Shown here in pieces: positions 1 through 63,970 of a stretch of 63,970 nt of DNA. Source of the stretch: Acidobacteriota bacterium. GTDB lineage: Bacteria; Acidobacteriota; Thermoanaerobaculia; Thermoanaerobaculales; Sulfomarinibacteraceae. Within the stretch, counting starts at the first letter, position 1; each line of letters begins with the position of its first letter. The position numbers and the translations under genes are program-made. The stretch is taken from contig JAHECW010000007.1 of NCBI GenBank assembly GCA_024641545.1, forward strand, positions 1-63,970, given 5' to 3'. Below the pieces are notes generated by a model, which saw only the letters and a program-made list of their open reading frames with translations, did not search any database and had not been told where the DNA came from.

Positions 1-692
1 TCGAAGCCGCTGTCGAGGTTGATCTGCTGGGCGAGCTTGTTGTTGTTGTCGTGGTTGTACCCGGCGTACTGCACACCGCCGCGGACGCCTTCAAAATCGG
101 TGTCCATGACGAAGTTGACCACGCCGGCCATGGCGTCGGAACCGTAGGTCGTCGACGCGCCGCCGGTCAGGACATCCACGCGCTTGATGAGCGGCGCGGG
201 GACGACGTTGAGGTCAGGGGCGTACGAAAAACCGTCGCCGTTGCCCGGGGGCAGCCGACGGCCGTTGATCAGCACGAGGGTGCGGTTGGGGCCGAGCTGA
301 CGCAGGGAGATGGTGGCCGTACCCGAGGCGCCGTTGGCAACCGTCGAGTTCTGGCCGGCAAACGCCTGCGGCATGGTCTTCACGAGGTCCTCGATGCGGA
401 CCGTGCCGGAATACGTGAGCTCCTGTGGAACCTCCATGACCGTGACCGGGCTGAGGGCGGTCAGATCGGCGCGCGGGATCAGCGAACCGGTGACGGTCAC
501 CTCACCCTCGAACGAGCGCTCCATGGCCTGTTCGATGAGAGCCTGCTGCTCTTCGGCCGTCAGCTCGGCGCTCTCCTGTGCGACGACGGGCGAGACCAGG
601 CACGCGACCGCAATGATGGTTACGAAAAGAAGAGTCCGGGACCGTTCGACACGGAACGGGCTTCTCTCCTCGGTTCTGACTGGTGAATACAT
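1..692 (-). CDS. TonB-dependent receptor, N-terminal part (truncated by window edge)
   Basis: N-terminal 230 residues of an outer-membrane TonB-dependent receptor; the barrel lies beyond the window edge. Start ATG is at 690-692, with a strong GAGGAGG ribosome site about 8 bases upstream. A hydrophobic signal segment around residues 20-36 ends in a VVAQES-like cleavage region. A short linker rich in Glu and Gln follows, then EVTVTGSLIPRADL, which opens the plug domain. The plug contains typical features: VRIEDLVKTMPQ, LRQLGPNRTLVLINGRR, and VDVLTGGASTTYGSDAMAGV (the conserved plug end with TYGSDA and GVVNF). This family takes up large substrates such as siderophores, vitamins, glycans or peptides using energy from ExbB/ExbD/TonB; a tonB-exbB-exbD operon lies at 51-53 kb. 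The substrate cannot be read from the plug. Confidence 0.9.
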   Translation of the reverse strand, partial: MYSPVRTEERSPFRVERSRTLLFVTIIAVACLVSPVVAQESAELTAEEQQALIEQAMERSFEGEVTVTGSLIPRADLTALSPVTVMEVPQELTYSGTVRIEDLVKTMPQAFAGQNSTVANGASGTATISLRQLGPNRTLVLINGRRLPPGNGDGFSYAPDLNVVPAPLIKRVDVLTGGASTTYGSDAMAGVVNFVMDTDFEGVRGGVQYAGYNHDNNNKLAQQINLDSGF

Positions 693-1121
693 CTCCGTTC
701 CTCCTCAGTGGATTCGATGAGAATCCAGGCATCTCGGGACCCGACCGGAGGACCTCTCCGCCCATCGAAGAAATCCAAAAAAATGAGCCATTCCATGCCG
801 ACCTCCTTATTTCGGCGTCGATGGCTTATCGAACTTCCGGTCGATCTCAGTCCTGGTTCTTCATCCTTCGCAACATTACGTTCAAATGGATGAGGAGTTG
901 TTACCAAGTTGCAAAATGTTTTTTGAGATTACATCATTAACAATTGCCTCAATATTTTTCACATTGCCGACAGGCGTTGCCGCGCCGCGCGATCCTCCCG
1001 AGCCGATTTACCCACGCCGCGGCCGCAACCGCGACGGCGCCCGGGGCAGCGGCAGGGTCAGCGACAGGGGGCAGCGGCAGTCCTCCACCGGGAAGCCCCA
1101 GCTGAAGCCGCGTCCCCGCTC
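693..1121. other. Intergenic region, 429 bases, no gene seen
   Basis: Spacer upstream of the receptor gene and downstream of the acyltransferase gene, both on the minus strand. Bases 880-965 are clearly richer in A/T than the surroundings and could hold the receptor promoter, but I cannot fix a convincing -35/-10 pair. Bases about 1041-1080 carry a degenerate hexamer repeat of the GGCAGC/GGACAGC type found in several other spacers of this window. Short open frames here look like chance. Confidence 0.5.
1041..1080. repeat. Degenerate GGCAGC-type hexamer repeat, copy 1
   Basis: Imperfect tandem units of GGCAGC/GGGCAGC/CGACAGG lie just past the stop codon of the acyltransferase gene. The same unit family recurs near 15390, 17719, 20200, 30289 and 43525, always between genes. 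Confidence 0.6.
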
Positions 1122-2039
1122 TCAGCGGCCCTCGCCGGCCGACTCATCTTCCGGCCGCGTGCGCCACCGCCGGTGCATCCACACCCACTGCTCGGGCCAC
1201 GCCCGGACCTGCCACTCGGCCGCGGCGGTGGCCGCAGCGGTGATCTGGTACACCTTTTCTGCGAGTGAGCTCTCGCTGGGCACCTCGATGGGCGGGTGGA
1301 TCTTGATCTTGTGGGTCCCATCCGGCTTGCGGTGGATATAGCCCGGCATGATCGGGCATCGGGCGCGCAGCGCGAGGGTCGCGGCCCCGGAAGGAGTCCA
1401 GGCCAGCTTGTCGAAAAACGGCACGAAAACCCCCGGAATACTCGGGATGTCCTGGTCGATGAGCAGACCGACGCCGCGTCCGCCCTTCAGGGCCTGGAGC
1501 AGCTGCCGCCCGGCCGATGTCCCCCGCAGGATGATCTCGCTGCCGAATCGGGTGCGCAGCGTGTTCACCAAGCTGTCGACACGGGAATCGTCGAGCTCAC
1601 GCACGGCAACGGTGATGGGAATCCCGGCGGCCGCCAATCGGGCATTGAGCATCTCCCAGTTACCCAGGTGCCCGGTGGCGAGGATGCCTCCCCGGCCCCC
1701 TTCGAGAGCACTCCAGACATGCTCGAGGCCCTCCACCTCGCAGACCCGCAGTACGTCTTCCGGTTTGGCGCGCCAAAGCCAGGCAATCTCGGCCAGCACG
1801 CGGCCGAGATGATCGGCGCAACCCGTCATGATCCGGTCGCGTTCCCGCCGCTCGAGTTCGGGGAAGGCGATTTCGAGGTTCTCCTGCATCCGTCTGCGCT
1901 CCCGCTTGGCGAATCGGAGCGCGAAGCGGGAGGCGACCGGCACGAGCCTCCGGGTCAGACCCAGGGGGAGCCGGCTCCCGACAACGAGAACCCCCCGCAG
2001 GACGTGAAAGGCGAGATTGTCGCGGGTGCGGCGGTCCAT
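1122..2039 (-). CDS. Lysophospholipid/lipid A acyltransferase, LpxL/HtrB family
   Basis: 305-residue inner-membrane acyltransferase of the LpxL/LpxM (HtrB) family, which transfers a secondary acyl chain onto lipid A or a related lipid. Hydrophobic N-terminal segment at residues 10-42. The catalytic H-x4-E motif is visible as HLGNWE, His124 and Glu129, after the strand GGILATG. Other family features: RFGSEIILR, GVGLLIDQD (about residues 185-193) and FVPFFDKLAWTPSGAATLA. Length fits the family. I chose the ATG at 2037-2039 because the reading frame upstream runs into a perfect hairpin (2054-2106) and because a -10-like TACACT lies exactly six bases upstream; there is no usable ribosome site, so a leaderless transcript is likely. 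The call implies an LPS-type outer membrane. Exact acyl donor and acceptor are unknown. Confidence 0.85.
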   Translation of the reverse strand: MDRRTRDNLAFHVLRGVLVVGSRLPLGLTRRLVPVASRFALRFAKRERRRMQENLEIAFPELERRERDRIMTGCADHLGRVLAEIAWLWRAKPEDVLRVCEVEGLEHVWSALEGGRGGILATGHLGNWEMLNARLAAAGIPITVAVRELDDSRVDSLVNTLRTRFGSEIILRGTSAGRQLLQALKGGRGVGLLIDQDIPSIPGVFVPFFDKLAWTPSGAATLALRARCPIMPGYIHRKPDGTHKIKIHPPIEVPSESSLAEKVYQITAAATAAAEWQVRAWPEQWVWMHRRWRTRPEDESAGEGR

Positions 2040-2045
2040 GCTCCG

Positions 2046-2051
2046 AGTGTA
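2046..2051 (-). promoter_or_regulatory. -10 hexamer TACACT, six bases before the acyltransferase ATG
   Basis: Reading the minus strand, TACACT is followed by six bases (cggagc) and then ATG. This would place the transcription start on the start codon. No -35 consensus is evident; the -35 position falls inside the adjoining hairpin. Confidence 0.45.
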
Positions 2052-2053
2052 GC

Positions 2054-2106
2054 TTTTTCTCGAGGAATCGGCATTGGCAGAGCCGATGCCGATTCCTCGA
2101 GAAAAA
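2054..2106. terminator. Perfect 21-base inverted repeat with T/A-tract ends
   Basis: Arms 2054-2074 and 2086-2106 are exact reverse complements, beginning TTTTTCTCGAGGAATCGG, around an 11-base centre that can itself pair GGC with GCC. It has the form of a bidirectional intrinsic terminator, but it lies between two divergently transcribed genes, directly behind the -10 of the acyltransferase gene. It could insulate the two promoters from antisense read-through, or be a REP/MITE-like insertion. Confidence 0.6.
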
Positions 2107-2271
2107 GGCGGTTGGGGCGCCCGGAGTCTTTTCAGAGATGTCTGCCGCCGAACGGGAGAACCGATCCTTGGAGAAGTCACGGGCGACGATTCGATCGGAG
2201 GGAGATCTTCGCGCGTTGCGTCACCGACACGGGACCCGGTTCGTTGTAGAGTACCTGCCGGGGGAATGCAG

Positions 2272-4923
2272 ATGAAACGGACCTTCACGAAAACTCGTCT
2301 CACCACCGTCTCGATGGTGCTTCTGGCCGCGACCGCCGCCCTGGCGATGGAACCGCCGACCGCCGACCAGCTCGAGCGTTACCGACAGGACGGGACGCTG
2401 GCCGCGAGAGCCGATTCCGCGCGTTCGTTCGGTAATCACCAGATGGCGCCGCAACTCGCGGCACGGGCCGGGTCGCCCTCGGCCGCGCTCAAGGCCCTCC
2501 CCGATGCGCCGTCGGTCCTCCCGTCCGACGGGTCGCCGCGGGTGCTCACCCTGCTCATCGCCTTCTCCGACATGTTGGGCGTGACCGATCCCGCCGTCGT
2601 CGACGACCGGATCTTCGGCGATGGCGAGACCAGCGCATATCCCTATGAAAGCCTGACCAACTTCTACCGCCGGGCCTCCTTTGGTCAACTCGAGATCACC
2701 GGGTCGACTCTCGGCTGGTACACCACCGCCTACCCGCGATCCGAGGTCGCCCAGAGCTACACTGGACGCCAGGCGCTCATCAAGGAGGCCTTCACCCACT
2801 ACGACAACGAGGGTCACGACTTCTCTCAGTACGACAACGACGGCGACGGCGTCATCGACTATCTCGCCATCGTCTGGACCGGAGAGCACGGCGAGTGGGC
2901 CGAGTTCTGGTGGGGTTACCAGACCAGCTTCTACAACGACAACTTCACGGTCGACGGCGTTCGGATCGGCACCTACTCATGGCAGTGGGAGAACTACACC
3001 TGGCCGGGCGAGTTCTCGCCGGAGGTGATCATCCACGAAACCGGCCACGCCCTCGGGCTGCCCGACTACTACGACTACGACGACGCCATCGGCCCCAAGG
3101 GAGGCGTCGGCGGTCTCGACCAGATGGACAGCAACTGGGGTGACCACAACGCATTCTCGAAGTGGGTGCTCGGGTGGCTGACCCCCGAGATCTACAATCA
3201 GGACGCGCACGAGCTTCTGCTGGCGCCATCGGATTCCATTCCCCAGGCGGCGGTGATGATGCACGGCGACGCCGTCAGCGATCCTTTTGCCGAGTACTAC
3301 CTGGTCCAGCACCGGCGCCGCCAGGGCAACGACGCCCAGATCCCCAACGACGGACTCCTGATCTGGCACGTCGACGCCCGCGTCGACGCCGCCGGCAACC
3401 TCCTCTATGACAACTCCTACACCGAGCACAAGTTGCTCCGCCTCATGGAGGCCGATGGCCTCGAGGAGATCGACCTCGGAGGCCGCGCCGATGCCGGCGA
3501 TTTCTACATCCCCGGGGATCTCTTCGACACCGCAACCCGCCCGGCCTCGCTCCGTTATGACGGAGTGCCGACCAACATCGCCATCAGCGCCATCGCCGCC
3601 GCCGGCGACAACCTGAGTCTCGATGCCGATCTCGGCTCCGGCTGTGCTCTCTGGTGCGACGCCTCGGTCACGCCGAACGCCTGGCCGGGTCTGCCGGTGT
3701 CATTCAACGGCTCCCTGGACACCGCCAACTGCGACGGGACTCCCGCCTACGGCTGGGTCTTCGGCGACGGCGCCGGCTCCGGCGACACCAGCGCTTCTCA
3801 CGCCTATGTCTCGACCGGGACCTTTGACTGGACCGTCACCGCCGAACTCGAAGACGCGACATGCGCTCACCAAGGGCGCCTCACGGTCTGCACCGAGATC
3901 CCGTGCTGGCAGTGGTCCCCGGCCGAACCCATGATCGAAGCCCGAACCCAGCACGCCGCCGTCCAACTTGATGATGGTCGGATCCTGGTCGTCGGCGGCG
4001 CCGACGCGACGCCCGAGATCTTCGACCCGGCGACCGGAACGTGGACCGCCGCGGCGCCGACCATCGGTCCTCATTACCGAACCGAGGCGGTCGTTCTCGA
4101 TGACGGTCGGGTTCTGGTCGTGGGCAGCGAGTCCGTCGACGATCCCGACAGCGAGATCTACGACCCGCTGAGCGACACCTGGTCGACCACGGGCCAGCTC
4201 AACCACGATCGAACCGCCCACTCGGCCATCGCCCTTTCCGACGGCCGGGTCCTGGTCGCCGGAGGGCGCTTCGGGACCTACCCCCACCGCGAGACCGTCG
4301 AAGAGATCGAGGTCTTCGATCCGGCATCCGAAACATGGACGGTGGTCGGCTCTCTCGCCGGCGAACGGGCTTATCCAGGGTTGGCCGCGCTCCAGGACGG
4401 CCGGACGCTCATCGTCGGCGCCCGCGAGGCAACTCTCTTCGATCCGGTATCGGACACCCTCAGACGAGCCGCGCCGCTGCCGGCGGAATGGCAGGGGCCC
4501 GTCGCCGTCACCCTCGATGACGGGCGGGTTCTGCTGACGGGCATCGCCAACGCCCCCATGACCCTGCTGTGGAACCCCGCCGACGGCCGCTGGACCATCG
4601 CCGGTCCGACCGGCACGCTGCGCCAACTCCCGACCGTCACGAAACTCCCCGACGGGCTGGTTCTCGTGACCGGCGGCTTCGACATGTCGGGCTCACCGAT
4701 GGCCACGACGGAGTTCTTCGACCCGGCAACCCTGTCGTGGTCGGCGGGGTCCTCCCTCACCGCTGGGCGCGCCGGTCATTCGGCCATCCTGACGGCCACG
4801 GGGCAGCTGTTTCTCGCCGGCGGCGCCACCAGTTCAGGCTCATCAGGATTCACCAACGCCACCGAGATCTTCGTGCGACCGACCACCCCGCCGCGGGGGA
4901 TCGCGGGGCGGCACTCACCTTGA
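2272..4923 (+). CDS. Secreted M6-family metalloprotease with PKD domain and kelch-like propeller
   Basis: 883-residue secreted protease. Start ATG 2272 sits seven bases after a GGGGG ribosome site; an ATG two codons earlier is too close to it. Signal peptide at residues 1-24 (MKRTFTKTR, then a hydrophobic stretch ending AAALAM). The M6 (immune inhibitor A-like) zinc site is HETGHALGLPD at residues 255-265, followed by the family signature GGLDQMDSNWGDHNAFSKW. Residues about 460-545 form a PKD-like beta domain (VFGDGAGSGDTSASHAY). Residues about 550-875 hold roughly six kelch-type repeats, each with a DDGRVLVVGG-like strand and an EIFDPATGTW-like strand, predicting a beta propeller for glycan or protein binding. 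It lacks the short C-terminal tail found on other secreted proteins here. Substrate unknown. Confidence 0.88.
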   Translation: MKRTFTKTRLTTVSMVLLAATAALAMEPPTADQLERYRQDGTLAARADSARSFGNHQMAPQLAARAGSPSAALKALPDAPSVLPSDGSPRVLTLLIAFSDMLGVTDPAVVDDRIFGDGETSAYPYESLTNFYRRASFGQLEITGSTLGWYTTAYPRSEVAQSYTGRQALIKEAFTHYDNEGHDFSQYDNDGDGVIDYLAIVWTGEHGEWAEFWWGYQTSFYNDNFTVDGVRIGTYSWQWENYTWPGEFSPEVIIHETGHALGLPDYYDYDDAIGPKGGVGGLDQMDSNWGDHNAFSKWVLGWLTPEIYNQDAHELLLAPSDSIPQAAVMMHGDAVSDPFAEYYLVQHRRRQGNDAQIPNDGLLIWHVDARVDAAGNLLYDNSYTEHKLLRLMEADGLEEIDLGGRADAGDFYIPGDLFDTATRPASLRYDGVPTNIAISAIAAAGDNLSLDADLGSGCALWCDASVTPNAWPGLPVSFNGSLDTANCDGTPAYGWVFGDGAGSGDTSASHAYVSTGTFDWTVTAELEDATCAHQGRLTVCTEIPCWQWSPAEPMIEARTQHAAVQLDDGRILVVGGADATPEIFDPATGTWTAAAPTIGPHYRTEAVVLDDGRVLVVGSESVDDPDSEIYDPLSDTWSTTGQLNHDRTAHSAIALSDGRVLVAGGRFGTYPHRETVEEIEVFDPASETWTVVGSLAGERAYPGLAALQDGRTLIVGAREATLFDPVSDTLRRAAPLPAEWQGPVAVTLDDGRVLLTGIANAPMTLLWNPADGRWTIAGPTGTLRQLPTVTKLPDGLVLVTGGFDMSGSPMATTEFFDPATLSWSAGSSLTAGRAGHSAILTATGQLFLAGGATSSGSSGFTNATEIFVRPTTPPRGIAGRHSP

Positions 4924-5040
4924 ACGGAGGCAGTGGTACGACGGGAGACCTCAGGGGTTAGACCTCAGACGTCGAGCGTTGGAGGTTTTCGGGTGAGGAG
5001 CCGGGCCGCTCACGTCTCACTTCCTGCCTTCCTCACCACC

Positions 5041-6116
5041 TCACGCCTCGGCGGTGATGGTCTCGTGAAGGTCGGCAAAAGCCTCGCCGGCCTCACGGAA
5101 GAACTCAGAGGCGGGGTCCCTGCCGACGAAACCGACCACGTGGATCCCATCGCGGATCCGCCGAAGATCCGCGAGGTGGTCGCTCCAGCAGCGATCGGTG
5201 ACGATCAGGACGAGTCGCCTTTCGACCTCCTCGAGGAGCGTGCGACCGCAGGATTCGCAGAGCCCGAGCCAACGCTCGGGACAGCGGTCCTCCAACAACC
5301 CAGGCCGCGTCTCGCCGAGGAGAACCTCCTGCCGCCAACCCTGGAGGGACTGCCTTTGGGTCTCCACAACCGCGGAGAGCTCCCACAACCGACGCCGGGT
5401 GTCGAAGCTCTCGCCCTCGATGATCCGCTGGGCGCGGGAGATCTCATGGGCGAGCACGGGCGAGTCTGCGGGGCTGTCCTGCCGGGCGGGCAATACGCGC
5501 GCGCCGATCAGCTTCCCGACCCCGTAACGCTGGATCAGCGGGTCCTCCAGGCTGACGAAGAACCGTGACGATCCCGGGTCCCCCTGCCGGCCGGCGCGCC
5601 CGCGCAGCTGCCGGTCGATCCGACGACTTTCGTGGCGGTTTGTCCCGATGACGTAGAGGCCTTCGAGCTCGACGACACGGACGCACCGGTTGTGCGGCGG
5701 CACGACCACCACCCGGAGATCGTAGAGGTTGTCGCGGCTGAGAAACCGCTCCACCCTGGCAGATCCTGCCTCGGTGAGAAAGATGTTGTGTCCGTACTCG
5801 TCGGTGTCGAAGTCGATCTCCGGATCGAGCCTCCGGGCGAGGGCGGCAACCGAGACCGGCATAGACGGGACCCATCCACGCCGCATCCCGCCGGGCGAGA
5901 TAGTCGTTGAAAGTCAGCACGTGGGCGCCGCCCCCGTTGACGGCCGCGAAGCTCGCCGGCGACGCGCTCGAGCGAATCATCATCGAGGTGCCGAAGACGC
6001 TCTCCGACGGCGTCGATGCGCCTCAGCTGCGGCGCGAAGGACTCGATTCCGACCTCCACCGGGTCGCCGAGCCAGCGGCGAAATCGGCGTTTCAGCCCGC
6101 CCGCAGTCCCGCCTAT
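5041..6116 (-). pseudogene. secA-like pseudogene with two frame changes and large internal deletions
   Basis: Remnant of a SecA-type translocase ATPase spread over all three minus frames. Frame 1 (about 6100-5960) gives LKRRFRRWLG...[10 protein letters not shown], like the SecA N-terminus. Frame 2 (about 5950-5850) gives [19 protein letters not shown], the block that follows Walker A in SecA. Frame 3 (5886-5041) gives [18 protein letters not shown], then [20 protein letters not shown] with [19 protein letters not shown], and ends with a helical scaffold-like region ([15 protein letters not shown]). Walker A, Walker B and most of the motor are missing, as is the C-terminal zinc tail. A good ribosome site (GGGAGG) sits six bases before an ATA (6116-6114) in frame with the N-terminal part, which looks like a mutated ATG. 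Full SecA is about 850-900 residues; only about 340 codons remain. A functional secA must lie elsewhere. Confidence 0.8.
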
Positions 6117-6397
6117 GACGCACCTCCCTGCGATCGCGACACGTCGATCGGATGGCGCCGGCCGGGTCTTCGGGTGATGATCCGAATCAGCATGATCGTG
6201 ACGGCATCATACCCGCCCGCCGGTGATCGGCTCCCGGCTGTCCGAGTTTTCTCATCTTGGGGTGGCTCGTTCCAAACCGGCACGCTTCCGCACTTCTTGG
6301 TCTCATCCCCATTGGCTTCAATCCGGCACGGAACGTGCAACATTTCGGGTGACGGTTGAAACGCCGCCCGTCGGGCGAGACTCGAAGGGAGAATTTG
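6117..6397. other. Intergenic spacer, A/T-richer
   Basis: 281 bases between the divergent secA remnant and the small plus-strand gene at 6398. The only structured signal I see is a GG-N10-GC pair at 6325-6338 that resembles a sigma-54 promoter core. Confidence 0.4.
6325..6338 (+). promoter_or_regulatory. Possible sigma-54-type -24/-12 promoter
   Basis: CGGCACG-GAAC-GTGCA compared with the sigma-54 consensus TGGCACG-N4-TTGCA. The invariant GG and GC dinucleotides are 10 bases apart as required; two flanking T residues are replaced. It is about 60 bases upstream of the ATG at 6398. One such match can arise by chance. Confidence 0.25.
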
Positions 6398-6775
6398 ATG
6401 AGCGACGAATCTCGAGGCAATGGGGACCGACGTCCGGAATGGTTCGCCGATTTCGAGGACAAGCTTGTCGATCTCATCCGGACGGCCCCGGGTTCACAGA
6501 CCCAGGACCTCGGAGCCTGCCTGACGGTGCTCATCCCGCGCGGCGGCAGCGCCGACAACGCGGTCTTCGGCGGGCTCGTCACCTCGAAGGACGAGCACCC
6601 CAGCCAGATGCAGGCGGAGCTCCTCACCGCGGTCGTTTGGGCCCTGCTGACCGATGGTGTCGCACCGGATGTTCTCAGGGCGACATTCGATCACTCGATG
6701 AAGGCCGCCGAGCCCGTGACAACCGAGCTCGACATCCTTCGGATGGACGAGGGTGAAGACGAACCCATCAACTGA
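6398..6775 (+). CDS. Hypothetical protein, 125 residues
   Basis: Not recognised. Start ATG at 6398 has a ribosome site (AAGGGAG) seven bases upstream. The protein is acidic, soluble and without signal peptide or membrane segment. It begins MSDESRGNGDRRPEWFADFEDKLVDLIRTAPG, has a central ACLTVLIPRGGSADNAVFGG segment, then a helical region containing AELLTAVVWALLTDGVAPDVLR, and ends with an acidic tail (MDEGEDEPIN). Helical content and size would fit a small adaptor or regulatory protein, but nothing specific shows a function. It is convergent with the GHKL/transglutaminase unit. Confidence 0.65.
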   Translation: MSDESRGNGDRRPEWFADFEDKLVDLIRTAPGSQTQDLGACLTVLIPRGGSADNAVFGGLVTSKDEHPSQMQAELLTAVVWALLTDGVAPDVLRATFDHSMKAAEPVTTELDILRMDEGEDEPIN

Positions 6776-6939
6776 ACGGATCTTCGGATGTCACCGGTTC
6801 TTCGACTCTCACGAACCGGCATGCGCCCGAGACACGCACCACGATTCGCCCACGCGCTCGCTTGAATGCGACCTTGGCCGTTGTGGTGCGGCCGCCCCGC
6901 TTGCAAGGCACCGGTGACGGAGTGTCATTGGGAGCAAGC

Positions 6940-8472
6940 TCAGAAATGACCCGATTCCGATTCGCGGGATGGGCCGGCCATGTTGTCGCGCCACCGGTCC
7001 CTGACTTCGCGGGGGATGTCGAGATCGTTGCCGACGACCGCGAGCAGGGCCGGGTAGAGCCATTCATCACCTGAGGCCAATACCGCCGCAGCGGCCCGGA
7101 CTTCGGGCCGATCCCGCCCCGCAATGCACCTCGACCGACGGCGTCTCACCATCCCGGCGCCGTCACCCAGCGCAAGCTCGACACCCGCGGCGGCAGCGGC
7201 GTCCACCAGCCGGCGCTCACCCTCGGTGAGCTGTCGGGGGTTGACGGCCCGAGGACCCCAAAGACCACGGGCGGCGTGCCAGCCACGACCGAGAACATCA
7301 ACCACCGCGGCCCCGAGTTGGAGCCGCCGCCGCCCGCCGTCGGGACTTTCGATTCTGATACCGAGCAGCTCGTTGAGCAGACTGCGTTCCTCGGTGGAGG
7401 CCTCGATCAGGAGCTCCTCGAGATCGCCGTCATCGCCGGATCCGGGTTCAACCGCCACAACCACCCCACCCTGGTGCCCCGCCCACGTCAACAGTGCCGA
7501 CGGCGACTCCATCCACCGCCGCGCCCCTTCCCGGACAGGAACAACAGGAGAGGCCAACACCTGCTCCCGACGAAGACCGAGGGTGGCGGATCGAAGGAGC
7601 AGCGTGGTCACCCGGCTGCGCACCGCCTCGTCCACCGACGGCAACCGATCGACAAGCAGCAGCAGCATCCGGACCGCCTCGTCGATCAGACGATCGAGGT
7701 GGGGGTTGGCCGCCGCCCTGAGTTCGTCGGCGCTGGACCCGGCCGGCGCCTCCCGGCTCATTTCGACGGCGGCCGAGAAGGCGGGGAACCCCGGGACCAC
7801 CGCTCGCGCGGTAAGGACCCCGTGTTCGAGGAGCCAGAGGGTGGGGACATCACCCGTGGCCGTCACCGCGAGCTCACCTGGCAACGGATCGGTGATCCGC
7901 ATCCGATAGAGGCCCTCGGGAAACCCACGCTCGACCGGTCGGCCGCAGATTTCAACCGGAATCGGGAAAAACCGCAGCGCCGTCCGAAGCCAGGCCGACG
8001 CTCGACGAGACTCGAGCCCGCGGCACCGCCAGGTCAGGGTCGTCGACGGGGGACCGGTCTCGAGCTCGTCGTTGCCGAGCCCGACGCGGCCGCCCCGAGC
8101 TTCCATCCGGCTCGACCCGCCCGCGGTCCGAACGACCAGCTCCAGCCGGGCGCCCGGGAAACCCGTCGCCCACAGCAGGGCCGAAAGACCCGCGTCCTCG
8201 ACCCGGGCGATCGCGGCCTGCCGTCGCATCCGCGGGGCCTCGCGATCGAAGACCCGCGCCAGGTCGCTCAGCTCCTCGTCGTCGGCGAGCACCCCATCAC
8301 AGCGAAAACAAAACCCGCCCCACACCTTCTCGATCGCCACCCTGGCGACACCGCGGGCGTTGGCGAGCCGCACCAACTCGGCCGGAACCTGCCAGGAGCC
8401 CTGGAGCTGGGCGCTGCACAGGGTCGCAACCTCGGCGGCGACATCGATGGCGAGGAGATCATCGGCCCTCAT
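6940..8472 (-). CDS. Uncharacterised partner of the GHKL ATPase/transglutaminase protein
   Basis: 510-residue cytoplasmic protein, no signal peptide or clear membrane segment. Its ATG (8470-8472) overlaps the stop of the upstream gene as ATGA, so the two are translationally coupled. I do not recognise a named family. The first 230 residues follow the order of an Hsp90-like N-terminal half without its nucleotide motifs: AELVRLANARGVARVAIEKV, VEDAGLSALLWATGFPGARLELVV, then TTLTWRCRGLESRRASAWLRTALRFF and PIPVEICGRPVERG, which resembles the middle (transducer) region. The second half has VTTLLLRSATLGLRREQVLASPVVPV and LLTWAGHQGGVVVAVEP, patterns seen after the ATPase in sacsin/HtpG-like proteins. 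Cys82 and Cys85 (FCFRCDG) could bind metal only with help from elsewhere. Inference: a degenerate paralogue or client adaptor for the adjacent ATPase. Confidence 0.6.
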   Translation of the reverse strand: MRADDLLAIDVAAEVATLCSAQLQGSWQVPAELVRLANARGVARVAIEKVWGGFCFRCDGVLADDEELSDLARVFDREAPRMRRQAAIARVEDAGLSALLWATGFPGARLELVVRTAGGSSRMEARGGRVGLGNDELETGPPSTTLTWRCRGLESRRASAWLRTALRFFPIPVEICGRPVERGFPEGLYRMRITDPLPGELAVTATGDVPTLWLLEHGVLTARAVVPGFPAFSAAVEMSREAPAGSSADELRAAANPHLDRLIDEAVRMLLLLVDRLPSVDEAVRSRVTTLLLRSATLGLRREQVLASPVVPVREGARRWMESPSALLTWAGHQGGVVVAVEPGSGDDGDLEELLIEASTEERSLLNELLGIRIESPDGGRRRLQLGAAVVDVLGRGWHAARGLWGPRAVNPRQLTEGERRLVDAAAAAGVELALGDGAGMVRRRRSRCIAGRDRPEVRAAAAVLASGDEWLYPALLAVVGNDLDIPREVRDRWRDNMAGPSRESESGHF

Positions 8473-11261
8473 TCGCGCGACTCCGCCCGCTCGAGCACGG
8501 TCTCCACCGCGAGCCGAGCCAGCAGCCGCCGCTTCTTGCCGGTTGAGATCCGCAGGCGCTCGGCGACCCGATCGGCGAGCAGGAGCGTCGCCGACCGGGG
8601 ATGGGATTCGCCGAGTTCGAGGACCCGCAGCCACAAGGCGCCGCCGTCGTCCACCGCGACCAGACGGTGGCGCCGTCCGAACCCGGCCAGCGCACCGTCG
8701 AGAGTCGCAATCTCCCGGCCGAGCTCGGATGCGATGATCACCTTCCACGTCTCCCCCACCCCCGCCGCGGCGTCAGCCAGGCGTTCGGTCGCCGGGTGTT
8801 CGCGACCGCGGTCGAGGATCTCGCTCCACCGATCGAGGTCGATGGCCCCGAGAACCCCCGCCACGGCGCGGCCCTCGGGGCGGCTTCCGTCGATGACGGG
8901 CACGCCGGATTCAACCGCACGACGGGCCAGTGTAGATGAGCGGGCGCTGACCGCCAGCCGACGCTGGCGGGCGAGCGAGCGAGCTCGATCGAGGCTGAAC
9001 GGCGATCCGCCGAGCGTCGGCACAACTCCTCGCGAAAAGAGCGCCGGCACCTCGCGGTAGGCCTCGGGCCGCGCCAACGCTCCTCGGAGAATTCCGGCGA
9101 GATCCGGCACATCGGTCGATTGAATACGGTGCACGACCATTCGGCGGCGCGCGATGAGGATGACACCTGCGGTCGCCAGACCGAACGCCAGCGCCGCGGC
9201 GACCACGATCACGCTCGGAAAACCGGGAACCGGGCGCGGCCCCGCTCCTGTCGCATCGGGAGCCGCGACCCGGATTTCGGACCCGGCCTCGCCCTGGTCG
9301 GTCGGTGACGTGTTCGCCGACGAAACAGCCGGACCGCCCCGACTCGCATCGACCGCGCGCCACATCCCGCCTTCTCCGCGGTACTCCACCCACGCGTGCA
9401 GGCCGGGCAGCACGTTCCCACCGGCGCCGACAAAACCCACCGCCAACCGCGCCGGGACACCGGCCCGGGCGATGACGGCGGCCAGGAGCGCGTTCTGGAC
9501 ATCACAGTCGCCGGCGCCGACAGTCAGACACCGCTCGGCGAACGAGCGCCCCTCCCGAGCCGCGATCCGGTGGTTTTCGACGGTGCGCTCGGAGGTGTCG
9601 TAGACCACCCGCCGTCGGACCCAGTCGCGCGCCGAGATTGCCGCTTCGTCGGCGCCGAGGTCCCGCAGCCGCAGAGCAACAGCGTCCGCCGGCTCCGGGA
9701 GACGGGGCCACGAGCCGCCTGCGGCAGCCTGGATCTCGACGGCCGGTCCCGTGCGGTAGCGAACGGATCCGGCCGGATCCTCCACCACCAGGAGTGGACC
9801 GCCATCGGGCGCCGCCCACAACGCCGCCGAACCGCCCACCACCTTCAGGCTCGCCGGGTCGAGCAGATGACCGGTCGGCAGCGGCAAACGGACATCTCCG
9901 GAGACCCCATCGAGGTCGAGGGTGAACTCGAGGCACGACTCGCTGCATGCGGACCCGAAATAGGGTCTCGGCCCCGAGCTTGTCGGCCCCGGGATCACCC
10001 GACCATCGTCCGTCAATCCGATCACCCGGAAGACGGCCAACATCGGCGCTGCCCGGGCCGGTCGATAGCGGAGCGGCAGACCGACGGGGACGAGACCCAG
10101 GGACGCCACAGCCGGACCCCGATAGCGGTCGGCCGACCCTGCCTCGAGAATGGCGCCCGGGTTTGCCGTCAACCGGTCGGCGCCGCCCCGGCCGAGGCCC
10201 AGCATCCCGACTGCTCCGGTCGCCAGCGCTCCCGTCAGCCACGAGACACCGACCGCGAGGACCACGGCCAGCGCCAGTGCGATCCCGATCGCGCGCACCC
10301 AACCGGTCGAACACAGTTCGCGAAGACGCATGGTCGCTCGGCCGATCGGTCCCAGACCCGCCTCACGGTCGAGCTGACCGCGCACCAGTCGTCGGACAGC
10401 CCGCCGACCCGTGGCCACCAGCTGCCGCAGCTCGCGGTCGGTCCGAGCATCCCCGCGCGCCATGAGCACCTGGAGACGACGGCTGTCGAGGATCACCCGC
10501 GGCACCAGACCGTCCGGAGTGCTCGATCTTCTCCGGCGCCGCCGATCGGGGCCCGTCAGGAGCTCGTCCAGGGTCGCGGTCGTCCGGACTCTGAGGCCAT
10601 GGGCCAGGAGATCGACCTGGGGTCGATCCGCCAGCGCCACCGCGCCCCGAATGCCCGATCGGTAGAACCCGAGAGTCGGGGGCTCGAGCTCGATCTCCGC
10701 CGTCGCCGAGATCGAGTTCACCCTCACATCGAGGATTTCGTTGCTGGAATCTCGTCGCCGGAGATGGCGGGCATCGCGCTGAACCGCGTCCCACACCGCC
10801 CGCACCGGATCGACACCGCCAGCCTTACGTACGAGTTCGATCTCGGTGCCGGTTTCGAGTGAGGTCTTCGATCGCGCGATGGTCTCGAGATCGCCGCTCA
10901 GCCGGAGCTCCCAGCCCGCTTCGCCCGGCGGCGACGAACGCACGAAAATCTCGTCCGGGTCAAAGCGGAGCACCGCCCAGAAGCCGATTCCGAAACGCCC
11001 CGCCGCGTCGTCCTGATTCCGCTTCGATGAGGCATAGAGGGTGAAGAGGTACTTCTGGGCGTGCTCGAACCTCATCCCGCAGCCGTCATCGCGGCAGACG
11101 ATCCGATCGACGCCGTGAGCCCGTTCGACCGTGAAGTCGACTCTTCGGGCGCCGGCGTCGCGCGAGTTCTGCAGCAGTTCGCGAACGAAGACCCAGGCGT
11201 CGCCTCCATAGCGGCGCGCCTCGTGAAACGCCCGCCGACGGAATTCACCCGCAATCGCCAC
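8469..11261 (-). CDS. Membrane GHKL (Hsp90-like) ATPase fused to a transglutaminase-like domain
   Basis: 930 residues. An N-terminal Bergerat-fold ATPase has all nucleotide motifs: ELLQNSRDAGA (Glu28, Asn32, Asp35), DDGCGM (58-63) and GRFGIGFWAV (88-97). The transducer-like part follows, with LDSRRLQVLMARGDARTDRE, typical of Hsp90-like proteins. A membrane segment lies at about 320-350. Residues about 540-650 form a transglutaminase-like papain-fold domain with a complete triad: Cys586 (GAGDCDVQNALL), His622 (LHAWVEYR), Asp638 (WRAVDASRG). A second membrane segment (about 682-705) precedes a 220-residue cytoplasmic C-terminal region. The topology puts the transglutaminase domain outside the membrane and both ends inside. 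The start is GTG 11261-11259, with TACACT exactly six bases upstream and no ribosome site. Role unknown; a chaperone coupled to a protease or crosslinker is an inference. Confidence 0.75.
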   Translation of the reverse strand: MAIAGEFRRRAFHEARRYGGDAWVFVRELLQNSRDAGARRVDFTVERAHGVDRIVCRDDGCGMRFEHAQKYLFTLYASSKRNQDDAAGRFGIGFWAVLRFDPDEIFVRSSPPGEAGWELRLSGDLETIARSKTSLETGTEIELVRKAGGVDPVRAVWDAVQRDARHLRRRDSSNEILDVRVNSISATAEIELEPPTLGFYRSGIRGAVALADRPQVDLLAHGLRVRTTATLDELLTGPDRRRRRRSSTPDGLVPRVILDSRRLQVLMARGDARTDRELRQLVATGRRAVRRLVRGQLDREAGLGPIGRATMRLRELCSTGWVRAIGIALALAVVLAVGVSWLTGALATGAVGMLGLGRGGADRLTANPGAILEAGSADRYRGPAVASLGLVPVGLPLRYRPARAAPMLAVFRVIGLTDDGRVIPGPTSSGPRPYFGSACSESCLEFTLDLDGVSGDVRLPLPTGHLLDPASLKVVGGSAALWAAPDGGPLLVVEDPAGSVRYRTGPAVEIQAAAGGSWPRLPEPADAVALRLRDLGADEAAISARDWVRRRVVYDTSERTVENHRIAAREGRSFAERCLTVGAGDCDVQNALLAAVIARAGVPARLAVGFVGAGGNVLPGLHAWVEYRGEGGMWRAVDASRGGPAVSSANTSPTDQGEAGSEIRVAAPDATGAGPRPVPGFPSVIVVAAALAFGLATAGVILIARRRMVVHRIQSTDVPDLAGILRGALARPEAYREVPALFSRGVVPTLGGSPFSLDRARSLARQRRLAVSARSSTLARRAVESGVPVIDGSRPEGRAVAGVLGAIDLDRWSEILDRGREHPATERLADAAAGVGETWKVIIASELGREIATLDGALAGFGRRHRLVAVDDGGALWLRVLELGESHPRSATLLLADRVAERLRISTGKKRRLLARLAVETVLERAESRE

Positions 11262-11267
11262 CGATCC

Positions 11268-11273
11268 AGTGTA
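11268..11273 (-). promoter_or_regulatory. -10 hexamer TACACT, six bases before the GHKL gene GTG
   Basis: Minus-strand TACACT-ggatcg-GTG. Same layout as for the acyltransferase gene; transcription would begin at the start codon. No -35 consensus recognised. Confidence 0.45.
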
Positions 11274-11331
11274 GTGGTACCGGCTTCGGCTCGGACCTCA
11301 GCTGCGATGCGAGGCCGCGGATGAGGGGACC

Positions 11332-11535
11332 CTAATAGATCGGATCCGCCTCGAGCCAATACATGTTCGCGCCCGGTTCGAAGTTCTGGTTGGTTTCCTC
11401 ATTCCAGGAAGTGGTCTGCTGACCGCAGCTCGCACAGGCGTGCTCCTCACCCAACATGGTGGCGTCGGTGCGTTCCGAGGACCAGTCGGAGATGGAGCCG
11501 CAGTAAGTGCAACGAATCGGATCGGGTCTCTGCAT
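11332..11535 (-). CDS. Zinc-ribbon miniprotein, 67 residues
   Basis: Small soluble protein with two CxxC knuckles, Cys9/Cys12 (RCTYCGS) and Cys34/Cys37 (ACASCGQQ), spaced as in a zinc ribbon or rubredoxin-like fold. Start ATG at 11533-11535 has a GGAGGG ribosome site eight bases upstream; the longer open frame reaching 11643 has none. The C-terminal third (TSWNEETNQNFEPGANMYWLEADPIY) is acidic and aromatic. No family name can be given. It is oriented with the GHKL gene, but about 70 bases separate them and the latter has its own promoter-like element. A FadR-type palindrome lies 94 bases upstream of its start. Confidence 0.65.
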   Translation of the reverse strand: MQRPDPIRCTYCGSISDWSSERTDATMLGEEHACASCGQQTTSWNEETNQNFEPGANMYWLEADPIY

Positions 11536-11628
11536 GACGTCTACCCTCCACGAGTACAGGGGGGACGCTATCTCATATGAACAGATGGAGAAAAGGCCGG
11601 TTGCGGCAGAAGGTGCCGCACCGCGCCG

Positions 11629-11646
11629 TGAATGAGTATTCATTCA
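11629..11646. promoter_or_regulatory. FadR/TetR-type operator palindrome TGAATGA-N4-TCATTCA
   Basis: TGAATGAGTATTCATTCA matches the box TGAATGA-NTAN-TCATTCA known for the TetR-family fatty-acid regulator FadR of Bacillus, base for base in both arms. It lies 94 bases upstream of the zinc-ribbon gene. No TetR gene is present in the window, so the regulator would be encoded elsewhere. Confidence 0.45.
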
Positions 11647-11889
11647 TAACAAAGGTGTTAGGCATGAGACCTATCGCAATGGAGATCGCAGACAGCCGCA
11701 GATTGGCTCGTCGCAAATTCCACGTCCCGCCACACTAGCGATCACAAACACAGAGTCCGATTGCATCATCAGAAGACCCCATATTCCAGGGCTGGCGAAT
11801 ACTCTTTGACCTGCGCCCCAAAGACCTGATGACCCAACAACCCCTTCAGAACTCTCCCTGGAAGCCTGCGATGAACAAAATGACCTCAC

Positions 11890-11945
11890 CCCCCAGAAAT
11901 TCACGGGGAGGGAGCAAAGCGACCCTCCACGAGGATTTCTGGGGG
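11890..11945 (-). terminator. Long imperfect hairpin downstream of the NTT-like transporter
   Basis: Outer arms CCCCCAGAAAT (11890-11900) and ATTTCTGGGGG (11935-11945) pair perfectly; the inner arms add a further imperfect stem around a loop near 11912-11921. It begins 29 bases after the transporter stop codon and, read on the minus strand, is followed about 10 bases later by CATTTTGTTC. A transcription terminator or a stable 3' end is the simplest reading; the T tract is weak. Confidence 0.45.
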
Positions 11946-11973
11946 CGGGTGGGTGGGCCTGTAAGGCGAGCCG

Positions 11974-14900
11974 CTACAGCAGGGCTTCGTCGGAGTCGGG
12001 GTCCTTGGAGACGACCGTGCGGAAGAGAGCCTTGACGATGTCGATGTTGTTCGACAGGAGATCGAAGAAATCCTCGGCTTCGATGGTCACCAACCTGGTC
12101 TCGGTCTGGGCCACCGCGTGGCCCGACCGCGGCCGCCCGCTGAGAATGTCCGACACCCCGAAACGCCCGTTTGGTCCGACCACTGTTCCACCTTCACCAC
12201 CGCCGCCGAGGCGAACTCGTCCTTCGACAACGCAGTAGAGAGTGTCGGGCGCATCGCCCTTGGAGAAGACCTCTTCACCCTTGCCGAAGGTGTTCTCACT
12301 GGCGATGGCCGCCAACCGAAGAACCTGGTCGGCGTTGCAGTGGGCGAAGAGATCGACGCCCTGGAGAAAGACCATCATCTCGATATGTGCCATGGGTGTC
12401 ATCTGCGTCTCATCCCCCATCCCGATCAGCCCCTTGCCGGGGGGCACCTTTCCGGCCCTCGCCGTGACCCATCTGGCGGTTTCCCGGACCAGGGGATCTT
12501 CCGCCTTTTCGGCCATCCTCGCCACCAGGGCGTAGAGCGAGACAATTTCATCGCACCAAACCGTGTGCATCGCCGCCAAGACGATCCCCCGGCTCGCGGG
12601 GTCCCTTTTCGAATCGATCTGGATGAGACGATCGAGGGTCGCCTCGGGCGATTCCAAGAGGATGCCGAAGTGGAGCCGCGCTCGACGCAGCTTGTCCTCC
12701 GGCGGCGAGTCGTCGATGACCGAAAAGACATCACGCCGCAGGGTTCCGGACAGGCTGTTGTCGAGATACTCGAGGGCCCTCGCCCGGAGGTTGGGCTCCC
12801 GACTCATCAGGCTGCGGCGCGCGGCCCGGACATCTTCGGGTCGTTCAATCAGCTCGATCAGGCCGAAAATGTTGCTCACCAGACTCTGCATTCGCTGGGC
12901 GAGGAGTTGCTGAGGCAGGGTCGGCACCCGGTCGGACTTCCGCCACACCGCAAGGGGTCCCTCGAGTTGAGCGTGATGCAGGGACGAGATGGCCCACAGA
13001 TCGGCCAGGCAGCGAAGATAGCGCGTTGCTTCGGCATGAATCCGGGCGCGGATCGCACGACCCGTGAACCGTGTCCCACTGTGGCGGGTGCGCATGAAAC
13101 ACAGCGCTTCGACCATCTTCGATCGCAGCATCGTGTCGCCGGCGTCGAGGCTCGCTTCCAGCGCATCGGCGGCCGATTGGACGCCGAGGAGCGCGAGGGT
13201 CTTCGGCACGGCGCGACGCACCCAGATCTGTTCATCGTCCGAGTCCATGAAATGCCGCAACGGCAGGACCGCATCCTCTCCGATGGCGACCAGAGCCTCC
13301 CTCGCCTCGTGCTTGAGTCGGCGGTTGCCCATGAGCGACACCAGGGTTGGAACGTAGATCGGATTGGGTCCATAGCGGTCGAGACGCTTCTTGATCGAGT
13401 GGATCGCTTTCCGGACAACCGTCAGATCGGTGTCGTACAGGAGCTGCAGCAGGATCGACTCGGCGATCGGACCGGCTACCTGTCCCAGGGCGCGGGCCGC
13501 TTCGGCTCGCACCGCCGAATCGCGATCCACGACCATCTTCGCGAGAGCTTCGTTGGCACGACCGGCCGAGGTCGGGTCATCGGCGGCCAGGAGGCTCGCC
13601 ACCGCGGTCGCCCGCACCTCGGGATCCGGGTCGTCGAGCCGCTCGCGCATCAGACCGGATGACTTCTCCCCGCTGAGTCTGGCGAGGGTCTGCATCGCGC
13701 CGCTGCGAACCTCGGCATTCTCGTCGGTGATGGCGTTCTTGACCAGCTCGACGGCATCCACCCGACCGGTGTCGGCGAGAATCTTGAGGGTCTTCTTCCG
13801 CACTCTGCTGTCGGTGTGGTGGAGCAGCAGCGGCGAAACCAGAGAACCCTGGCCGTACGACGACAACAGCTCGAGACTGTGCAGCACCTGACGAGGGTCC
13901 GAGCTGCCCAACGCCTGGATCAGGGTGGTGATCGTCGTCAGATCGGTGGGATCGATCGAGGCATCTGGCTGGATGATCCCCGACTTGAGTCCGGTGCGGT
14001 ACTCGTGCACGTACTCCTTGCGGACCCGGACCGTCAGCAGCAGCCACGACACCAGCACCGCCGCCGTCAACCACGAGACATAGGCGGGCGGAAGCCAGGC
14101 AAACGTCACCGGGAGGATCATCAGCGCAGCCAACCCCTTGGCGAAACTCTGAACGAAAACATCGATGAACGCCTTGGCGCGGACCCGGAGGTTGGCGGGC
14201 ACCGGCAGGAAGAGCAGCTCGCGGGTCGCCTGGTCCACCGAGTGCCGCAGGCTCCCCTCGGAGATCATCAGGATCCAGACCAGCGGGTAGACCGCCGGCG
14301 ATCCCACCGCGAGCGCGATCACGACCGCGACCTGGGTCAGCCCCACGGTCCCCGGCAGGACCCGCATCGCGACCCCGACGCCGAGGGCGCGATGGATGCG
14401 CCGGGTGAAGACCAGCTGGAAGATGAATCCGACGACCCCCATGAGGATGAAGTACTGGCTGATGACCGAGGTCCGCGTGTCGAGCTGCTCGGCCTTCGCC
14501 ACCGTCTCGGTCGCCTTTTCGACAAACCAGTAGAACTGCCAGCCCACCAGCTGGCCGACCACGACGGTCGCCGCCAGGAGCCCCGTGATGAGCAGCAGCA
14601 GATGTGAACCGCGGATGATCTGAAGGCCGTCTCGGGCGTCCTCCACCCGCGCGCGTCGGGTCGCCATCGGAGGCGGCCGGGTGTTGGTCCGGGAGCGCTC
14701 GATCAGGACCACGAAGACCAGTATCACCAGCACCAGAAGGGCGCAGGCGAGGAGCGTTGCCCGGGTCCCGACGGCCCTGGTGACGCCCCAGGCGAGGAGG
14801 CCGCCCGGAATCGCACCGAGCAGCCCGCCCGCACCGATGAACGCGAAAAGCCGCCGGGCCTGGCGGGGATCGAAGACGTGGTTGGCGAAGGACCAGACCT

Positions 14901-15345
14901 GTGAGACCGCGATGGCGAACGCCATGCCGAGCCAGACATAGTAGAGGACGACCACCCACGATGCGTTCAAACCATAGAGAAGAAAGAAGATGAAGAACCC
15001 GGCCGAGTGGAGCGCCGTCAGCCCGACGATCAGCACCGAGAGCTTCACCTTCGCGGCCAGCCGCGAGTAGAGCAGCAGCACCGGGTACGAGACCAGGGCC
15101 ACCGCGAGGTAGACATAGGGCAGATTCTCGGCGCCGATGACGTTGATGAACGACGCCTGGCGCACCGATTTCCCGGCAAAATGAACCGTGGTCAGAACCA
15201 GGAAGTAGAAAAAGAAGAGCCAGGCGAGGCCCCCTTCGCCCGGCCGAATGCCGAAGGCCGAGCCGACGAAGAAACCACGCAGCCCACCCGGGTGTGGGCC
15301 GTTCAACGAGCTCACCTGATTCTCTGATTCTGTCGTTTGCACCAC
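11974..15345 (-). CDS. NTT (ATP/ADP translocase-like) transporter fused to HEAT repeats and a cyclic-nucleotide-binding domain
   Basis: 1123 residues. About 1-445 is a 12-helix transporter of the NTT/TlcA type (FVLTTVHFAGKSVRQASFI, VWSFANHVFDPRQARRLFAFIGAGG, ILMISEGSLRHSVDQATRELLFLPV). About 470-900 consists of HEAT-type alpha-helical repeats (VRKKTLKILADTGRVDAV, VRSGAMQTLARLSG, VRATAVASLLAADD, VRAEAARALGQVAG and others). About 1000-1105 is a cNMP-binding-like beta roll (FGKGEEVFSKGDAPDTLYCVVEGRVRLGG, then a Ser-Gly-Arg-Pro-Arg-rich stretch). NTT proteins exchange nucleotides in intracellular parasites, but free-living bacteria also carry them, some fused to HEAT repeats; the substrate here is unknown. 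Start is one of two adjacent GTG codons; TACCGT lies five bases upstream of the first and there is no ribosome site. Confidence 0.8.
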   Translation of the reverse strand: MVQTTESENQVSSLNGPHPGGLRGFFVGSAFGIRPGEGGLAWLFFFYFLVLTTVHFAGKSVRQASFINVIGAENLPYVYLAVALVSYPVLLLYSRLAAKVKLSVLIVGLTALHSAGFFIFFLLYGLNASWVVVLYYVWLGMAFAIAVSQVWSFANHVFDPRQARRLFAFIGAGGLLGAIPGGLLAWGVTRAVGTRATLLACALLVLVILVFVVLIERSRTNTRPPPMATRRARVEDARDGLQIIRGSHLLLLITGLLAATVVVGQLVGWQFYWFVEKATETVAKAEQLDTRTSVISQYFILMGVVGFIFQLVFTRRIHRALGVGVAMRVLPGTVGLTQVAVVIALAVGSPAVYPLVWILMISEGSLRHSVDQATRELLFLPVPANLRVRAKAFIDVFVQSFAKGLAALMILPVTFAWLPPAYVSWLTAAVLVSWLLLTVRVRKEYVHEYRTGLKSGIIQPDASIDPTDLTTITTLIQALGSSDPRQVLHSLELLSSYGQGSLVSPLLLHHTDSRVRKKTLKILADTGRVDAVELVKNAITDENAEVRSGAMQTLARLSGEKSSGLMRERLDDPDPEVRATAVASLLAADDPTSAGRANEALAKMVVDRDSAVRAEAARALGQVAGPIAESILLQLLYDTDLTVVRKAIHSIKKRLDRYGPNPIYVPTLVSLMGNRRLKHEAREALVAIGEDAVLPLRHFMDSDDEQIWVRRAVPKTLALLGVQSAADALEASLDAGDTMLRSKMVEALCFMRTRHSGTRFTGRAIRARIHAEATRYLRCLADLWAISSLHHAQLEGPLAVWRKSDRVPTLPQQLLAQRMQSLVSNIFGLIELIERPEDVRAARRSLMSREPNLRARALEYLDNSLSGTLRRDVFSVIDDSPPEDKLRRARLHFGILLESPEATLDRLIQIDSKRDPASRGIVLAAMHTVWCDEIVSLYALVARMAEKAEDPLVRETARWVTARAGKVPPGKGLIGMGDETQMTPMAHIEMMVFLQGVDLFAHCNADQVLRLAAIASENTFGKGEEVFSKGDAPDTLYCVVEGRVRLGGGGEGGTVVGPNGRFGVSDILSGRPRSGHAVAQTETRLVTIEAEDFFDLLSNNIDIVKALFRTVVSKDPDSDEALL

Positions 15346-15389
15346 GGCCTACGGTAGCGTGACTTGCGCGCTCGGGCAACGCATCTCGG

Positions 15390-15455
15390 CAGGGGCAGGG
15401 ACCGCGACAGCGGCAGGGGCAGCGACAGCGACAGCGGCGGGGGCAGGGGCAGGAG
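15390..15455. repeat. GGCAGC-type hexamer repeat, copy 2
   Basis: About eleven imperfect units of GGCAGG/GGCAGC/GACAGC. Directly joined to the left direct-repeat block. Confidence 0.7.
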
Positions 15456-15609
15456 CAGCGGCCACATCAACGACGACTCCTCCCGTGGACGCTCGCCGAA
15501 CGCTTCGCCTGCATCGATGCCTCTGAAGGTGGGCCCAGGCACACCCTACGTCGGACCGTCAGAGCATGAGGGCGACGTGGCCGCCGGGGGCGGCCCGGAA
15601 GGCCGGAGC
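15451..15609. repeat. Direct-repeat block, left copy flanking pepF
   Basis: Shares long, nearly identical segments with 17768-17926 in the same orientation: AGGAGCAGCGGCCACATCAA and onward to CTCCTCCCGTGGAC, then TGCATCGATGCC, then CTGAAGGTGGGCCCAGGC, CACCCTACGTCGGACC, and at the end GCCCGGAAGGCCGGAGC. The pepF gene lies exactly between the two copies. Confidence 0.7.
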
Positions 15610-15735
15610 CGACAAACGTGCCGTGCCCGCTCCGGCGCGCGATGGCGCCGAACCCCTACGGCATCCTGCGGGCGGGACGCCCGCACCACAATGGGCGGCC
15701 CGGAAGGCTGGAGCTGAAGGACCCCTTGCGCCGCC
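15590..15735. repeat. REP-like intergenic element, copy A
   Basis: Contains GCATCCTGCGGGCGGGACGC followed by CCGCACCACAATGGGCGGCC and CGGAAGGCTGGAGCTGAAGG. GCGGGCGGGACGCCCGC forms a strong stem. The same string recurs at 30560-30715. Minus-strand translations give the spurious peptide AFRAAHCGAGVPPAGCR, often seen in wrongly predicted proteins. Confidence 0.7.
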
Positions 15736-15743
15736 CGCGCGCT

Positions 15744-17660
15744 TCACTCCTTGACGAGAATCGCCTCCAACTCGCTCAGGGTCCGATCGAAGAGATCGAG
15801 CGCGGCGGCGATGGCGTCGGGCTTGGTGAGATCGACTCCGGCGCCCTTGAGAAGCTCGAGCGGCGGTTTCGAGTTCCCACCCCTGAGCATCTCGAGGTAG
15901 GCGTCGCGGGCCGCCGCATCCCCGGTGGAGATCGCCTCGGCGATGGCCGCTCCCGAAGCCATCCCGGTGGCGTAGGTGAAGACGTAATACTTGTAGTAGA
16001 AGTGGGGAATGTAGGCCCACTCGACGGGATCATCCGCATCCATGGTGTAGCCGGGGCCGTAGTAGTCCTCGATGAGCGAGCGATAATCCGCATCGAGCTT
16101 CTCCGCGGTGATGGGCTCGCCCGCCTCGACACGCTCGTGCAGCCGCAGCTCGAACTCGGCGAAGAGCGTCTGGCGGTAGATGGTCGTGCGCAGGGTCTCT
16201 GCCAGTTCGGAGAGATACCAGGCGCGCTCGGCATCCGATTCGGCATGGGCCACCATGTACTTCGACAGCAGGACCTCGTTGGCGGTGGAGGCGATCTCCG
16301 CGAGGAACGGCACATAGCGCGACGTCAGGTACGGCTGGCTGTCCTGGGACAGCGAGCTGTGGAGCGCGTGGCCGAGCTCGTGCGCCAAGGTCGAGACGTC
16401 GTCGTACGAGTCCTGGAAGTTCATCTTGATGAACGGCCGGACGCCGTAGACGGATGATGAAAAGGCGCCGGAGTCCTTGGTCTTGGCCGGGTAGACGTCG
16501 ATGGCGCCGTGGCGCGGGTCGATGACTTCAATCAGCCGTTTCGAGTAGTCCTCACCGAGCGGTTGCAGTGCCTCGACGATCACCTGCGCGCCCTCGGAAT
16601 AGGTCAGATCACGCGCGGCACCCTCGACCATTGGCACATAGAGATCGTAAAGGTGGATCTCATCGAGGCCCATGACCTTCTTGCGCAGCTCGACGTACCG
16701 GTGAAGCGCGGGCGCGTGGGCGCGGACGGTGTCGATGAGATTGCGGTAAACGGCCGGGTCGAGATCGTCCTTGTCGAGGTACGCCTCGAGGGCGGTGTCG
16801 TAGTTCCGTGAGCGGGCGAGAAAGACGTTGAACCCGGCCTGGCCGCCGAGGGTGGCCGCGAAGGTGTTCTCGAAACCTCGCAGCGCTGAGAACATCCCGG
16901 CCACCGTGTCCCGTCGAACGCGGCGGTCATCCGCCGCGCGCAACCGCCCGTAGTTGGCGAAGGTCAGCTGAACCTCCTCGCCCTGGGCGTCCTTGATCTT
17001 GGGCAGGGGCATTTCGGAGACCAGCGCCCCGAAGGCTGTTTCCAGGGGCGACGGCAGTTCGTTGAGGTCGATGGCGGCCCACAGGTTGTCCCCGGCCAAC
17101 CCCAGAACCCGTTCGGCTTCGGGATCGAGAATCCTATCGGCACGGCGCCGGAGGCTGTCGATCCAGGGGCGGAACGGCTCAAGGCCGGGGGTCGACGCGT
17201 AGGCCCGCTCGATCTCGGCGCTGTCGTAGTCGAGCACGGCCTGACGCAGCACCGCGCCTTCGTCCATGACCCGGCCGGTCAATTTGAGGGCCTGCTGGTG
17301 GCGACCGGTGAACTCCGGGTTGGTGGTGTCCCCGTCCCGCTGCAGCGCCGCATAGAGCGAGAGCCGGTTGGCCGTGACCTCGATTTCTAAGTAGACGGCC
17401 ATGTAGGCGGCGAGACCCTCGGGGGTCGTCATGGTTTCGTGGGTCGAGGCGAGCATCTCGAGCTTTTTCCCCGTCGCGGCCAACTCGTCTGCCCAGGCCT
17501 CGTCGTCGGGGAAGAGCACCGTCAGGTTCCAGCGATAGTCGGCCGGAATCGTGCTTCGCTCGGCATTGGCGTCCGGGGTGTAGGGCGGAAGGGATGCAAA
17601 ATCTCCAGCCGATGCCAGCACGGCGGCCGCGAGAAACACGGTGGAACACGATACGATCAT
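15744..17660 (-). CDS. pepF: Oligoendopeptidase F-type M3 metallopeptidase, exported
   Basis: 638-residue zinc oligopeptidase of the M3B family. Start ATG 17660 has an excellent TGAGGAGG ribosome site. The N-terminal segment MIVSCSTVFLAAAVLASAGD is a signal peptide, possibly a lipoprotein-like one though the Cys is early, so unlike the classical cytoplasmic enzyme this one is exported. The zinc site is HELGH (427-431) in DVSTLAHELGHALHSSLS, with the downstream Glu in FLAEIASTANEVL. Other M3 features: IPHFYYKYYVFTYATGMASG near the C-terminus and FQDSYDD before the active site. It cleaves short peptides and probably completes the work of the secreted proteases encoded nearby. It stands alone, bounded by direct repeats on both sides. 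Confidence 0.9.
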   Translation of the reverse strand: MIVSCSTVFLAAAVLASAGDFASLPPYTPDANAERSTIPADYRWNLTVLFPDDEAWADELAATGKKLEMLASTHETMTTPEGLAAYMAVYLEIEVTANRLSLYAALQRDGDTTNPEFTGRHQQALKLTGRVMDEGAVLRQAVLDYDSAEIERAYASTPGLEPFRPWIDSLRRRADRILDPEAERVLGLAGDNLWAAIDLNELPSPLETAFGALVSEMPLPKIKDAQGEEVQLTFANYGRLRAADDRRVRRDTVAGMFSALRGFENTFAATLGGQAGFNVFLARSRNYDTALEAYLDKDDLDPAVYRNLIDTVRAHAPALHRYVELRKKVMGLDEIHLYDLYVPMVEGAARDLTYSEGAQVIVEALQPLGEDYSKRLIEVIDPRHGAIDVYPAKTKDSGAFSSSVYGVRPFIKMNFQDSYDDVSTLAHELGHALHSSLSQDSQPYLTSRYVPFLAEIASTANEVLLSKYMVAHAESDAERAWYLSELAETLRTTIYRQTLFAEFELRLHERVEAGEPITAEKLDADYRSLIEDYYGPGYTMDADDPVEWAYIPHFYYKYYVFTYATGMASGAAIAEAISTGDAAARDAYLEMLRGGNSKPPLELLKGAGVDLTKPDAIAAALDLFDRTLSELEAILVKE

Positions 17661-17718
17661 GATCGCCTCCTCAGGTGATATCTCATCACAGGCGCCTGCA
17701 ACGATACCAGAGCCCGGT

Positions 17719-17775
17719 CCGGGGCAGCGGCAGCGGCAGGAGCAGCGGCAGGGACAGCGGCAGCGGCAGGAGCAG
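17719..17775. repeat. GGCAGC-type hexamer repeat, copy 3
   Basis: Units GGCAGC/GGCAGG/AGCAGC/GACAGC; joined to the right direct-repeat block in the same order as at 15390-15455. Confidence 0.7.
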
Positions 17776-17926
17776 CGGCCACATCAACGACGACTCCTCC
17801 CGTGGACTCGCGTGAAACGCGTCGGCTGCATCGATGCCGCTGAAGGTGGGCCCAGGCCCACCCTACGTCGGACCATCCGAGCTTGCGAGCGGCGTGGTCG
17901 CCGGAAGCAGCCCGGAAGGCCGGAGC
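17768..17926. repeat. Direct-repeat block, right copy flanking pepF
   Basis: Same orientation and same order of conserved segments as 15451-15609, with small differences (for example CGCTGAAGG for CTCTGAAGG, and AGCAGCCCGG for GGCGGCCCGG). Confidence 0.7.
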
Positions 17927-18073
17927 TCCGGGAGGCCGCGGCCGGGGCCGAGGCCGGCGGGGTGGCGAACGTTGCCCCTGCCTCTAAACCTTCGCTCCGC
18001 ACACTCAGATCTCCGGGTCTCAGTCCGAGCTTAAGATCTGAGCGTTCCTCCATCAGAAATTTCCGAAAAGTGC

Positions 18074-18102
18074 TTGACAGTCACCGCGAAAGGGCCTATA
18101 TT
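18074..18102 (+). promoter_or_regulatory. Sigma-70 promoter of groES-groEL
   Basis: TTGACA (18074-18079), a 17-base spacer, and TATATT (18097-18102). This is the best vegetative promoter in the window; the expected start of transcription is at about 18108, at the edge of the CIRCE element. Confidence 0.85.
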
Positions 18103-18107
18103 CACCC

Positions 18108-18134
18108 CTGGCACTCGCCAAATCTAAGTGCTAA
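18108..18134 (+). promoter_or_regulatory. CIRCE operator (HrcA site)
   Basis: CTGGCACTC-N9-AAGTGCTAA against the consensus TTAGCACTC-N9-GAGTGCTAA: three mismatches in 18 positions and the exact nine-base spacer. HrcA bound here would block transcription of groESL until heat shock. No hrcA gene is in the window. Confidence 0.85.
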
Positions 18135-18166
18135 TTATCAGAGTTAAACCGAAGGGAGACAGAGAG

Positions 18167-18454
18167 ATGAAGATCAAACCACTTGGCGATCGCGTCCTAG
18201 TGAAGCGGACCGAAAAGGCGGAGGAAATCCGCGGCGGTATCATCATTCCCGATACGGCCAAAGAGAAGCCCCAAGAGGCCGAGGTCGTCGCGGTGGGTGA
18301 TGGCAAGCTGGACGACAAAGGCAAGCGGATCGCCATGAACGTCAAAAAAGGCGACCGCGTCCTCATCGGCAAATACTCCGGTCAGGACATCAAAGTCAAC
18401 GATGTCGAGCACACCATCCTGCGCGAGGACGAGATCCTCGCCATCGTCGAGTAA
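18167..18454 (+). CDS. groES: Co-chaperonin GroES
   Basis: 95-residue co-chaperonin that caps the GroEL ring. ATG 18167 is preceded by GAAGGGAG. The protein starts [20 protein letters not shown]; the mobile loop is [18 protein letters not shown], and the C-terminal strand [17 protein letters not shown] is typical. Full normal length. First gene of the groESL operon, 12 bases before groEL, under a sigma-70 promoter and a CIRCE operator. Confidence 0.98.
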
Positions 18455-20125
<1,671 letters not shown>

Positions 20126-20150
20126 TCGCTCACGATCAATGAACAACTCA

Positions 20151-20177
20151 AACCCGGGCTTCGGCCCGGGTTTTTTT
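20151..20177 (+). terminator. Intrinsic terminator of groESL
   Basis: AACCCGGGC-TTCG-GCCCGGGTT followed directly by TTTTTC: a 9-base GC-rich stem, a stable TTCG tetraloop and a T tract. Confidence 0.92.
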
Positions 20178-20199
20178 CTCCATCATGCTCGATGCGGCC

Positions 20200-20233
20200 C
20201 TGCCGTCGCAGCCCGTGCCCCTGCCGCTGCCCC
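20200..20233. repeat. Hexamer repeat, copy 4 (reverse orientation)
   Basis: GCCCTGCCG...CCCCTGCCGCTGCCCC, the reverse complement of the GGCAGC family. It ends directly at the TATAAT of the next gene. Confidence 0.55.
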
Positions 20234-20239
20234 TATAAT
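20234..20239 (+). promoter_or_regulatory. -10 hexamer TATAAT, six bases before GTG 20246
   Basis: A perfect TATAAT followed by gccacc and GTG. No -35 (hexamer repeat instead) and no ribosome site. Predicts transcription starting at the start codon. Confidence 0.55.
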
Positions 20240-20245
20240 GCCACC

Positions 20246-21508
20246 GTGGACCCGAAGTTCATCCGCACCGCCGCCTCCATCGTCGTTCTCTTCGCCGTCG
20301 GTTTCATCGCCGGTCAGCTCACCATGAGCAGCCACGTCAAGGCCGAAGCCGAGGCCAGGCTTGTGACCCGCATCGAGGGCGTCGTCCGCCCGAACGAGGA
20401 CCTGCGCCGGCTCGAGCAGTTGCAGGAGCTGGGGTACGTCGACGGAACCGTCGACAAGCGAGCCGAGCTGCGGGGCGTCGAAATCCACGATCGGCAGCGG
20501 GCGTGCCCCGGGGTCAACCTTTACAGCTCACGCCTGCGGGCGTCGGCGCGGATCGTCGACAACGACGGCACCGAGCTCCACTCGTGGAGCTATCCCGGCG
20601 ACGACGGCTGGGAACACATCGAGCTCCTGGCCGACGGAGATCTTCTCGTCGTCGTCAACGAAAAGTCGATCTTCAAGCTCGACAAGAATTCGAATCTGCT
20701 CTGGCGCACCGACGTCGCCGCCCACCACGACCTCGCGGTCCACCCGTCGGGCGACATCTACGCGCTGACCGATGCCAGTGCGCTGCGGCCGGAGATCCAC
20801 CCGGATGTGCCGGTCATCGAGGACTTCATCGAGATCCTCTCCTCCGACGGCAAGCTCAAGGACCGGTTGTCGATCCTCGACGCCATGCGCTCGTCGAGCT
20901 ATGCCCATCTCCTGATCAGCCCACAGCACCTTCCGTCCGACCAACGCGAGGGTCAGCGTCTGCGGCTCGACATGCTCCACACCAACCACATCCAGGTCTT
21001 CGACGGATCGCTCGCCCAGCGCTCGCCGCTGTTCGCCGAGGGTAATGTGCTGGTCTCCATGCGGACGATCAGCACCATCGCGATCCTCGACCCCCGCAGC
21101 CGCGAGGTGCTCTGGGCATGGGGCCCTTCGAATCTCCACCGGCAGCACCACCCCACCCTGCTGCCCAACGGCAACATCCTCGTCTTCGACAACGGCCAGA
21201 ACCGCTCCCAGATCGTCGAGGTCGATCCCGTGAGCTTCGAGGTCGCGTGGCGGTACGCGCCGACGAAAGGCTTCCTGTCGCGATTCCGCGGCAGCGTGCA
21301 GCGCCTGCCCAACGGCAACACCCTGGTCACCGAGTCGGATCGGGGCTATGTCTTCGAAGTCTCGCCCGATCACGACATCGTCTGGCGTTTCGCCAACCCC
21401 GATGTGCAGCAAAACAACCTGCGGATCGCGATCTGGCGGATGACGCGGTACCCCATCGACGAACTCGACTTTCTCTTTCAAGCGGATGACGTAGAATCCC
21501 GGCAATGA
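20246..21508 (+). CDS. Membrane-anchored arylsulfotransferase-like (ASST-type) beta-propeller protein
   Basis: 420 residues. GTG start 20246 chosen because TATAAT lies six bases upstream; the longer frame runs back into repeat sequence. N-terminal membrane anchor FIRTAASIVVLFAVGFIAGQ (about residues 4-23). The rest is a periplasmic propeller: ELHSWSYPGDDGWEHIELLADGDLLVV, LLWRTDVAAHHDLAVHPSGDIYALTD, HTNHIQVFDG, VLWAWGPSNLHRQHHPTLLPNGNILVFDNGQNRSQIVEVDP, and RLPNGNTLVTESDRGYVFEV. Conserved His residues (HH in AAHHDLAVH; QHHPT) match the arylsulfotransferase family. Whether it transfers sulfate is unproven; many relatives of this shape are uncharacterised. Its stop overlaps the next ATG (ATGA), so both are probably co-expressed. 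Confidence 0.75.
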   Translation: MDPKFIRTAASIVVLFAVGFIAGQLTMSSHVKAEAEARLVTRIEGVVRPNEDLRRLEQLQELGYVDGTVDKRAELRGVEIHDRQRACPGVNLYSSRLRASARIVDNDGTELHSWSYPGDDGWEHIELLADGDLLVVVNEKSIFKLDKNSNLLWRTDVAAHHDLAVHPSGDIYALTDASALRPEIHPDVPVIEDFIEILSSDGKLKDRLSILDAMRSSSYAHLLISPQHLPSDQREGQRLRLDMLHTNHIQVFDGSLAQRSPLFAEGNVLVSMRTISTIAILDPRSREVLWAWGPSNLHRQHHPTLLPNGNILVFDNGQNRSQIVEVDPVSFEVAWRYAPTKGFLSRFRGSVQRLPNGNTLVTESDRGYVFEVSPDHDIVWRFANPDVQQNNLRIAIWRMTRYPIDELDFLFQADDVESRQ

Positions 21509-22833
21509 ACACCGTCAACGTCAGGCACTTTTTTCTGTACGCGGCGTGCCTGGTTGCCGCGGGCGCCGTCGCCCAGGTCGGTATCGGCCAGGCCGAGGCA
21601 GACGAGATCTACATCCCGGGGGCGGCTCATGTCGCCGGCAGCAACAACACCACCTGGCGGACCGACCTCGAGATCCGGTCGGTCGGAACCATCGGGGCTC
21701 GCTGCCGAATCGACCTGCTGCGCAAGAACCGCGACAACACCAACCACCCGTCGATCATTCTGGACCTCGATGCGGGCACTGCAATGCGATACCACGACGC
21801 CCTCGATCTGCTTTTCGGTTTCGAGGGCACGGCGTGCCTGCGCATCACCGACCTCGAGGGCGAAATCCGCGCCACCAGCCGGACCTACAACCTCACCCCG
21901 GATGGGACCTTCGGCCAGTTCATCGGCGGCACGACCTCGGCGGACATTTTCGTCACCGGCCTCGACGCCACCGTCATCCAGCTCACGGCTTCGCCGACCG
22001 GCGAGGACGGATTCCGGACCAACCTCGGGATGGTCAATCTCGAGCGCGAACCTACAACCCTCGACATCGACCTCTATCTCGCCGATCTCACCTATCTCGG
22101 CAGGGTCTCGACGAGCCTCGACGCCTACGGTTTCAAGCAGATCGACAACATCTTCGCCAGGGTCACCGCCGACGATGTTCCCGACGGCATCGCCATCGTC
22201 CGCGCTCGTTTCCTCGGCTCGCGATATCTGGTCTACGCCTCGGTCATCGACAATCTCACCGGTGATCCGATCTTCATTCCCGGACTGCCGAACACGGCGG
22301 CGATCCAACAACCGACCCCGACTCCGACGCCGGCAGGGACGACGACCCCCACCCCGGCCCTGACACCGACCGCGACCCCGACGGCGCCCGGGGGAGCCAC
22401 CGCAACCCCGACGCCGACCCGCACACCCCTGCAAACCCGCACACCGACGCCCACGCCGGAGTTCGCGGTGATCGTCACCACTCTTGACGACGAGACCTTC
22501 TACCTGGTGCCGTCGACGATCCGATTTCGGGTCGGCAGCGGGATCCAGTCATCGCTGATCCTGTGCAGCATCGACGGAGTTTTGAGCCAGGTCTCGAGCT
22601 TCGACTACATCCGGGGACCGACCGTAGTCGTCGATTGGCAGGCCTGCTGCAGCGACACCAACTTCGGCGCCCGCCTCGAATACCGGGCTTTTCCCGGCAT
22701 CGGCGGCCCGGCTGTCGCCCGCGGGACCTGCACCCCGGGCGTCCCGGTCTTCGCCATCATCGGTAACGACATGAGCACCGGCGCCCAGATCGAGATCGAC
22801 GGCGCCAACCTCGACCTCGCGCTGTGGCCTTGA
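21505..22833 (+). CDS. Secreted protein with PT-rich linker, function unknown
   Basis: 442 residues. Signal peptide MNTVNVRHFFLYAACLVAAGAVAQ. Residues about 33-260 form a beta-rich domain starting EIYIPGAAHVAGSNNTTWRTDLEI, a pattern common in secreted proteins of uncultured Acidobacteriota. Residues about 268-318 are a low-complexity linker of Thr-Pro pairs (TPTPTP, TATPTAPGG). The C-terminal domain (about 320-442) contains paired cysteines (WQACCSDTNFG, RGTCTPG) suggesting disulfides. ATG 21505 overlaps the upstream stop (ATGA). A TAGAAT seven bases upstream may be coincidental given the overlap. No enzymatic motif seen; a surface or matrix role is a guess. Confidence 0.7.
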   Translation: MNTVNVRHFFLYAACLVAAGAVAQVGIGQAEADEIYIPGAAHVAGSNNTTWRTDLEIRSVGTIGARCRIDLLRKNRDNTNHPSIILDLDAGTAMRYHDALDLLFGFEGTACLRITDLEGEIRATSRTYNLTPDGTFGQFIGGTTSADIFVTGLDATVIQLTASPTGEDGFRTNLGMVNLEREPTTLDIDLYLADLTYLGRVSTSLDAYGFKQIDNIFARVTADDVPDGIAIVRARFLGSRYLVYASVIDNLTGDPIFIPGLPNTAAIQQPTPTPTPAGTTTPTPALTPTATPTAPGGATATPTPTRTPLQTRTPTPTPEFAVIVTTLDDETFYLVPSTIRFRVGSGIQSSLILCSIDGVLSQVSSFDYIRGPTVVVDWQACCSDTNFGARLEYRAFPGIGGPAVARGTCTPGVPVFAIIGNDMSTGAQIEIDGANLDLALWP

Positions 22834-22900
22834 CCTACAACCGCAGCGGTCGTCGATGACCGTTGACCCATCGAAGCGCGAGCACAAAGAGGAGCCAACC

Positions 22901-23758
22901 ATGAAGTGGAAACAGGGACGGCGAAGTTCCAATGTCGAAGACCGTAGGGGCCGGCGCGTCTCGCGCCCCGTAGCCATCGGTGGCGGGGGGATCGGTCTGC
23001 TCGTCATCGTCGTGATCGCTCTCTTCCTCGGAGTCGATCCGACGCCGCTGCTGCAGAACACGACCTCGACGAACGTCTCCCAAGGTCCACCTTCGGCACC
23101 GCCATCGGCGGAGCAGAACCAGCTCGCCGACTTCGTGTCCGTCGTCCTCGCCGACACCGAGGATGCCTGGAGCGCCATCTTCGCCGAGGGCGGACAGAGC
23201 TATGCCGAGCCGACCCTGGTCCTCTTCACCGACCGGGTCCAGTCCGCCTGCGGCATGGCCGGCGCGGCCATGGGGCCGTTCTACTGCCCCGCCGATCAGC
23301 AGATCTATATCGATCTCGGTTTCTATGACGAGCTCCGGACCCGATTCCGCGCACCCGGTGACTTCGCCCAGGCCTATGTCATCGCCCACGAGGTCGGCCA
23401 CCACGTCCAGAATCTCCTTGGGATCTCGGATCAGGTGAGACGCCGACAGCAGGGCCTTTCCAGGGCCGATGCCAACGCGCTCTCGGTGCGGCTCGAGCTC
23501 CAGGCCGACTGTTTTTCCGGGGTCTGGGCCTACCACGCCCAACGGGCGCGCAGCATCCTCGAGCCGGGCGATCTCGAGGAGGCGCTCAACGCGGCCAGCG
23601 CCATCGGCGACGATCGGATTCAGCGTCAGGCCGGAGGCGCTGTTGCTCCCGACTCGTTCACCCACGGCTCGTCCGAACAACGGGTCCGGTGGTTCAAACA
23701 GGGCTTCGAAACCGGCGACGGCGGTCTCTGCGACACCTTCGGCGTCAGCGAACCTTAA
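22901..23758 (+). CDS. Membrane-anchored neutral zinc metallopeptidase, YpfJ/KPN_02809 family
   Basis: 285 residues. ATG 22901 has an AAAGAGGAG ribosome site. Short basic N-terminus with a membrane segment GIGLLVIVVIALFLGVDP (about residues 29-46), then a Ser/Pro-rich linker. The peptidase domain carries ACGMAGAAMGPFYCPADQQIYIDLGFY and the zinc site HEVGHH (163-168) within YVIAHEVGHHVQNLLGI, then ALSVRLELQADCFSGVWA with the third zinc ligand Glu, as in this family. The C-terminus has HGSSEQRVRWFKQGFETGD, also conserved. Active on the outer face of the membrane. Biological substrate unknown. A hairpin follows between this gene and the convergent protease gene. Confidence 0.88.
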   Translation: MKWKQGRRSSNVEDRRGRRVSRPVAIGGGGIGLLVIVVIALFLGVDPTPLLQNTTSTNVSQGPPSAPPSAEQNQLADFVSVVLADTEDAWSAIFAEGGQSYAEPTLVLFTDRVQSACGMAGAAMGPFYCPADQQIYIDLGFYDELRTRFRAPGDFAQAYVIAHEVGHHVQNLLGISDQVRRRQQGLSRADANALSVRLELQADCFSGVWAYHAQRARSILEPGDLEEALNAASAIGDDRIQRQAGGAVAPDSFTHGSSEQRVRWFKQGFETGDGGLCDTFGVSEP

Positions 23759-23767
23759 GAGCGAAAG

Positions 23768-23795
23768 AGGGTGCCGGGCCGAAGCCGGGCACCCT
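23768..23795. terminator. Hairpin between convergent genes
   Basis: AGGGTGCC and GGCACCCT pair around a GC-rich centre with one mismatch. There is no T tract on either strand, so termination would be weak or factor-dependent. Confidence 0.45.
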
Positions 23796-23822
23796 CCCGC
23801 GTCATCTCCGATCGCCGAGATT

Positions 23823-25262
23823 CTACGGCGTCGTGCTCGACCAGGCCCCGGTGTCGTTGGATTCGAAACCATCCGCGAAAATTTCGGTGAACCCGGTGAC
23901 CGTGTGGCCCACGTCCTTGAACTGGGCTGGAGTGAGGTCCAGTTGGTCGAAGACATCGACGCTGGTGAACGGCTCCATCAACAGATCGGGCGAGGCCGTG
24001 ACGTCCCAGTGGGAGATCGATGAACCCGGCGCTACCGTTGTGGGCGCGTAGAGCAGGGCGAGTCCCGAGGCGTGGACACCGAGACGATTGTTGACCCGCA
24101 GGATGCCGCTGACCCCCGGCAACTCCGCTTCGATGGTGGCGCCGTCGTTCTGGCCGAGCGCCACCACGGGGATGGTCACCGCGCCGCCGTCGACCCCCGC
24201 CCCCATGAGCACGAGGACGGTGCCGTCGCGGTCGTTGGCGATCACGGCTGCACTCGCGCCGGCGTTCTCGGAGTTGAGCGCCTTGAGCCCGAACTCGCAG
24301 TTGCCGCGATTCATGATGGCGATCCTTCCCGGTGTGAAGCCGACCAGCGGCCCACAGGCGTCCGAGGGTGTCGCCGAACCGGTGTTGACGAGCTCGAACT
24401 CGCCCGACATTTCATCGGGAGGCGCTCCTCCGAAACCGGCGCCGAGGGCGCCATAGGTTCCAGCGATGCCGGGTGGTGAGGTGACTTCGAGGTCCATCGC
24501 CCCGGCAAAGAAGGTGGTCGGGACCTCCGCCGTGACGTTCGGACCGTCCCACGCGAGGTTGCCGTCGTTGGTCGCCGACGCCGCCCGCTGCGCGTTGCTC
24601 ATCTCGGTCCAATGCAGCCCGGCAGTCATGTCCAGGATGTAGTAGTCGAAGATCCCGGGAGCGCCGAAGTAGGGGACCCCGGTCGAGGAGTTGACGAAGC
24701 TCGCGAAACCGAGCCCGTGACCCATTTCGTGCAGCACGACCGGAAACAGATCCTCCGCCCCGGCAGGTTCGTTGCCGTCGAGGCCGTAGTAGAAACCCGG
24801 CGGCGTGCACTGCGCCGGATCGTCCCAATCGCTGTTGTAGGTGATGAAGAAGTCGGCGTTGCCCGGATTCTGGTCGGTTCCCGTGATCGAGTCGGCGATG
24901 GCGCTGTGATAGAAGACGTTCGGAACCGGCGCGCCGGGGAAGTTCATGTACGCCGTCCCCGGGCTGGTTGATCCGAGCACGTTGCAGTTGCCCATCGGAT
25001 TGAACCGGGCGAGGATCCTGATGTCCACCGAACTGACGACCCTCTGGGCCCAGGCATCGGCGACCGCTTCGAGCACGATGAGCCGTTGCGCGCCGAGGGT
25101 GGTGCCCGTGTTGCCTCCGACCGGCGTGGCCGGGGTCGTGTCGTTGAGCCCCTCGCCCGGACCATCGCCGTTGACGATGACGAAATTCGCGGCCGCCCCG
25201 ACGCCGGGAGACAGCAGCATGGTGAGGATTGCGAGCGCGACGAGATATCTGGTTTTCATCAT
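23823..25262 (-). CDS. Secreted zinc metalloprotease with PA domain and C-terminal tail
   Basis: 479 residues. Start at the first of two adjacent ATGs (25262) after a GAGGGG ribosome site. Signal peptide MMKTRYLVALAILTMLLSPGVGAAA. Zinc site HEMGHGLGFAS starting at His178, with DYYILDMTAGLHWTEM downstream; overall resemblance is to metzincin-like secreted proteases. Residues about 275-375 form a PA (protease-associated) insert, with GRIAIMNRGNCEFGLKALNSENAGASAAVIAND. The C-terminus is IFADGFESNDTGAWSSTTP, the tail shared with three other secreted proteins here. The gene follows a small secreted protein by 7 bases, so the two form an operon. Substrate unknown. Confidence 0.82.
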   Translation of the reverse strand: MMKTRYLVALAILTMLLSPGVGAAANFVIVNGDGPGEGLNDTTPATPVGGNTGTTLGAQRLIVLEAVADAWAQRVVSSVDIRILARFNPMGNCNVLGSTSPGTAYMNFPGAPVPNVFYHSAIADSITGTDQNPGNADFFITYNSDWDDPAQCTPPGFYYGLDGNEPAGAEDLFPVVLHEMGHGLGFASFVNSSTGVPYFGAPGIFDYYILDMTAGLHWTEMSNAQRAASATNDGNLAWDGPNVTAEVPTTFFAGAMDLEVTSPPGIAGTYGALGAGFGGAPPDEMSGEFELVNTGSATPSDACGPLVGFTPGRIAIMNRGNCEFGLKALNSENAGASAAVIANDRDGTVLVLMGAGVDGGAVTIPVVALGQNDGATIEAELPGVSGILRVNNRLGVHASGLALLYAPTTVAPGSSISHWDVTASPDLLMEPFTSVDVFDQLDLTPAQFKDVGHTVTGFTEIFADGFESNDTGAWSSTTP

Positions 25263-25269
25263 TGCCCCC

Positions 25270-25755
25270 TCACTCGGCCACGGCCGTGTCGGCCTGGTCG
25301 TCGGCGTGCTCCTTCTGGTACTCATCGAGCCCGACGACGAACGCGATCGCCGCATCGAGGTCCCGAAAACAGCCGCGGGCACGGGTGCCGTCGAGGTTGG
25401 TCCTCGCGACATGGACGTCGCGCATGGCGCCGTTGCTCTCGCCGCGCACCGTCCCGTCGGCGGCGGTTGCGACATCGGCTTCCACCGGCCACCCGAAGTG
25501 GGGGGCGAGCTCGAGGCGAAGCATGGCGATCCGTGCGTGGGTCGCCACGACGACCTCACCGGTCCGGGAGTCGCGGTACTTCAGATCCCCCGCGGCGATG
25601 CGTTCATCCAACGCGATCATCGAGGCGGACCTGCCGACACTCTCGCTCAACGGGTCAGCCGCGGACGCCGGCGTGACGAGAGCCAGAGTTGTGACTGTCA
25701 ATATCATCGCGGCGCACAACGACATGCACACCGACATCTGGGCGGTTGTTCTCAT
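25270..25755 (-). CDS. Small secreted protein upstream of the PA-domain protease
   Basis: 161 residues, not recognised. ATG 25755 with a CGGGGGAAA ribosome site. A long signal peptide (residues 1-33, ending TPASAAD). The mature part is mostly polar, with EVVVATHARIAMLRLELAPHFGWPVEAD, a VRGESNGAMRDVHVARTNLDG region, one Cys (RGCFRD) and an acidic C-terminus. It may fold as a small alpha/beta domain. Being first in an operon with a secreted protease, it could be an inhibitor or folding helper, but nothing in the sequence proves it. Confidence 0.6.
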   Translation of the reverse strand: MRTTAQMSVCMSLCAAMILTVTTLALVTPASAADPLSESVGRSASMIALDERIAAGDLKYRDSRTGEVVVATHARIAMLRLELAPHFGWPVEADVATAADGTVRGESNGAMRDVHVARTNLDGTRARGCFRDLDAAIAFVVGLDEYQKEHADDQADTAVAE

Positions 25756-26111
25756 GATTTCCCCCGTTTTTCCGCCGGTCGGAACGGGGCCGTTGAAAAC
25801 CGGGAAACAAGACCACCTCGTGCCCGTCTTCGGCCGATACGAACCCCTACCACCGGCGCATCTACTCCATTGTTGTATCGCGGCACGGCCGGAAGGTCAA
25901 ACAACCGAGTCCGTCCCGGCCCGCAGGTCTCGCCAGCGGTTCGACTTCGGCCGACGATGCACCGCCCGAGGACATCCTGTCTCGGTTCGGCCGCAGCGCC
26001 CGGTCGCCCTCGCGACGAAACCCGGGGAGAAGTGCGGGCTCAACCCTTGCGGGCACGCACCTGCCGTCATACTCTGCCGTCGGCGCGCCGCGCCCGGTTG
26101 GAGGTCCTGCA
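25756..26111. other. Divergent spacer, 356 bases
   Basis: Lies between the protease operon (minus) and the M14 carboxypeptidase gene (plus). No gene or convincing operator. The promoters of both must be here; the A/T-richest bit is CTCCATTGTTGTATCG near 25866-25881. Confidence 0.4.
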
Positions 26112-28565
26112 ATGAAAGCCCGTCTTCTGATCCTGGGATTGATCTCGATCGCCCTGCTGAGCACCACCACCGGCCCGGTCTATGCAACCGAGCCGCCGAC
26201 CAACGAGTGTTCGATCACCGTTGTCCGCGCCTGGTTCAGCAGCCGCGCCCAGGTCGAGGCCTTCGCCGCCCATGACGAACCCTGGGAGGTCCACCACGAC
26301 AAGGGGTGGATGCTGGTCGGCGCCGACGCGGACAGCCTCCGGCTCCTGCTCGATCTGGGTTTCGACATCGAGATCGACGAGGCGCGAACCGCCGAGATCT
26401 GCGCGCCGAGAAAACGTCGTCCGGATCAGATCGAGGGCATCCCGGGCTACGCCTGCTACCGAACCGTCGAGGAGACCTTTCAGACCGCGCAGAACCTGGT
26501 GACGAACCACCCGGATCTGGCGTCGTTGATCGATGCCGGCGATTCTTGGGAGAAGGTGACGCCCGGCGGCAGCCCGGGCTACGACATGAAGGTCCTTCGG
26601 CTCACCAACGCCAACGTCGCCGGAACCCCGCCGGCCGGTTTCACGGGCAAACCGCGTCTCTTCGTCACCTCGGCGATCCACGCCCGCGAGTACACCACGG
26701 CCGAGCTCATGACCCGTTTCGCCGAGTACCTGGTCAGCAACCACGGTACCGACGCCGACGCGACGTGGCTGCTCGACGAACATGAAATCCACCTCATGCT
26801 GCACACCAACCCGGACGGCCGCAAACAGGCCGAGACCGGGCTGTCATGGCGCAAGAACACCAACGAGAACTACTGCTCCCCGACATCGAGCTCCCGCGGC
26901 GCCGACCTCAACCGCAACTTCGAGTTCCAGTGGGGGTGCTGTGGCGGCTCGAGCGGCGACCAGTGCTCGGCCACCTACCGCGGCCCTGCAACCGCCTCGG
27001 AACCCGAGGTCCAGGCGGTCCAGACCTACGCCCGGTCGATCTTTCCCGATCAGCGCGACCCCGCGCTGGGGGCCGCCGCCCCGGCCGACGCGACGGGGAT
27101 GTACATCGACATCCACTCCTACTCCGAGCTGGTTCTCTGGCCGTGGGGTTTCACGTCCACAGCAACCGGCAACGGGACCGCGCTCCAGACCCTCGGCCGC
27201 AAGCTCGCCTTCTTCAACGGATACGAACCTGATCAGGCCATCGGCCTCTACCCCACCGACGGCACCACCGACGACTTTGTCTACGGCGATCTCGGGGTGG
27301 CCGCCTACACCTTCGAGCTCGGCAACTGGTTCTTCGAGGACTGCATCGATTTCGAATCGACGATTCTCCCCGATAACCTCGCGGCGCTGATCTACGCCGC
27401 CAAGGTCGTGCGCACGCCGTACCTCAGCCCGGCCGGCCCCGAGATCACCGACGCCGCGGCAACCGCCGCGGTCGTCGCGCCCGGCGATCCCGTCGCCATC
27501 CTCGCCAACGCCGACGATTCCCGATTCAACAACTCGAACGGGACCGAGCCGACCCAGCCGGTTGCCGCGGCCGAGCTCTTCATCGACGCACCGCCGTGGC
27601 AAGCGGGGGCGAGCGCCATCGCCATGATCGCGACCGACGGCGCCTTCGACACCGCCATCGAACCGATTCAGGGCGAGATCGACACCACCGGGTTGGCCGA
27701 CGGCAGACACACGGTCTATGTCCACGCCCGGGACGCGGGCGGGAACTGGGGGCCGGTCAGCGCCGTCTTCGTTTGGATCCTCGATCCGGGCACCGCCGCC
27801 CACATCGCCGGCAACGTCACCGCCGTCGGCGGCGGCTCGCCCCTGACGGCAACCGTGGCCAGCGGCATCTTCACCACCCAATCCGATCCCGGCACCGGCG
27901 CCTACGATCTGAGGCTTCCGGAGGGAACGTACGACGTCACCGCTGCAGCGGAAGGCTACGGCAGCCAGACCGTGACCGCGGTCGCCGCCGCCCCCGGGGT
28001 CATCACTCCCCTCGATTTCGTCCTCACGCCCTACGAGATCGTCCTCGCCGACGCCGTCGAAACCGGCAATCTCGGTTGGACGGCCGAGGGTCAGTGGGCG
28101 ATCACCGAAGAGGCATCGGCGAGCCCCAGCCACTCCTGGACCGACAGCCCGGGCGGTGTCTACGGCAACTACTGGGATGCCTCCCTGACGTCGCCCGTGC
28201 TCGATTTTCTCGATGTCGCCGGGGTCACCCTCGAGTTCGCCCACATTTTCGATCTCGAGAGCGGGTACGACTACGCCCTCGTGGAGACCTCGGTTGACGG
28301 TGGCGCCACCTGGTCGACCGCGGCATCGTTCAACGGCCTCAACCATACGGTCTGGGAGACCGTCGAGATCGATCTCGGCAACCTCGACCACGTCGCCGAT
28401 GCCAGGGTCCGGTTCCGGATCGACACCGACGTCTCAATCACCGAGGACGGCTGGCACATCGACGACATCGTCATCCGCGGCTTCGCCGAGCCCCCGCCGG
28501 GGCTGGTCTTCCGCGACCGATTCGAGACCGGCGACACCTCGGCGTGGAGCGCGGTGGTGCCGTAA
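26112..28565 (+). CDS. Secreted M14 zinc carboxypeptidase with C-terminal beta domains and tail
   Basis: 817 residues. ATG 26112 with a GGAGGTCC ribosome site; signal peptide MKARLLILGLISIALLSTTTG. A propeptide-like region (about 30-105) precedes the M14 domain. Zinc ligands: His190 and Glu193 (IHARE), His335 (DIHSYSE). The catalytic Glu is Glu402 (YTFELGNW). Substrate-binding NPDGR and the RNF block (DLNRNFEFQWG) are also intact, indicating an active carboxypeptidase of the A/B type. About 470-560 is an Ig-like domain, 570-650 a carboxypeptidase regulatory-like or CNA-B-like domain, and 655-795 a jelly-roll (MAM/immunoglobulin-like) domain. It ends FRDRFETGDTSAWSAVVP, the shared tail. Probably digests extracellular protein. 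Confidence 0.88.
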   Translation: MKARLLILGLISIALLSTTTGPVYATEPPTNECSITVVRAWFSSRAQVEAFAAHDEPWEVHHDKGWMLVGADADSLRLLLDLGFDIEIDEARTAEICAPRKRRPDQIEGIPGYACYRTVEETFQTAQNLVTNHPDLASLIDAGDSWEKVTPGGSPGYDMKVLRLTNANVAGTPPAGFTGKPRLFVTSAIHAREYTTAELMTRFAEYLVSNHGTDADATWLLDEHEIHLMLHTNPDGRKQAETGLSWRKNTNENYCSPTSSSRGADLNRNFEFQWGCCGGSSGDQCSATYRGPATASEPEVQAVQTYARSIFPDQRDPALGAAAPADATGMYIDIHSYSELVLWPWGFTSTATGNGTALQTLGRKLAFFNGYEPDQAIGLYPTDGTTDDFVYGDLGVAAYTFELGNWFFEDCIDFESTILPDNLAALIYAAKVVRTPYLSPAGPEITDAAATAAVVAPGDPVAILANADDSRFNNSNGTEPTQPVAAAELFIDAPPWQAGASAIAMIATDGAFDTAIEPIQGEIDTTGLADGRHTVYVHARDAGGNWGPVSAVFVWILDPGTAAHIAGNVTAVGGGSPLTATVASGIFTTQSDPGTGAYDLRLPEGTYDVTAAAEGYGSQTVTAVAAAPGVITPLDFVLTPYEIVLADAVETGNLGWTAEGQWAITEEASASPSHSWTDSPGGVYGNYWDASLTSPVLDFLDVAGVTLEFAHIFDLESGYDYALVETSVDGGATWSTAASFNGLNHTVWETVEIDLGNLDHVADARVRFRIDTDVSITEDGWHIDDIVIRGFAEPPPGLVFRDRFETGDTSAWSAVVP

Positions 28566-28653
28566 CCGCAACGCCTGAACTTTCCCTTTCCTGGTGGGTC
28601 GACCGCGACGGGACTGCTCGCGTTCGGATACGATGACTCACGGAGGATGCTGC

Positions 28654-30276
28654 ATGACCCGCCATCGATTCGTCGACACGACCGCTCTCGTGCTTGCCGC
28701 GGCACTCGGCATCGCTGGCGGCGTCCGCGCTGACCAGCCCTCCCCCATCCCTCTCGAGACGCCCGATGATCTCTACCTCGAGGTCGATCCGTCATCGCTG
28801 GCAACCGAGCCCTCGACGCGAGCGATGCGGGGCAGCCGGGTCAGCGTTCAGGTCAACGTCGACCGCAACGGTTTCAACATCGTCGGTGATGCGGCCAACG
28901 AACCCTCCATGGCGGTTGACCCGACCAACCCCAACCGCCTTGCCATCGGCTGGCGCCAGTTCGACACCATCAGCTCCAACTTCCGCCAGGCCGGCTGGGG
29001 ATTCAGCACCGACGGCGGACGCAGTTGGACCTTTCCCGGCGTGCTCGAGCGCGGCGTCTTCCGTTCCGACCCGGTGCTCGATTTCGACGACGCCGGGCGG
29101 TTCTACTACAACAGCCTTCGGGCAGAGGCCTCCGACTTCTGGTGCGAGGTCTACGCCTCCGAAACCGGCGGCTTCTCGTGGCACGAGCCGGTCTTCGCCC
29201 ACGGCGGCGACAAGCAGTGGATGAGCGTCGATCGGACGGGCGGCATCGGCGACGGCAATATCTACAGCCATTGGACCTCCTACTGGGGGGCGACCGGCGA
29301 CAACGCCTTCAACCGTTCCACCGACCACGGAGCCACCTTCGACTATCCAGCCGTGATGCCGGGCTCTCCCTACTGGGGCACGACAACCGTGGGGCCCGAC
29401 GGCACGGTCTATGTCGTCGGTCTCGCCCAGACCGGACCGCTGCCCATCGTCGTCGCCTGGTCGACCACGGCCGAGGACCCGATGACCCCCCTCGCCATGG
29501 AGGGCTCGTCGTATCTCGATCTCGGCGGCCTCCCGGCATCGTTCATCCCCGACAGCCCGAACCCCGAGGGCCTGCTCGGGCAGATCTGGGTCGCCGCCGA
29601 TCACTCGGGCGGCCCGAACCACGGCAACATCTACGTCGTCGGCTCGGTGGATCCACCGGGCCCGGACCCCCTCGACCTCCATTTCATCCGCTCCACCGAC
29701 GGCGGTCAGACCTGGGAAACACCGGTCACCATCAACGATGACCCCGCCGGCGGCAACGCCTGGCAGTGGTTCGGCACCATGTCGGTGGCGCCCGACGGCC
29801 GCATCGACGTGATCTGGAACGATACCCGGAACGACCCGTCGGGTTATGACTCCGAGCTCCACTACTCCTTTTCCTTGGATGGCGGTCAGACCTGGTCGGC
29901 GAACGAAGCGCTCTCACCCGCCTTCGACCCGCACCTCGGCTGGCCCAACCAGAACAAGATGGGCGACTACTACGAGATGGTATCCGACCGCACCGGCGCC
30001 GACATCGCGTGGGCGGCGACCTTCAACGGCGGACAGGATGTTTACTACCTGAGAATTGGGGACCGCGACTGCAACGGAAATTCCATCGGCGATTCGATCG
30101 AACCGGACACCGACCACGACGGGATCATCGATGACTGCGACAACTGCCCGGCGACCGCCAACCCCCGGCAGACCGACAGCGACAACAACGGGACCGGTAA
30201 CGCCTGCGACAGCCTCATCTTCGGCGACGGCCTGGAATGGGGCAGCGACGCGGCGTGGAGGGCGGTGGCGCCCTAG
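28654..30276 (+). CDS. Secreted BNR/sialidase-like propeller protein with thrombospondin type 3-like calcium repeats
   Basis: 540 residues. I start at ATG 28654, which has a CGGAGGA ribosome site; upstream codons do not. Signal peptide about residues 1-27. The body is a six-bladed-type propeller with Asp-box repeats: FSTDGGRSWTF, STDHGATFDY, STDGGQTWET, SLDGGQTWSA. It lacks the arginine triad needed to assign a true sialidase, so the glycosidase call is not supported. Residues about 475-520 have CNGNSIGDSIEPDTDHDGI and CDNCPATANPRQTDSDNNG, thrombospondin type 3 calcium loops. The end IFGDGLEWGSDAAWRAVAP is a divergent form of the shared tail. Stands 88 bases after the M14 gene. Confidence 0.78.
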   Translation: MTRHRFVDTTALVLAAALGIAGGVRADQPSPIPLETPDDLYLEVDPSSLATEPSTRAMRGSRVSVQVNVDRNGFNIVGDAANEPSMAVDPTNPNRLAIGWRQFDTISSNFRQAGWGFSTDGGRSWTFPGVLERGVFRSDPVLDFDDAGRFYYNSLRAEASDFWCEVYASETGGFSWHEPVFAHGGDKQWMSVDRTGGIGDGNIYSHWTSYWGATGDNAFNRSTDHGATFDYPAVMPGSPYWGTTTVGPDGTVYVVGLAQTGPLPIVVAWSTTAEDPMTPLAMEGSSYLDLGGLPASFIPDSPNPEGLLGQIWVAADHSGGPNHGNIYVVGSVDPPGPDPLDLHFIRSTDGGQTWETPVTINDDPAGGNAWQWFGTMSVAPDGRIDVIWNDTRNDPSGYDSELHYSFSLDGGQTWSANEALSPAFDPHLGWPNQNKMGDYYEMVSDRTGADIAWAATFNGGQDVYYLRIGDRDCNGNSIGDSIEPDTDHDGIIDDCDNCPATANPRQTDSDNNGTGNACDSLIFGDGLEWGSDAAWRAVAP

Positions 30277-30288
30277 GGGCGAAGTCCG

Positions 30289-30335
30289 CGGCAGGGGCGG
30301 CGGCAGCGGCAGGGGCAGCGGCAGGAGCAGCGCGC
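30289..30335. repeat. GGCAGC-type hexamer repeat, copy 5
   Basis: Units GGCAGG/GGCGGC/GGCAGC/AGCAGC directly after the BNR gene stop. Confidence 0.7.
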
Positions 30336-30495
30336 CGAGCACGCGGGAACAAACGCTCACCGGGGGGTGCCGGGTTTGACAATGTGCCCCAGTAGCCTAC
30401 CGGCTCCGTGCCCCGTCCCGCACAATGTCATACTGGGCAACCCTCGCGGCACAACCTCCCGGTGCATCTCTCCCGGCCGCGAAACAGGCCGCCGG

Positions 30496-30555
30496 CGCGC
30501 GATCAGCGTGGTCGCAGTCCTTCCCGTTCTGCTCTCCGACCACGCTGATCGCGCG
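30496..30555. repeat. 19-base perfect inverted repeat with 22-base loop
   Basis: CGCGCGATCAGCGTGGTCG (30496-30514) and its exact reverse complement (30537-30555). No T tract, so not an ordinary terminator. It borders the REP-like copy B. Confidence 0.75.
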
Positions 30556-30559
30556 ACGC

Positions 30560-30715
30560 TGGGACGCCGAAGGCGGACCGGAAGGCCGGAGCTGAAGGAA
30601 CCGCTTGCGCCGCCCGCGCCCGTGCCCGATGGTGCCAAAACACTACGGCATCCTGCGGGCGGGACGCCCGCACCACAATGGGCGGCCCGGAATGCCGGAA
30701 CTGAAGGAAACGCGG
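30560..30715. repeat. REP-like intergenic element, copy B
   Basis: Repeats the string of copy A: GCATCCTGCGGGCGGGACGC, CCGCACCACAATGGGCGGCC, CGGAA(G/T)GC(T/C)GGA and CTGAAGGA, in the same orientation. The upstream part also has GGAAGGCCGGAGCTGAAGGA. Confidence 0.75.
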
Positions 30716-30725
30716 TCTCATCACC

Positions 30726-30731
30726 TACAAT
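30726..30731 (+). promoter_or_regulatory. -10 hexamer TACAAT, six bases before GTG 30738
   Basis: TACAAT-aagggc-GTG. AAGGG is too close to the start codon to act as a ribosome site. Confidence 0.45.
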
Positions 30732-30737
30732 AAGGGC

Positions 30738-33374
30738 GTGCGGATCATCACGACCCATCTTTCCGCCGATTTTGACGCGTTCGCTGCGGCGGTGTGTGCG
30801 GTTCGGCTCTATCCCGACCACAGGGTGCTTTTCCCCGGCTCGCACGAGGCCGCGGTCCGGCGCTTCATCTCCGACACCGGCTTCCCCTTCCCCGAGCTCA
30901 AGCTCCGCCGCGCCCGCCGCGAAACCATCGAGCATGCCGTGGTGGTCGACACCTCGACCCAATCCCGCCTCGGCGAGGTCTGGGACCTCATCCGGCGCGA
31001 CAACTGCCCCATCGATCTCATCGATCACCACTCAGAGGAACGCATGGGCGCCATTGGCGCCGACACCACCATTTTCCGCCCGGTGGGCGCAACCTGCACC
31101 ATCATCGCGGGGCTCTTCGCCGACCGGGGCATCGAGCCCACCGAGGAGGAAGCCTCGCTGCTGATGATGGGCATCTACGAGGACACCGGCGGGCTTTCCT
31201 ACCGTGAAACGACGGCTGAGGATCTCCGCGTGGTCGCGCGCCTCGTCGAGTTCGGCGGGTCGCTGGCCTGGGTCCGCCGCTGGGTCCTCAAGGGTCTCCA
31301 GCCCGAACAGCTCTCGCTGCTCAACCGCATCGTCGAAGCGGCGGAAGAGTTTTCCATCAACGACATCCCCGTCTCCCTCGCCATGGTCGAGGTCGATCGC
31401 TACCACGAAGAGGCGGCGTACGTCGTCCACCGCTGGGTCGAGACCTTCGAGCTCCCGGTCGGGATCGTGATGCTCGTCCAGCCCCCCAATATCAATCTCA
31501 TCCTCCGCGCCCGCATCCAGGGTCTCCACCTGGGCGAGGTGGCGCAGCAGTTCGGCGGCGGCGGGCACGCCACCGCCGCGTCCGCTCGGGTTGCGGATCG
31601 CATGCCGGTCGAACTTCGCGAAGCGCTCATCCTCGCCCTCACCGAGGCCCTCCCTCCCCCTGCCACCGCCATCGACGTGGCCAATCGGCACATTTTTTCC
31701 GTCAATGCCGATGACGATGTCGAGACCAGCAAAGAGAGGATGAACCAGCTTCGACTCAACGCCATGCCGGTCAAAGGGGCCGACGGCAAGCTGACCGGCA
31801 TGGTCACCCGCCAGATCCTCGACCGGGCACTCGGCCACGGGATGGCGGCGCGGCCGGTCCGGTCCATCATGCAGCCGGATCTGCCCGTCGTCGCGGCATC
31901 GGCCTCGCTCGGCGATCTGCGCGATCTCTTCCTCGAACGCTCGTACCGATTCGTCGTGGTCGAAGATGCCGACCGGGCGGTCGGCATCGTCACCCGAATG
32001 GAGCTTTTTCGCCGCTTCTTCGAACGCCAGCACGCAGCCGGATCGGTCCTCGATCACCGGATGGCCGGCGCACGACCCGTCAGCCAGTCGATCTCCCGCC
32101 TCCTGCGGGAAAAGACCGCCCCCTGGGTGCGCGAGCTTCTCGGCACGGCCAAGGCCGTGGCGGACACCGTCGGCATCGCCGTCTACCTGGTCGGCGGCAT
32201 GGTCAGAGACCTCCTCCTGGGTCGGCAGAACGAGGATGTCGACCTCGTCGTCGAGGGATCCGGCATCGACTTCGCTTATGCCCTTGCGGCCTATGTCGGC
32301 GGACGGTGCCACCCGCACACACCTTTCCTGACCGCGGTCGTCACGCTCCCGGACGGCCATCGAGTCGACATCGCCTCGGCTCGAACCGAGTTCTACCGGA
32401 CCCCGGCCGCGCTGCCCGAAGTGGAGACTTCGCTCATCCGTCAGGATCTCTATCGCCGCGATTTCACCATCAACTCCCTCGCGGTCGCGCTGCACGGGGA
32501 GAAACACGGCGAGCTGGTGGACTTCTTCGGCGGCAGGATGGATCTCCAGCGCCGCGAGATCCGGGCCCTGCACTCGCTGTCGTTCATCGACGACCCGACC
32601 CGCGCCATCCGCGCCGTGCGGTATGCCCGCCGGCTCGATTTCACCATCGCCCCGGATACCCGATATCTGATCACGACCGCGGTCGGGGAGGGGGTCTTCG
32701 AGCGCCTTTCCGGACAACGGCTGCGCCGGGAGCTCGAAACCCTCCTCGCCGAAGATCACGCGACCTTTGCCATCGAGTTGCTCGCCGACCTCGGTCTGCT
32801 GCCGGCCATCTGCGAAGGACTGATCTGGTCGGCAGGCGTCCGCGCGACGCTCTTGGAAGTCGAGAGTCAACTCGGCTGGTTCGAGCTCGAGGAACTCGGA
32901 CCACCGCCCGAACCGTGGCTCCTCTTTCTCGGCGGTCTCGCCATCCAGGCGGGCGATGGTGTCACTCGCCGGATGGCCGATCGCCTTCTGCTCACGGGAG
33001 ACCACCGTCGAAGGATGCTCGACCTCGAACGTGGGGTGGCGGAGGTCCGGCAGGCAGGCGATTCATCGCTTCGACGATCGTCCCGGGTCCGGGCGGTGGA
33101 GCAACAGCACTCGGAGGTGATCCTCCTCGCCATGGCGGGAATCGATCTCGCCGCGCGGCGGAGGCTCGCGGACGCCGTCGCGGCATCGGTCCGCGTCCGA
33201 CCCCAGGTCAGGGGTCGGCAACTCATCGATGCCGGGGTCGAGCCCGGTCCGTGGGTGGGTCGGGCACTGCTTCAGACCCGAGACGCCATCGTGGATGGCG
33301 AGATCAACGCGGATCGATCCTTCGATTTCGCACGGGCCTCGGCCGCGAGGTACCAGGAGGAGGGGTCGGAATGA
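30738..33374 (+). CDS. DHH-CBS-tRNA nucleotidyltransferase fusion (A-adding or CCA-adding type)
   Basis: 878 residues. Three modules. 1-305: DHH/DHHA1 phosphoesterase, with LSADFDAFAAAV, the DHH signature in LIDHHSEE, and QFGGGGHATAASA at the DHHA1 end. 310-440: two CBS modules (HIFSVNADDDVETSKERM; VRSIMQPDLPVVAASASLGDL). 450-870: class II nucleotidyltransferase, with YLVGGMVRDLLLGRQNEDVDLVVEG (GG and DxD), RRDFTINSLAV and FIDDPTRAIRAVRYARRLDF. The same three-part design occurs in bacterial A-adding enzymes that split CCA synthesis between two proteins. Whether it adds A or the whole CCA cannot be decided here. GTG start with TACAAT six bases upstream. Its stop overlaps the next ATG (ATGA). 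Confidence 0.9.
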   Translation: MRIITTHLSADFDAFAAAVCAVRLYPDHRVLFPGSHEAAVRRFISDTGFPFPELKLRRARRETIEHAVVVDTSTQSRLGEVWDLIRRDNCPIDLIDHHSEERMGAIGADTTIFRPVGATCTIIAGLFADRGIEPTEEEASLLMMGIYEDTGGLSYRETTAEDLRVVARLVEFGGSLAWVRRWVLKGLQPEQLSLLNRIVEAAEEFSINDIPVSLAMVEVDRYHEEAAYVVHRWVETFELPVGIVMLVQPPNINLILRARIQGLHLGEVAQQFGGGGHATAASARVADRMPVELREALILALTEALPPPATAIDVANRHIFSVNADDDVETSKERMNQLRLNAMPVKGADGKLTGMVTRQILDRALGHGMAARPVRSIMQPDLPVVAASASLGDLRDLFLERSYRFVVVEDADRAVGIVTRMELFRRFFERQHAAGSVLDHRMAGARPVSQSISRLLREKTAPWVRELLGTAKAVADTVGIAVYLVGGMVRDLLLGRQNEDVDLVVEGSGIDFAYALAAYVGGRCHPHTPFLTAVVTLPDGHRVDIASARTEFYRTPAALPEVETSLIRQDLYRRDFTINSLAVALHGEKHGELVDFFGGRMDLQRREIRALHSLSFIDDPTRAIRAVRYARRLDFTIAPDTRYLITTAVGEGVFERLSGQRLRRELETLLAEDHATFAIELLADLGLLPAICEGLIWSAGVRATLLEVESQLGWFELEELGPPPEPWLLFLGGLAIQAGDGVTRRMADRLLLTGDHRRRMLDLERGVAEVRQAGDSSLRRSSRVRAVEQQHSEVILLAMAGIDLAARRRLADAVAASVRVRPQVRGRQLIDAGVEPGPWVGRALLQTRDAIVDGEINADRSFDFARASAARYQEEGSE

Positions 33375-34009
33375 AATGCCGGATCGGCGCCGTGACCGCA
33401 GCGTGGCTGCTGGTCGCGTTGCTCTCGGCAACGGCCCAGGCGCCGATGCCGGTCGTTGAGAGGATCACCGACCATCGCGGCCGAATCACCCGCGTCACCC
33501 TTTTTTCCAACCACGTGGTCATCGTGTCGATCCGATCCGACGACGACAATTTCATCCACCAGGCGACCCTGAACTTCGACGAGTACATGGTCTACCTCCA
33601 GGCCTTCGAGAAATGCGCCCGGGAAATCGGCAACGAGCCGGTCACCTCCGATGTGGAAAGCCGGGACAGCTCCACGAAGGTCGTCCTCCACGTCGGTCCG
33701 GACCCGCCGCGGATCATCGAGTACTCACCGCTGGCTTCCCTCGACCTCCCGACCGGCAAGATCGCCTCGATGATCGACGACATCCAGAATCGGGCCCTCG
33801 CCGCCCTCCCGGGCGAGTTCGAGATCAACCAGTGGAGGCCCGCCATCGGCGACCGGGTCGAACTTCGCCAGGGCGGTCAGGCCTCGGTCACGGCAATCGA
33901 CGATGACGGCACCATTCTCCTGAGCCAGGTCGACGGCCCGGTGTCGTACACCGTCGCCAAGGACAGCCGCGTCAATGTCGTTCTCAGGGTCATCGAGCCC
34001 GCGCCATGA
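33371..34009 (+). CDS. Secreted hypothetical protein between the nucleotidyltransferase and rsmD
   Basis: 212 residues; not recognised. ATG 33371 overlaps the upstream stop, with a GGAGGAGGGG ribosome site 6-8 bases before it inside the upstream gene. Signal peptide MKCRIGAVTAAWLLVALLSATAQ. The mature part is beta-rich: PVVERITDHRGRITRVTLFSNHVVIVSIRS, VVLHVGPDPPRIIEYSPLASL, then a helix and the strands RPAIGDRVELRQGGQASVTAIDDDGTILLSQVDG. It has no cysteine after the signal. Overlap on both sides (rsmD follows with another ATGA) means it is co-translated with two RNA-modifying enzymes, which is odd for an exported protein and may only reflect operon packing. Confidence 0.7.
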   Translation: MKCRIGAVTAAWLLVALLSATAQAPMPVVERITDHRGRITRVTLFSNHVVIVSIRSDDDNFIHQATLNFDEYMVYLQAFEKCAREIGNEPVTSDVESRDSSTKVVLHVGPDPPRIIEYSPLASLDLPTGKIASMIDDIQNRALAALPGEFEINQWRPAIGDRVELRQGGQASVTAIDDDGTILLSQVDGPVSYTVAKDSRVNVVLRVIEPAP

Positions 34010-34569
34010 GGGTGACGGGCGGCGCATGGCGATCGCGGCGGATCCGGGGGCCATCCAAGGGCCAGAGGCTCCGGCCGACGCCCGATTCCATGCGCGAACG
34101 CGGTTTTGCCGTCCTCGGCGACACCGTCGTCGGCGCTCGGGTGCTCGATCTTTTTGCCGGCACCGGCGCGGTGGGGATTGAAGCCCTCTCGCGGGGGGCG
34201 GCCACGGCGGTCTTTGTCGACGCCCACCGGAGCGCCGCAACGCTGATCAGGGCGAACCTGGAATCGCTCGGGGTCGGGCGTGATCGCGGCCTGGTGATGA
34301 ACCGGCAGGCAGCACGAGCAGTCGTCGAGCTCGAGCAGCGCGGCCGGATCTTCGATCTCGTGTGGGCCGATCCCCCCTTCGAGAAGTGGCCCGATGGCCT
34401 TGAATCCCTGGTCGCGGCGGTGGCCGCCGGGATCACCACCGGCGACGCGGTTCTGTGCCTCGAATGTCCCGCCAAAGCCGATGTCGCTGCGGTCCTCCCC
34501 GACGGCCTCTCGATCGAACGAGATCTCGCGGGCGGTGCCTCGAGAGTGGTCATCCTGCGCAGGCGGTAG
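34006..34569 (+). CDS. rsmD: 16S rRNA (guanine966-N2)-methyltransferase RsmD
   Basis: 187 residues, normal family length. Begins MRVTGGAWRSRRI; LRPTPDSMRERGFAVLG corresponds to the RPT-D-x-RE block of RsmD. SAM-binding motif I is VLDLFAGTGAVGIEALSRGA, with VFVDAHRSA after it. The catalytic tetrapeptide is DPPF in LVWADPPFEKW. The C-terminal half is a little shorter than in E. coli. Last gene of the overlapping trio that starts at 30738; two hairpins follow. Confidence 0.92.
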   Translation: MRVTGGAWRSRRIRGPSKGQRLRPTPDSMRERGFAVLGDTVVGARVLDLFAGTGAVGIEALSRGAATAVFVDAHRSAATLIRANLESLGVGRDRGLVMNRQAARAVVELEQRGRIFDLVWADPPFEKWPDGLESLVAAVAAGITTGDAVLCLECPAKADVAAVLPDGLSIERDLAGGASRVVILRRR

Positions 34570-34604
34570 ATCATCGATGCCGGATTCACGCCGTTGGAGA
34601 TCCG

Positions 34605-34641
34605 TTTTTGCCCCCGGCCGCACTACAACCGGGGGCAAAAA
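34605..34641. terminator. Bidirectional terminator between rsmD and the PilZ gene
   Basis: TTTTTGCCCCCGG (34605-34617) and CCGGGGGCAAAAA (34629-34641) pair perfectly, giving a T tract on both strands. Suits the convergent genes on either side. Confidence 0.9.
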
Positions 34642-34645
34642 AGAA

Positions 34646-34669
34646 CCGCGGGACCCTTGGGTCCCGCGG
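34646..34669. terminator. Second perfect hairpin of the convergent terminator pair
   Basis: CCGCGGGACC-CTTG-GGTCCCGCGG, four bases after the previous hairpin. No T tract; probably stabilises the end of the minus-strand transcript. Confidence 0.6.
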
Positions 34670-34714
34670 ACATAGGACGTCGGTCCGCTCGGAGGGCGAG
34701 ACGCGGTGCCGGCG

Positions 34715-35122
34715 TCACACTGTGTACAAAGATCCCGAAATCACGGCTCCCTGGGTTACGGCAACGGGTCCTTCCTGAACCTGGTCGTTGGCGCAGCAGT
34801 TGCAGATCAGCTGTCTGAGGGTGGTCATCCGATCCTGGTCGAGATCGACGAACTCGAGGCCTGAACGGTAGGCCACCTTGCATCCGGTATCGGTCTTGGT
34901 GAGTTGGGCGCGGCAGCGGCGGACTTCCGCCTTCAAGACGAAGTCACTGCCGAAGGAGGAGACCCTGAGTTCGCAGAGGGTTGCGGGGGGGAGCCCGAGC
35001 CGGGTTTCAACCTGGACGCCGCCTTCGGAGATATCGACGACTCTGAAATCCATGGTCGACTTCACTTTTCCGGTGATGTCGTAGTTCGGTTGGTGCCTCG
35101 GATGGCGGCGGCGTTCTTCCAT
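34715..35122 (-). CDS. PilZ-domain protein
   Basis: 135-residue single PilZ domain, a likely cyclic-di-GMP receptor. The N-terminal arginine motif is ERRRHPRHQPNYDITG and the second motif DISEGGVQVE matches (D/N)xSxxG; both together predict binding of c-di-GMP. A third block is GCKVAYRSGLEFVDLDQDRM. The C-terminus has a CNCCAND cluster and an added hydrophobic tail. Start ATG 35122 is chosen over the ATG at 35134 because GGAGG lies five bases upstream. Stands alone, so its target (motility, secretion, exopolysaccharide) cannot be read. Confidence 0.85.
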   Translation of the reverse strand: MEERRRHPRHQPNYDITGKVKSTMDFRVVDISEGGVQVETRLGLPPATLCELRVSSFGSDFVLKAEVRRCRAQLTKTDTGCKVAYRSGLEFVDLDQDRMTTLRQLICNCCANDQVQEGPVAVTQGAVISGSLYTV

Positions 35123-35320
35123 GTCAGCCTCCATGCCAGTCCAATAGCAAGGATGGTGCCAGCTTTCCCATCGCCGCGGCTGATCATCGGGAGGCGCCGG
35201 CTGTCCGATCCTGGTACACGCCGTCTCAGTACGTTTCACCTGGCGCGGGCGGGGGGCAGCCGGGCGAGCCCCAACCCTGCAACACCGCCGAACGCAACTC
35301 ACTCACACGACTGAAATTAC

Positions 35321-35353
35321 AAAAAGACCCGAGGGGCGCCGACCCTTCGGGTC
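35321..35353 (-). terminator. Intrinsic terminator of the trypsin-like protease gene
   Basis: Read on the minus strand: GACCCGA...TCGGGTC followed by TTTTTG, 25 bases after the protease stop. Confidence 0.8.
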
Positions 35354-35378
35354 AGGTTGAAACGGGGGTTGTGCCGGA

Positions 35379-36668
35379 TCAGGGGACGGCCGAACTCCAG
35401 GCGCCGGTGGTGCCGGACTCGAACCCATCGGAAAAGATGTCGTTGGTATTGGCGATCGCGCTCGGAGGCAGGTTCGACCCGAGATCGGCAATCACCTGCT
35501 CGATGAGCACGCCGGTGTTGATGCTCGTGCTGCCGCAGTGGTGAAGCGCAATGATCTGCTGGTCGTCATAGGACACCACCGGCGAGCCCGAGGAGCCTCC
35601 CTGCGTGTCGGCGCGGTAGCCCATGTCCGGTCCGGGTCGCGAGCCGCAGCCGCCGTAGTTTTTTGAAACAACAAACGGCCAACCGTCCGGGTCCAACCCT
35701 TCGGAGCTGAAAACGGCGATCCGCTTGCCCCAGCCGGAGGGGTGCTGGGGAATGTAGAGCCGCTCTCCGATCACCCCACCGGTCGGCCGCAAGGTGAAGA
35801 AGCCGTAGGTCGACGATGGGTTGACCGACAGCTGGACGAGGGCGTAGTCATAGTCGTAGGAGGTCTGGATCAGAGTTCCGGACGTGGTGACGATGGTCCC
35901 CGGACATTGCAACTGCCAGCAGTTGGTCGAGCAGTCGGCGCCCTCGGCCATGAACTCGTAGTTGGTGTTGCTCGCCGCCCCCTGGGTGCTGATGCAGTGG
36001 TTGTTGGTCAACATGTGGCCGTCGTTCCCCACCAACCAGCCGGTGCAGAGCGAGGATCCGTTGATGAGGAGCCTCGCCACCGCTCTGCTCTTGTCATAGA
36101 CGTTCGGCTCAGAAACCTCGTAGCACGGCGCCCACTCGGAGTCGTCCGCCCCGATGATGGCCTCCGGAGCGCTGCCTGCACCCGTTTCCCCGGGCGTGAA
36201 CCCACGGGCAAATCGGTCGATGACGTAGCCGAACCCCCCGCTCCCACCGGCTGCCCAGAGCTCGACAACGGCCGTGTCGCCGGCGATGTGGATGCCCCAG
36301 AAACCGTCGTCGTCGAGACCGAGGTCGTCGACGCCGTACCTCTCGTAGCGCCACGATCTCGATCCATCCGGCGACCGCACCACGACGAAGTCCCCCTCGC
36401 CGAGTTCGAGGCGACCGAAGTGCGGGCAGATGTACGACGCATTCGGATAGTGGATGACGTCGGACCACACCAATTGCGCCGCCCCGATATCGCTGCTCCC
36501 CAGGTACGGGTTGGGCGAGGCATAGCTCTCGTGGATGTCTTCACCGACAATCTCCACGGTCGGCGCCGGTTGGCTCGCGTCCGCCGGTCTGGTGGCGGCT
36601 GCGGCGGCCGGACCCGCGGCGGTCAACAAGAATGTCAATACGAATACGACCAGGATTGCACGGTACAT
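35379..36668 (-). CDS. Secreted trypsin-like serine endopeptidase with C-terminal tail
   Basis: 429 residues. ATG 36668 with a GGAGGAGAAG ribosome site; signal peptide MYRAILVVFVLTFLLTAAGPAAAAA. An N-terminal beta domain (about 40-150), then a chymotrypsin-fold domain with a full triad: His224 (MLTNNHC), Asp274 (YDYALVQL) and Ser360 (TQGGSSGSPVV). Several cysteines (about eight) suggest disulfides. The C-terminus is IFSDGFESGTTGAWSSAVP, the shared tail. Similar to glutamyl-endopeptidase-like or lysyl-endopeptidase-like bacterial trypsins; specificity not assigned. Followed by its own terminator. Confidence 0.87.
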   Translation of the reverse strand: MYRAILVVFVLTFLLTAAGPAAAAATRPADASQPAPTVEIVGEDIHESYASPNPYLGSSDIGAAQLVWSDVIHYPNASYICPHFGRLELGEGDFVVVRSPDGSRSWRYERYGVDDLGLDDDGFWGIHIAGDTAVVELWAAGGSGGFGYVIDRFARGFTPGETGAGSAPEAIIGADDSEWAPCYEVSEPNVYDKSRAVARLLINGSSLCTGWLVGNDGHMLTNNHCISTQGAASNTNYEFMAEGADCSTNCWQLQCPGTIVTTSGTLIQTSYDYDYALVQLSVNPSSTYGFFTLRPTGGVIGERLYIPQHPSGWGKRIAVFSSEGLDPDGWPFVVSKNYGGCGSRPGPDMGYRADTQGGSSGSPVVSYDDQQIIALHHCGSTSINTGVLIEQVIADLGSNLPPSAIANTNDIFSDGFESGTTGAWSSAVP

Positions 36669-36918
36669 GGACTTCTCCTCCCGCCACGCCCCCGGCCGGC
36701 GATCGGCTGCCGCCGGGTTTTGGTTGATCTACGGCTGACGCCCGCGCCGGGCCGGACGACGGCGACCGCTGAACCCGAGCCTCACTGTAATCGAGAACCC
36801 GGAAGAAAACCAACTCGGCCCCCCCGGGCGAAGTGCCGGGCGGCGCTGCATCGTGACCGGACCCGCCCGGGTCGTGTATCATCCCTGACGGTCCCCGAGC
36901 GGGGCACAAAGGAGAGAC

Positions 36919-37335
36919 ATGAACAACCGCACCTTTACCATCATCAAACCGGACTCGGTTGAAAACGGCAACGTCGGCAAGATCATCGCCCATCTCGAAG
37001 GCGAGGGGTTTCGCATCGTCGCCGGCCGGATGACCCGTCTCAGCACGGATCAGGCTCGAGCCTTTTACGCGGTCCACTCCAAACGACCCTTCTACAACGA
37101 TCTCGTCGCCTACATGACCTCCGGACCGGTGTGGGTCATGTCGTTGGAGCGCGACAACGCCGTGCCCCACCTTCGAAAGACCATGGGCGCGACCAATCCC
37201 GCCGAGGCCGACCAGGGAACGGTCCGCGCTCTCTACGGAGAGTCCATCGAGCGCAACGCGATCCACGGCTCGGATTCGGACGAGAACGCCGCCATCGAGA
37301 ATGCGTTCTTTTTCGCCGCGAGCGAGTTGATTTGA
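36919..37335 (+). CDS. ndk: Nucleoside diphosphate kinase
   Basis: 138 residues, normal length. Transfers the gamma phosphate between NTPs and NDPs through a phosphohistidine. Starts MNNRTFTIIKPDSVENGNVG; the active-site block NAIHGSDS has His116. RPFYNDLVAYMTSGPVWVM and the ATNPAEADQGTVR block are also typical. ATG 36919 follows AAAGGAGAG. First gene of an overlapping trio with dCMP deaminase and trmB. Confidence 0.97.
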   Translation: MNNRTFTIIKPDSVENGNVGKIIAHLEGEGFRIVAGRMTRLSTDQARAFYAVHSKRPFYNDLVAYMTSGPVWVMSLERDNAVPHLRKTMGATNPAEADQGTVRALYGESIERNAIHGSDSDENAAIENAFFFAASELI

Positions 37336-37793
37336 CCGACGGCGCCGCACCGGTCCGGGTTTCCTGGGAACGCTATTTCATGAATCTGGCGATCCAGGCG
37401 GCGACACGATCGACCTGTCCGCGCAAGCACGTCGGAGCGGTGATCGTGCGCGACAAAACGGTTCTTTCCACGGGCTACAACGGTTCCATCCGCGGTGCAC
37501 CACACTGCACCGAGGTCGGTTGTCTGATGGAGAACGACCACTGTGTCCGAACGGTCCACGCCGAAGCCAACGCATTGGTCCAGGCCGCACACAACGGAGT
37601 TCGTCTCGAAGGCGCCGAAATCTACGTCACCGCCTCGCCGTGTTTCAACTGTTTCAAGCTCATCGTCAACGCGGGGATCAGAACGGTTCTTTACGGTGAG
37701 TTCTACCGAGACGACAAGGTCCTGCGGTTCGCCGAAGAACTCGGGACCACAATGGTGCACCTGGGTCTCGTGGAAAGACCCCCGGCGCCATGA
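37332..37793 (+). CDS. dCMP deaminase-type cytidine deaminase
   Basis: 153 residues. Zinc-dependent deaminase of the dCMP deaminase/ComEB family, giving dUMP for dTTP synthesis; fits next to ndk. Zinc site HAEANAL with PCFNC; the extra Cys/His block GAPHCTEVGCLMENDHCVRTVH is typical for dCMP deaminase. The conserved N-terminal WERYFMNLA lies upstream of the first ATG (37380), so I start at TTG 37332, which overlaps the ndk stop as TTGA. A TTG start is unusual but the protein frame demands an upstream one. Confidence 0.88.
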   Translation: MTDGAAPVRVSWERYFMNLAIQAATRSTCPRKHVGAVIVRDKTVLSTGYNGSIRGAPHCTEVGCLMENDHCVRTVHAEANALVQAAHNGVRLEGAEIYVTASPCFNCFKLIVNAGIRTVLYGEFYRDDKVLRFAEELGTTMVHLGLVERPPAP

Positions 37794-38374
37794 TCGACCT
37801 CGACCTCAACCGGGTCGGGGTTCCTCTTAAGTGGCCCGAGATCTTCGGTCGATCCGCTCCGGCGGATGTCGAGATTGGTTCCGGTAAGGGCAAGTTCCTG
37901 CTCGATCTCGCGGCGACGCAACCGGAACGCGACTTTCTTGCGGTCGAGAGGGCCGGCAAGTACCACCGGCTCTGCTGCGACCGCGCCGCCCGACGCGGGC
38001 TCTCCAACGTCAGATTGGTCCGCACCACCGCCGAAGATCTGCTTTTCCGGCTCCTCGTCGGGGCCTCCGTGGGACGCATCTTTGTTCTCTTCCCGGACCC
38101 GTGGCCGAAGAAACGCCACCACAAGCGCCGCCTGATCAAACCCGATGTGGTCGCGGCCATGCACAGCGCGCTGATCCCGGGCGGCCGACTTCTCGTCAAG
38201 ACCGACCACGAGGGTTATGCGGAGGCCATCTCCGAGGTCCTGGCGGGCGCCGTCGGCTTCTCGGTCCTCGACGCCGAGGAGGCCTATGCCGGGCTCCCCG
38301 AGACCGGCTTCGAGCGCAAATACCGGCAACAGGGGCGTCCGATCTACCCTTTCGCGCTGCAGAAAACAGGCTGA
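37790..38374 (+). CDS. trmB: tRNA (guanine46-N7)-methyltransferase TrmB
   Basis: 194 residues. Methylates G46 of tRNA using SAM. Motif I is VEIGSGKGKFLLDLA; the family signature FPDPWPKKRHHKRRL is intact, and LVKTDHEGYAEAI and TGFERKYRQQGRPIYPF close the domain. ATG 37790 overlaps the deaminase stop (ATGA). Slightly shorter than E. coli TrmB, lacking the basic N-terminal extension. Confidence 0.95.
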   Translation: MIDLDLNRVGVPLKWPEIFGRSAPADVEIGSGKGKFLLDLAATQPERDFLAVERAGKYHRLCCDRAARRGLSNVRLVRTTAEDLLFRLLVGASVGRIFVLFPDPWPKKRHHKRRLIKPDVVAAMHSALIPGGRLLVKTDHEGYAEAISEVLAGAVGFSVLDAEEAYAGLPETGFERKYRQQGRPIYPFALQKTG

Positions 38375-38469
38375 AGACGCCCGCAACGCAGCGAGACACA
38401 GAGGGACTGATTCCAGTGCTGTCCTCGAGGCCGTACCAGGAACCGGGAGAATCGATTCGCCGAGCGCGG

Positions 38470-39849
38470 CTACTCCACCACTCCCGTGATGGCGCTTCCG
38501 TCCGAGAGCTGGACCTGCCATCGCACCGTCACTTTGCTGCGGGTGGAAGGCAGCCGGATCGAGCCGGTCCGGAGATCTTCACCCGGCGCGAGATAGGTCT
38601 CGACAAAACGAACCGCGTCCGGTCCGCCGGATGGACTCGGGCTCCACTCACCTTGGCCCATCGAACCGAGAATGACGCGATCGAAGCCGCCACGGGAGGT
38701 CGCCACCAGCGCCCCCGAGGCGACCTCCACCTGGACCCAGTTGCCGAACCCGGTGATCGCGCTGCGAAAGACGCTGGCATTGGCAAACCGAACCGTCAAT
38801 TCACGACCGCTGCGATCGAGCTGAATCTCGATCTTCGGGGCGGGGCCCTCACCACCGAGATAGCGAATCAACTCCTCCCGATCGAGGCCGAGATTGGGCC
38901 CCACCGGCGGCAGCGACACCAGGTCCCAGCCCTCCAACTCCGGGAGAATCGTCCGGTGGCACTCGGTCAGGTCGAAGCCGAGTCTGGCCGCGTCCATCCA
39001 GGCCACCGCGATGGTCTGGCCGGCGCCGAACGAGCGCCCTCCCCACGTCAGGGAGCGATTGGTCACAAAGCTGCGATCCAGGGTCGAGGCCCGCTTGACC
39101 TCGGCGGTCGCCTCGTCGGTCAAGACATCGACATCCTCCGCCCAACCACCGACCTCGGGCTCGGTCCGGGGGCGCAACGACAATCCGACCCGCACCCGAA
39201 CGCCCAGATCCCTGAGGGCCGCCAACCGAACCGACAACGGCTGGTTGTCCAGGTCTTCGAGACCACGAAGATCGGCGATCTGGGGCCCGAAGAGCGGTAC
39301 GAGGCATCGATGAGCGGCCTTGGCCACCGCCTGACCCAGCCGGGTCTCGATCTGAGACACGCGGAGAATCGGGATCACCGCCAGACCGGACTGTTGAGCG
39401 AACCGCGACACGAATCCGGCGGTTCCTTCACCGAGCTCAGGAAGATCCAGGATGATCTCGGAGGGCAACCGCTGTCCGAAATCGCTCTCCAGCGCGGCCC
39501 ATACGGCGTCGGCGGCGTCGCCGTCGTCCTTCGAAATCGGCTGCGGAATCTCCAACATCACCGCGGTCGGGATCGGCCCGTCAACGGGCGGCGACGGGAG
39601 GAGTTGAACCACCGGCACGCCGCCTGAGAGCCGGATCGCTCCCCGGCGGACCACCAGTTGGTCGACCCCAACCGCGGCAAGGCGGCCCGCCGTCTCGGCG
39701 TCGATGCCTTCGCCGGTGAGCCAGACCGTCGTCCTTCGCGGCGTGGGGGCGACATCGGCACTCAGTTGCCCCAGCTTCTGGTCGGAACACGCGGCGAGGA
39801 CCGGAACACCCGCCAACAGCACCGCGAGGTGAAAACGTCGCAGCTTCAT
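38470..39849 (-). CDS. Putative lipoprotein, possibly DUF3142-like, 459 residues
   Basis: Starts MKLRRFHLAVLLAGVPVLAACSDQ, a type II signal peptide with lipobox LAAC. The mature part resembles a TIM-barrel-type protein (DUF3142-like by pattern, not confirmed): TTVWLTGEGIDAETAGRLAAVGVDQLVVRR, EIILDLPELGEGTAGFVSRFAQQSGLAVIPIL, ALRDLGVRVRVGLSLRP. The C-terminal 130 residues are beta-rich (ELTVRFANASVFRSAITGFGNWVQVEV, VRWQVQLSDGSAITGVV). No catalytic motif known to me. TAGGAT lies exactly six bases upstream of the ATG and there is no ribosome site. Confidence 0.65.
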   Translation of the reverse strand: MKLRRFHLAVLLAGVPVLAACSDQKLGQLSADVAPTPRRTTVWLTGEGIDAETAGRLAAVGVDQLVVRRGAIRLSGGVPVVQLLPSPPVDGPIPTAVMLEIPQPISKDDGDAADAVWAALESDFGQRLPSEIILDLPELGEGTAGFVSRFAQQSGLAVIPILRVSQIETRLGQAVAKAAHRCLVPLFGPQIADLRGLEDLDNQPLSVRLAALRDLGVRVRVGLSLRPRTEPEVGGWAEDVDVLTDEATAEVKRASTLDRSFVTNRSLTWGGRSFGAGQTIAVAWMDAARLGFDLTECHRTILPELEGWDLVSLPPVGPNLGLDREELIRYLGGEGPAPKIEIQLDRSGRELTVRFANASVFRSAITGFGNWVQVEVASGALVATSRGGFDRVILGSMGQGEWSPSPSGGPDAVRFVETYLAPGEDLRTGSIRLPSTRSKVTVRWQVQLSDGSAITGVVE

Positions 39850-39855
39850 GCCGTC

Positions 39856-39861
39856 ATCCTA
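39856..39861 (-). promoter_or_regulatory. -10 hexamer TAGGAT, six bases before the lipoprotein ATG
   Basis: Minus strand TAGGAT-gacggc-ATG; upstream is CTTTTTGT, no -35 consensus. Confidence 0.4.
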
Positions 39862-39889
39862 ACAAAAAGCGCGGCAAAGACGGCGCCTC

Positions 39890-42800
39890 TCATGCGAGCG
39901 GCATCTCGATTCGGATCCGAAGGCCGCGCGCGCCGTTCTCGGCTTCGACCCTCCCGTGGCACCGAGTCACCACCTGCCGCACCAGCGCCAGACCCAGCCC
40001 GCTGCCCGATGCCGTGGTCGAGAAATGGGGGGAGAACAGATCCTGGAGCTGGCCGGACGGGACCCCTCCCCCACTGTCCTCGATTTCCATGACTCCCTGG
40101 CCCCCGCCCGCGGTGACCGTGAGGAGAATCTCTCCCGGACCGTCAGCGAGAGCGTCGAGACTGTTCTGCAGGAGATTCGCCAACGCCCGTTTGAGCCATT
40201 GTCGATCCGCCATCACCGTCGCCGAGGCCGGTGCCGGGAGATTGCGGGTGACGACAATCCCACGCCGATCGAGCACCCCGAGGCCCTCCGTGAGCTCTCT
40301 CACGGCATCGCTGAGATCGACCGGCACCGGCTGCCAGTGCTCGAGGGCGACGAGGTTCGAGAACGAGATCGCGGTGTCCTGGAGGCGGTCGACCTGGACC
40401 GCGATCTCACGGCACGCCTCCTCGAGCAGGCCGTCGAGGCCGGGGTCCTGCCGACGCCTCGCCTGATCCAGCTCCTGGACCCAGAGACGGACCGGCGTCA
40501 GCGGGTTCTTGACCTCATGGGCGACGATTCGAGCGAGCTGATTGAGCTGTTGCAAGCGATCCAACCGGACCACCTCTGTCACGTCGTCGATGACCGCCAC
40601 GAGACCGCTCCTGCCATCCGGAAGTGGGACCTTCGCCAGCCCGATGCGCCAGGTCAGATCACGCCCGGGAATCGGTTGCAACGTGATCCCGACCTCGGCG
40701 GAATCACTCATGTCCGCAGCCAGTTTCCGCACCTGGTCGTGGACCAGCTTCGCGTTTTCGTCGAGCAGCGCCTGGGCGCTCGGGTTGGTGAATTTCAGGT
40801 TTCCGTCGGGCTCAAACACCATCACCGCGGGCGACAGATTGGCCAGGGTGATCCGGAGGAGCTCTTCCTGGTGGCGCAGGCTGAGTTCCCGCCGTCTCAC
40901 CTCTTCGTTCATCGATCGGACCGCATCGAGGACCTCGGCGAGATCGGTTTCCCGGGGCCGGCGAACCGGTCCGACCGGTTCACCCCGCACCAGTCGCCCG
41001 GCAAGATCCACGAGTTCCCGCAGCGACACGCTCAACCGCTCCTCGATCCGACCGGTCGCGATGAGGGCGATCAAGGCCGCGAGAAGCGCTCCGGTCAACA
41101 ACCAGTCCACCGCGTCGGGGGCCTCTCCGGCACGCAACGGATCGGCCCGATAAAGCTGGAGAATCACGCGCGTGCCTTCCACGGCGACGGCCCCTGCCGA
41201 CGTCACCCACTTCGGGCGCCGCAGAACCACGGTGTCGGTGCGGCCGAGCAGGTAGGCCGGGAACGCCTCAACCGCCGGGAGTTGCGAGAGCCGCCCGACG
41301 CTGTACAGATCCGGTCTCGACACCGCCACCGCCGCGGTCCGGTCGAAGAAGACGACCTCTCCACCCCATCCCCGTGCGAGCCAGGCGGCGAGTTGGTCAT
41401 CGACGACCACGCCGCCGCCGAGGTGCTCGATGGTGTAGCGCGCCGCTTCGAAGGCGTCACGACCGATCACCTCCTCGAGGCGAGCCTCCTCGCGCCCCAG
41501 CCGAAGTTGGAGAAACAGGGTGAGGATCACCAGCGGGATCACCACGCCGCCGGCGACCAGAAGCCGCAGCCGCCCACCGAAGGTCGCGAACTGCTCTCGC
41601 CGCACCACCGGCGGCCGCGCCAGCACGAGCCCGATGAAGGCCCAGACAACCGCGAGGGCGATCCGAACCACCCACACCGGGGGGGCCGGCGGGTGGGCCA
41701 CCGCGGCCACCAACCAGTCCCCTCGCCGCTGCACCCGCGCCAAAGCGCCGCCGTCACCCACCCTGATGCCGGTCCACACGGCCCCGGAGTGGTAGGCTTC
41801 GCCCGCCACGGCGGGATCGAGGCCGCTGATTTCAGGGTGAAGCGTGGCGGCGACCGACCCCGACCGGGTGAGCACCGCGTACCACACCGGCCTCTGCCAA
41901 GCGTCTCCGAGGGGGTCTCCGCTCGCCCAGTCCGCAAGCCAGTTCCAGGGCTCGGTGGCGACGTCGAGCTCGACTCGGATCCCGTCAGCGCGGCCGAGCG
42001 GCCACGCCCGAACGAGGCGCTGCCGGTCGCCCGCCGGCGACAAATCTCCCCAACTGGAGAGCTCGAGATCGTCCGCGCTGACCACCGTGAGCCGCGACGG
42101 CGTCGACCACCCGTCGAGCCCCCACCGCCGGGCGAGCACCGTCGCGAGATCGTCGAGACGACACCGGTCGGCTGCGTCCGGCAGCACCTCCTCGGTTGCG
42201 ACGGTCGAACGCGGCAGCACGACCCCACCCGTCCCGGCCGGGCCGGCATCCAGGATCTGCGCCGGATACCAGGCCAGATCAACGACCAGCCCGACGAGCG
42301 CGAGGCACCCGGCGGCCAGTACTCGGCGCTCGAGCGGGAACGACCTTCCCGCCAGGCCCGGCCAGCCGCTGAGAACCCACGCCAGCGCGACCATCCAGAC
42401 CCCGCCCCAGCCGGGTCGAAGGAGATGGTTCGGCAGCCAGGATTCAAGACCGCTCAACGGTCCGGCCAGCCTCACGACCGCTCCCGCGAAAACGGTCACG
42501 ACGACCAGGAGACGGGCCCAGGGCCTCGGCAGCTCGCGGCCGAGACGCCCGACGGCGGCGCCGCCGAGCAGGATCAGGATCATCTGCTCCGCGCCGCCGA
42601 GGCCGACCGGCGTCCGCGCCGCGATCGCCAACCCGAGCAGGACCGCCGCCCAGGCGGCGCGCGGCGCCGCCAGCAGGCCGCAGATCACGACGACCAGCCA
42701 GCCGACGCTGAACAGGCCTCTTCTCTCGACCGCCGCGACTCCCTCGAATGCGACATGGACCTCGGCGCCGGGGGCAACCTCGGAGGTCACGGGAACGGCA

Positions 42801-43480
42801 TCGGAGTCGAATCTCCCGAGGATCAGCCGGTATCCCCGGGGAGCGCGCATGCCCCACGCCGTGCCGCCGCGAAGCTCGGCTCGGTCGGCCACCGTCACCG
42901 AGCCGACGATCCGGCCTTCGATCATCATCGGTTCCCGCAAGTGGAGCACCCCGCGAGACGCGGACCACTCGATGCCCCACGCCCTCGGCCCGAGAGGTCG
43001 CAGATCGATCGGGAAGTCCCGTTCGACCCCACCCCACGCGAGGAGCTGCCCCCGGTCGTCGGCAAGATAGATGGTCCGCCCTTCGGTCTGCCGCGCCACC
43101 CCATGGAGAAACTCGAACGGGCGTGTCGGATTCAGGGCCTCGCCGGTCGTCGCGAAAAGGCGGTTCAACCCGTCATCGCCGACAATCGCGCCCGCGGTCG
43201 ACAGCATCTCCCGGCAGTGGCCGTCGAAATCAGCCGCCAATCGCTCCGGTTCCGGCGCGGTCGCGACCGGGGCCATCGCCCCAGCCACGGCCAGGACCAC
43301 TCCCAACCAGGGCCAGCGACCGGCGCCGCTTGGCCGCGCGAGAAGAATCAGCAGGGCCACGACCGCGCCGAGAAGCCCGATCCGGGGCTCCAGCCCGGGC
43401 CACGGAGCGCAGATCACCAAAGCGGCCAGCGCGAGCCACCACGACCGGGTGAAAGAGGGATCTGATTCGCGGAAAACCAT
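39890..43480 (-). CDS. Very large membrane sensor histidine kinase, NtrY-like
   Basis: 1196 residues. ATG 43480 is chosen because the frame further upstream is only repeat sequence; TATACT lies eight bases upstream. At least ten membrane helices in two groups (about 20-80 and 280-440), with a large extracytoplasmic domain in between and another (about 440-640) between later helices. Then a membrane segment near 655, a HAMP-like stretch (VDLAGRLVRGEPVGPVRRP), a PAS domain (ITLANLSPAVMVFEPDGNLKFTN, about 880-970), the H-box with His988 (RIVAHEVKNPLTPVRLW), N-box LANLLQNSLDALADG and G-boxes EDSGGGVP and GSGLGLALVRQVV. The kinase core is like NtrY/NtrB. No response regulator is adjacent, so it is an orphan here; its signal is unknown. 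Confidence 0.85.
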   Translation of the reverse strand: MVFRESDPSFTRSWWLALAALVICAPWPGLEPRIGLLGAVVALLILLARPSGAGRWPWLGVVLAVAGAMAPVATAPEPERLAADFDGHCREMLSTAGAIVGDDGLNRLFATTGEALNPTRPFEFLHGVARQTEGRTIYLADDRGQLLAWGGVERDFPIDLRPLGPRAWGIEWSASRGVLHLREPMMIEGRIVGSVTVADRAELRGGTAWGMRAPRGYRLILGRFDSDAVPVTSEVAPGAEVHVAFEGVAAVERRGLFSVGWLVVVICGLLAAPRAAWAAVLLGLAIAARTPVGLGGAEQMILILLGGAAVGRLGRELPRPWARLLVVVTVFAGAVVRLAGPLSGLESWLPNHLLRPGWGGVWMVALAWVLSGWPGLAGRSFPLERRVLAAGCLALVGLVVDLAWYPAQILDAGPAGTGGVVLPRSTVATEEVLPDAADRCRLDDLATVLARRWGLDGWSTPSRLTVVSADDLELSSWGDLSPAGDRQRLVRAWPLGRADGIRVELDVATEPWNWLADWASGDPLGDAWQRPVWYAVLTRSGSVAATLHPEISGLDPAVAGEAYHSGAVWTGIRVGDGGALARVQRRGDWLVAAVAHPPAPPVWVVRIALAVVWAFIGLVLARPPVVRREQFATFGGRLRLLVAGGVVIPLVILTLFLQLRLGREEARLEEVIGRDAFEAARYTIEHLGGGVVVDDQLAAWLARGWGGEVVFFDRTAAVAVSRPDLYSVGRLSQLPAVEAFPAYLLGRTDTVVLRRPKWVTSAGAVAVEGTRVILQLYRADPLRAGEAPDAVDWLLTGALLAALIALIATGRIEERLSVSLRELVDLAGRLVRGEPVGPVRRPRETDLAEVLDAVRSMNEEVRRRELSLRHQEELLRITLANLSPAVMVFEPDGNLKFTNPSAQALLDENAKLVHDQVRKLAADMSDSAEVGITLQPIPGRDLTWRIGLAKVPLPDGRSGLVAVIDDVTEVVRLDRLQQLNQLARIVAHEVKNPLTPVRLWVQELDQARRRQDPGLDGLLEEACREIAVQVDRLQDTAISFSNLVALEHWQPVPVDLSDAVRELTEGLGVLDRRGIVVTRNLPAPASATVMADRQWLKRALANLLQNSLDALADGPGEILLTVTAGGGQGVMEIEDSGGGVPSGQLQDLFSPHFSTTASGSGLGLALVRQVVTRCHGRVEAENGARGLRIRIEMPLA

Positions 43481-43524
43481 ACCGGACCAGTATAGGGCGA
43501 CAGAACCCGGACATGGCATCCTCA

Positions 43525-43663
<139 letters not shown>

Positions 43664-43692
43664 GTAGAATATCCACCGCAAAGGAGAAGCCC

Positions 43693-44997
43693 ATGACCCA
43701 ACGCGACATGCGCGGCGGCAACTACGCGGCGGAGCTCGAAGCGCCCACGGTCTACCGCGAGCGGCGGCAACGATTGGCAGAGAGTATCGGCGGCGGCACC
43801 ATCGTCATGTGGGGCGCCGGCGACGATCGCGGTTACGGCGACGTCGGGACCTTTCGCCAGAGCTCGTCTTTTTTCTATCTCACCGGCGTCGAGCTGCCGA
43901 ACGCGATCATGGTCCTGCGTCCCGCGGAGGGCTTCGACGCGCTCTTTCTGCCGCCCCGAAACCCCAATGTCGAGCGCTGGACCGGACCGAAGTTCGGTCC
44001 CGGCGAGGAAGCCGCCGAGGCTCTCGGTTTCGACGAGGTGCTGTCATCGGATCCTTCCGAGATCGTCCTCGATGCGCGGCGCCGACCCGTTCCCGGTTTT
44101 GAAGGCCGGCTGCAGGGATGGCTCGGCGATGCGGAGGCCGTTCTCTGGACCGAATACCCGGCGGTCGGCGCCGCCTCGGTGCTCCCTCCGACCCACCGAT
44201 TCGTTTCGCGGCTCCGGGAACGGTTGCCCAGCTTCGAGGTCCGCGACCTCGGCGGACACCTCACCGCCATGCGCCTGGTCAAGAGCGAATCCGAGGTTGC
44301 CCTCCTGCGCAAGGCCGTCGAAGGCTCCATGGCGGGTCAGCGCGCCGCCGCCGGCGTGATTGCCCCCGGCATCCTCGAAGGCGCGGTGGACGGAGCGGTC
44401 TATGCGGCATTTCGCGCCCACGGCGCCGAGGGCCTTTCTTTCCCCTCCATCGTCGGCTGCGGCTCCAACGCGACCACCCTCCACTACGACCAGAACGTCG
44501 GCACCTGCATCGACGGCGAGCTGGTCGTCGTCGACGTGGGGGCGCGCTACGGCTACTACTGCGGCGATCTGACCCGCACCTACCCGGTCAACGGACGGTT
44601 CAACGACCGGCAACGAGGGATCTACGACCTCGTGCTCGAGGCCCACGACCGAGTTGCCGAGGCGATCAGACCCGGCATCCGGATCTTCGATCTCCGCAAG
44701 ATCGCCTACGAGGTCATGGAATCGTCCGGCCTGCGCGACGCCGACGGTGAGAAACTGGGGCAGTACTTCATCCACGGGCTCGGCCACTTCCTCGGTCTCG
44801 ACGCCCACGACCCGGGTTCGGAGGAGGCGATCCTCGTTCCCGGCAACGTCATCACCAACGAGCCGGGGATCTACATCCCGGACGAATCGCTGGGGGTCAG
44901 GATCGAGAACGACTTCCTGGTCACCGAGACGGGGTCGGAGAACCTCTCGGCGGCGCTGCCGACCCGGGCCGAGGAGATCGAGGCGATGATGCGGTAA
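43693..44997 (+). CDS. pepP: Xaa-Pro aminopeptidase (M24B)
   Basis: 434 residues; removes the N-terminal residue before proline. ATG 43693 after AAGGAGAAG. N-terminal creatinase-like domain (about 10-175; FFYLTGVELPNAIMVL, LFLPPRNPNVERWTGPKFG). The C-terminal pita-bread domain has the five metal ligands in order: VVDVGARYGYYCGDLTRTYP (two Asp), IHGLGHFLGLDAHD (His), TNEPGIYIP (Glu) and RIENDFLVT (Glu). Normal length. Cytoplasmic: no signal peptide. Upstream repeats were not included in the frame. Confidence 0.92.
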   Translation: MTQRDMRGGNYAAELEAPTVYRERRQRLAESIGGGTIVMWGAGDDRGYGDVGTFRQSSSFFYLTGVELPNAIMVLRPAEGFDALFLPPRNPNVERWTGPKFGPGEEAAEALGFDEVLSSDPSEIVLDARRRPVPGFEGRLQGWLGDAEAVLWTEYPAVGAASVLPPTHRFVSRLRERLPSFEVRDLGGHLTAMRLVKSESEVALLRKAVEGSMAGQRAAAGVIAPGILEGAVDGAVYAAFRAHGAEGLSFPSIVGCGSNATTLHYDQNVGTCIDGELVVVDVGARYGYYCGDLTRTYPVNGRFNDRQRGIYDLVLEAHDRVAEAIRPGIRIFDLRKIAYEVMESSGLRDADGEKLGQYFIHGLGHFLGLDAHDPGSEEAILVPGNVITNEPGIYIPDESLGVRIENDFLVTETGSENLSAALPTRAEEIEAMMR

Positions 44998-45058
44998 ACT
45001 GCCCCGGTATCGAACGGCACTTTGAGAACCAGACCGAACTATCAAGCTGGAGGGTCCG

Positions 45059-46117
45059 ATGACAGTTGGCATCGTCGGTTACGGCGCCTTCGTCCCGAGG
45101 CGCCGCATCAAGCTCGAGGAGATCGCCAAGGTGTGGGGAGCTGACGCTCCCGCCTACAAGCGCGGCCTCCAACTCTTTGAAAAATCGGTGCCCGGCGCCG
45201 ACGAAGACACGGTCACCATGTCGGTGGAAGCGGCGCGCAACGCTCTCGCCCGTTCGGGTGGAGTCGATCCCGCCGATATCGGCGCCCTCTACATCGGGTC
45301 CGAGTCCCATCCGTATGCCGTCAAGCCTTCGGGGACCATCGTGGCCGAGGCCATCGGCGCGGTTCCGGCGCTCCACGTGGCCGATCTCGAGTTCGCCTGC
45401 AAGGCGGGGACCGAGAGTCTCTTCATCGCCCAGGCGCTGGTCAAGGCCGGCGAGGTCAAGTACGCGGTCGGGATCGGCGCCGACACCTCGCAGGGCGCCC
45501 CCGGAGACGCCCTCGAGTATTCGGCCGCCGCCGGCGCCGCGGCCTTTATATTCGGCGCCGACGAGGACCTCATCCTCGCCGAGATCGTCGACACCTACAG
45601 CTGGACGACCGACACCCCCGATTTCTGGCGCCGCGAGTACATGCACTACCCTCGCCACGGCAGCCGATTCACCGGTGAACCGGCCTACTTTCGCCACAGC
45701 ATGAACTCAGCTCGCGGGATGATGGACAAAGCGGGGTTGGAGCCCGGGGACTTCGCGTACGCCATCTTCCACCAGCCCAACGGGAAGTTCCCGATGCGGG
45801 TCGGCAAGAAGCTCGGCTTCACCAACGAGCAGCTCGAAACCGGGTGGCTCTCGCCGTGGCTCGGCAACACCTACTCCGGCGCCTCCCCCATCGGCCTCAC
45901 CGCGGTGCTCGACATCGCGTCGCCGGGGGATCTGATCCTGCTGACCTCGTTCGGATCCGGCGCCGGATCGGACTCCTTCGTCATCCGGGTCACCGGCCGC
46001 ATCTCCGAGGTCCAGGACCTGGCGCCCAAGACCCGCGAACAGCTTGACGAAAACAAGATCTACCTCGAGTACGGCGCCTACGCCAAGCTCCGCGGCAAGA
46101 TCCGCATGGCCGAGTAG
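45059..46117 (+). CDS. Archaeal-type hydroxymethylglutaryl-CoA synthase
   Basis: 352 residues. Thiolase-fold enzyme condensing acetyl-CoA with acetoacetyl-CoA to HMG-CoA. Begins [22 protein letters not shown], the form seen in archaeal HMG-CoA synthases rather than bacterial MvaS. Catalytic Cys114 in [14 protein letters not shown]; His in [19 protein letters not shown]; Asn in [31 protein letters not shown] at the end. ATG 45059 with a GGAGGG ribosome site. First gene of a three-gene operon with a thiolase and a DUF35 protein, the same set that in methanogenic archaea forms a complex channelling acetoacetyl-CoA. Alternative: another ketoacyl synthase III-type enzyme. Confidence 0.87.
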
Positions 46118-46130
46118 AAAGGAGGTCGAA

Positions 46131-47291
46131 ATGCGAGATGTAGCAGTTATCGGAATCGGGATGACCTCCTTCGGCGAGCTCTGGGAGACCCCGCTGCGAT
46201 CGTTGTGGGCAGAAGCGGCGTTGGCCGCCCTCGACAATGCCGGGATCGACTCGGTGGACCTGGTCACCATCGGCTGCATGTCCTCGGGGCTCTTCACCGG
46301 CCAGGAACACCTGGCCTCTCTCCTCGCCGATGAGCTGGGCATGGCCGGTGTCCCCGCCACCCGGGTCGAATCGGCCTGCGCATCAGGCGGGCTGGCGGTT
46401 CGCGCCGGCTTTGCCGAGGTCGCATCCGGCCTCTGCGACACCGTGCTCGTCACCGGCGTCGAGAAGATGACCGATGTCGACGGGGCCGACGCCACCTACG
46501 CCCTCGGCACCGCCGCCGATGCCGAGTGGGAGGGTTTCCACGGCGTGACCTTCCCGGGTCTGTACGCCATGTTGGCCCGGATCCACATGCAGAAATACGG
46601 CACCACGCGAGAGCAGCTCGCCCGGGTCGCCGTCAAGAACCACGCCAACGGCCTGCTCAACCCCCACGCCCAGTACCACCTCAAGGTGACGGTCCAGGAT
46701 GTGGTGAACTCGACGCTGGTCGCCGACCCGCTCTGCCTGCTCGATTGTTCGCCGGTGACCGACGGCGCCGCGGCATTGGTCCTCACCACCGCAGAACGCG
46801 CCCGAGAGATCGCGGGCGACAAACCGGTGGTGGTCATCACCGGCTCCGGGATGGCCACGGACACGGTGACCCTGGCCAATCGAGCCGATCTCGCCGAACT
46901 CGGCGCGGTCAAGCTGGCCGGCGAACGGGCCTATGCGATGGCGCGTCGCAAACCCGAGGACATCCACCTCGTCGAGGTCCACGACTGTTTCACCATCGCC
47001 GAGATCATGGCGACCGAGGCCCTCGGCTTCTTCAACCCCGGCTTCGGCGGCTCGGCCGTCGAAAAGGGGCTCACGAGCCTCCAGGGCAAGATTCCGGTCA
47101 ACACCTCCGGAGGTCTCAAGTCCAAGGGGCACCCGGTCGGCGCCACCGGCGTCGCTCAGGTCGTGGAGATCGTCAGCCAACTTCGCGGCGAGGCCGGCCA
47201 GCGGCAGGTCCAGGGCGCGAAGATCGGCATGGCGCAGAACATGGGCGGATCCGGCGGCAGCTCGGTGGTCCACATCCTGGAGGTGGTCTGA
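46131..47291 (+). CDS. Archaeal-type acetoacetyl-CoA thiolase
   Basis: 386 residues. Thiolase of the SCP-x/archaeal type; condenses two acetyl-CoA to acetoacetyl-CoA for the HMG-CoA synthase next to it. ATG 46131 after AAAGGAGGTCG, the best ribosome site of the operon. Catalytic Cys83 in [42 protein letters not shown] near the end with the His that activates the Cys. It lacks the second C-terminal Cys-Gly-Gly block of classical degradative thiolases, as expected for this subfamily. 13 bases after the synthase; overlaps the next gene by one base (TGATG). Confidence 0.88.
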
Positions 47292-47692
47292 TGTTTTCCC
47301 CGGCACGAGCCTGGCGTGAGTACCCCCAGCGCTACCGTCTCGAGGCGGCCAAGTGCACCGAGTGTTCCAAGATCCTCTACCCCCCGCGGTTGGTGTGCCC
47401 CGCCTGCGGCGGGCGCACGTTCACGCCGGAGATCCTGCCGCGGGAAGGCAAGGTCGTGACCTTCACCGTCATCCGGGTTCCGCCCGCGGGCTTCACCGAG
47501 CAGACTCCGCTCCCCCTCGCGTTGGTCGAGCTCGCCAACGGCGTTCGCCTCATGGTCCAAATCGGCGATGTCGAGAACCCCGAGACACTTGAGATCGGGA
47601 TGCCGGTGCGGCTCGAGTTCCGGAGAATCTCCTGGGACGGAGAGGCGGGCGTGATCTTCTACGGTCACAAGGCGGTGCGGGCCGGGTCCTGA
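47291..47692 (+). CDS. DUF35 OB-fold/zinc-ribbon protein, scaffold of the thiolase/HMG-CoA synthase complex
   Basis: 133 residues. Rubredoxin-like zinc ribbon with Cys22, Cys25, Cys36, Cys39 (KCTECSKILY, LVCPACGG), then an OB fold (REGKVVTFTVIRVPPAGFTEQTPLPLALVEL). In archaea the protein of this family holds thiolase and HMG-CoA synthase together and shapes a shared CoA site; the operon position here predicts the same role. ATG 47291 shares one base with the thiolase stop. Normal length. Confidence 0.88.
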   Translation: MFSPARAWREYPQRYRLEAAKCTECSKILYPPRLVCPACGGRTFTPEILPREGKVVTFTVIRVPPAGFTEQTPLPLALVELANGVRLMVQIGDVENPETLEIGMPVRLEFRRISWDGEAGVIFYGHKAVRAGS

Positions 47693-47771
47693 TGCCGGGA
47701 CCGGCCCGGTTCGTCGGGTGACGCGCTGCGGCGTCATTGACCCGCCCGTCTGAATCTGCAAAGATGTCACT

Positions 47772-48143
47772 ATGAACGACGATTCAACCACGATCGAACT
47801 TTGCACCATCAATGAGATCGACCCCGACGCGGTGGCCTTTGTCCAGGGCAGGGCCCTGCCCGACCGTACGGTCGAGCGTCTCAGCCGGTTGTTTTCCGCC
47901 CTTGCCGATCCGACCAGGCTCAAGATCGTCAACGCCCTCATGGTCACGAAGGAGCTCTGCGTCTGCGATCTTGCCGTCATCGCCGACCTCTCGGTCTCGG
48001 CGGTGAGCCATCAGCTTCGTCTGCTTCGCGATCGCGATCTGGTCCACGCCCGCCGCGAGGGACGTATGGTCTACTACAGCCTCGCCGACGACCACGTCTC
48101 GACCCTGATGGCCTCGGGCATCGACCACGCCAACGAAGGCTGA
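47772..48143 (+). CDS. ArsR/SmtB-family metal-responsive repressor
   Basis: 123 residues. Winged helix: LFSALADPTRLKIVNAL, ELCVCDLAVIADLSVSAVSHQLRLLRD (recognition helix), and wing RREGRMVYYSLAD. The first metal site has the CVC motif (ELCVCDLA) plus an N-terminal Cys (ELCTINE), as in CadC. The C-terminal helix DDHVSTLMASGIDHANE fits DxH-x10-HxxE, the alpha-5 zinc site of SmtB. Having both suggests a response to Cd/Pb and Zn. No metal transporter is next to it, so its target gene is unknown. The ATG lies in TCACTATG with no clear ribosome site. Confidence 0.9.
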   Translation: MNDDSTTIELCTINEIDPDAVAFVQGRALPDRTVERLSRLFSALADPTRLKIVNALMVTKELCVCDLAVIADLSVSAVSHQLRLLRDRDLVHARREGRMVYYSLADDHVSTLMASGIDHANEG

Positions 48144-48402
48144 CCCGCAGATCATACTGAGCCTGTTGTCCCGGACAATCCACCGCGACAGGATTCCGGG
48201 CATCGGCGACCTTCGGATGTGCCGCCTCGAACCTCGTTCGAATTCGGCAGAGCCTCGACGCCGCCCGAGCCCCGATACCGGACACTGTTCAAGCGGGCAC
48301 TCTCGGGCGACAGGCACGGGAGCATGACCCCGGGAGTGGCGGCCCGTGCACGTGATGCCGCCTCCCGACACACGATGAGATAAGATCAGACTGCGGGTCT
48401 CG
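48144..48402. other. 259-base spacer after the ArsR gene
   Basis: No gene. TAAGAT at 48381-48386 could be a -10, 16 bases before the GTG at 48403. I found no ArsR-type palindrome I can defend. Confidence 0.35.
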
Positions 48403-50100
48403 GTGGGAATCAGATTCACCTCTGCATCATCATCCCGGCTCGGCGGCCGATCGACCGCCGGCAAGGGCTGCCTGACGGTCTTCTTTCTGGTCTTCCTCGT
48501 CATGGGCGCCGTCTTCACCCTCTTGATCCTCGCTGATGCGGCGCGGGTCGCGGAGGTGTGGTTCTGGCCCGAGGCGGAGTGCACCGTGCTCTCCGGCAGC
48601 GTCGAAGAAACCGGCGACGACGAGAATCCCTACACCGTCGCGGTGGTCTTCGAGTATCAGATCGACGGCCGCGCCTACCGGGGGACCAATCTCACCCGGA
48701 GTTCATCCGCAAGCTCGAGCTACGACACCGTCCGCCGCGCCGTCGATGCCTATCCACCGGGAACCCGCACCACCTGCCGGGTCGATCCGGAGAACCCCGG
48801 TGAAGCCGTCCTCGAGTGCCGGCTGCCGTGGATCGCCCTCGCGGGCTTTCTGCCCCTCATCTTCGTCGCCGTCGGCGCCGGCGGGATCTACGGCGTCTGG
48901 CGGTCCGGCGGTCGCGCCGAGAATGGCGACGTCGAGTCGATCTCACAACGGGCGAAAAACGGGCGCGGAAAGAAGATCGAACTCGGTATCGGTCTCGTCT
49001 TCGCGGCCGTCGGAGGCGGGCTGACGATCCTCCTGCTCGTCGTGCCCCTCGTCCGTCTGGCGCAGGCCTCGACCTGGGTCGAGACCCCCGCCACGGTGGT
49101 CGGATCGGTCCTGCGGTCCTGGAGCACCGACGACGGAACCTCCTACCAGGCCGATGTCCTCTACGAGTACTCGGCGGGCGGGCGGGCCTGGACCTCAAAC
49201 CGCCGCGACTTCTTTCCCTTCAGTTCGGGAGATGCCGACGGGGCAGAGGCCGTTCTCGCCCGCTACCCGGCAGGGAGCATGACCGTCTGTTTTGTCGATC
49301 CCGCGGATCCGACGCGATCGGTGCTCGATCGGAGACTCCACGCGGCCTACCTCATCGGTCTCTTTCCGCTCATCTTTCTCGTCGTCGGTGCGGCGCTGGC
49401 GACGCACGCGCTCAAGCGACCCTCGACAACGGTCCCCGCGGCGGGCTCGCCGACCCGGCCGACCGATACCCCGGACGCGCCCGGCAGCCTGGCGCCGCAG
49501 GTCGGCCCCGTGGGCAAACTGATCGGAACCATCCTGATCGCCGCGTTCTGGAACGGGATCGTCAGCGTGTTTCTCTGGCAGATCGTGCTGAGTTTCCGCC
49601 GCGACGACCCGGAGTGGTTCCTCTGCCTCTTCATGACTCCGTTCGTCCTCGTCGGTCTCGGTTTGGTGGGTGGGGTGGTCTACTACCTGCTCGCCCTGGC
49701 CAATCCGCGACCGCAGCTGACGATTTCTCCGTCATCGCCCCGCCTCGGGTCCCGACTTCGCGTCGAGTGGGCGTTCACCGGAAAGGCTGACCGCATCTCG
49801 CGACTCGAGATCGTCCTCGAGGGACACGAAAAGGCGACCTATCGACGGGGCACCGACACTCAAACCGACCGCGAGGCCTTCGCTTCGTTCGTGGTCACGG
49901 ACTCGCCGGCGAGCTGGGGGGTCGCCCGCGGCGCCGGTGAGGTCGAGATCCCGGCGGACACCATGCACAGCTTCGCCTCGGACCACAACGCAGTGGTCTG
50001 GGCGATCCACGTCCACGGCGACATTCCACGCTGGCCGGATGTCAACGAGACCTTTGAGATCGAAGTCCGGCCGCCGGCTCCGGAGCGGGTACCGGCATGA
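48403..50100 (+). CDS. DUF3592-type membrane protein with two repeats and a C-terminal beta domain
   Basis: 565 residues. GTG start. Two similar modules: membrane segment (FFLVFLVMGAVFTLLILADA), beta domain ending YPPGTRTTCRVDPENPGEAVLE, membrane segment (about 20-170); the second is at about 195-330 with YPAGSMTVCFVDPADPTRSVLD. Both carry the DUF3592 pattern. Further membrane segments near 370-440. The last 130 residues (RPQLTISPSSPRLGSRLRVEWAFTGKADRISRLEIVLEG) look like an arrestin-like beta sandwich in the cytoplasm. Function unknown. ATGA overlap with the next gene. Confidence 0.75.
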   Translation: MGIRFTSASSSRLGGRSTAGKGCLTVFFLVFLVMGAVFTLLILADAARVAEVWFWPEAECTVLSGSVEETGDDENPYTVAVVFEYQIDGRAYRGTNLTRSSSASSSYDTVRRAVDAYPPGTRTTCRVDPENPGEAVLECRLPWIALAGFLPLIFVAVGAGGIYGVWRSGGRAENGDVESISQRAKNGRGKKIELGIGLVFAAVGGGLTILLLVVPLVRLAQASTWVETPATVVGSVLRSWSTDDGTSYQADVLYEYSAGGRAWTSNRRDFFPFSSGDADGAEAVLARYPAGSMTVCFVDPADPTRSVLDRRLHAAYLIGLFPLIFLVVGAALATHALKRPSTTVPAAGSPTRPTDTPDAPGSLAPQVGPVGKLIGTILIAAFWNGIVSVFLWQIVLSFRRDDPEWFLCLFMTPFVLVGLGLVGGVVYYLLALANPRPQLTISPSSPRLGSRLRVEWAFTGKADRISRLEIVLEGHEKATYRRGTDTQTDREAFASFVVTDSPASWGVARGAGEVEIPADTMHSFASDHNAVVWAIHVHGDIPRWPDVNETFEIEVRPPAPERVPA

Positions 50101-50519
50101 CTGAGCTGCGCATCGAGGTGGACGGCGGTCGCCACTGGTTTTCACCGGGTGCGACCCTGTCCGGACGCGTTGTCTGGCGGCTCGAGGACGACGCCGAGGC
50201 CATCGAGCTCCGGCTCTTCTGGTTCACCAGCGGCAAGGGCACCGAGGATGTCGCGATCATCGACTCGGTCCGCACCGACGCCGCCGGACGAGCCGGAGAT
50301 CAGGGGTTCACCTTTCCCCTGCCCGACGGGCCTTACTCCTTCTCCGGTTCCCTCATCACCTTGACCTGGGCCCTCGAACTCGTGGCCATCCCCCACGGGA
50401 CGACCGAACGCATCGAGTTCGTCATGGCGCCGACGCCCGTCGAGGTCCGGCTCGAGAGCCTCGGCCGGGCACCGCTGGGCCACGGTTTGAACTTCAATCC
50501 GAGCCGAGACAAGCGGTGA
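50097..50519 (+). CDS. Arrestin-like beta-sandwich protein, 140 residues
   Basis: Soluble protein; begins MTELRIEVDGGRHWFSPGATLSGRVVWRLEDDAEAIELRLFWFT, then FTFPLPDGPYSFSGSLITLTWALELVAI. The pattern (substrate-like strand with GxxLxGxVxW, then LPxxPxSFxGxLIxLxWxLE) resembles arrestin N-domain or Spo0M-like proteins. It probably pairs with the similar domain at the end of the upstream membrane protein. Overlaps by ATGA upstream and by GTGA with the ATPase downstream. No catalytic residues. Confidence 0.65.
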   Translation: MTELRIEVDGGRHWFSPGATLSGRVVWRLEDDAEAIELRLFWFTSGKGTEDVAIIDSVRTDAAGRAGDQGFTFPLPDGPYSFSGSLITLTWALELVAIPHGTTERIEFVMAPTPVEVRLESLGRAPLGHGLNFNPSRDKR

Positions 50520-51100
50520 GGCACAACCCCGGCGCAGCGCGCCCGGCCGACAACCCCTTCGCGAGCAGGCGGATCGACGGCCTCCGCTACCGGTTCCGCC
50601 GGGGCGGCATCGGCGACCTCAAAACGGATCTGGCGCGTCACGGCAACCGGGGCGCCGTGGTCGGACCGCACGGCAGCGGCAAGACCACGCTCCTCGACGC
50701 GCTCGCCGGAGAGCTCGAGGGCGAGTTCGCCCGCGTCAACCTCGGCAGCGACACCCGGCGACCGCTGTCACGGGCGCTCTCGTCGCTGCCGGCCGCAATC
50801 TGCGACGTTCACGTCGTCCTCATCGACGGCGCCGAACAGCTCGACCGCTGGGGCTGGTGGCGCCTTCACCGCCGGGTCCGCCACGCCGGCATCCTTGTCA
50901 TCACGAGCCACGCACCGGGGCGGCTGCCGACCATCCACCGCTGTACGACCGACCCGGCCCTGCTCCGGGAACTCGTGGCCGAGCTCTCCCCAGGAATGGT
51001 CGGGGACGCGGATCTCGAGGCTCTCTTCCAACGCCACGGCGGTGACATCAGGTCGTGTCTTCGGGAGCTGTACGACCGCTGGGCGGGGCGAGGGCGCTGA
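50516..51100 (+). CDS. Small P-loop ATPase, third gene of the DUF3592 operon
   Basis: 194 residues. Walker A GPHGSGKTT (50-58), Walker B HVVLIDGAE with Asp104, sensor-like VITSHAP. A GTG start overlaps the upstream stop as GTGA. The C-terminal part is helical (DLEALFQRHGGDIRSCLRELYDRW), like the lid of an AAA-type ATPase, but shorter than a full AAA domain. Family not recognised. It could power or gate the membrane protein of the operon. Confidence 0.7.
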   Translation: MRHNPGAARPADNPFASRRIDGLRYRFRRGGIGDLKTDLARHGNRGAVVGPHGSGKTTLLDALAGELEGEFARVNLGSDTRRPLSRALSSLPAAICDVHVVLIDGAEQLDRWGWWRLHRRVRHAGILVITSHAPGRLPTIHRCTTDPALLRELVAELSPGMVGDADLEALFQRHGGDIRSCLRELYDRWAGRGR

Positions 51101-51107
51101 AGATCTC

Positions 51108-51165
51108 ATCGGGCACGGACCCGGACGGGGATACGGACTCGGACGCGGACTCGGGGAAGGTGCCG
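51108..51165. repeat. GGAC-rich hexamer repeat, copy 7
   Basis: Degenerate GGACCC/GGACGG/GGACTC/GGACGC units between the ATPase stop and the exbD stop; same family as the GGACGC part of 43525-43663. Confidence 0.5.
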
Positions 51166-51177
51166 CGGTTGGCGGTT

Positions 51178-51597
51178 CTATTCCTTCGGGCGATCGGCCG
51201 ACATCTGGATCATGTTGGCGCCGGCGGCGCGGGCGGTGTCGAGGACCTTCACCACGATCCCGTAATCGGCATCGCGGTCGCCCTTGAGAATCACCGCCTT
51301 GTCGGGTGCACGCTCGACCAATGCCTTCATCTGCGCCTCGAGTTCCTCTTCCGGCACGATGACATCATTGATCCATATGGTCCCGTCGGCGGCGATCTTG
51401 ACCTCCGGGGGCCGCTCTTCCTGGCCCACCCCTTCCGATTCCGCCGTCTTGGCCTCGGGCAGCTTGAGCTTGAGCCGCTCATCGGTGACGAACTGGGTCG
51501 TCACCGCATAGAAGATCAACAAGAGGAAGACGACATCGATCAGCGGCGCCATCTGGACATCGGGTCTGGTTCGCCCGCCGAGCTTGACGAGTTGCAT
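51178..51597 (-). CDS. exbD: ExbD/TolR-family protein
   Basis: 139 residues. One N-terminal membrane helix with the proton-carrying Asp in APLIDVVFLLLIFYAV, followed by a periplasmic domain (IWINDVIVPEEELEAQMKALVERAPDKAVILKGDRDADYGIVVKVLD) typical of ExbD. ATG 51597 overlaps the exbB stop by one base. With ExbB it converts the proton gradient to movement of TonB. Whether the unit is ExbD (TonB) or TolR cannot be decided by sequence alone; the TonB-type protein in the same operon favours ExbD. Confidence 0.92.
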   Translation of the reverse strand: MQLVKLGGRTRPDVQMAPLIDVVFLLLIFYAVTTQFVTDERLKLKLPEAKTAESEGVGQEERPPEVKIAADGTIWINDVIVPEEELEAQMKALVERAPDKAVILKGDRDADYGIVVKVLDTARAAGANMIQMSADRPKE

Positions 51598-52250
51598 CAG
51601 GCCTCCTCGCTCTCGCCGGCGACGACGTCCGGTCGCCGCACAAGATGGAGGTAGTCCATCATCTGCGCCTCGATGTCGGCCAGAATCGCCACCGCCCGCG
51701 CCTCGAGAAAGCTGTGCGTGAAGAGCGCGGGAATCGCGATGATGAGGCCGGTCGCGGTTGTGATGAGCGCCTGCGAGATCCCGGTCGCAAGGGTGTCGTT
51801 GATCCCTGAACCACCGGTGGCGACCGCCTTGAAGATGTTGATCATGCCGAGCACCGTGCCGAGCAGCCCGAGCAGCGGTGCGCCGCCGACGATGGTCGCC
51901 AGCGCCGGCAGTCCGCGCTGCAACCCGAGCAGCTGACGGCGGCCGGTGTCGCCGAGGATTTCCTTGAGCTCGTCATACGGGGCGTATCTGTTCTCCACCA
52001 TGGTGTGGACGAGCTCGGTGAAAGGCCCCGGGTGCCGGCGGCAGTAGTCGGAGGCGGCCTTGTAGTCCCGCCCTCCGAGAAGCCCCGACAGGACGTGGAC
52101 GACCCCGGGCTCGAGGTAGTTCTGGGCCCGCAGGACCCACAACCGCTCGAGAATGATGGCCAGCGCCACCACCGAGAGCATTCCGAGGGGGTACATGACC
52201 GGACCACCGGACCTGAAGATGTCGATTCCGCTTTGCAAGAGTTCGAACAC
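51597..52250 (-). CDS. exbB: ExbB/TolQ/MotA-family proton channel protein
   Basis: 217 residues. GTG 52250 with a CGGAGAA ribosome site gives the compact N-terminus typical for the family; the longer frame is not conserved-looking. Three helices: VMYPLGMLSVVALAIILERLWVL; LATIVGGAPLLGLLGTVLGMI; ATGISQALITTATGLIIAIPAL. Family blocks GGAPLLGLLGTVLGMINIF and ISQALITTATGL line the channel. Second gene of tonB-exbB-exbD, 22 bases after tonB. Confidence 0.92.
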   Translation of the reverse strand: MFELLQSGIDIFRSGGPVMYPLGMLSVVALAIILERLWVLRAQNYLEPGVVHVLSGLLGGRDYKAASDYCRRHPGPFTELVHTMVENRYAPYDELKEILGDTGRRQLLGLQRGLPALATIVGGAPLLGLLGTVLGMINIFKAVATGGSGINDTLATGISQALITTATGLIIAIPALFTHSFLEARAVAILADIEAQMMDYLHLVRRPDVVAGESEEA

Positions 52251-52272
52251 GGGTTTCTCCGATCGGCTGTGT

Positions 52273-53211
52273 CTATCTACGGCGATCTCGCGGGGTCGCA
52301 TTGTAAAGGAAGGTGATGGTGACACCTTCGGGACCGTTCAAGCCGAGACCCGGCGGCAGCGGCTCGAAGTTGAGGCAGTCGGCGATGGCGTCCCGGGCGG
52401 CGAAATCCATCGGCGGCTTGCCGCTCTCGTCGATGATCTGAAGGCCGGTGATCGTTCCGTCCATCTCGATGTAGTAGCGCACCTTGACGATGCCGCTCAC
52501 GCCCATCATGGCGATCGCCGGGATCCGCCAATGGCGGCGGATCTTGGCGAGCATGGACTTGGCGTAGGGGCCCCAGTCGTACCACTGGGTGTCGAAGGAC
52601 ACCGCGCCGGTATCGACCCCACCACCCTCGCGGTCAGGGTTTTCGGTGATTCCACCCTCCGAGGGCGGCAGCATCCACACGCCGGGCGGGGGCAGCGGGA
52701 TGGCGGGCTGCTGCCGTTCCGACTGCGATGGTTCACCCTCGCCCGCACCCTCGGGGCGAGCCTCCATGGGCTCACGGTCGCTCGGTTGCTCGACGGGTTC
52801 TCGATCGGGTCGGGGAGGAGGCACCTGGCGGGCGGGGAGACCGGCCGCCTGCGGCGGCGCGCCGCGATTGAACTGCTCTCCGCCCTGGGCCTGAACCAGC
52901 TGCGGCGTGTTACCCCGGCTCGACGGCCGGTCGGACCGCTCCCCCTCGCCGCCGTGCGCGCGGCGATCGAGGTCCGACATCGGCGCATCCGGTCGTTCGG
53001 GGACCTCCTCGCGCTCCTCGGCAAGATCCACGAACTCGAATTCGATGGGTTTCTGGGTGGCGACCTGATCCGGGTCGACCGCGAATATCGGCGGAACAGC
53101 CGAGTTCGACCACGCCTCCCGCATCCGCGGCACAATCAAAAAAAGCAGCAGCAGATGGACCAGCAGCGAAATGCCGATGGCTCGGCGGAAAGTACGACCT
53201 TCGTCACGCAC
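52273..53211 (-). CDS. tonB: TonB-like energy transducer
   Basis: 312 residues. GTG start with TAGGGT six bases upstream, no ribosome site. N-terminal membrane anchor IGISLLVHLLLLFLIVP, containing the His (LVHLL) conserved in TonB proteins that pairs with ExbB/ExbD. A long Pro/Arg/Glu-rich periplasmic spacer (about 85-205). The C-terminal domain has YAKSMLAKIRRHWRIPAIAM, GIVKVRYYIEMDGTITGLQIIDESG and DAIADCLNFEPLPPGLG, as in TonB. First of the operon. Together these genes power the receptor type seen at the start of the window. Confidence 0.88.
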   Translation of the reverse strand: MRDEGRTFRRAIGISLLVHLLLLFLIVPRMREAWSNSAVPPIFAVDPDQVATQKPIEFEFVDLAEEREEVPERPDAPMSDLDRRAHGGEGERSDRPSSRGNTPQLVQAQGGEQFNRGAPPQAAGLPARQVPPPRPDREPVEQPSDREPMEARPEGAGEGEPSQSERQQPAIPLPPPGVWMLPPSEGGITENPDREGGGVDTGAVSFDTQWYDWGPYAKSMLAKIRRHWRIPAIAMMGVSGIVKVRYYIEMDGTITGLQIIDESGKPPMDFAARDAIADCLNFEPLPPGLGLNGPEGVTITFLYNATPRDRRR

Positions 53212-53217
53212 GGTGCT

Positions 53218-53223
53218 ACCCTA
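53218..53223 (-). promoter_or_regulatory. -10 hexamer TAGGGT, six bases before the tonB GTG
   Basis: Minus strand TAGGGT-agcacc-GTG. No -35 or ribosome site. Confidence 0.4.
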
Positions 53224-53510
53224 GCAAGTCTCCTGCCAATCGTCTCTTCCTCGACACGATGAGGTGCAACACGCATCCGGGCGTTGTCGTTCCCACCGGA
53301 ATCCGCCGCCAGCGCCGCCGGGAACGCCCTTGTGGCAGTCCGAACCGCCAGGTTGGCGTCGCGAACCCGGTATTTGAAGAACTTTTCAGCCCGGTTATCC
53401 GGTCACCGCCCACCCGGTTCGGGACGCCAAAGCTGGAATCGACGACAACGCCGCGTTGTTGATCGCAACGGTCGGTGCGCAGTCAACCAACACCGACTTT
53501 GGAGGTTTCA

Positions 53511-54134
53511 ATGAAACACAACGCTCTCTTTCTTTCGATCGCCTTTCTGGCCGCGGCAGGAATCGCCGCCGCCGACACCTACACAATAGACCCGGTTCAC
53601 TCGGATGTCAGCTTCAAGGTCCGGCATCTGGTGGCAAAGACACGCGGTCAGTTCACCGAATTCGACGGCACCATCGTGGCGGATTTCGAGAACCTCGATG
53701 CGTCATCCGTCGTCTTCACCATCACGGCTGCGAGCATCGACACCAAGAACGAGGACCGCGACGCCCACCTTCGATCAGCTGACTTCTTCGATGTCGCGAC
53801 CTACCCGGAGATCACCTTCGCGAGCTCGAAGATCACGAGGTCAGGCGACCAGAGCTTCGCCGTCACCGGAACCCTGACCATCCACGGCGTCAGCAGGACC
53901 GTCACCCTGCCCGTGGACTTCCTCGGCGAGGTCGAGGACCCCTGGGGCAACACCAAGGCCGGCTTCGAGATCGAGACCACCATCGACCGCAAGGACTACG
54001 GCATCGTCTGGAACAAGGCGCTGGATGCGGGCGGGATGATTCTCGGCGACGACGTCGAGATCACCATCAACCTCGAGACCCAAAAGAAGGAGGACCAGGG
54101 TGAGGAGGCCGGGAAGCCAGGAAGTCAGCCGTGA
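53511..54134 (+). CDS. YceI-family periplasmic lipid-binding-like protein
   Basis: 207 residues. ATG 53511 after GGAGGTTTC. Signal peptide MKHNALFLSIAFLAAAGIAAAD. A lipocalin-like YceI domain: YTIDPVHSDVSFKVRHLVAKTRGQF, DAHLRSADFFDVATYPEITF, GTLTIHGVSRTVTLPVDFLG, TTIDRKDYGIVWNKALDAGGMILGDDVEITI. The family binds polyprenyl-type lipids. The final ten or so residues (EEAGKPGSQP) and the stop codon are encoded by the heptamer-repeat region that follows, so the C-terminal tail may have been added by repeat invasion. Confidence 0.92.
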   Translation: MKHNALFLSIAFLAAAGIAAADTYTIDPVHSDVSFKVRHLVAKTRGQFTEFDGTIVADFENLDASSVVFTITAASIDTKNEDRDAHLRSADFFDVATYPEITFASSKITRSGDQSFAVTGTLTIHGVSRTVTLPVDFLGEVEDPWGNTKAGFEIETTIDRKDYGIVWNKALDAGGMILGDDVEITINLETQKKEDQGEEAGKPGSQP

Positions 54135-54147
54135 GCCGTGAGCCGTG
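54127..54147. repeat. Heptamer repeat GTGAGCC at the end of the YceI gene
   Basis: Units AGCCGTG-AGCCGTG-AGCCGTG. The stop codon of the YceI gene lies inside. Similar to the CTCACGA array at 58282. Confidence 0.55.
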
Positions 54148-54190
54148 AAAGCGGCTCACTCTTCACCTCCTCACCTTCTCACCCTTCACC

Positions 54191-54196
54191 TATACT
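54191..54196 (+). promoter_or_regulatory. -10 hexamer TATACT, six bases before ATG 54203
   Basis: TATACT-cccgag-ATG. No ribosome site; upstream is a C/T-rich stretch. Confidence 0.45.
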
Positions 54197-54202
54197 CCCG
54201 AG

Positions 54203-55561
54203 ATGGCTGACCACTCGTTCGACTACGACCTCTTCGTCATCGGCGCCGGTTCGGGCGGTGTCCGGGCGGCCCGCACGGCGGCGGCCCGCGGCGCCCGGGT
54301 CGCCGTCGCCGAAGCCGGACGGCTCGGCGGGACCTGCGTCAACGTCGGCTGTGTGCCGAAGAAGTTGATGGTCTATGCCGCCGGGTTCGCCGATGCCTTC
54401 GATGACGCGCGCGGCTTCGGCTGGGGATCCGCCAGGCCGGCATTCAGCTGGGCCGACCTCATCGCCGCCAAGGATGTCGAGATCACCCGCCTCAACGGGG
54501 TGTATCAGCGGCTGCTCGGCGGATCAGGGGTCATCATCATCGAGGGCAGAGCACATCTCGCCGATGCCCACACCGTCGTGGTCGGCGACGCGCGCTTCAC
54601 AACCGAGACGGTTCTCATCGCAACCGGCGGCCGGCCCTTTGTCCCCGATGTTCCGGGCGCCCGACTCGGCATCGTCTCGGATGCGGTCTTCTCGCTTCCC
54701 GAGCTTCCCCCGAGGGTCGCGGTCATCGGCGGCGGCTATATCGCGGTCGAGTTCGCCGGCATCATGTCCGGCCTCGGCGCCGAGGTCTCGCTCATCTACC
54801 GCGGGCCGCTCTTTCTCCGCGGCTTCGACAACGACATCCGCGCCACCCTCGCCGGCGAGATGGTCAAGAGGGGGATCGATCTCCGCTTCAACATGGAGGT
54901 CGACCGGCTCGAGCGCACGAGCGAGGGGATCCGGGTCTGCGGCCCCGCGGGAGACGAAATCGAAGCCGATCTCGTGCTCTGGGCCACCGGACGGGTTCCC
55001 AACACCGGCGACATCGGGCTCGAGAAGCTCGGCGTCGAGCTCGGAGAAAACGGCACGGTCGTGGTCGATGAGTTCTCCCAGACCAGCGTTCCGGGCATCT
55101 ACGCCATCGGCGACTGCACCGACCGCATGGCGCTGACCCCGGTCGCGATCGGCGAGGCCATGGCGCTGGTTGAAACCATCAACGGCCGGCCGACCGCGAT
55201 GGACTACAGCAATGTCCCGACCGCCGTCTTCTCCCGCCCTCAGGTAGGCACCGTCGGCTTCACCGAAGACGAAGCGCGGGCGGCCGGACACGAGGTCGTG
55301 ATCTTCCGCGCGACCTTCCGGCCAATGCTCAACACGCTGTCGGGCCGCGACGAGCACACCATGATGAAGCTCGTGGTGGACGAAACTGACGACCGGGTGC
55401 TCGGTGTCCACATGGTGGGTCCGGATGCCGGCGAGATCATCCAGGGCTTCGCCGTGGCTCTCAAGTGCGGCGCCACCAAGGCCCGGTTCGACGCCACCGT
55501 CGGGATCCACCCCACCGCCGCCGAGGAGTTCGTCACCATGCGCGAGCCGGTGGACGACTGA
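54203..55561 (+). CDS. gor: Glutathione-reductase-like flavoprotein disulfide reductase
   Basis: 452 residues. FAD-binding VIGAGSGGVRAARTAA; redox-active disulfide Cys45/Cys50 in GGTCVNVGCVPKKL; NAD(P)H-binding VAVIGGGYIAVEFAGIMSGLGAEV; second FAD block GIYAIGDCTD; C-terminal active-site HPTAAEE. Overall closest in pattern to glutathione-disulfide reductase of class I pyridine nucleotide-disulfide oxidoreductases. Related dihydrolipoyl or mercuric reductase roles are possible, but the first residues and MVGPDAGEIIQGFAVALK are as in Gor. TATACT six bases upstream of the ATG suggests a leaderless transcript. Confidence 0.9.
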   Translation: MADHSFDYDLFVIGAGSGGVRAARTAAARGARVAVAEAGRLGGTCVNVGCVPKKLMVYAAGFADAFDDARGFGWGSARPAFSWADLIAAKDVEITRLNGVYQRLLGGSGVIIIEGRAHLADAHTVVVGDARFTTETVLIATGGRPFVPDVPGARLGIVSDAVFSLPELPPRVAVIGGGYIAVEFAGIMSGLGAEVSLIYRGPLFLRGFDNDIRATLAGEMVKRGIDLRFNMEVDRLERTSEGIRVCGPAGDEIEADLVLWATGRVPNTGDIGLEKLGVELGENGTVVVDEFSQTSVPGIYAIGDCTDRMALTPVAIGEAMALVETINGRPTAMDYSNVPTAVFSRPQVGTVGFTEDEARAAGHEVVIFRATFRPMLNTLSGRDEHTMMKLVVDETDDRVLGVHMVGPDAGEIIQGFAVALKCGATKARFDATVGIHPTAAEEFVTMREPVDD

Positions 55562-55636
55562 CACCGGAACGACCGGGTAGAACCACAGAGACACCGAGGC
55601 ACAGAGGCCTCGCACCATCGCACCGTCCCGGTTGGC

Positions 55637-58117
55637 CTACGAGCCTTCGGGCGTCCTGACCGCGACCGACTCGAGCCCCCAGATCTTGTCGGCGTACTCG
55701 AGAATGGCTCGATCCGAAGAGAAATAGCCCATCGCCGAGATGTTGAGGATCGCCTTGCGCGCCCAGGTCCGCCGGTCCTTGAACATCTCCGCCGCCCTTG
55801 CCTGGGTTTCGACGTAGGATCTGAAGTCGGCGAGAAGCATGTAGCGGTCGCCGTGCTCCATGAGCGACGACCACACACCCCGCACCGGATCGCGATCGCT
55901 GCCGACAAACTCCCCGGTCTGGAGGGCATCGAGAACCGCTGCCAGTTCGGGATCCGAGCGATAGATCTCCCATGGCTGGTAGCTGCCCGTCGTCAATCGC
56001 TCCTCGACCTGGTCCGCCGTCAGACCGAAAATGAAGATGTTGTCATCACCCACCGCATCTCTGATCTCCACGTTGGCGCCGTCGAGGGTGCCGATGGTGA
56101 GGGCGCCGTTGAGTGAGAGCTTCATGTTGCCGGTACCCGACGCCTCCATGCCGGCGGTTGAAATCTGCTCCGACAGATCGGCCGCCGGGATGATTTTCTC
56201 GGCAAGGGAAACCCGGTAGTCGGGCGGGAACACCACCCGCAGCCGGCCGCCGACATCGGGGTCGTTGTTGACCACGTCGGCGACGCCGTTGATCAGACGA
56301 ATGATGAGCTTGGCCATGTGGTAGGCCGGCGCGGCCTTGGCGCCGAAGATGAAGCTCCTGGGTACGACCTCGATCGTCGGGTCCCGCTTGATCCGCTGAT
56401 AAAGCAGGATGATGTGCATGACATTGAGCAGTTGCCGCTTGTACTCGTGCAGCCGTTTGATCTGGACATCGAAGAGCGAATCCACATCGAGGGGGACGCC
56501 GCACAGCCGCTCGAGCTCGACCGCGAGATCGCGCTTGTTGAGCCGCTTGACGGCGAGAACCTCGTCCTGGAAAGCCACGTCGTCGGCGTGCGCCTTGAGC
56601 TCGTCCAACCGGTCGAGGTCCTTGGCCCAGCCGCCGCCGATGCGGTTCGTGATCGCCACCGACAGCCGCGGATTGCAGGCCCTCAGCCAGCGCCGCGGGG
56701 TCACGCCGTTGGTGATCGCCAGAAAGCGATCCGGCCAGAGCTCGGCAAAATCTCGGACCACCCGGCTGCGGAGAAGCTCGGTGTGGAGCTTGGCGACACC
56801 GTTGACCCGAGACGATCCGACGATCGCGAGATTGGCCATCCGAAATCTCTTCTCGCCGTCTTCCTGCAGGATGGAAAGCCGACGAAGCCCATCGGCATCC
56901 GAGCCGCCGCTCGACTTGACGCCTTCCATAAACCGGCGGTTGATCTCGTAGATGATCTGAACGTGGCGCGGGATCAGCGTCTCCATGAGCGAGACCGGCC
57001 AGGTCTCCAACGCCTCGGGCAGCAGGGTGTGGTTGGTGTAATTGCAACTCGCCCGGGTCAGCTCCCAGGCTGTCGGCCACTCGATCCCAGCCTCGTCGAC
57101 GAAGAACCGCATGAGCTCGGCGATGGTGAGCGCCGGGTGGGTGTCGTTGAGCTGGAAGACCATCTTGTCCGGGAAGAGCTCCCAGGCTTCGGCGTGGCGC
57201 CGGGCGAACCGATTGACCACGTCGCGGACGCCGCAGGCCACCATGAAGTACTCCTGGGCGAGACGCAGGCTCCGGCCTGCTTCGACATCGTCGGCCGGGT
57301 AGAGGACCCGGTTGAGAGCCTCGACCCGCTCCCGCCCGGCCACGGCCTTGACGTAGTTGCCCTGTGAGAAGATGCGGAAATCGAACTCGGATGCCGCCTG
57401 AGCGTCCCACAACCGCAGGATGCCGACCGTGTTGGTTCTGAATCCCGCGACCAGGATGTCGTAGGGCACGCCGTAGATGGTGCGCCAGTCGGCCCAGGCG
57501 GGCTGGTGGCTGCCGTCGGTCCCGGGGGACCAGTCGATCCTTCCGCCGAACCTGACCGGGACCCGCAGGTCATCGCGACGGATCTCCCAGCGGAACCCTC
57601 GCTGCAGCCAGGTGTCGGCCTGCTCCACCTGCCAACCGTTCTCGAAGGACTGGCGGAACATGCCGTAGTCGTAGCGCAGGCCGTAGCCGTAGGCCGGGTA
57701 GTCGAGGGTCGCCAGCGAGTCGAGGAAGCAGGCCGCGAGACGGCCCAGACCGCCGTTGCCGAGACCAGGGTCCGGTTCCTCTTCGAGGACTGAGTCCAGG
57801 TTGAGGCCGATCAGCTGCATCGCCTCGCGAGCAACATCGAGGAGCTCGGTGGAGATCAGGTTGTTGTGCATCAGCCGCCCCAGGAGGTACTCGAGGGAAA
57901 GATAGTGGACCGTCTTCGGCCGGGCCTCGTCGTAGGTCCTCCGGGTCAGGATCTCCCGATCGATGAGTGTTTCGCGCACCGCCAACTCGAGGGCGGCGAG
58001 ATGATCCGCCGCGCGGGCGTGGCGCAGCTCGAGACCGCAGGCATACCTCAGGTAGTGGATGATCCGATCGCGAAACTCCTCAGCGGTGGGGTTCTTGATG
58101 TGTACGGCGGGCAGCAT
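55637..58117 (-). CDS. glgP: Glycogen phosphorylase
   Basis: 826 residues, normal length. ATG 58117 has a GGAGGAGG ribosome site; an ATG eight codons earlier has none. Releases glucose-1-phosphate from glycogen with pyridoxal phosphate. PLP-binding Lys666 in EASGTGNMKLSLNGALTIG; FQLNDTHPALTIAELMR; KRLHEYKRQLLNVMHII; GNGGLGRLAACFLDS near the N-terminus. Divergent from malQ (218 bases apart); the two enzymes together degrade glycogen or maltodextrin. Confidence 0.95.
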   Translation of the reverse strand: MLPAVHIKNPTAEEFRDRIIHYLRYACGLELRHARAADHLAALELAVRETLIDREILTRRTYDEARPKTVHYLSLEYLLGRLMHNNLISTELLDVAREAMQLIGLNLDSVLEEEPDPGLGNGGLGRLAACFLDSLATLDYPAYGYGLRYDYGMFRQSFENGWQVEQADTWLQRGFRWEIRRDDLRVPVRFGGRIDWSPGTDGSHQPAWADWRTIYGVPYDILVAGFRTNTVGILRLWDAQAASEFDFRIFSQGNYVKAVAGRERVEALNRVLYPADDVEAGRSLRLAQEYFMVACGVRDVVNRFARRHAEAWELFPDKMVFQLNDTHPALTIAELMRFFVDEAGIEWPTAWELTRASCNYTNHTLLPEALETWPVSLMETLIPRHVQIIYEINRRFMEGVKSSGGSDADGLRRLSILQEDGEKRFRMANLAIVGSSRVNGVAKLHTELLRSRVVRDFAELWPDRFLAITNGVTPRRWLRACNPRLSVAITNRIGGGWAKDLDRLDELKAHADDVAFQDEVLAVKRLNKRDLAVELERLCGVPLDVDSLFDVQIKRLHEYKRQLLNVMHIILLYQRIKRDPTIEVVPRSFIFGAKAAPAYHMAKLIIRLINGVADVVNNDPDVGGRLRVVFPPDYRVSLAEKIIPAADLSEQISTAGMEASGTGNMKLSLNGALTIGTLDGANVEIRDAVGDDNIFIFGLTADQVEERLTTGSYQPWEIYRSDPELAAVLDALQTGEFVGSDRDPVRGVWSSLMEHGDRYMLLADFRSYVETQARAAEMFKDRRTWARKAILNISAMGYFSSDRAILEYADKIWGLESVAVRTPEGS

Positions 58118-58281
58118 GCTCTCGGCCTCCTCCGGTCCCATGGGGCACTGGGAACACAGTGCGGGAGACTATCACTCCCGCTCGGGAACCCGGTAACGAA
58201 TCCCAGGGGTTCCCCGGGGCGATTGGTTGAAGGTCGAGCCTCAGGGGTCGGGAGGCCAGGGGTGACCCTACCTCCTCACTC

Positions 58282-58309
58282 CTCACGACTCACGACTCAC
58301 GACTCACGA
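58282..58309. repeat. Heptamer tandem repeat, four exact CTCACGA units
   Basis: Four exact copies, flanked by degenerate CCTCACT units. Lies between divergent glgP and malQ, 27 bases before the malQ ATG. Confidence 0.9.
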
Positions 58310-58335
58310 CCCAAGGATCGCATACCATGGTCACC

Positions 58336-59826
58336 ATGAAACGAAGTGCCGGTGTCCTCCTCCATCCGACCTGCCTGCCGTCGGCCTTCGGGATCGGCGA
58401 TCTCGGGCCTGCGGCGCACGCCTATCTCGACTGGCTGGACGCGGCCGACGTCGCGTGGTGGCAGGTGCTGCCCCTCCACCCCCCGGGTCCGGGCAATTCA
58501 CCGTACTCGGCGACATCGACCTTTGCCGGCAACCCACTGCTGATCAGTCCGGCGTTGCTCCTCGACGACGGGTTGCTGGTTCCGGACGATCTCGACGACC
58601 GACCCGAATTGACCAACGAATGGGTCGATTTCCCGGTGGTGATCCCATGGAAGCGACGGATTCTCCGGCGGGCCTTCGACCGCTTCGACCGACAGGCCGG
58701 ACCATTGGCGGCTGAACTCGCACGCTTCCGGACATCCAATCGATCGTGGCTCGACGACTACGCTCTCTTCGCCGCACTCAAAACCGAGCACGGCGGCGCT
58801 CCCTGGTACGAGTGGCCCTCCGACCTTGCCGGGCGCGAGCCGGGCGCGCTGGAAGCCTGGCGCGCCGATCACGAGGACGAGATCGAATACGAGGTCTTTG
58901 TCCAGGTTCTCTTCCACCGGCAGTGGAGCGCGCTCAAGGAACATGCCGCCGATGTCGGCATCGGGATCCTCGGCGATGTCCCGATCTTCGTCGCCCACGA
59001 CTCGGCCGAGGTCTGGGCCCACCCGGAGCTCTTCCAGATGGACGAATCGAGGAACCCTTCGGTGGTCGCCGGCGTCCCGCCCGACTACTTCTCGCCCACC
59101 GGGCAGCTCTGGGGAAACCCGCTCTACGACTGGTCCCGCATGGCCGAGGACGGCTACGCCTGGTGGATCGAACGTCTGCGCCACACCCTGTCGACCGTCG
59201 ACCTGGTCCGGCTCGACCATTTCCGCGGATTCGCAGCCTACTGGGAAGTGCCGGCCACGGCCGATGTCGCGACCAACGGTCGCTGGGTGCAGGGCCCGGG
59301 CCGCCGTTTTTTCGACGCGGTTTCCTCAGCCCTCGACGGTCTTCCCTTTGTCGCTGAGGACCTGGGCGACATCACCGATGACGTGGTGGCCCTCCGAGAC
59401 GACCTCGGTCTTCCCGGAATGGCGGTTCTCCATTTCGGCTTTTCCGACAATCCACGGTCATCGTTCATCCCCTACTCCCACGTCCGGAATCGCGTCGTCT
59501 ACACCGGCACCCACGACAACAACACGACCCTGGGCTGGTTCCTCGAAGACGCCAGCGACGGCGAACGTCGTCTGGTGCGGTCGTACGTCGGATCGGACTG
59601 CTCCGAGGTCAACTGGGATCTCACCCGCCTCGCCATGGGATCGGTGGCCGATCTCGCGGTGGTTCCGCACCAGGACCTCGCCGGGCTCGGCGCCGATTGC
59701 AGAATGAACACACCGGCCGTCGCCGAGGGCAACTGGAGCTTCCGGCTCATGCCGTGGATGCTCGGCGCCGAAATCCGCGGGCGCCTGGCCGAGATGGTGG
59801 AGACCTTCGGCCGGGGCCGCAGGTAG
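58336..59826 (+). CDS. malQ: 4-alpha-glucanotransferase (amylomaltase)
   Basis: 496 residues. Family members begin with KRSSG-ILLHP; here MKRSAGVLLHPTCLPS at the second ATG, 58336, so I start there; TACCAT lies seven bases upstream. GH77 features: YWQVLPLHPPGPGNSPYSATS-like block (here WWQVLPLHPPGPGNSPYSAT), DVPIFVAHDSAEVWAHPELF, LVRLDHFRGFAAYWEVP (catalytic Asp), FVAEDLGDITDDV (Glu), and YTGTHDNNTTLGWF. Transfers glucan chains and supports glycogen breakdown with glgP. Confidence 0.95.
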   Translation: MKRSAGVLLHPTCLPSAFGIGDLGPAAHAYLDWLDAADVAWWQVLPLHPPGPGNSPYSATSTFAGNPLLISPALLLDDGLLVPDDLDDRPELTNEWVDFPVVIPWKRRILRRAFDRFDRQAGPLAAELARFRTSNRSWLDDYALFAALKTEHGGAPWYEWPSDLAGREPGALEAWRADHEDEIEYEVFVQVLFHRQWSALKEHAADVGIGILGDVPIFVAHDSAEVWAHPELFQMDESRNPSVVAGVPPDYFSPTGQLWGNPLYDWSRMAEDGYAWWIERLRHTLSTVDLVRLDHFRGFAAYWEVPATADVATNGRWVQGPGRRFFDAVSSALDGLPFVAEDLGDITDDVVALRDDLGLPGMAVLHFGFSDNPRSSFIPYSHVRNRVVYTGTHDNNTTLGWFLEDASDGERRLVRSYVGSDCSEVNWDLTRLAMGSVADLAVVPHQDLAGLGADCRMNTPAVAEGNWSFRLMPWMLGAEIRGRLAEMVETFGRGRR

Positions 59827-59913
59827 AGAGCCTGATGCAGAGGAACGGAAACCGAGAGACATCGCAGCCGATGCGGGTGGCGGAGTCGGGTATCCTTCAC
59901 CGAGGAGGCTGCC

Positions 59914-60465
59914 ATGCTGCGTGACGAAGTCATTCGGATCTGGCCCGAGCTCGAGTGGATCGACGATGCCGATCTCCGCGAAAAGACAACCCGCTGCTGG
60001 GAGCGCGCCTTTGAGCTCTCGCCGTTGGATCCGGCTGATCTCGAGCGCATCCCCTTCACCCTGAAGGTTCCCGACTGCCCGGTGAGCTTCATGGCGCACA
60101 AACGGGCGGTGGTGCACGTCGCGCGCGACTCGGCGCGAACGATGGCCTCGTTCTTCAGCGAGGCGCTCACCATCGATATGGACACGGTCATCGCCGGCGC
60201 CATCCTCGCCGATGTCGGCAAGCTGCTCGAGTACGAGTCCGACGGCGCCGGTTCGTCGCGCCAGAGCGCCCGCGGCAAGTACCTCCGCCATCCCTTCACC
60301 GGGGTCTCGCTCGCCATGGAGTGCGGTCTTCCCGACCCGGTGTCGCACATCGTCGCCACCCACGCCGGCGAAGGCAACATGGTCGCCCGCACCACCGAGG
60401 CCTGGATCGTCCATCACGCCGACTTCATGACCTACGAGCCCTTCGTCAAACGCTTGCAGGTTTGA
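59914..60465 (+). CDS. HD-superfamily-like protein lacking the HD histidine
   Basis: 183 residues. ATG 59914 after GAGGAGG. His68 (VVHVARDSARTMA) would be the first metal ligand; the canonical HD pair is AILADVGKLLE, so Asp100 is kept but the preceding His is Ala99. Later His residues (HPFTGVSLAM; HIVATHAGEG; VHHADFMTYEP) fit the remaining HD-fold pattern. Loss of the HD histidine predicts one-metal or altered chemistry, or a pseudoenzyme. Substrate unknown. No partner; a strong hairpin follows. Confidence 0.75.
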   Translation: MLRDEVIRIWPELEWIDDADLREKTTRCWERAFELSPLDPADLERIPFTLKVPDCPVSFMAHKRAVVHVARDSARTMASFFSEALTIDMDTVIAGAILADVGKLLEYESDGAGSSRQSARGKYLRHPFTGVSLAMECGLPDPVSHIVATHAGEGNMVARTTEAWIVHHADFMTYEPFVKRLQV

Positions 60466-60471
60466 CTCGGC

Positions 60472-60515
60472 TTTTTTCCGCTCGTCGGCCGGGGCCGGCC
60501 GACGAGCGGAAAAAA
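60472..60515. terminator. Perfect 19-base hairpin with T and A tracts
   Basis: Left arm TTTTTTCCGCTCGTCGGCC (60472-60490), loop GGGGCC, right arm exact (60497-60515). Ends transcription of the HD-like gene; its T tract on the plus strand precedes the stem, so on the plus strand the 3' side is A-rich. It would be a good terminator only for minus-strand transcription, though the long stem may work both ways. Confidence 0.6.
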
Positions 60516-60604
60516 GAACCAACACGAGTTCAAGACAACAGGACCGGTACTCGAAACCGATTCCGGTGTAACCGGCACTGATATCAAGACTGGGAGAACA
60601 CGGC

Positions 60605-61387
60605 ATGTTTGAATGGGTCACTGAACCTTCGGCGTGGGTCGCGCTCGCGACCCTGACCGCTCTCGAGATCGTTCTCGGCATCGACAACATCATCTTCATC
60701 TCGATCCTGTCGGGGAAGCTGCCCGAGGACCAACGCACCAGGGGCCGCACCATCGGTCTCGCGGCGGCCATGGTCATGCGGATCGGGCTGCTCGCCTCGC
60801 TCGCCTGGCTCAGCCATCTGACCATCGAGCTCGTTTCGATCTTCGGCCACGCGGTCACCGCCCGCGATCTCATCCTCGTCACCGGCGGGCTCTTCCTCCT
60901 CGGCAAGGCGACCCTCGAGATCCACCACAACCTCGAGGGCAGGGCGGAGATTCAACGGGCGGGACCATCCGCCACCTTCGCCTCGGTCATCGCGCAGATC
61001 ATGGTCCTCGACATCGTCTTCTCCCTCGACTCGGTGATCACCGCCATCGGGATGGCCGAACACCTGCCGGTGATGATCGCGGCAGTGGTGATCGCGGTGC
61101 TGGTGATGATGGCGGCGGCCGGCTCGATCTCGAGTTTCGTCGAAGGCCACCCGACCATCAAGATGCTCGCCCTGAGTTTTCTGCTGCTCGTCGGCATGGC
61201 GCTGGTAGCCGACGGCCTCGGCCAGCACGTCCCCAAGGGCTACATCTACTTCGCCATGGGTTTCTCGGTCTTTGTCGAAATGCTCAACCTGCGGATCCGC
61301 GATTCCACGGAAGGGCCGCCGGTCCACCTTCGGAGCCGCATGGCGCCTGCACCGAAGGTGAAAGAGACCCTGCGGGCGCGAACATGA
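60605..61387 (+). CDS. TerC-family integral membrane protein
   Basis: 260 residues with seven predicted helices. TerC blocks: LTALEIVLGIDNIIFISILSG near the N-terminus (acidic residues in the membrane), and MVLDIVFSLDSVITAIGMAEH in the middle. RTRGRTIGLAAAMVMRIGLL lies between. TerC proteins help metalate exported enzymes with manganese or act in tellurite resistance. ATG 60605 has a weak GGGAGAAC ribosome site. I looked for a yybP-ykoY riboswitch in the 89 bases upstream and saw none. Confidence 0.9.
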   Translation: MFEWVTEPSAWVALATLTALEIVLGIDNIIFISILSGKLPEDQRTRGRTIGLAAAMVMRIGLLASLAWLSHLTIELVSIFGHAVTARDLILVTGGLFLLGKATLEIHHNLEGRAEIQRAGPSATFASVIAQIMVLDIVFSLDSVITAIGMAEHLPVMIAAVVIAVLVMMAAAGSISSFVEGHPTIKMLALSFLLLVGMALVADGLGQHVPKGYIYFAMGFSVFVEMLNLRIRDSTEGPPVHLRSRMAPAPKVKETLRART

Positions 61388-61465
61388 ACCGCCAAGGAGC
61401 AAGGATCACCAGGACATCGCAGGAACGGCGATGCCGCCTTTGCACGGTCCAAACCCGCGATGGGC

Positions 61466-62506
61466 TCAGATGGCCTTGAGAATGTTCTTCACCAACCCTG
61501 GACCCTCGTAGATGAGCCCGGTGTAGAGCTGGACCAGAGTGGCGCCGGCGTCGAGCTTGGCGCGGGCGTCCTCGGGCGACATGATGCCGCCGACTCCGAT
61601 GATCGGCAGGGCGCCGTCGAGGTGCCCGGCGATGGCGGCGACGATCCGGGTACTCATCTCGCTGAGGGCCGCCCCGCTGAGTCCACCCTCCTCGCCGGCC
61701 AGGGGGTGTCCTCCGACGGCATCCCTCGAGATCGTCGTGTTGGTGGCGATGATCCCGTCGAGCCCGGACTCGACGATGACATCGACGGCGGTCCGCACCT
61801 GGTCCGCATCGAGATCGGGCGCGAGCTTGACGAGCACCGGGACGCGTATGCCCGACCCGTCGGCCAGATCGCTCTGCTTGTCCGCAAGCCGACCGAGCAG
61901 GGCGCCGAGAAACGCCGGGTCCTGCAGCTGCCGCAACCCCGGGGTGTTGGGTGAGGAGATGTTGACCGCGAGGTAGTCGGCCAAAGGCGCGAAGACCTCC
62001 ATGAGCTGCTCGTAGTCGCGGGCGGCGTCCTCGAGAGGGGTGGCCTTCTGCTTGCCGATGTTGACTCCGAGAACCAGCCCGGGCGGACCGGGTTTGCGGA
62101 GTTGATCGGCAACATAGGCCGCGCCCCTACCCGGGAAACCCATCCGGTTGATCACCGATCTCCGGTCGACCAGTCGGAAGACCCGCGGTTTCGGGTTCCC
62201 CGGTTGCGGCAGCGGCGTCACCGTTCCGATCTCGACATGACCGAAGCCGAGAGTGGCGAGGCCCCGCCAGCCCTCGCCGTCCTTGTCGTAGCCGGCGGCG
62301 AGCCCGACCCGGTTGGAAAAGCGCAGCCCGAAGGCCTCGACCGGTTCGGCGTCAGGCACGCAGAACGCCGCCGCCAGCGCCGCCCGGATCGGTGCGATGG
62401 TTCCCGCCCGGGCAATGGCGGCCAGGGAAACGGCGTGGGCCGTCTCCGGTTCGAGCTTGAAGAGCGCGGCGCGGGAGAGTGGATACAGCATCGTTCGGCG
62501 CGCCAT
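61466..62506 (-). CDS. pyrD: Dihydroorotate dehydrogenase (quinone), class 2
   Basis: 346 residues from ATG 62506 (the ATG at 62491, MLYPLSR, is an alternative; neither has a good ribosome site). FMN-dependent oxidation of dihydroorotate at the inner membrane. N-terminal amphipathic helix LSRAALFKLEPETAHAVSL typical for class 2; GLAAGYDKDGEGW; NRMGFPGRG; catalytic Ser in NISSPNTPGLRQLQ; KLAPDLD; IATNTTISR; GVGGIMSPEDARAKLDAGATLVQLYTG. Divergent from the glycosyltransferase. Confidence 0.95.
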   Translation of the reverse strand: MARRTMLYPLSRAALFKLEPETAHAVSLAAIARAGTIAPIRAALAAAFCVPDAEPVEAFGLRFSNRVGLAAGYDKDGEGWRGLATLGFGHVEIGTVTPLPQPGNPKPRVFRLVDRRSVINRMGFPGRGAAYVADQLRKPGPPGLVLGVNIGKQKATPLEDAARDYEQLMEVFAPLADYLAVNISSPNTPGLRQLQDPAFLGALLGRLADKQSDLADGSGIRVPVLVKLAPDLDADQVRTAVDVIVESGLDGIIATNTTISRDAVGGHPLAGEEGGLSGAALSEMSTRIVAAIAGHLDGALPIIGVGGIMSPEDARAKLDAGATLVQLYTGLIYEGPGLVKNILKAI

Positions 62507-62547
62507 TGAACCACACCCGGACCCGCGGGGTATAGTCGTGGCCAATC

Positions 62548-63564
62548 ATGACCCGCCCCTCGGTTTCCGTCCTGCTCCCGGTCCGGAACGCGTCGCGCTG
62601 GCTCGACGACGCTCTGGCCAGTCTGACGCGGCAGACGCTGACGGACTTCGAGGTCATCGCGGTGGACGACGGGTCCACCGACGACAGCGGCGCCCTCCTC
62701 GATCGGTGGGCCGAGAGCGACCCGCGATTTTCCGTGGTCCACCAACCGGCCCGGGGCCTCGTGACCGCGCTCAACCGAGGCCTCAATCGTTGCTGCGCCC
62801 CGCTGGTGGCGCGGATGGACGCCGACGACGTCAGCCACCCGCGGCGGCTCGAGCTCCAGGCGGCGATCCTCACCTCATGCCCCGAGGTGGGCGTGGTCTC
62901 GTGCGGAGTGCGCCACTTCCCGGCGCACCGGGTCGCAAGGGGCTTTCGACTGTACGAGGCATGGCTGAACTCGCTGACGACTCACGACGAGATGTCGCGC
63001 GAGCGCTTCGTCGAGTCGCCGCTCGCCCACCCCTCGGTGATGCTGCGGCGGGACCTGCTCGCCGAGATCGGCGGATGGCGGGACCAGGAATGGGCCGAGG
63101 ACTATGATCTCTGGCTCCGCCTTTTCGAGGCCGGTGTCATCTTCGCCAAGCTCGATCGAGCCCTGTTTTTCTGGCGCGAGCACGGCGATCGCCTGACCCG
63201 CGCCGACTCGCGGTACTCGGTGCCGAGCTTTCTGAGGTGCAAGGCCCACTTCCTCGCCCGCGGGCCGCTGAGAAAGACCGGCAAGGTGATTCTCTGGGGC
63301 GCCGGTCAGACCGGCCGCAGGCTGTCCAAGTTCCTCATCGAGGAAGGCGTCGCTATCAAGGCGGTGGTCGACATCGACCCGGTCAAGATCGGCGGCAGCC
63401 TCCGAGGCATCCCTATCATCGCCTCCGACGAGCTCGCCGACGAACTCGACGAAAACACCGTCGTGCTTGCCGCCGTCGCCTCGCGCGGCGCGAGAGATCT
63501 CATCCGTGCGTGCCTCGTCGATCTCGGCCTCGAAGAGGGCGTCACCTTCTGGTGCGCGGCGTAG
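62548..63564 (+). CDS. GT2 glycosyltransferase with C-terminal Rossmann-like domain
   Basis: 338 residues. GT2 fold: VSVLLPVRNASRWLDDALASL, FEVIAVDDGSTDDS, ALNRGLNRCCAPLVARMDADDVSHP (DxD), HPSVMLRRDLLAEIGGW and WAEDYDLWLRLF. From about residue 248 a second domain begins: KVILWGAGQTGRRLSKFLIEEGVAIKAVVDIDP, then IASDELADE, a nucleotide or CoA-binding-like Rossmann fold as in the N-terminal domain of PglD-type sugar acyltransferases. The fusion is uncommon. Probably adds a sugar to a surface glycan. TATAGT lies 11 bases upstream. Confidence 0.82.
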   Translation: MTRPSVSVLLPVRNASRWLDDALASLTRQTLTDFEVIAVDDGSTDDSGALLDRWAESDPRFSVVHQPARGLVTALNRGLNRCCAPLVARMDADDVSHPRRLELQAAILTSCPEVGVVSCGVRHFPAHRVARGFRLYEAWLNSLTTHDEMSRERFVESPLAHPSVMLRRDLLAEIGGWRDQEWAEDYDLWLRLFEAGVIFAKLDRALFFWREHGDRLTRADSRYSVPSFLRCKAHFLARGPLRKTGKVILWGAGQTGRRLSKFLIEEGVAIKAVVDIDPVKIGGSLRGIPIIASDELADELDENTVVLAAVASRGARDLIRACLVDLGLEEGVTFWCAA

Positions 63565-63733
63565 AGGGCGCCGGCGGTCGCAAAATCCGCGCTGAAGAGC
63601 GACCCTGCTCGACAACCTGCCGCACGGCATTGTTGTTGATCATGTCGGCCATGCACGCGAGGTTGGCATCAACACTGACCGCCATGTACATCCGGAAGGT
63701 GGCGTTCCAGCCGGGTTCGAGAGTCGAGTCCAC
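63542..63733 (-). pseudogene. Short conserved-looking fragment, possibly a gene remnant
   Basis: 63 codons from a GTG, in frame with preceding residues LAFGKKDEV that follow a stop. It reads DSTLEPGWNATFRMYMAVSV and DANLACMADMINNNAVRQVV, with plausible protein composition, then runs into frame overlapping the end of the glycosyltransferase. No ribosome site. The local DNA is poorer in GC than its neighbours. I cannot name a family. Could be a gene remnant or chance. Confidence 0.3.
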
Positions 63734-63776
63734 CTCGTCCTTCTTCCCGAAGGCCAGACAGCCTCATCGTCAGCCT

Positions 63777-63970
63777 CTAGGCGCGGAAACTCCAGCCGAT
63801 CAGCAAGAGGCCCGTGGCCGCAATCCAGCTTCCAAGCACGCGCACGACAATACGCGCCCAGAACGCCTTGAGCGACACCACCAGTCCTGCGACCAGCGTT
63901 ACGATGACGATCAGCGCCACCCATTCGCCCGTCAGCTCGAGCCCGGCGGAAGGTGCAGCGGTCAGCGCCG
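63777..63970 (-). CDS. C-terminal end of an integral membrane protein (truncated by window edge)
   Basis: 64 residues up to the TAG at 63779-63777; the start is beyond the edge. Two hydrophobic helices, WVALIVIVTLVAGLVVSL and VLGSWIAATGLLLIGWSF, joined by KAFWARIVVR, ending in a short Arg-Ala tail. It ends in the periplasm or cytoplasm; the family is not recognised. Codons include GTA, TTG and ATT, less usual in this window. Confidence 0.55.
   Translation of the reverse strand, partial: ALTAAPSAGLELTGEWVALIVIVTLVAGLVVSLKAFWARIVVRVLGSWIAATGLLLIGWSFRA

Follow-up and report, generated by a model that had tools for sequence, protein, structure and literature searches.

Two adjacent genes of an Acidobacteriota bacterium (Sulfomarinibacteraceae) are predicted to encode a membrane-anchored Hsp90-like ATPase with an inserted transglutaminase domain (gene A) and a soluble Hsp90-like partner resembling a pseudo-ATPase (gene B). 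Together, their products may form an asymmetric, membrane-anchored Hsp90-like machine in which an ATP cycle gates a thiol enzyme outside the cytoplasm, a proposal that we regard as evenly poised. The anatomy of the proteins and the pairing of A with B are well supported. The stretch of DNA analysed, termed here the window, comprises 63,970 nt (assembly GCA_024641545.1, contig JAHECW010000007.1, positions 1-63,970). Both genes are located on its minus strand, and translation confirmed their ORFs at 8469-11261 (A, 930 amino acids, with GTG as start codon) and 6940-8472 (B, 510 amino acids). The two genes share 4 bp where the start of B meets the stop of A (ATGA, 8469-8472), which is the overlap with a 510-residue gene that had been described in the original prediction. 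Gene A was identified from its ORF, Pfam matches and homologues, and gene B from its ORF, Foldseek and alignment.

Residues 1-165 of A (10767-11261, minus strand) constitute a Bergerat/GHKL ATP-binding domain. Pfam analysis identified HATPase_c_3 in residues 25-99 (9e-11, above the cut-off), and the N (E..N..D), G1 (DxGxG) and G2 (GxxGxG) motifs of the GHKL superfamily are all present, the ATP site being formed of E28/N32/D35, DDGCGM and GRFGIGF. Eleven residues of this domain (E28, N32, D35, D58, G60, G62, K80, G88, F90, G91 and G93) are invariant in 46/46 covered A sequences. The nearest NCBIfam models are the sacsin-type, 'HSP90 family' and MutL models, all with scores below their cut-offs. 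Comparison of the A profile with the PDB gave the N-domain of HtpG as top match for the ATPase part (1.3e-9), and hhalign of A to HtpG (probability 98) likewise places the domain with the Hsp90-type N domains.

The residues that follow, 166-320 (10302-10766, minus strand), resemble the first half of an Hsp90-type middle domain. Foldseek aligned the model of A to TRAP1 over about 267 columns (4e-10); the model is of moderate quality (mean pLDDT 67, pTM 0.36), with the ATP lid poorly predicted. In Hsp90, the arginine of the loop DSxDLPLNxSR contacts ATP. Arg269 of A (10455-10457) lies in a DSxxLxVxxxR motif and is invariant in 47/47 A sequences. This motif aligned without gaps to DSADLPLNISR of HtpG with a score of 22.5, the best of 50 column shuffles reaching 20.0, which is a weak match (E about 0.01); in the same comparison B gave no match to a motif of this type. 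Arg269 may thus occupy the place of the catalytic arginine motif of Hsp90, although the alignment is suggestive only. As neither A nor B matches PF00183, the Pfam family of the Hsp90 middle and C-terminal parts, at E<=1, any relationship to classical Hsp90 beyond the N domain is a distant one, and the Hsp90 likeness of the middle and C-terminal parts of both proteins, as seen with Foldseek, is at the level of fold only.

A first membrane helix is predicted at residues 324-342 of A (10236-10292, minus strand; hydropathy 2.5) and a helix occurs here in nearly all of 43 homologues. It is followed by residues 345-680 (9222-10229, minus strand), a beta-rich segment leading into a TgpA-like transglutaminase core (9345-9647), and by a second helix at residues 685-703 (9153-9209, minus strand; hydropathy 2.6), after which comes the sequence RRR. 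Transglut_core (PF01841) was matched in residues 539-639 with 40 bits against a cut-off of 23 (4.7e-10). The putative catalytic residues Cys586 (9504-9506), His622 (9396-9398) and Asp638 (9348-9350) are invariant in 45/45 covered homologues. The periplasmic domain of TgpA (PDB accession no. 6g49) was the top PDB match of the A profile for the transglutaminase part (1.5e-8) and was also matched by the model of A in Foldseek (1.9e-7); that the three residues come together in space is taken from homology to this structure. A hydrophobic segment is present on either side of the transglutaminase domain in 40/43 homologues, with roughly constant spacing, and across the 43 homologues positive charge is mostly higher in the flanks facing the GHKL and C-terminal parts. 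From the hydropathy and this distribution of charge, the transglutaminase domain is predicted to lie outside the cytoplasm and the remainder of A in the cytosol. The cytosolic C-terminal part comprises residues 705-930 and the stop codon (8469-9149, minus strand), and was delimited by hhalign, by hmmsearch in relatives lacking the insert and by a pLDDT of about 90. ORF, Pfam and hydropathy are therefore in agreement with the chain originally proposed, namely 930 residues running through ATPase, helix, transglutaminase domain, helix and C-terminal domain; its complete Bergerat site (Glu28/Asn32/Asp35, DDGCGM, GxxGxG), its intact Cys586-His622-Asp638 triad and its two flanking membrane segments are also seen among the homologues.

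Since the ATP site and the triad are invariant throughout the covered sequences, both active sites of A are under joint selection. This strict conservation would suit signalling in either direction. A would have the same anatomy if it were a sensor working from the outside in, with an envelope substrate at the transglutaminase-fold domain controlling the cytosolic Hsp90-like ATPase, which in turn would act on cytosolic clients. Many GHKL proteins that have extracytoplasmic domains, such as the histidine kinases, act as sensors, and A is predicted to carry such a domain. We consider this rather unlikely, as neither a HisKA/DHp domain nor a receiver was identified in A or B with Pfam and NCBIfam, and a mere binding domain would have no need of a triad retained in every covered homologue.

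Protein B gave no Pfam match above cut-off. Its residues 1-150 (8023-8472, minus strand) are recognisable by hhalign, alignment and a MutL match as a degenerate GHKL domain, in which Glu32 is mostly kept and the Asn and GxxGxG are lost. Asn occurs at the ATP-site position in 0/41 B sequences and Asp never occurs at the position of Asp35, with the Glu kept in 32/41; B is accordingly predicted to be a pseudo-ATPase throughout. The B profile matched the N domains of MutL in the PDB (9e-4), TRAP1 being weaker, and the model of B (mean pLDDT 82.5) was aligned by Foldseek to whole TRAP1/Hsp90 chains across all domains (best 3e-14), with a large rmsd since the domain orientations differ. Using hhalign, the N-terminal halves of the two proteins (A_N and B_N) were matched to each other at E 3e-15 (probability 98.5) and the C-terminal parts (A_C, 705-930, and B_C) at E 7e-6 (probability 85), while nothing was found in 4/4 control cross-pairings of the halves. 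As the N and C halves match in order and the cross-controls are negative, A and B are taken to be paralogues along the Hsp90-like length. This homology is visible only with broad alignments and matched halves, direct hhalign of full A against B with alignments of few sequences giving no match. The comparisons and the model thus show B as a predicted full-length degenerate paralogue of the A chain, without the helix-enzyme-helix insert or a usable ATP site. B had been thought to resemble an Hsp90 middle and C-terminal part lacking the ATP site: the loss of the site held, and the restriction to middle and C-terminal parts did not, for a degenerate GHKL N domain is kept.

The nature of the insert in A is clarified by relatives in Myxococcota, in which hmmsearch detected A_N followed by A_C within a few dozen residues. 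Because these relatives join A_N directly to A_C, A is best described as an Hsp90-like chain carrying a helix-enzyme-helix insert. Six insert-free pairs were located in Myxococcota (L107:4858-9501 and L108:5535-8999; L109:552-5054, L110:2235-5876 and L111:921-5870, these three on the minus strand; and L112:6090-9875). Like A-B, each consists of an active Hsp90-like gene preceding a gene with a B-like pseudo-GHKL domain; unlike A-B, no helices or transglutaminase domain were matched in the first protein, and the partner is a giant protein that opens with the pseudo-GHKL domain, of which at least 1150-1650 amino acids are seen, with no Pfam match. These loci apparently represent a second, undescribed branch of active/pseudo Hsp90-like pairs.

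That an Hsp90-like chain exists without the enzyme would also be expected if the helices of A did nothing other than co-locate two independent activities, a chaperone pair and an envelope thiol peptidase, for example at a site of secretion or assembly; domain fusion by itself implies co-localisation and not allostery. An uncoupled tether of this kind is judged unlikely. The insert is not attached at an end of the chain: it lies between parts that move in Hsp90, and both catalytic sites are kept in every covered homologue.

In a broad scan, each GTDB species was represented by one genome and full-length rows were used, since partial sequences diluted the conserved stretches; A was identified at 48 loci. 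These belong to Acidobacteriota (Thermoanaerobaculales, Holophagae, Vicinamibacteria), Aminicenantes, Myxococcota (Nannocystis, Enhygromyxa, Plesiocystis, Polyangia and others) and a few bins labelled proteobacterium or unplaced. B adjoins A in 42/43 loci having sequence past the end of A, the exception being an Aminicenantes bin (L062) with A and no detectable B. Several members of the genus or family to which the window belongs encode A in full or nearly so, with B directly after A wherever there was room; in one (G003), the A gene is apparently split by contig ends. In a sample of 247 genomes from the phylum Acidobacteriota, the same 10 encode both A and B, and no others encode either. This count omits G052 and G123, which gave weak B matches and were rejected as genomes with B only, their matches being other GHKL ORFs that fit A_N at least as well as B_N. 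Likewise, G331, a candidate for A without B (E 1e-20), was rejected because a divergent B adjoins A. Within Myxococcota the tally of genomes covered the family Nannocystaceae, where B was found in 25/29 genomes, one copy each, and in the complete cases compared it adjoins an A gene that includes the transglutaminase domain. The A-B unit is single copy and nearly core in this family. Pairwise identities of A and B are correlated across 41 loci (r = 0.95, a value that ignores shared descent and species history), and in the tree the unit groups mostly by lineage. No homologue was found in which the two halves are separate, unrelated genes. The two genes therefore co-occur nearly always, in which respect the original prediction was borne out.

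The neighbours of the unit are varied and mostly ordinary housekeeping genes, and among those scanned no third conserved gene was found past local synteny in Nannocystis and the genus of the window. In the window, a remnant of a SecA gene consisting only of pieces of SecA domains lies just downstream of B (5041-5965, minus strand), two full-length SecA genes being present elsewhere in the same genome. Upstream of A (11332-15345, minus strand) are an ORF for a 67-amino-acid Cys-rich (zinc-ribbon-like) protein and one for a protein of 1123 amino acids, the latter combining an MFS-type transporter, HEAT repeats and a cyclic-nucleotide-binding domain; ORFs matching this pair in approximate size and order were seen upstream of A within the same genus. 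A Cpn60/TCP-1 chaperonin of 552 amino acids is encoded about 7 kb from the unit (18467-20125, plus strand). In Enhygromyxa, Plesiocystis and a Polyangia bin, a protein with an IgGFc_binding domain is encoded upstream of A (L043:6177-7934, L046:6169-7827 and L077:6285-7922, respectively); it is a possible lead to a substrate. Classical HtpG (PF00183) was not found in the 99% complete genome of the window (G000) or in two genomes of the same genus; some relatives encode both HtpG and the A-B unit.

As the neighbours are varied and ordinary and the tree follows lineage, a housekeeping envelope role is likelier than mobile defence, and the unit is probably a factor for quality control or maturation in the envelope. 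That the unit is a defence or conflict system, with the GHKL ATPase sensing invasion and the thiol peptidase as effector by a logic like that of MoxR or GreA/B-type systems with transglutaminase-like effectors, is considered very improbable. Transglutaminase-like peptidases do serve as effectors in conflict systems, those described having other designs (PMC7159879, PMC8195603), and weak PADLOC matches to TmtA and MzaB were obtained. These span only about 100 residues, all in the ATPase domain, with about 90/1486 model positions of TmtA (Tiamat) and 70/500 of MzaB (MZA) matched. No mobile or defence genes occurred among the neighbours scanned, the plasmid collection gave no match to the unit, the unit is nearly core and single copy in Nannocystaceae with a tree clustered by lineage, and the enzyme is predicted to lie outside the cytoplasm.

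The preferred reading remains that of a transmembrane Hsp90, an active/pseudo heterodimer whose cytosolic ATP cycle would deliver work across the inner membrane and would gate an envelope peptidase or cross-linker of the transglutaminase fold; in this specific form it is put forward tentatively, at just short of an even chance. Pairing of A with B would involve the Hsp90-like parts at both the C and the N terminus, and the binding of ATP by A would close the clamp; B would serve as a pseudo-ATPase subunit for regulation or client binding. The two helices depart from the chain between its ATP-sensing and dimerisation halves, so closing and opening of the clamp would shift their arrangement, and this rearrangement may open, close or position the thiol enzyme outside. 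The enzyme would then cleave or cross-link (by Gln-Lys transfer) a periplasmic or envelope protein; coupling across the membrane and the substrate are both what we infer. TgpA, for comparison, acts as a transglutaminase in vitro and is important for viability (PMC3507681). As the unit is single copy in cultivated species of Nannocystis, Enhygromyxa and Plesiocystis, it could be tested there by deletion and point mutation.

The envelope is without ATP, and how folding, cleavage or cross-linking is powered there is a real question for bacteria. If the proposal is true, an Hsp90-like clamp whose own chain contains an envelope enzyme would answer this question directly and in a manner not described, and the near-obligate pseudo-ATPase partner would offer a natural test case for Hsp90 asymmetry. 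No paper describing the A-B architecture was found in open-access full text, with subscription literature and preprints outside the search; the original view of an undescribed design stands to that extent, as 'not found' and not as proven.

With HtpG, TRAP1 and Hsp90 the unit shares the Bergerat N domain of A, the alignment of the B model to the whole of TRAP1 and, by a weak match, the DSxxLxVxxxR motif with its invariant Arg. Classical Hsp90 forms a soluble homodimer, which has two ATP sites, whereas A is predicted to cross the membrane and carries an enzyme, B is without an ATP site and PF00183 is unmatched. Sensor histidine kinases have a HisKA/DHp domain beside the GHKL domain, which is absent from A and B, and the GHKL domain of A is N-terminal. 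Sacsin resembles A in that sacsin-type ATPase models match it, below their cut-offs, and differs in that it is found in eukaryotes, is soluble, is built of repeats and lacks a transglutaminase domain (PMC3710099). TgpA (PA2873) is located in the inner membrane and its transglutaminase-like domain, which shares its fold with that of A (6g49), is periplasmic; a similar arrangement is predicted for A. TgpA possesses six helices and a DUF3488 domain and does not itself contain an ATPase, whereas A has an Hsp90-type ATPase in the same chain and two helices only, and the multi-helix DUF3488/TgpA_N domain was not matched in A with Pfam. Genes of the TgpA type are linked with MoxR AAA+ ATPases. Because PF00183 and the N-terminal domain of TgpA are unmatched, A-B falls outside classical Hsp90 and the TgpA family; it resembles each of them in parts and, as a system, is a member of neither.

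Follow-up and report, generated by a model that had tools for sequence, protein, structure and literature searches.

Why do four unrelated secreted proteins, encoded within 13 kb of an acidobacterial genome, end in nearly the same 20 residues? The window analysed here is a stretch of 63,970 nucleotides (contig JAHECW010000007.1 of assembly GCA_024641545.1; Thermoanaerobaculia, Acidobacteriota), and the tails concerned are the following.

23826-23885, - strand: tail EIFADGFESNDTGAWSSTTP of a PA-domain metalloprotease gene (23823 to about 25559), whose signal peptide is MMKTRYLVALAILTMLLSPGVGAA
28503-28562, + strand: tail LVFRDRFETGDTSAWSAVVP of an M14 carboxypeptidase gene (26112-28565), which also has a MAM-like jelly-roll before the tail
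30214-30273, + strand: tail LIFGDGLEWGSDAAWRAVAP, the most divergent copy, of a BNR/TSP3-repeat protein gene (28594-30276)
35382-35441, - strand: tail DIFSDGFESGTTGAWSSAVP of a trypsin-like protease gene (35379-36668)

The initial annotation noticed these tails, and the observation is confirmed. All four are present, all end at the stop codon, and a looser regular expression finds no fifth one in the window. The annotation inferred a sorting or attachment signal for an export pathway of this lineage, comparable to type IX or other terminal tags, and this interpretation is partly supported. A shared, lineage-specific tail on unrelated secreted proteins, without a membrane helix or basic cluster, is supported as an attachment tag, as is a partner whose presence matches the tail. 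The likeness to type IX secretion is not supported, and the matching partner is not an enzyme, as had been suggested, but a jelly-roll protein that lacks one strand.

A shared tail on unrelated secreted proteins

The recurrence of the tail is far above chance. The DNA pattern gives 54 hits in the window's own 5.38 Mb genome against 1 for the reversed pattern, all with identical spacing, and a looser pattern gives 107 against 0. A pattern one base too short, which acts as a frame-shift control, gave 0 hits in the same genome and was found in 2 of 297 genomes. The tail is present class-wide in the Thermoanaerobaculia, uncultured bacteria of soil and sediment, and nearly absent elsewhere in the phylum. 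When the tail was removed from 50 tail proteins of this genome, the remainders fell into 34 sequence-unrelated clusters. A crude signal-peptide rule was positive for 25 of 31 complete tail proteins of this genome, compared to 13 of 39 untailed genes in the window, and for 137 of 169 overall. The 54 tails are all different at the DNA level, and third codon positions vary more than first and second positions (0.62 against 0.80 identity). Together with unrelated flanks, this indicates conservation at the protein level and not a copied DNA element. No Pfam or NCBIfam model matches the tail, and literature searches for the motif or for such a system found nothing, although most subscription papers fell outside their reach.

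The motif is not confined to the C-terminus. Its occurrence at internal positions had been named beforehand as grounds for refuting a sorting or attachment signal, and this condition is formally fulfilled. However, the internal copies are first strands of a complete jelly-roll domain, plus a few tags displayed at the mature N-terminus (L058, L062, L106 and L140 among the loci examined) or inside DUF11 loops. A tag that works at either end or in a loop fits strand donation better than a C-terminal processing signal, and it was these internal copies that revealed the likely mechanism.

The tail as the first strand of a jelly-roll domain

The sequence of the tail, FxDGFESGDTSAWSxxxP, is that of the first beta-strand of a ConA/LamG-like jelly-roll domain. 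Tail and cis-strand consensus agree position by position, and the matrix built from the cis strand scores tails 38.7 +/- 4.9 against -16.3 +/- 8.5 for shuffled sequences. The partner was found by following this look-alike domain rather than by an unbiased comparison of gene content. A profile of the jelly-roll core built without its first strand recovered one small secreted protein in most tail-rich genomes, and a match in only one of the tail-negative genomes searched. In this protein, here called the acceptor, the signal peptide is followed directly by NSLDVNASAAAAGTNYGLEV with no strand, while complete homologues have FADGFESGDTSAW immediately before the same 'LxV..AA..G..GL' block. About 30 such stand-alone proteins lack the first strand that their homologues have, usually one per tail-rich genome. 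The separate protein starts with 'NSLxV...' right after its signal peptide, and the copy in the window's own genome lies outside the window (contig C9, 28989-29663, + strand). The split also falls in the same loop, as tails extend 5 residues after W and acceptors about 2 before LxV, against a median of 9 (range mostly 6-10) in cis.

Over 148 genomes, the acceptor was found in 28 of 29 genomes with 20 or more tails, in 35 of 39 with 10 or more and in 5 of 89 with none. Within the two mixed families, the only ones that allow a within-family test, the exact P is 3e-5. This co-occurrence is correlative, tail-rich genomes tend to be larger, and there are exceptions: genome G328 (a MAG, 94% complete) has about 90 tails and no acceptor found, G356 also lacks one, G200 has a strandless protein and no tails, and G144 has a dockerin-fused one and no tails.

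Tail-poor relatives instead keep the strand in cis, as a complete domain ending their secreted proteins. When the domain lies inside a larger protein, it has its own strand and ends within 15 residues of the C-terminus in 26 of 33 clear cases. The stand-alone form has none, except L066/L302 in the tail-poor genome G390, which carries FADGFESGDTSAWS in cis. Homologues of the trypsin-like protease end in the tail in tail-rich genomes, run into the complete domain in G354 and G411, and end in unrelated modules in tail-negative genomes. Strandless stand-alone forms probably arose more than once (AU p = 0.006, with the group defined afterwards). In addition, acceptors are fused to SLH repeats in G375, G407 and G388 (PF00395, E 3.6e-13 to 6.8e-18) and, by sequence likeness, in G380, which would mark them as envelope anchors, whereas the common stand-alone acceptor has no such repeats.

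AlphaFold predictions of single chains gave a pLDDT of 92.7 for the cis version, with strand 1 confidently placed, while the acceptor is predicted to fold without it at 84.4. The nearest solved folds to both models are the X122 domain (PDB 8q28/8q29/8q2a) and ConA/LamG-like lectins and alginate lyases, a similarity at fold level only (5-17% identity), and none of these is known to be split.

Based on these observations, the tail is most likely a donor beta-strand. In this view, one ancestral C-terminal jelly-roll domain of secreted proteins was split, its first strand being kept as a 20-residue tail on about 50-100 different secreted proteins and the other ~200 residues being made as a separate secreted protein. 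After export, each tail would fill the empty strand position of an acceptor copy, beside its long last strand, DEFASFRTLAP in the copy of the window's own genome, giving a complete lectin-like domain that would hold the cargo on the cell envelope or surface polysaccharide. The analysis itself demonstrates the identity of tail and first strand, the absence of that strand from the stand-alone protein, the common split point, the class-wide co-occurrence, the interchange of cis and trans forms between relatives, the SLH-fused acceptors and more than one apparent origin. Physical insertion of the strand in trans is inferred from the fold type, glycan binding from fold similarity and neighbouring polysaccharide genes only, and the cellular location and the route across the outer membrane are likewise inferred.

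If correct, which is considered likely, this would be a natural tag/catcher system for surface display, evolved more than once by splitting a C-terminal domain, in which one strandless lectin per genome collects about a hundred different secreted proteins. In such a system, sorting and anchoring would need no enzyme, lipid or transpeptidation: a 20-residue strand would be the whole address label and one shared protein the dock. It would explain where dozens of otherwise unannotated proteins go in an abundant uncultured class, would offer a natural strand-based tag that occurs at the C-terminus, the N-terminus or in a loop, and would show how a domain can be split into a one-to-many module.

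Alternative readings

Alternatively, the tail could be a sorting signal for an undescribed secretion or processing enzyme (sortase-, rhombosortase- or T9SS-like), with the strandless protein being another cargo or an accessory of the same lineages. The position at the extreme C-terminus in 238 of 275 motif copies, the fixed length, the final proline (92%) and the association with signal peptides would agree with this. However, no known machinery was found to track the tail. Rhombosortase (TIGR03902) was over its cut-off in 3 of 31 genomes and T2SS-like secretin hits occurred in 31 of 31, both irrespective of tails, and genes next to tail genes gave no recurrent secretion gene. The T9SS protein SprA (PF14349) was found in 0 of 30 genomes, in a search in which no control genome gave a hit either. 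The motif also occurs at the mature N-terminus and inside DUF11 loops, and this reading, considered unlikely, does not explain why the partner lacks exactly this strand.

Less likely still, the strandless protein could be a periplasmic chaperone or pilot that binds the tail strand before outer-membrane transit and is not the final anchor. Its signal peptide, small size, about one copy per genome and many clients would suit this role, and periplasmic chaperones of the chaperone-usher pathway also use strand complementation. The fusion of the acceptor to SLH repeats in four genomes and the complete domains at the C-termini of secreted enzymes in relatives rather point to a permanent extracellular module.

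That the tail is a functionless vestige of lost C-terminal domains, co-occurring through shared ancestry, is very doubtful: although it does match the first strand of a domain that relatives carry complete, there are about 100 copies per genome on unrelated families with conservation at the protein level (G at 95% in position 3 and P at 92% at the end, positions not fixed by the search pattern) and with a tighter consensus than cis strands (G at position 3, T at position 9), whereas vestiges would decay and would not appear at N-termini or in loops.

Comparison with known systems

In donor-strand complementation (chaperone-usher pili; archaeal thread filaments, PMC9715654), an incomplete beta-sandwich is completed by a strand from another polypeptide. 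Here the acceptor lacks one strand of its fold and other polypeptides carry a matching one, although completion itself is inferred. Pilin chains polymerise with like subunits, while in the present case about 100 unrelated enzymes would donate the same strand to a shared jelly-roll. The fold is different, and no usher or chaperone family was found or is implied.

SpyTag/SpyCatcher, an engineered split of a Gram-positive surface domain (PMC6539128), likewise recombines a short peptide that is a strand of a domain with the rest of that domain. The system proposed here would be natural, one-to-many and based on a non-immunoglobulin jelly-roll. The invariant or near-invariant acceptor columns are G, E, D, R, V, A, P, F and S, with no lysine, so an isopeptide bond is unlikely.

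GlyGly-CTERM/rhombosortase, MYXO-CTERM/myxosortase and PEP-CTERM/exosortase (PMC3237569, PMC11980579) also pair dozens of unrelated secreted proteins per genome with one C-terminal tag in a many-to-one manner. Those tags are tripartite, with a signature, a membrane helix and a basic end, and are processed by a membrane enzyme. The consensus of the 238 C-terminal tails has no hydrophobic stretch, cysteine or basic end. Type IX secretion also uses a beta-rich C-terminal signal, but these signals are whole domains of about 70-100 residues that need SprA/PorV/PorU, while the tail has 20 residues and no match to those models.

In the cohesin-dockerin pairs of the cellulosome, many secreted enzymes carry one small terminal docking module for a shared receptor on the surface. 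A dockerin is an independently folding EF-hand-like domain of about 60 residues, whereas the tail is one strand that is part of the receptor's own fold. The four window proteins gave no dockerin match, and a dockerin was seen only in the tail-less relative G144.

Tails of secreted proteins and their distribution

The initial annotation had described a shared C-terminal tail on four secreted proteins of otherwise differing domains, and this observation was confirmed and proved to be much larger than reported. The four tails are real and end at the stop codon, no other ORF of the window has one, and the host proteins are unrelated by Pfam. In the window's own genome (5.38 Mb, 310 contigs) the pattern F-x-D-x-x-E-x-G-(..)-A-W gave 54 hits against 1 for the reversed pattern, while a looser pattern gave 107 against 0. 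In the loci retrieved, 39 of 53 own-genome copies stop exactly five residues after the W and nearly all within ten. Over the loci read for this classification there were 238 C-terminal copies, 4 classed as N-terminal and 32 as internal. The consensus of the 238 is [ILV]-F-A-D-G(95%)-F-E-S(76%)-G-D(63%)-T(66%)-S(50%)-A-W-S(79%)-x-x-x-P(92%), where F, D, E, G and W are fixed by the search itself. Once the tail is removed, 50 own tail proteins form 34 unrelated clusters. By a crude rule, 25 of 31 complete own tail proteins have a signal peptide, compared to 13 of 39 untailed window genes. All 54 own tails differ at the DNA level with more variation at third codon positions, so the conservation is at the protein level. 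In two instances, pairs of tail genes converge head-on with the two tail motifs only about 20 and 95 bases apart (genome and contig G015 C1:45536-45634; G000 C170:31424-31595).

Within Thermoanaerobaculia (Acidobacteriota), the class in which named hits place the lineage, the distribution of the tail over 148 genomes is bimodal, as 59 genomes have 1-87 copies and 89 have none, with reversed controls at 0 throughout. Outside the class only 3 of 264 sampled genomes of the phylum have a single match. Presence changes within two of the families compared (f1 and f7) and even within a genus. Trypsin homologues of the fourth window protein end in the tail in tail-rich genomes, end in other modules (PPC-like, EF-hand-like and others) in tail-negative genomes, and run into a complete jelly-roll domain in genomes G354 and G411. 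A MAG titled 'Deltaproteobacteria bacterium P_S1_bin.14' (locus L083, JAHZIX010000045.1) has the same domain coordinates as genome G348, which is placed in the window's class, and the record title is probably wrong. A 'Kangiella' MAG contig (locus L129, JAPHRL010000065.1) carries one tail although its genome has no acceptor (the strandless partner protein described below), and is probably a contaminating contig.

A jelly-roll-like domain and its strandless stand-alone form

Internal copies of the motif in other phyla (Anaerolineae) and in tail-poor members of the class are followed by a ~190-residue domain starting 'DLxVxxxAAxxGxxGL'. AlphaFold and Foldseek place this domain among ConA/LamG-like jelly-rolls (X122 domain, alginate lyases, lectins), whereas Pfam and NCBIfam have no model for it above cut-off, nor one for the tail. 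In 41 such domains the strand directly before the core reads F-A-D-[GD]-F-E-S-G-D-L-S-A-W, the tail's own sequence, and a matrix built from these strands scores tails at 38.7 +/- 4.9 and shuffled tails at -16.3 +/- 8.5.

A profile of the domain built without the first strand was searched against tail-rich, tail-poor and tail-negative genomes. Most tail-rich genomes have a small secreted protein made only of this core, often as their single match, while the tail-negative genomes have none, except G144. In these sequences the signal peptide and cleavage site are followed at once by 'NSLDVNASAAAAGTNYGLEV...', and the proteins end '...DEFASFRTLAP', so that the first strand is missing. Three strandless proteins were located as follows:
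C9:28989-29663 (+), the window's genome: strandless protein, 225 residues with signal peptide
G144 C117:30593-31117 (loci L267/L295): strandless protein ending in a type I dockerin
G200 C34:91991-92566 (loci L331/L424): strandless acceptor of a 2.0 Mb genome with no tail by either pattern

The split lies in one loop, as tails have 5 residues after W, acceptors have about 2 before LxV, and complete domains have a median of 9, mostly 6-10. One orthologue-like protein (L302/L066 in the tail-poor genome G390) carries the strand in cis right after its signal peptide (QQIFADGFESGDTSAWSKARKPRGLDV...FRTLSP). The predicted model of the acceptor reached pLDDT 84.4 and pTM 0.84, with a long last strand (186-198), and that of the cis version reached pLDDT 92.7 and pTM 0.91, with the first strand at residues 2-6 confidently placed. 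Pairing of the first and last strand is inferred from the fold type.

Co-occurrence, cis and trans forms, and position of the motif

With a profile of the strandless proteins searched over the same 148 genomes, the acceptor was found in 28/29 genomes with 20 or more tails, 35/39 with 10 or more, 49/59 with any, and 5/89 with none (Fisher p about 6e-21 for the first contrast, not corrected for ancestry). A stratified exact test within the two mixed families gave P = 3e-5. Of the five tail-free genomes with a hit, G325 and G401 hold the complete domain with its strand in cis, G399 is strandless and has one variant tail, and G144 is strandless with a dockerin. G200 is an unexplained exception that may use a diverged tag. 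G328, a MAG of 94% completeness with about 90 tails in which no acceptor was found, is the exception the other way. In named records of the same genomes, several of which are the same assemblies, 21 of 26 searched genomes have the domain.

Of 96 domain copies read, those inside larger proteins carry a recognisable strand before the core, or a variant of it, and sit at the very C-terminus in 26 of 33 clear cases, although some copies of family f84 have a large insert between strand and core. Stand-alone copies lack the strand. The 40/56 split obtained with a regular expression understates the cis class, as variants such as VDGFESGDLSGW were missed. In a tree of 87 cores the strandless stand-alone form is not one clade, since the pair L303/L316 of family f83 nests among complete C-terminal domains of its own genome (AU p = 0.006, with the group chosen after seeing the tree). 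Splitting therefore probably happened at least twice.

The position of the motif is also not restricted to the C-terminus. Four proteins without the jelly-roll core carry it just after the signal peptide (L058, L062, L106, L140), and L180/L235 carry it inside loops of DUF11 repeats of one large protein. A strand donor can work at such positions, while a signal cut by a C-terminal processing enzyme could not. In a further six loci (L220, L125, L243, L251, L098, L063) the motif is followed by 20-45 extra residues before the stop, and these look like tails with a lost stop codon or a frameshift.

Possible role of the acceptor and alternative readings

In genomes G375, G407, G388 and G380 (loci L411, L412, L415 and L421) the strandless acceptor continues at its C-terminus into SLH-type repeats (PF00395 down to 6.8e-18 in the three tested), and SLH repeats hold proteins to the cell envelope. 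Elsewhere, the acceptor gene often lies among glycosyltransferase, sulfatase or sulfatase-fold, methyltransferase and SGNH/GDSL genes, as in surface-polysaccharide clusters (L286 at G000 C9:20000-38000, L289, L290, L292, L294, L298), and its predicted fold is that of carbohydrate-binding proteins. From this, a lectin-like envelope or capsule anchor that is completed by the tail is inferred.

The best-supported reading is a split jelly-roll tag/catcher. The match between tail and first strand, the absence of that strand from the acceptor, the common split point and the co-occurrence are seen directly in the sequences, whereas insertion of the strand in trans, the pairing of strands and the role as an anchor are inferences. 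The system is considered new in kind, although strand complementation and docking modules are each known principles. The interpretation offered by the initial annotation was partly supported: its general inference of an attachment tag holds, but the likeness to type IX secretion that it proposed does not find support.

ALTERNATIVES. T9SS, rhombosortase and T2SS do not track the tail, although the SprA search on which the first of these rests lacked a positive control. A chaperone role of the acceptor is possible, but would not explain the SLH fusions or the cis domains at the ends of enzymes. That the tail is a mere vestige is contradicted by its strict, tail-specific consensus.

In a tail-less genus of the same family (G144 and L213), where the strandless protein ends in a type I dockerin, the trypsin homologue ends in EF-hand-like repeats. 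Perhaps the tag has been replaced there by another docking module.
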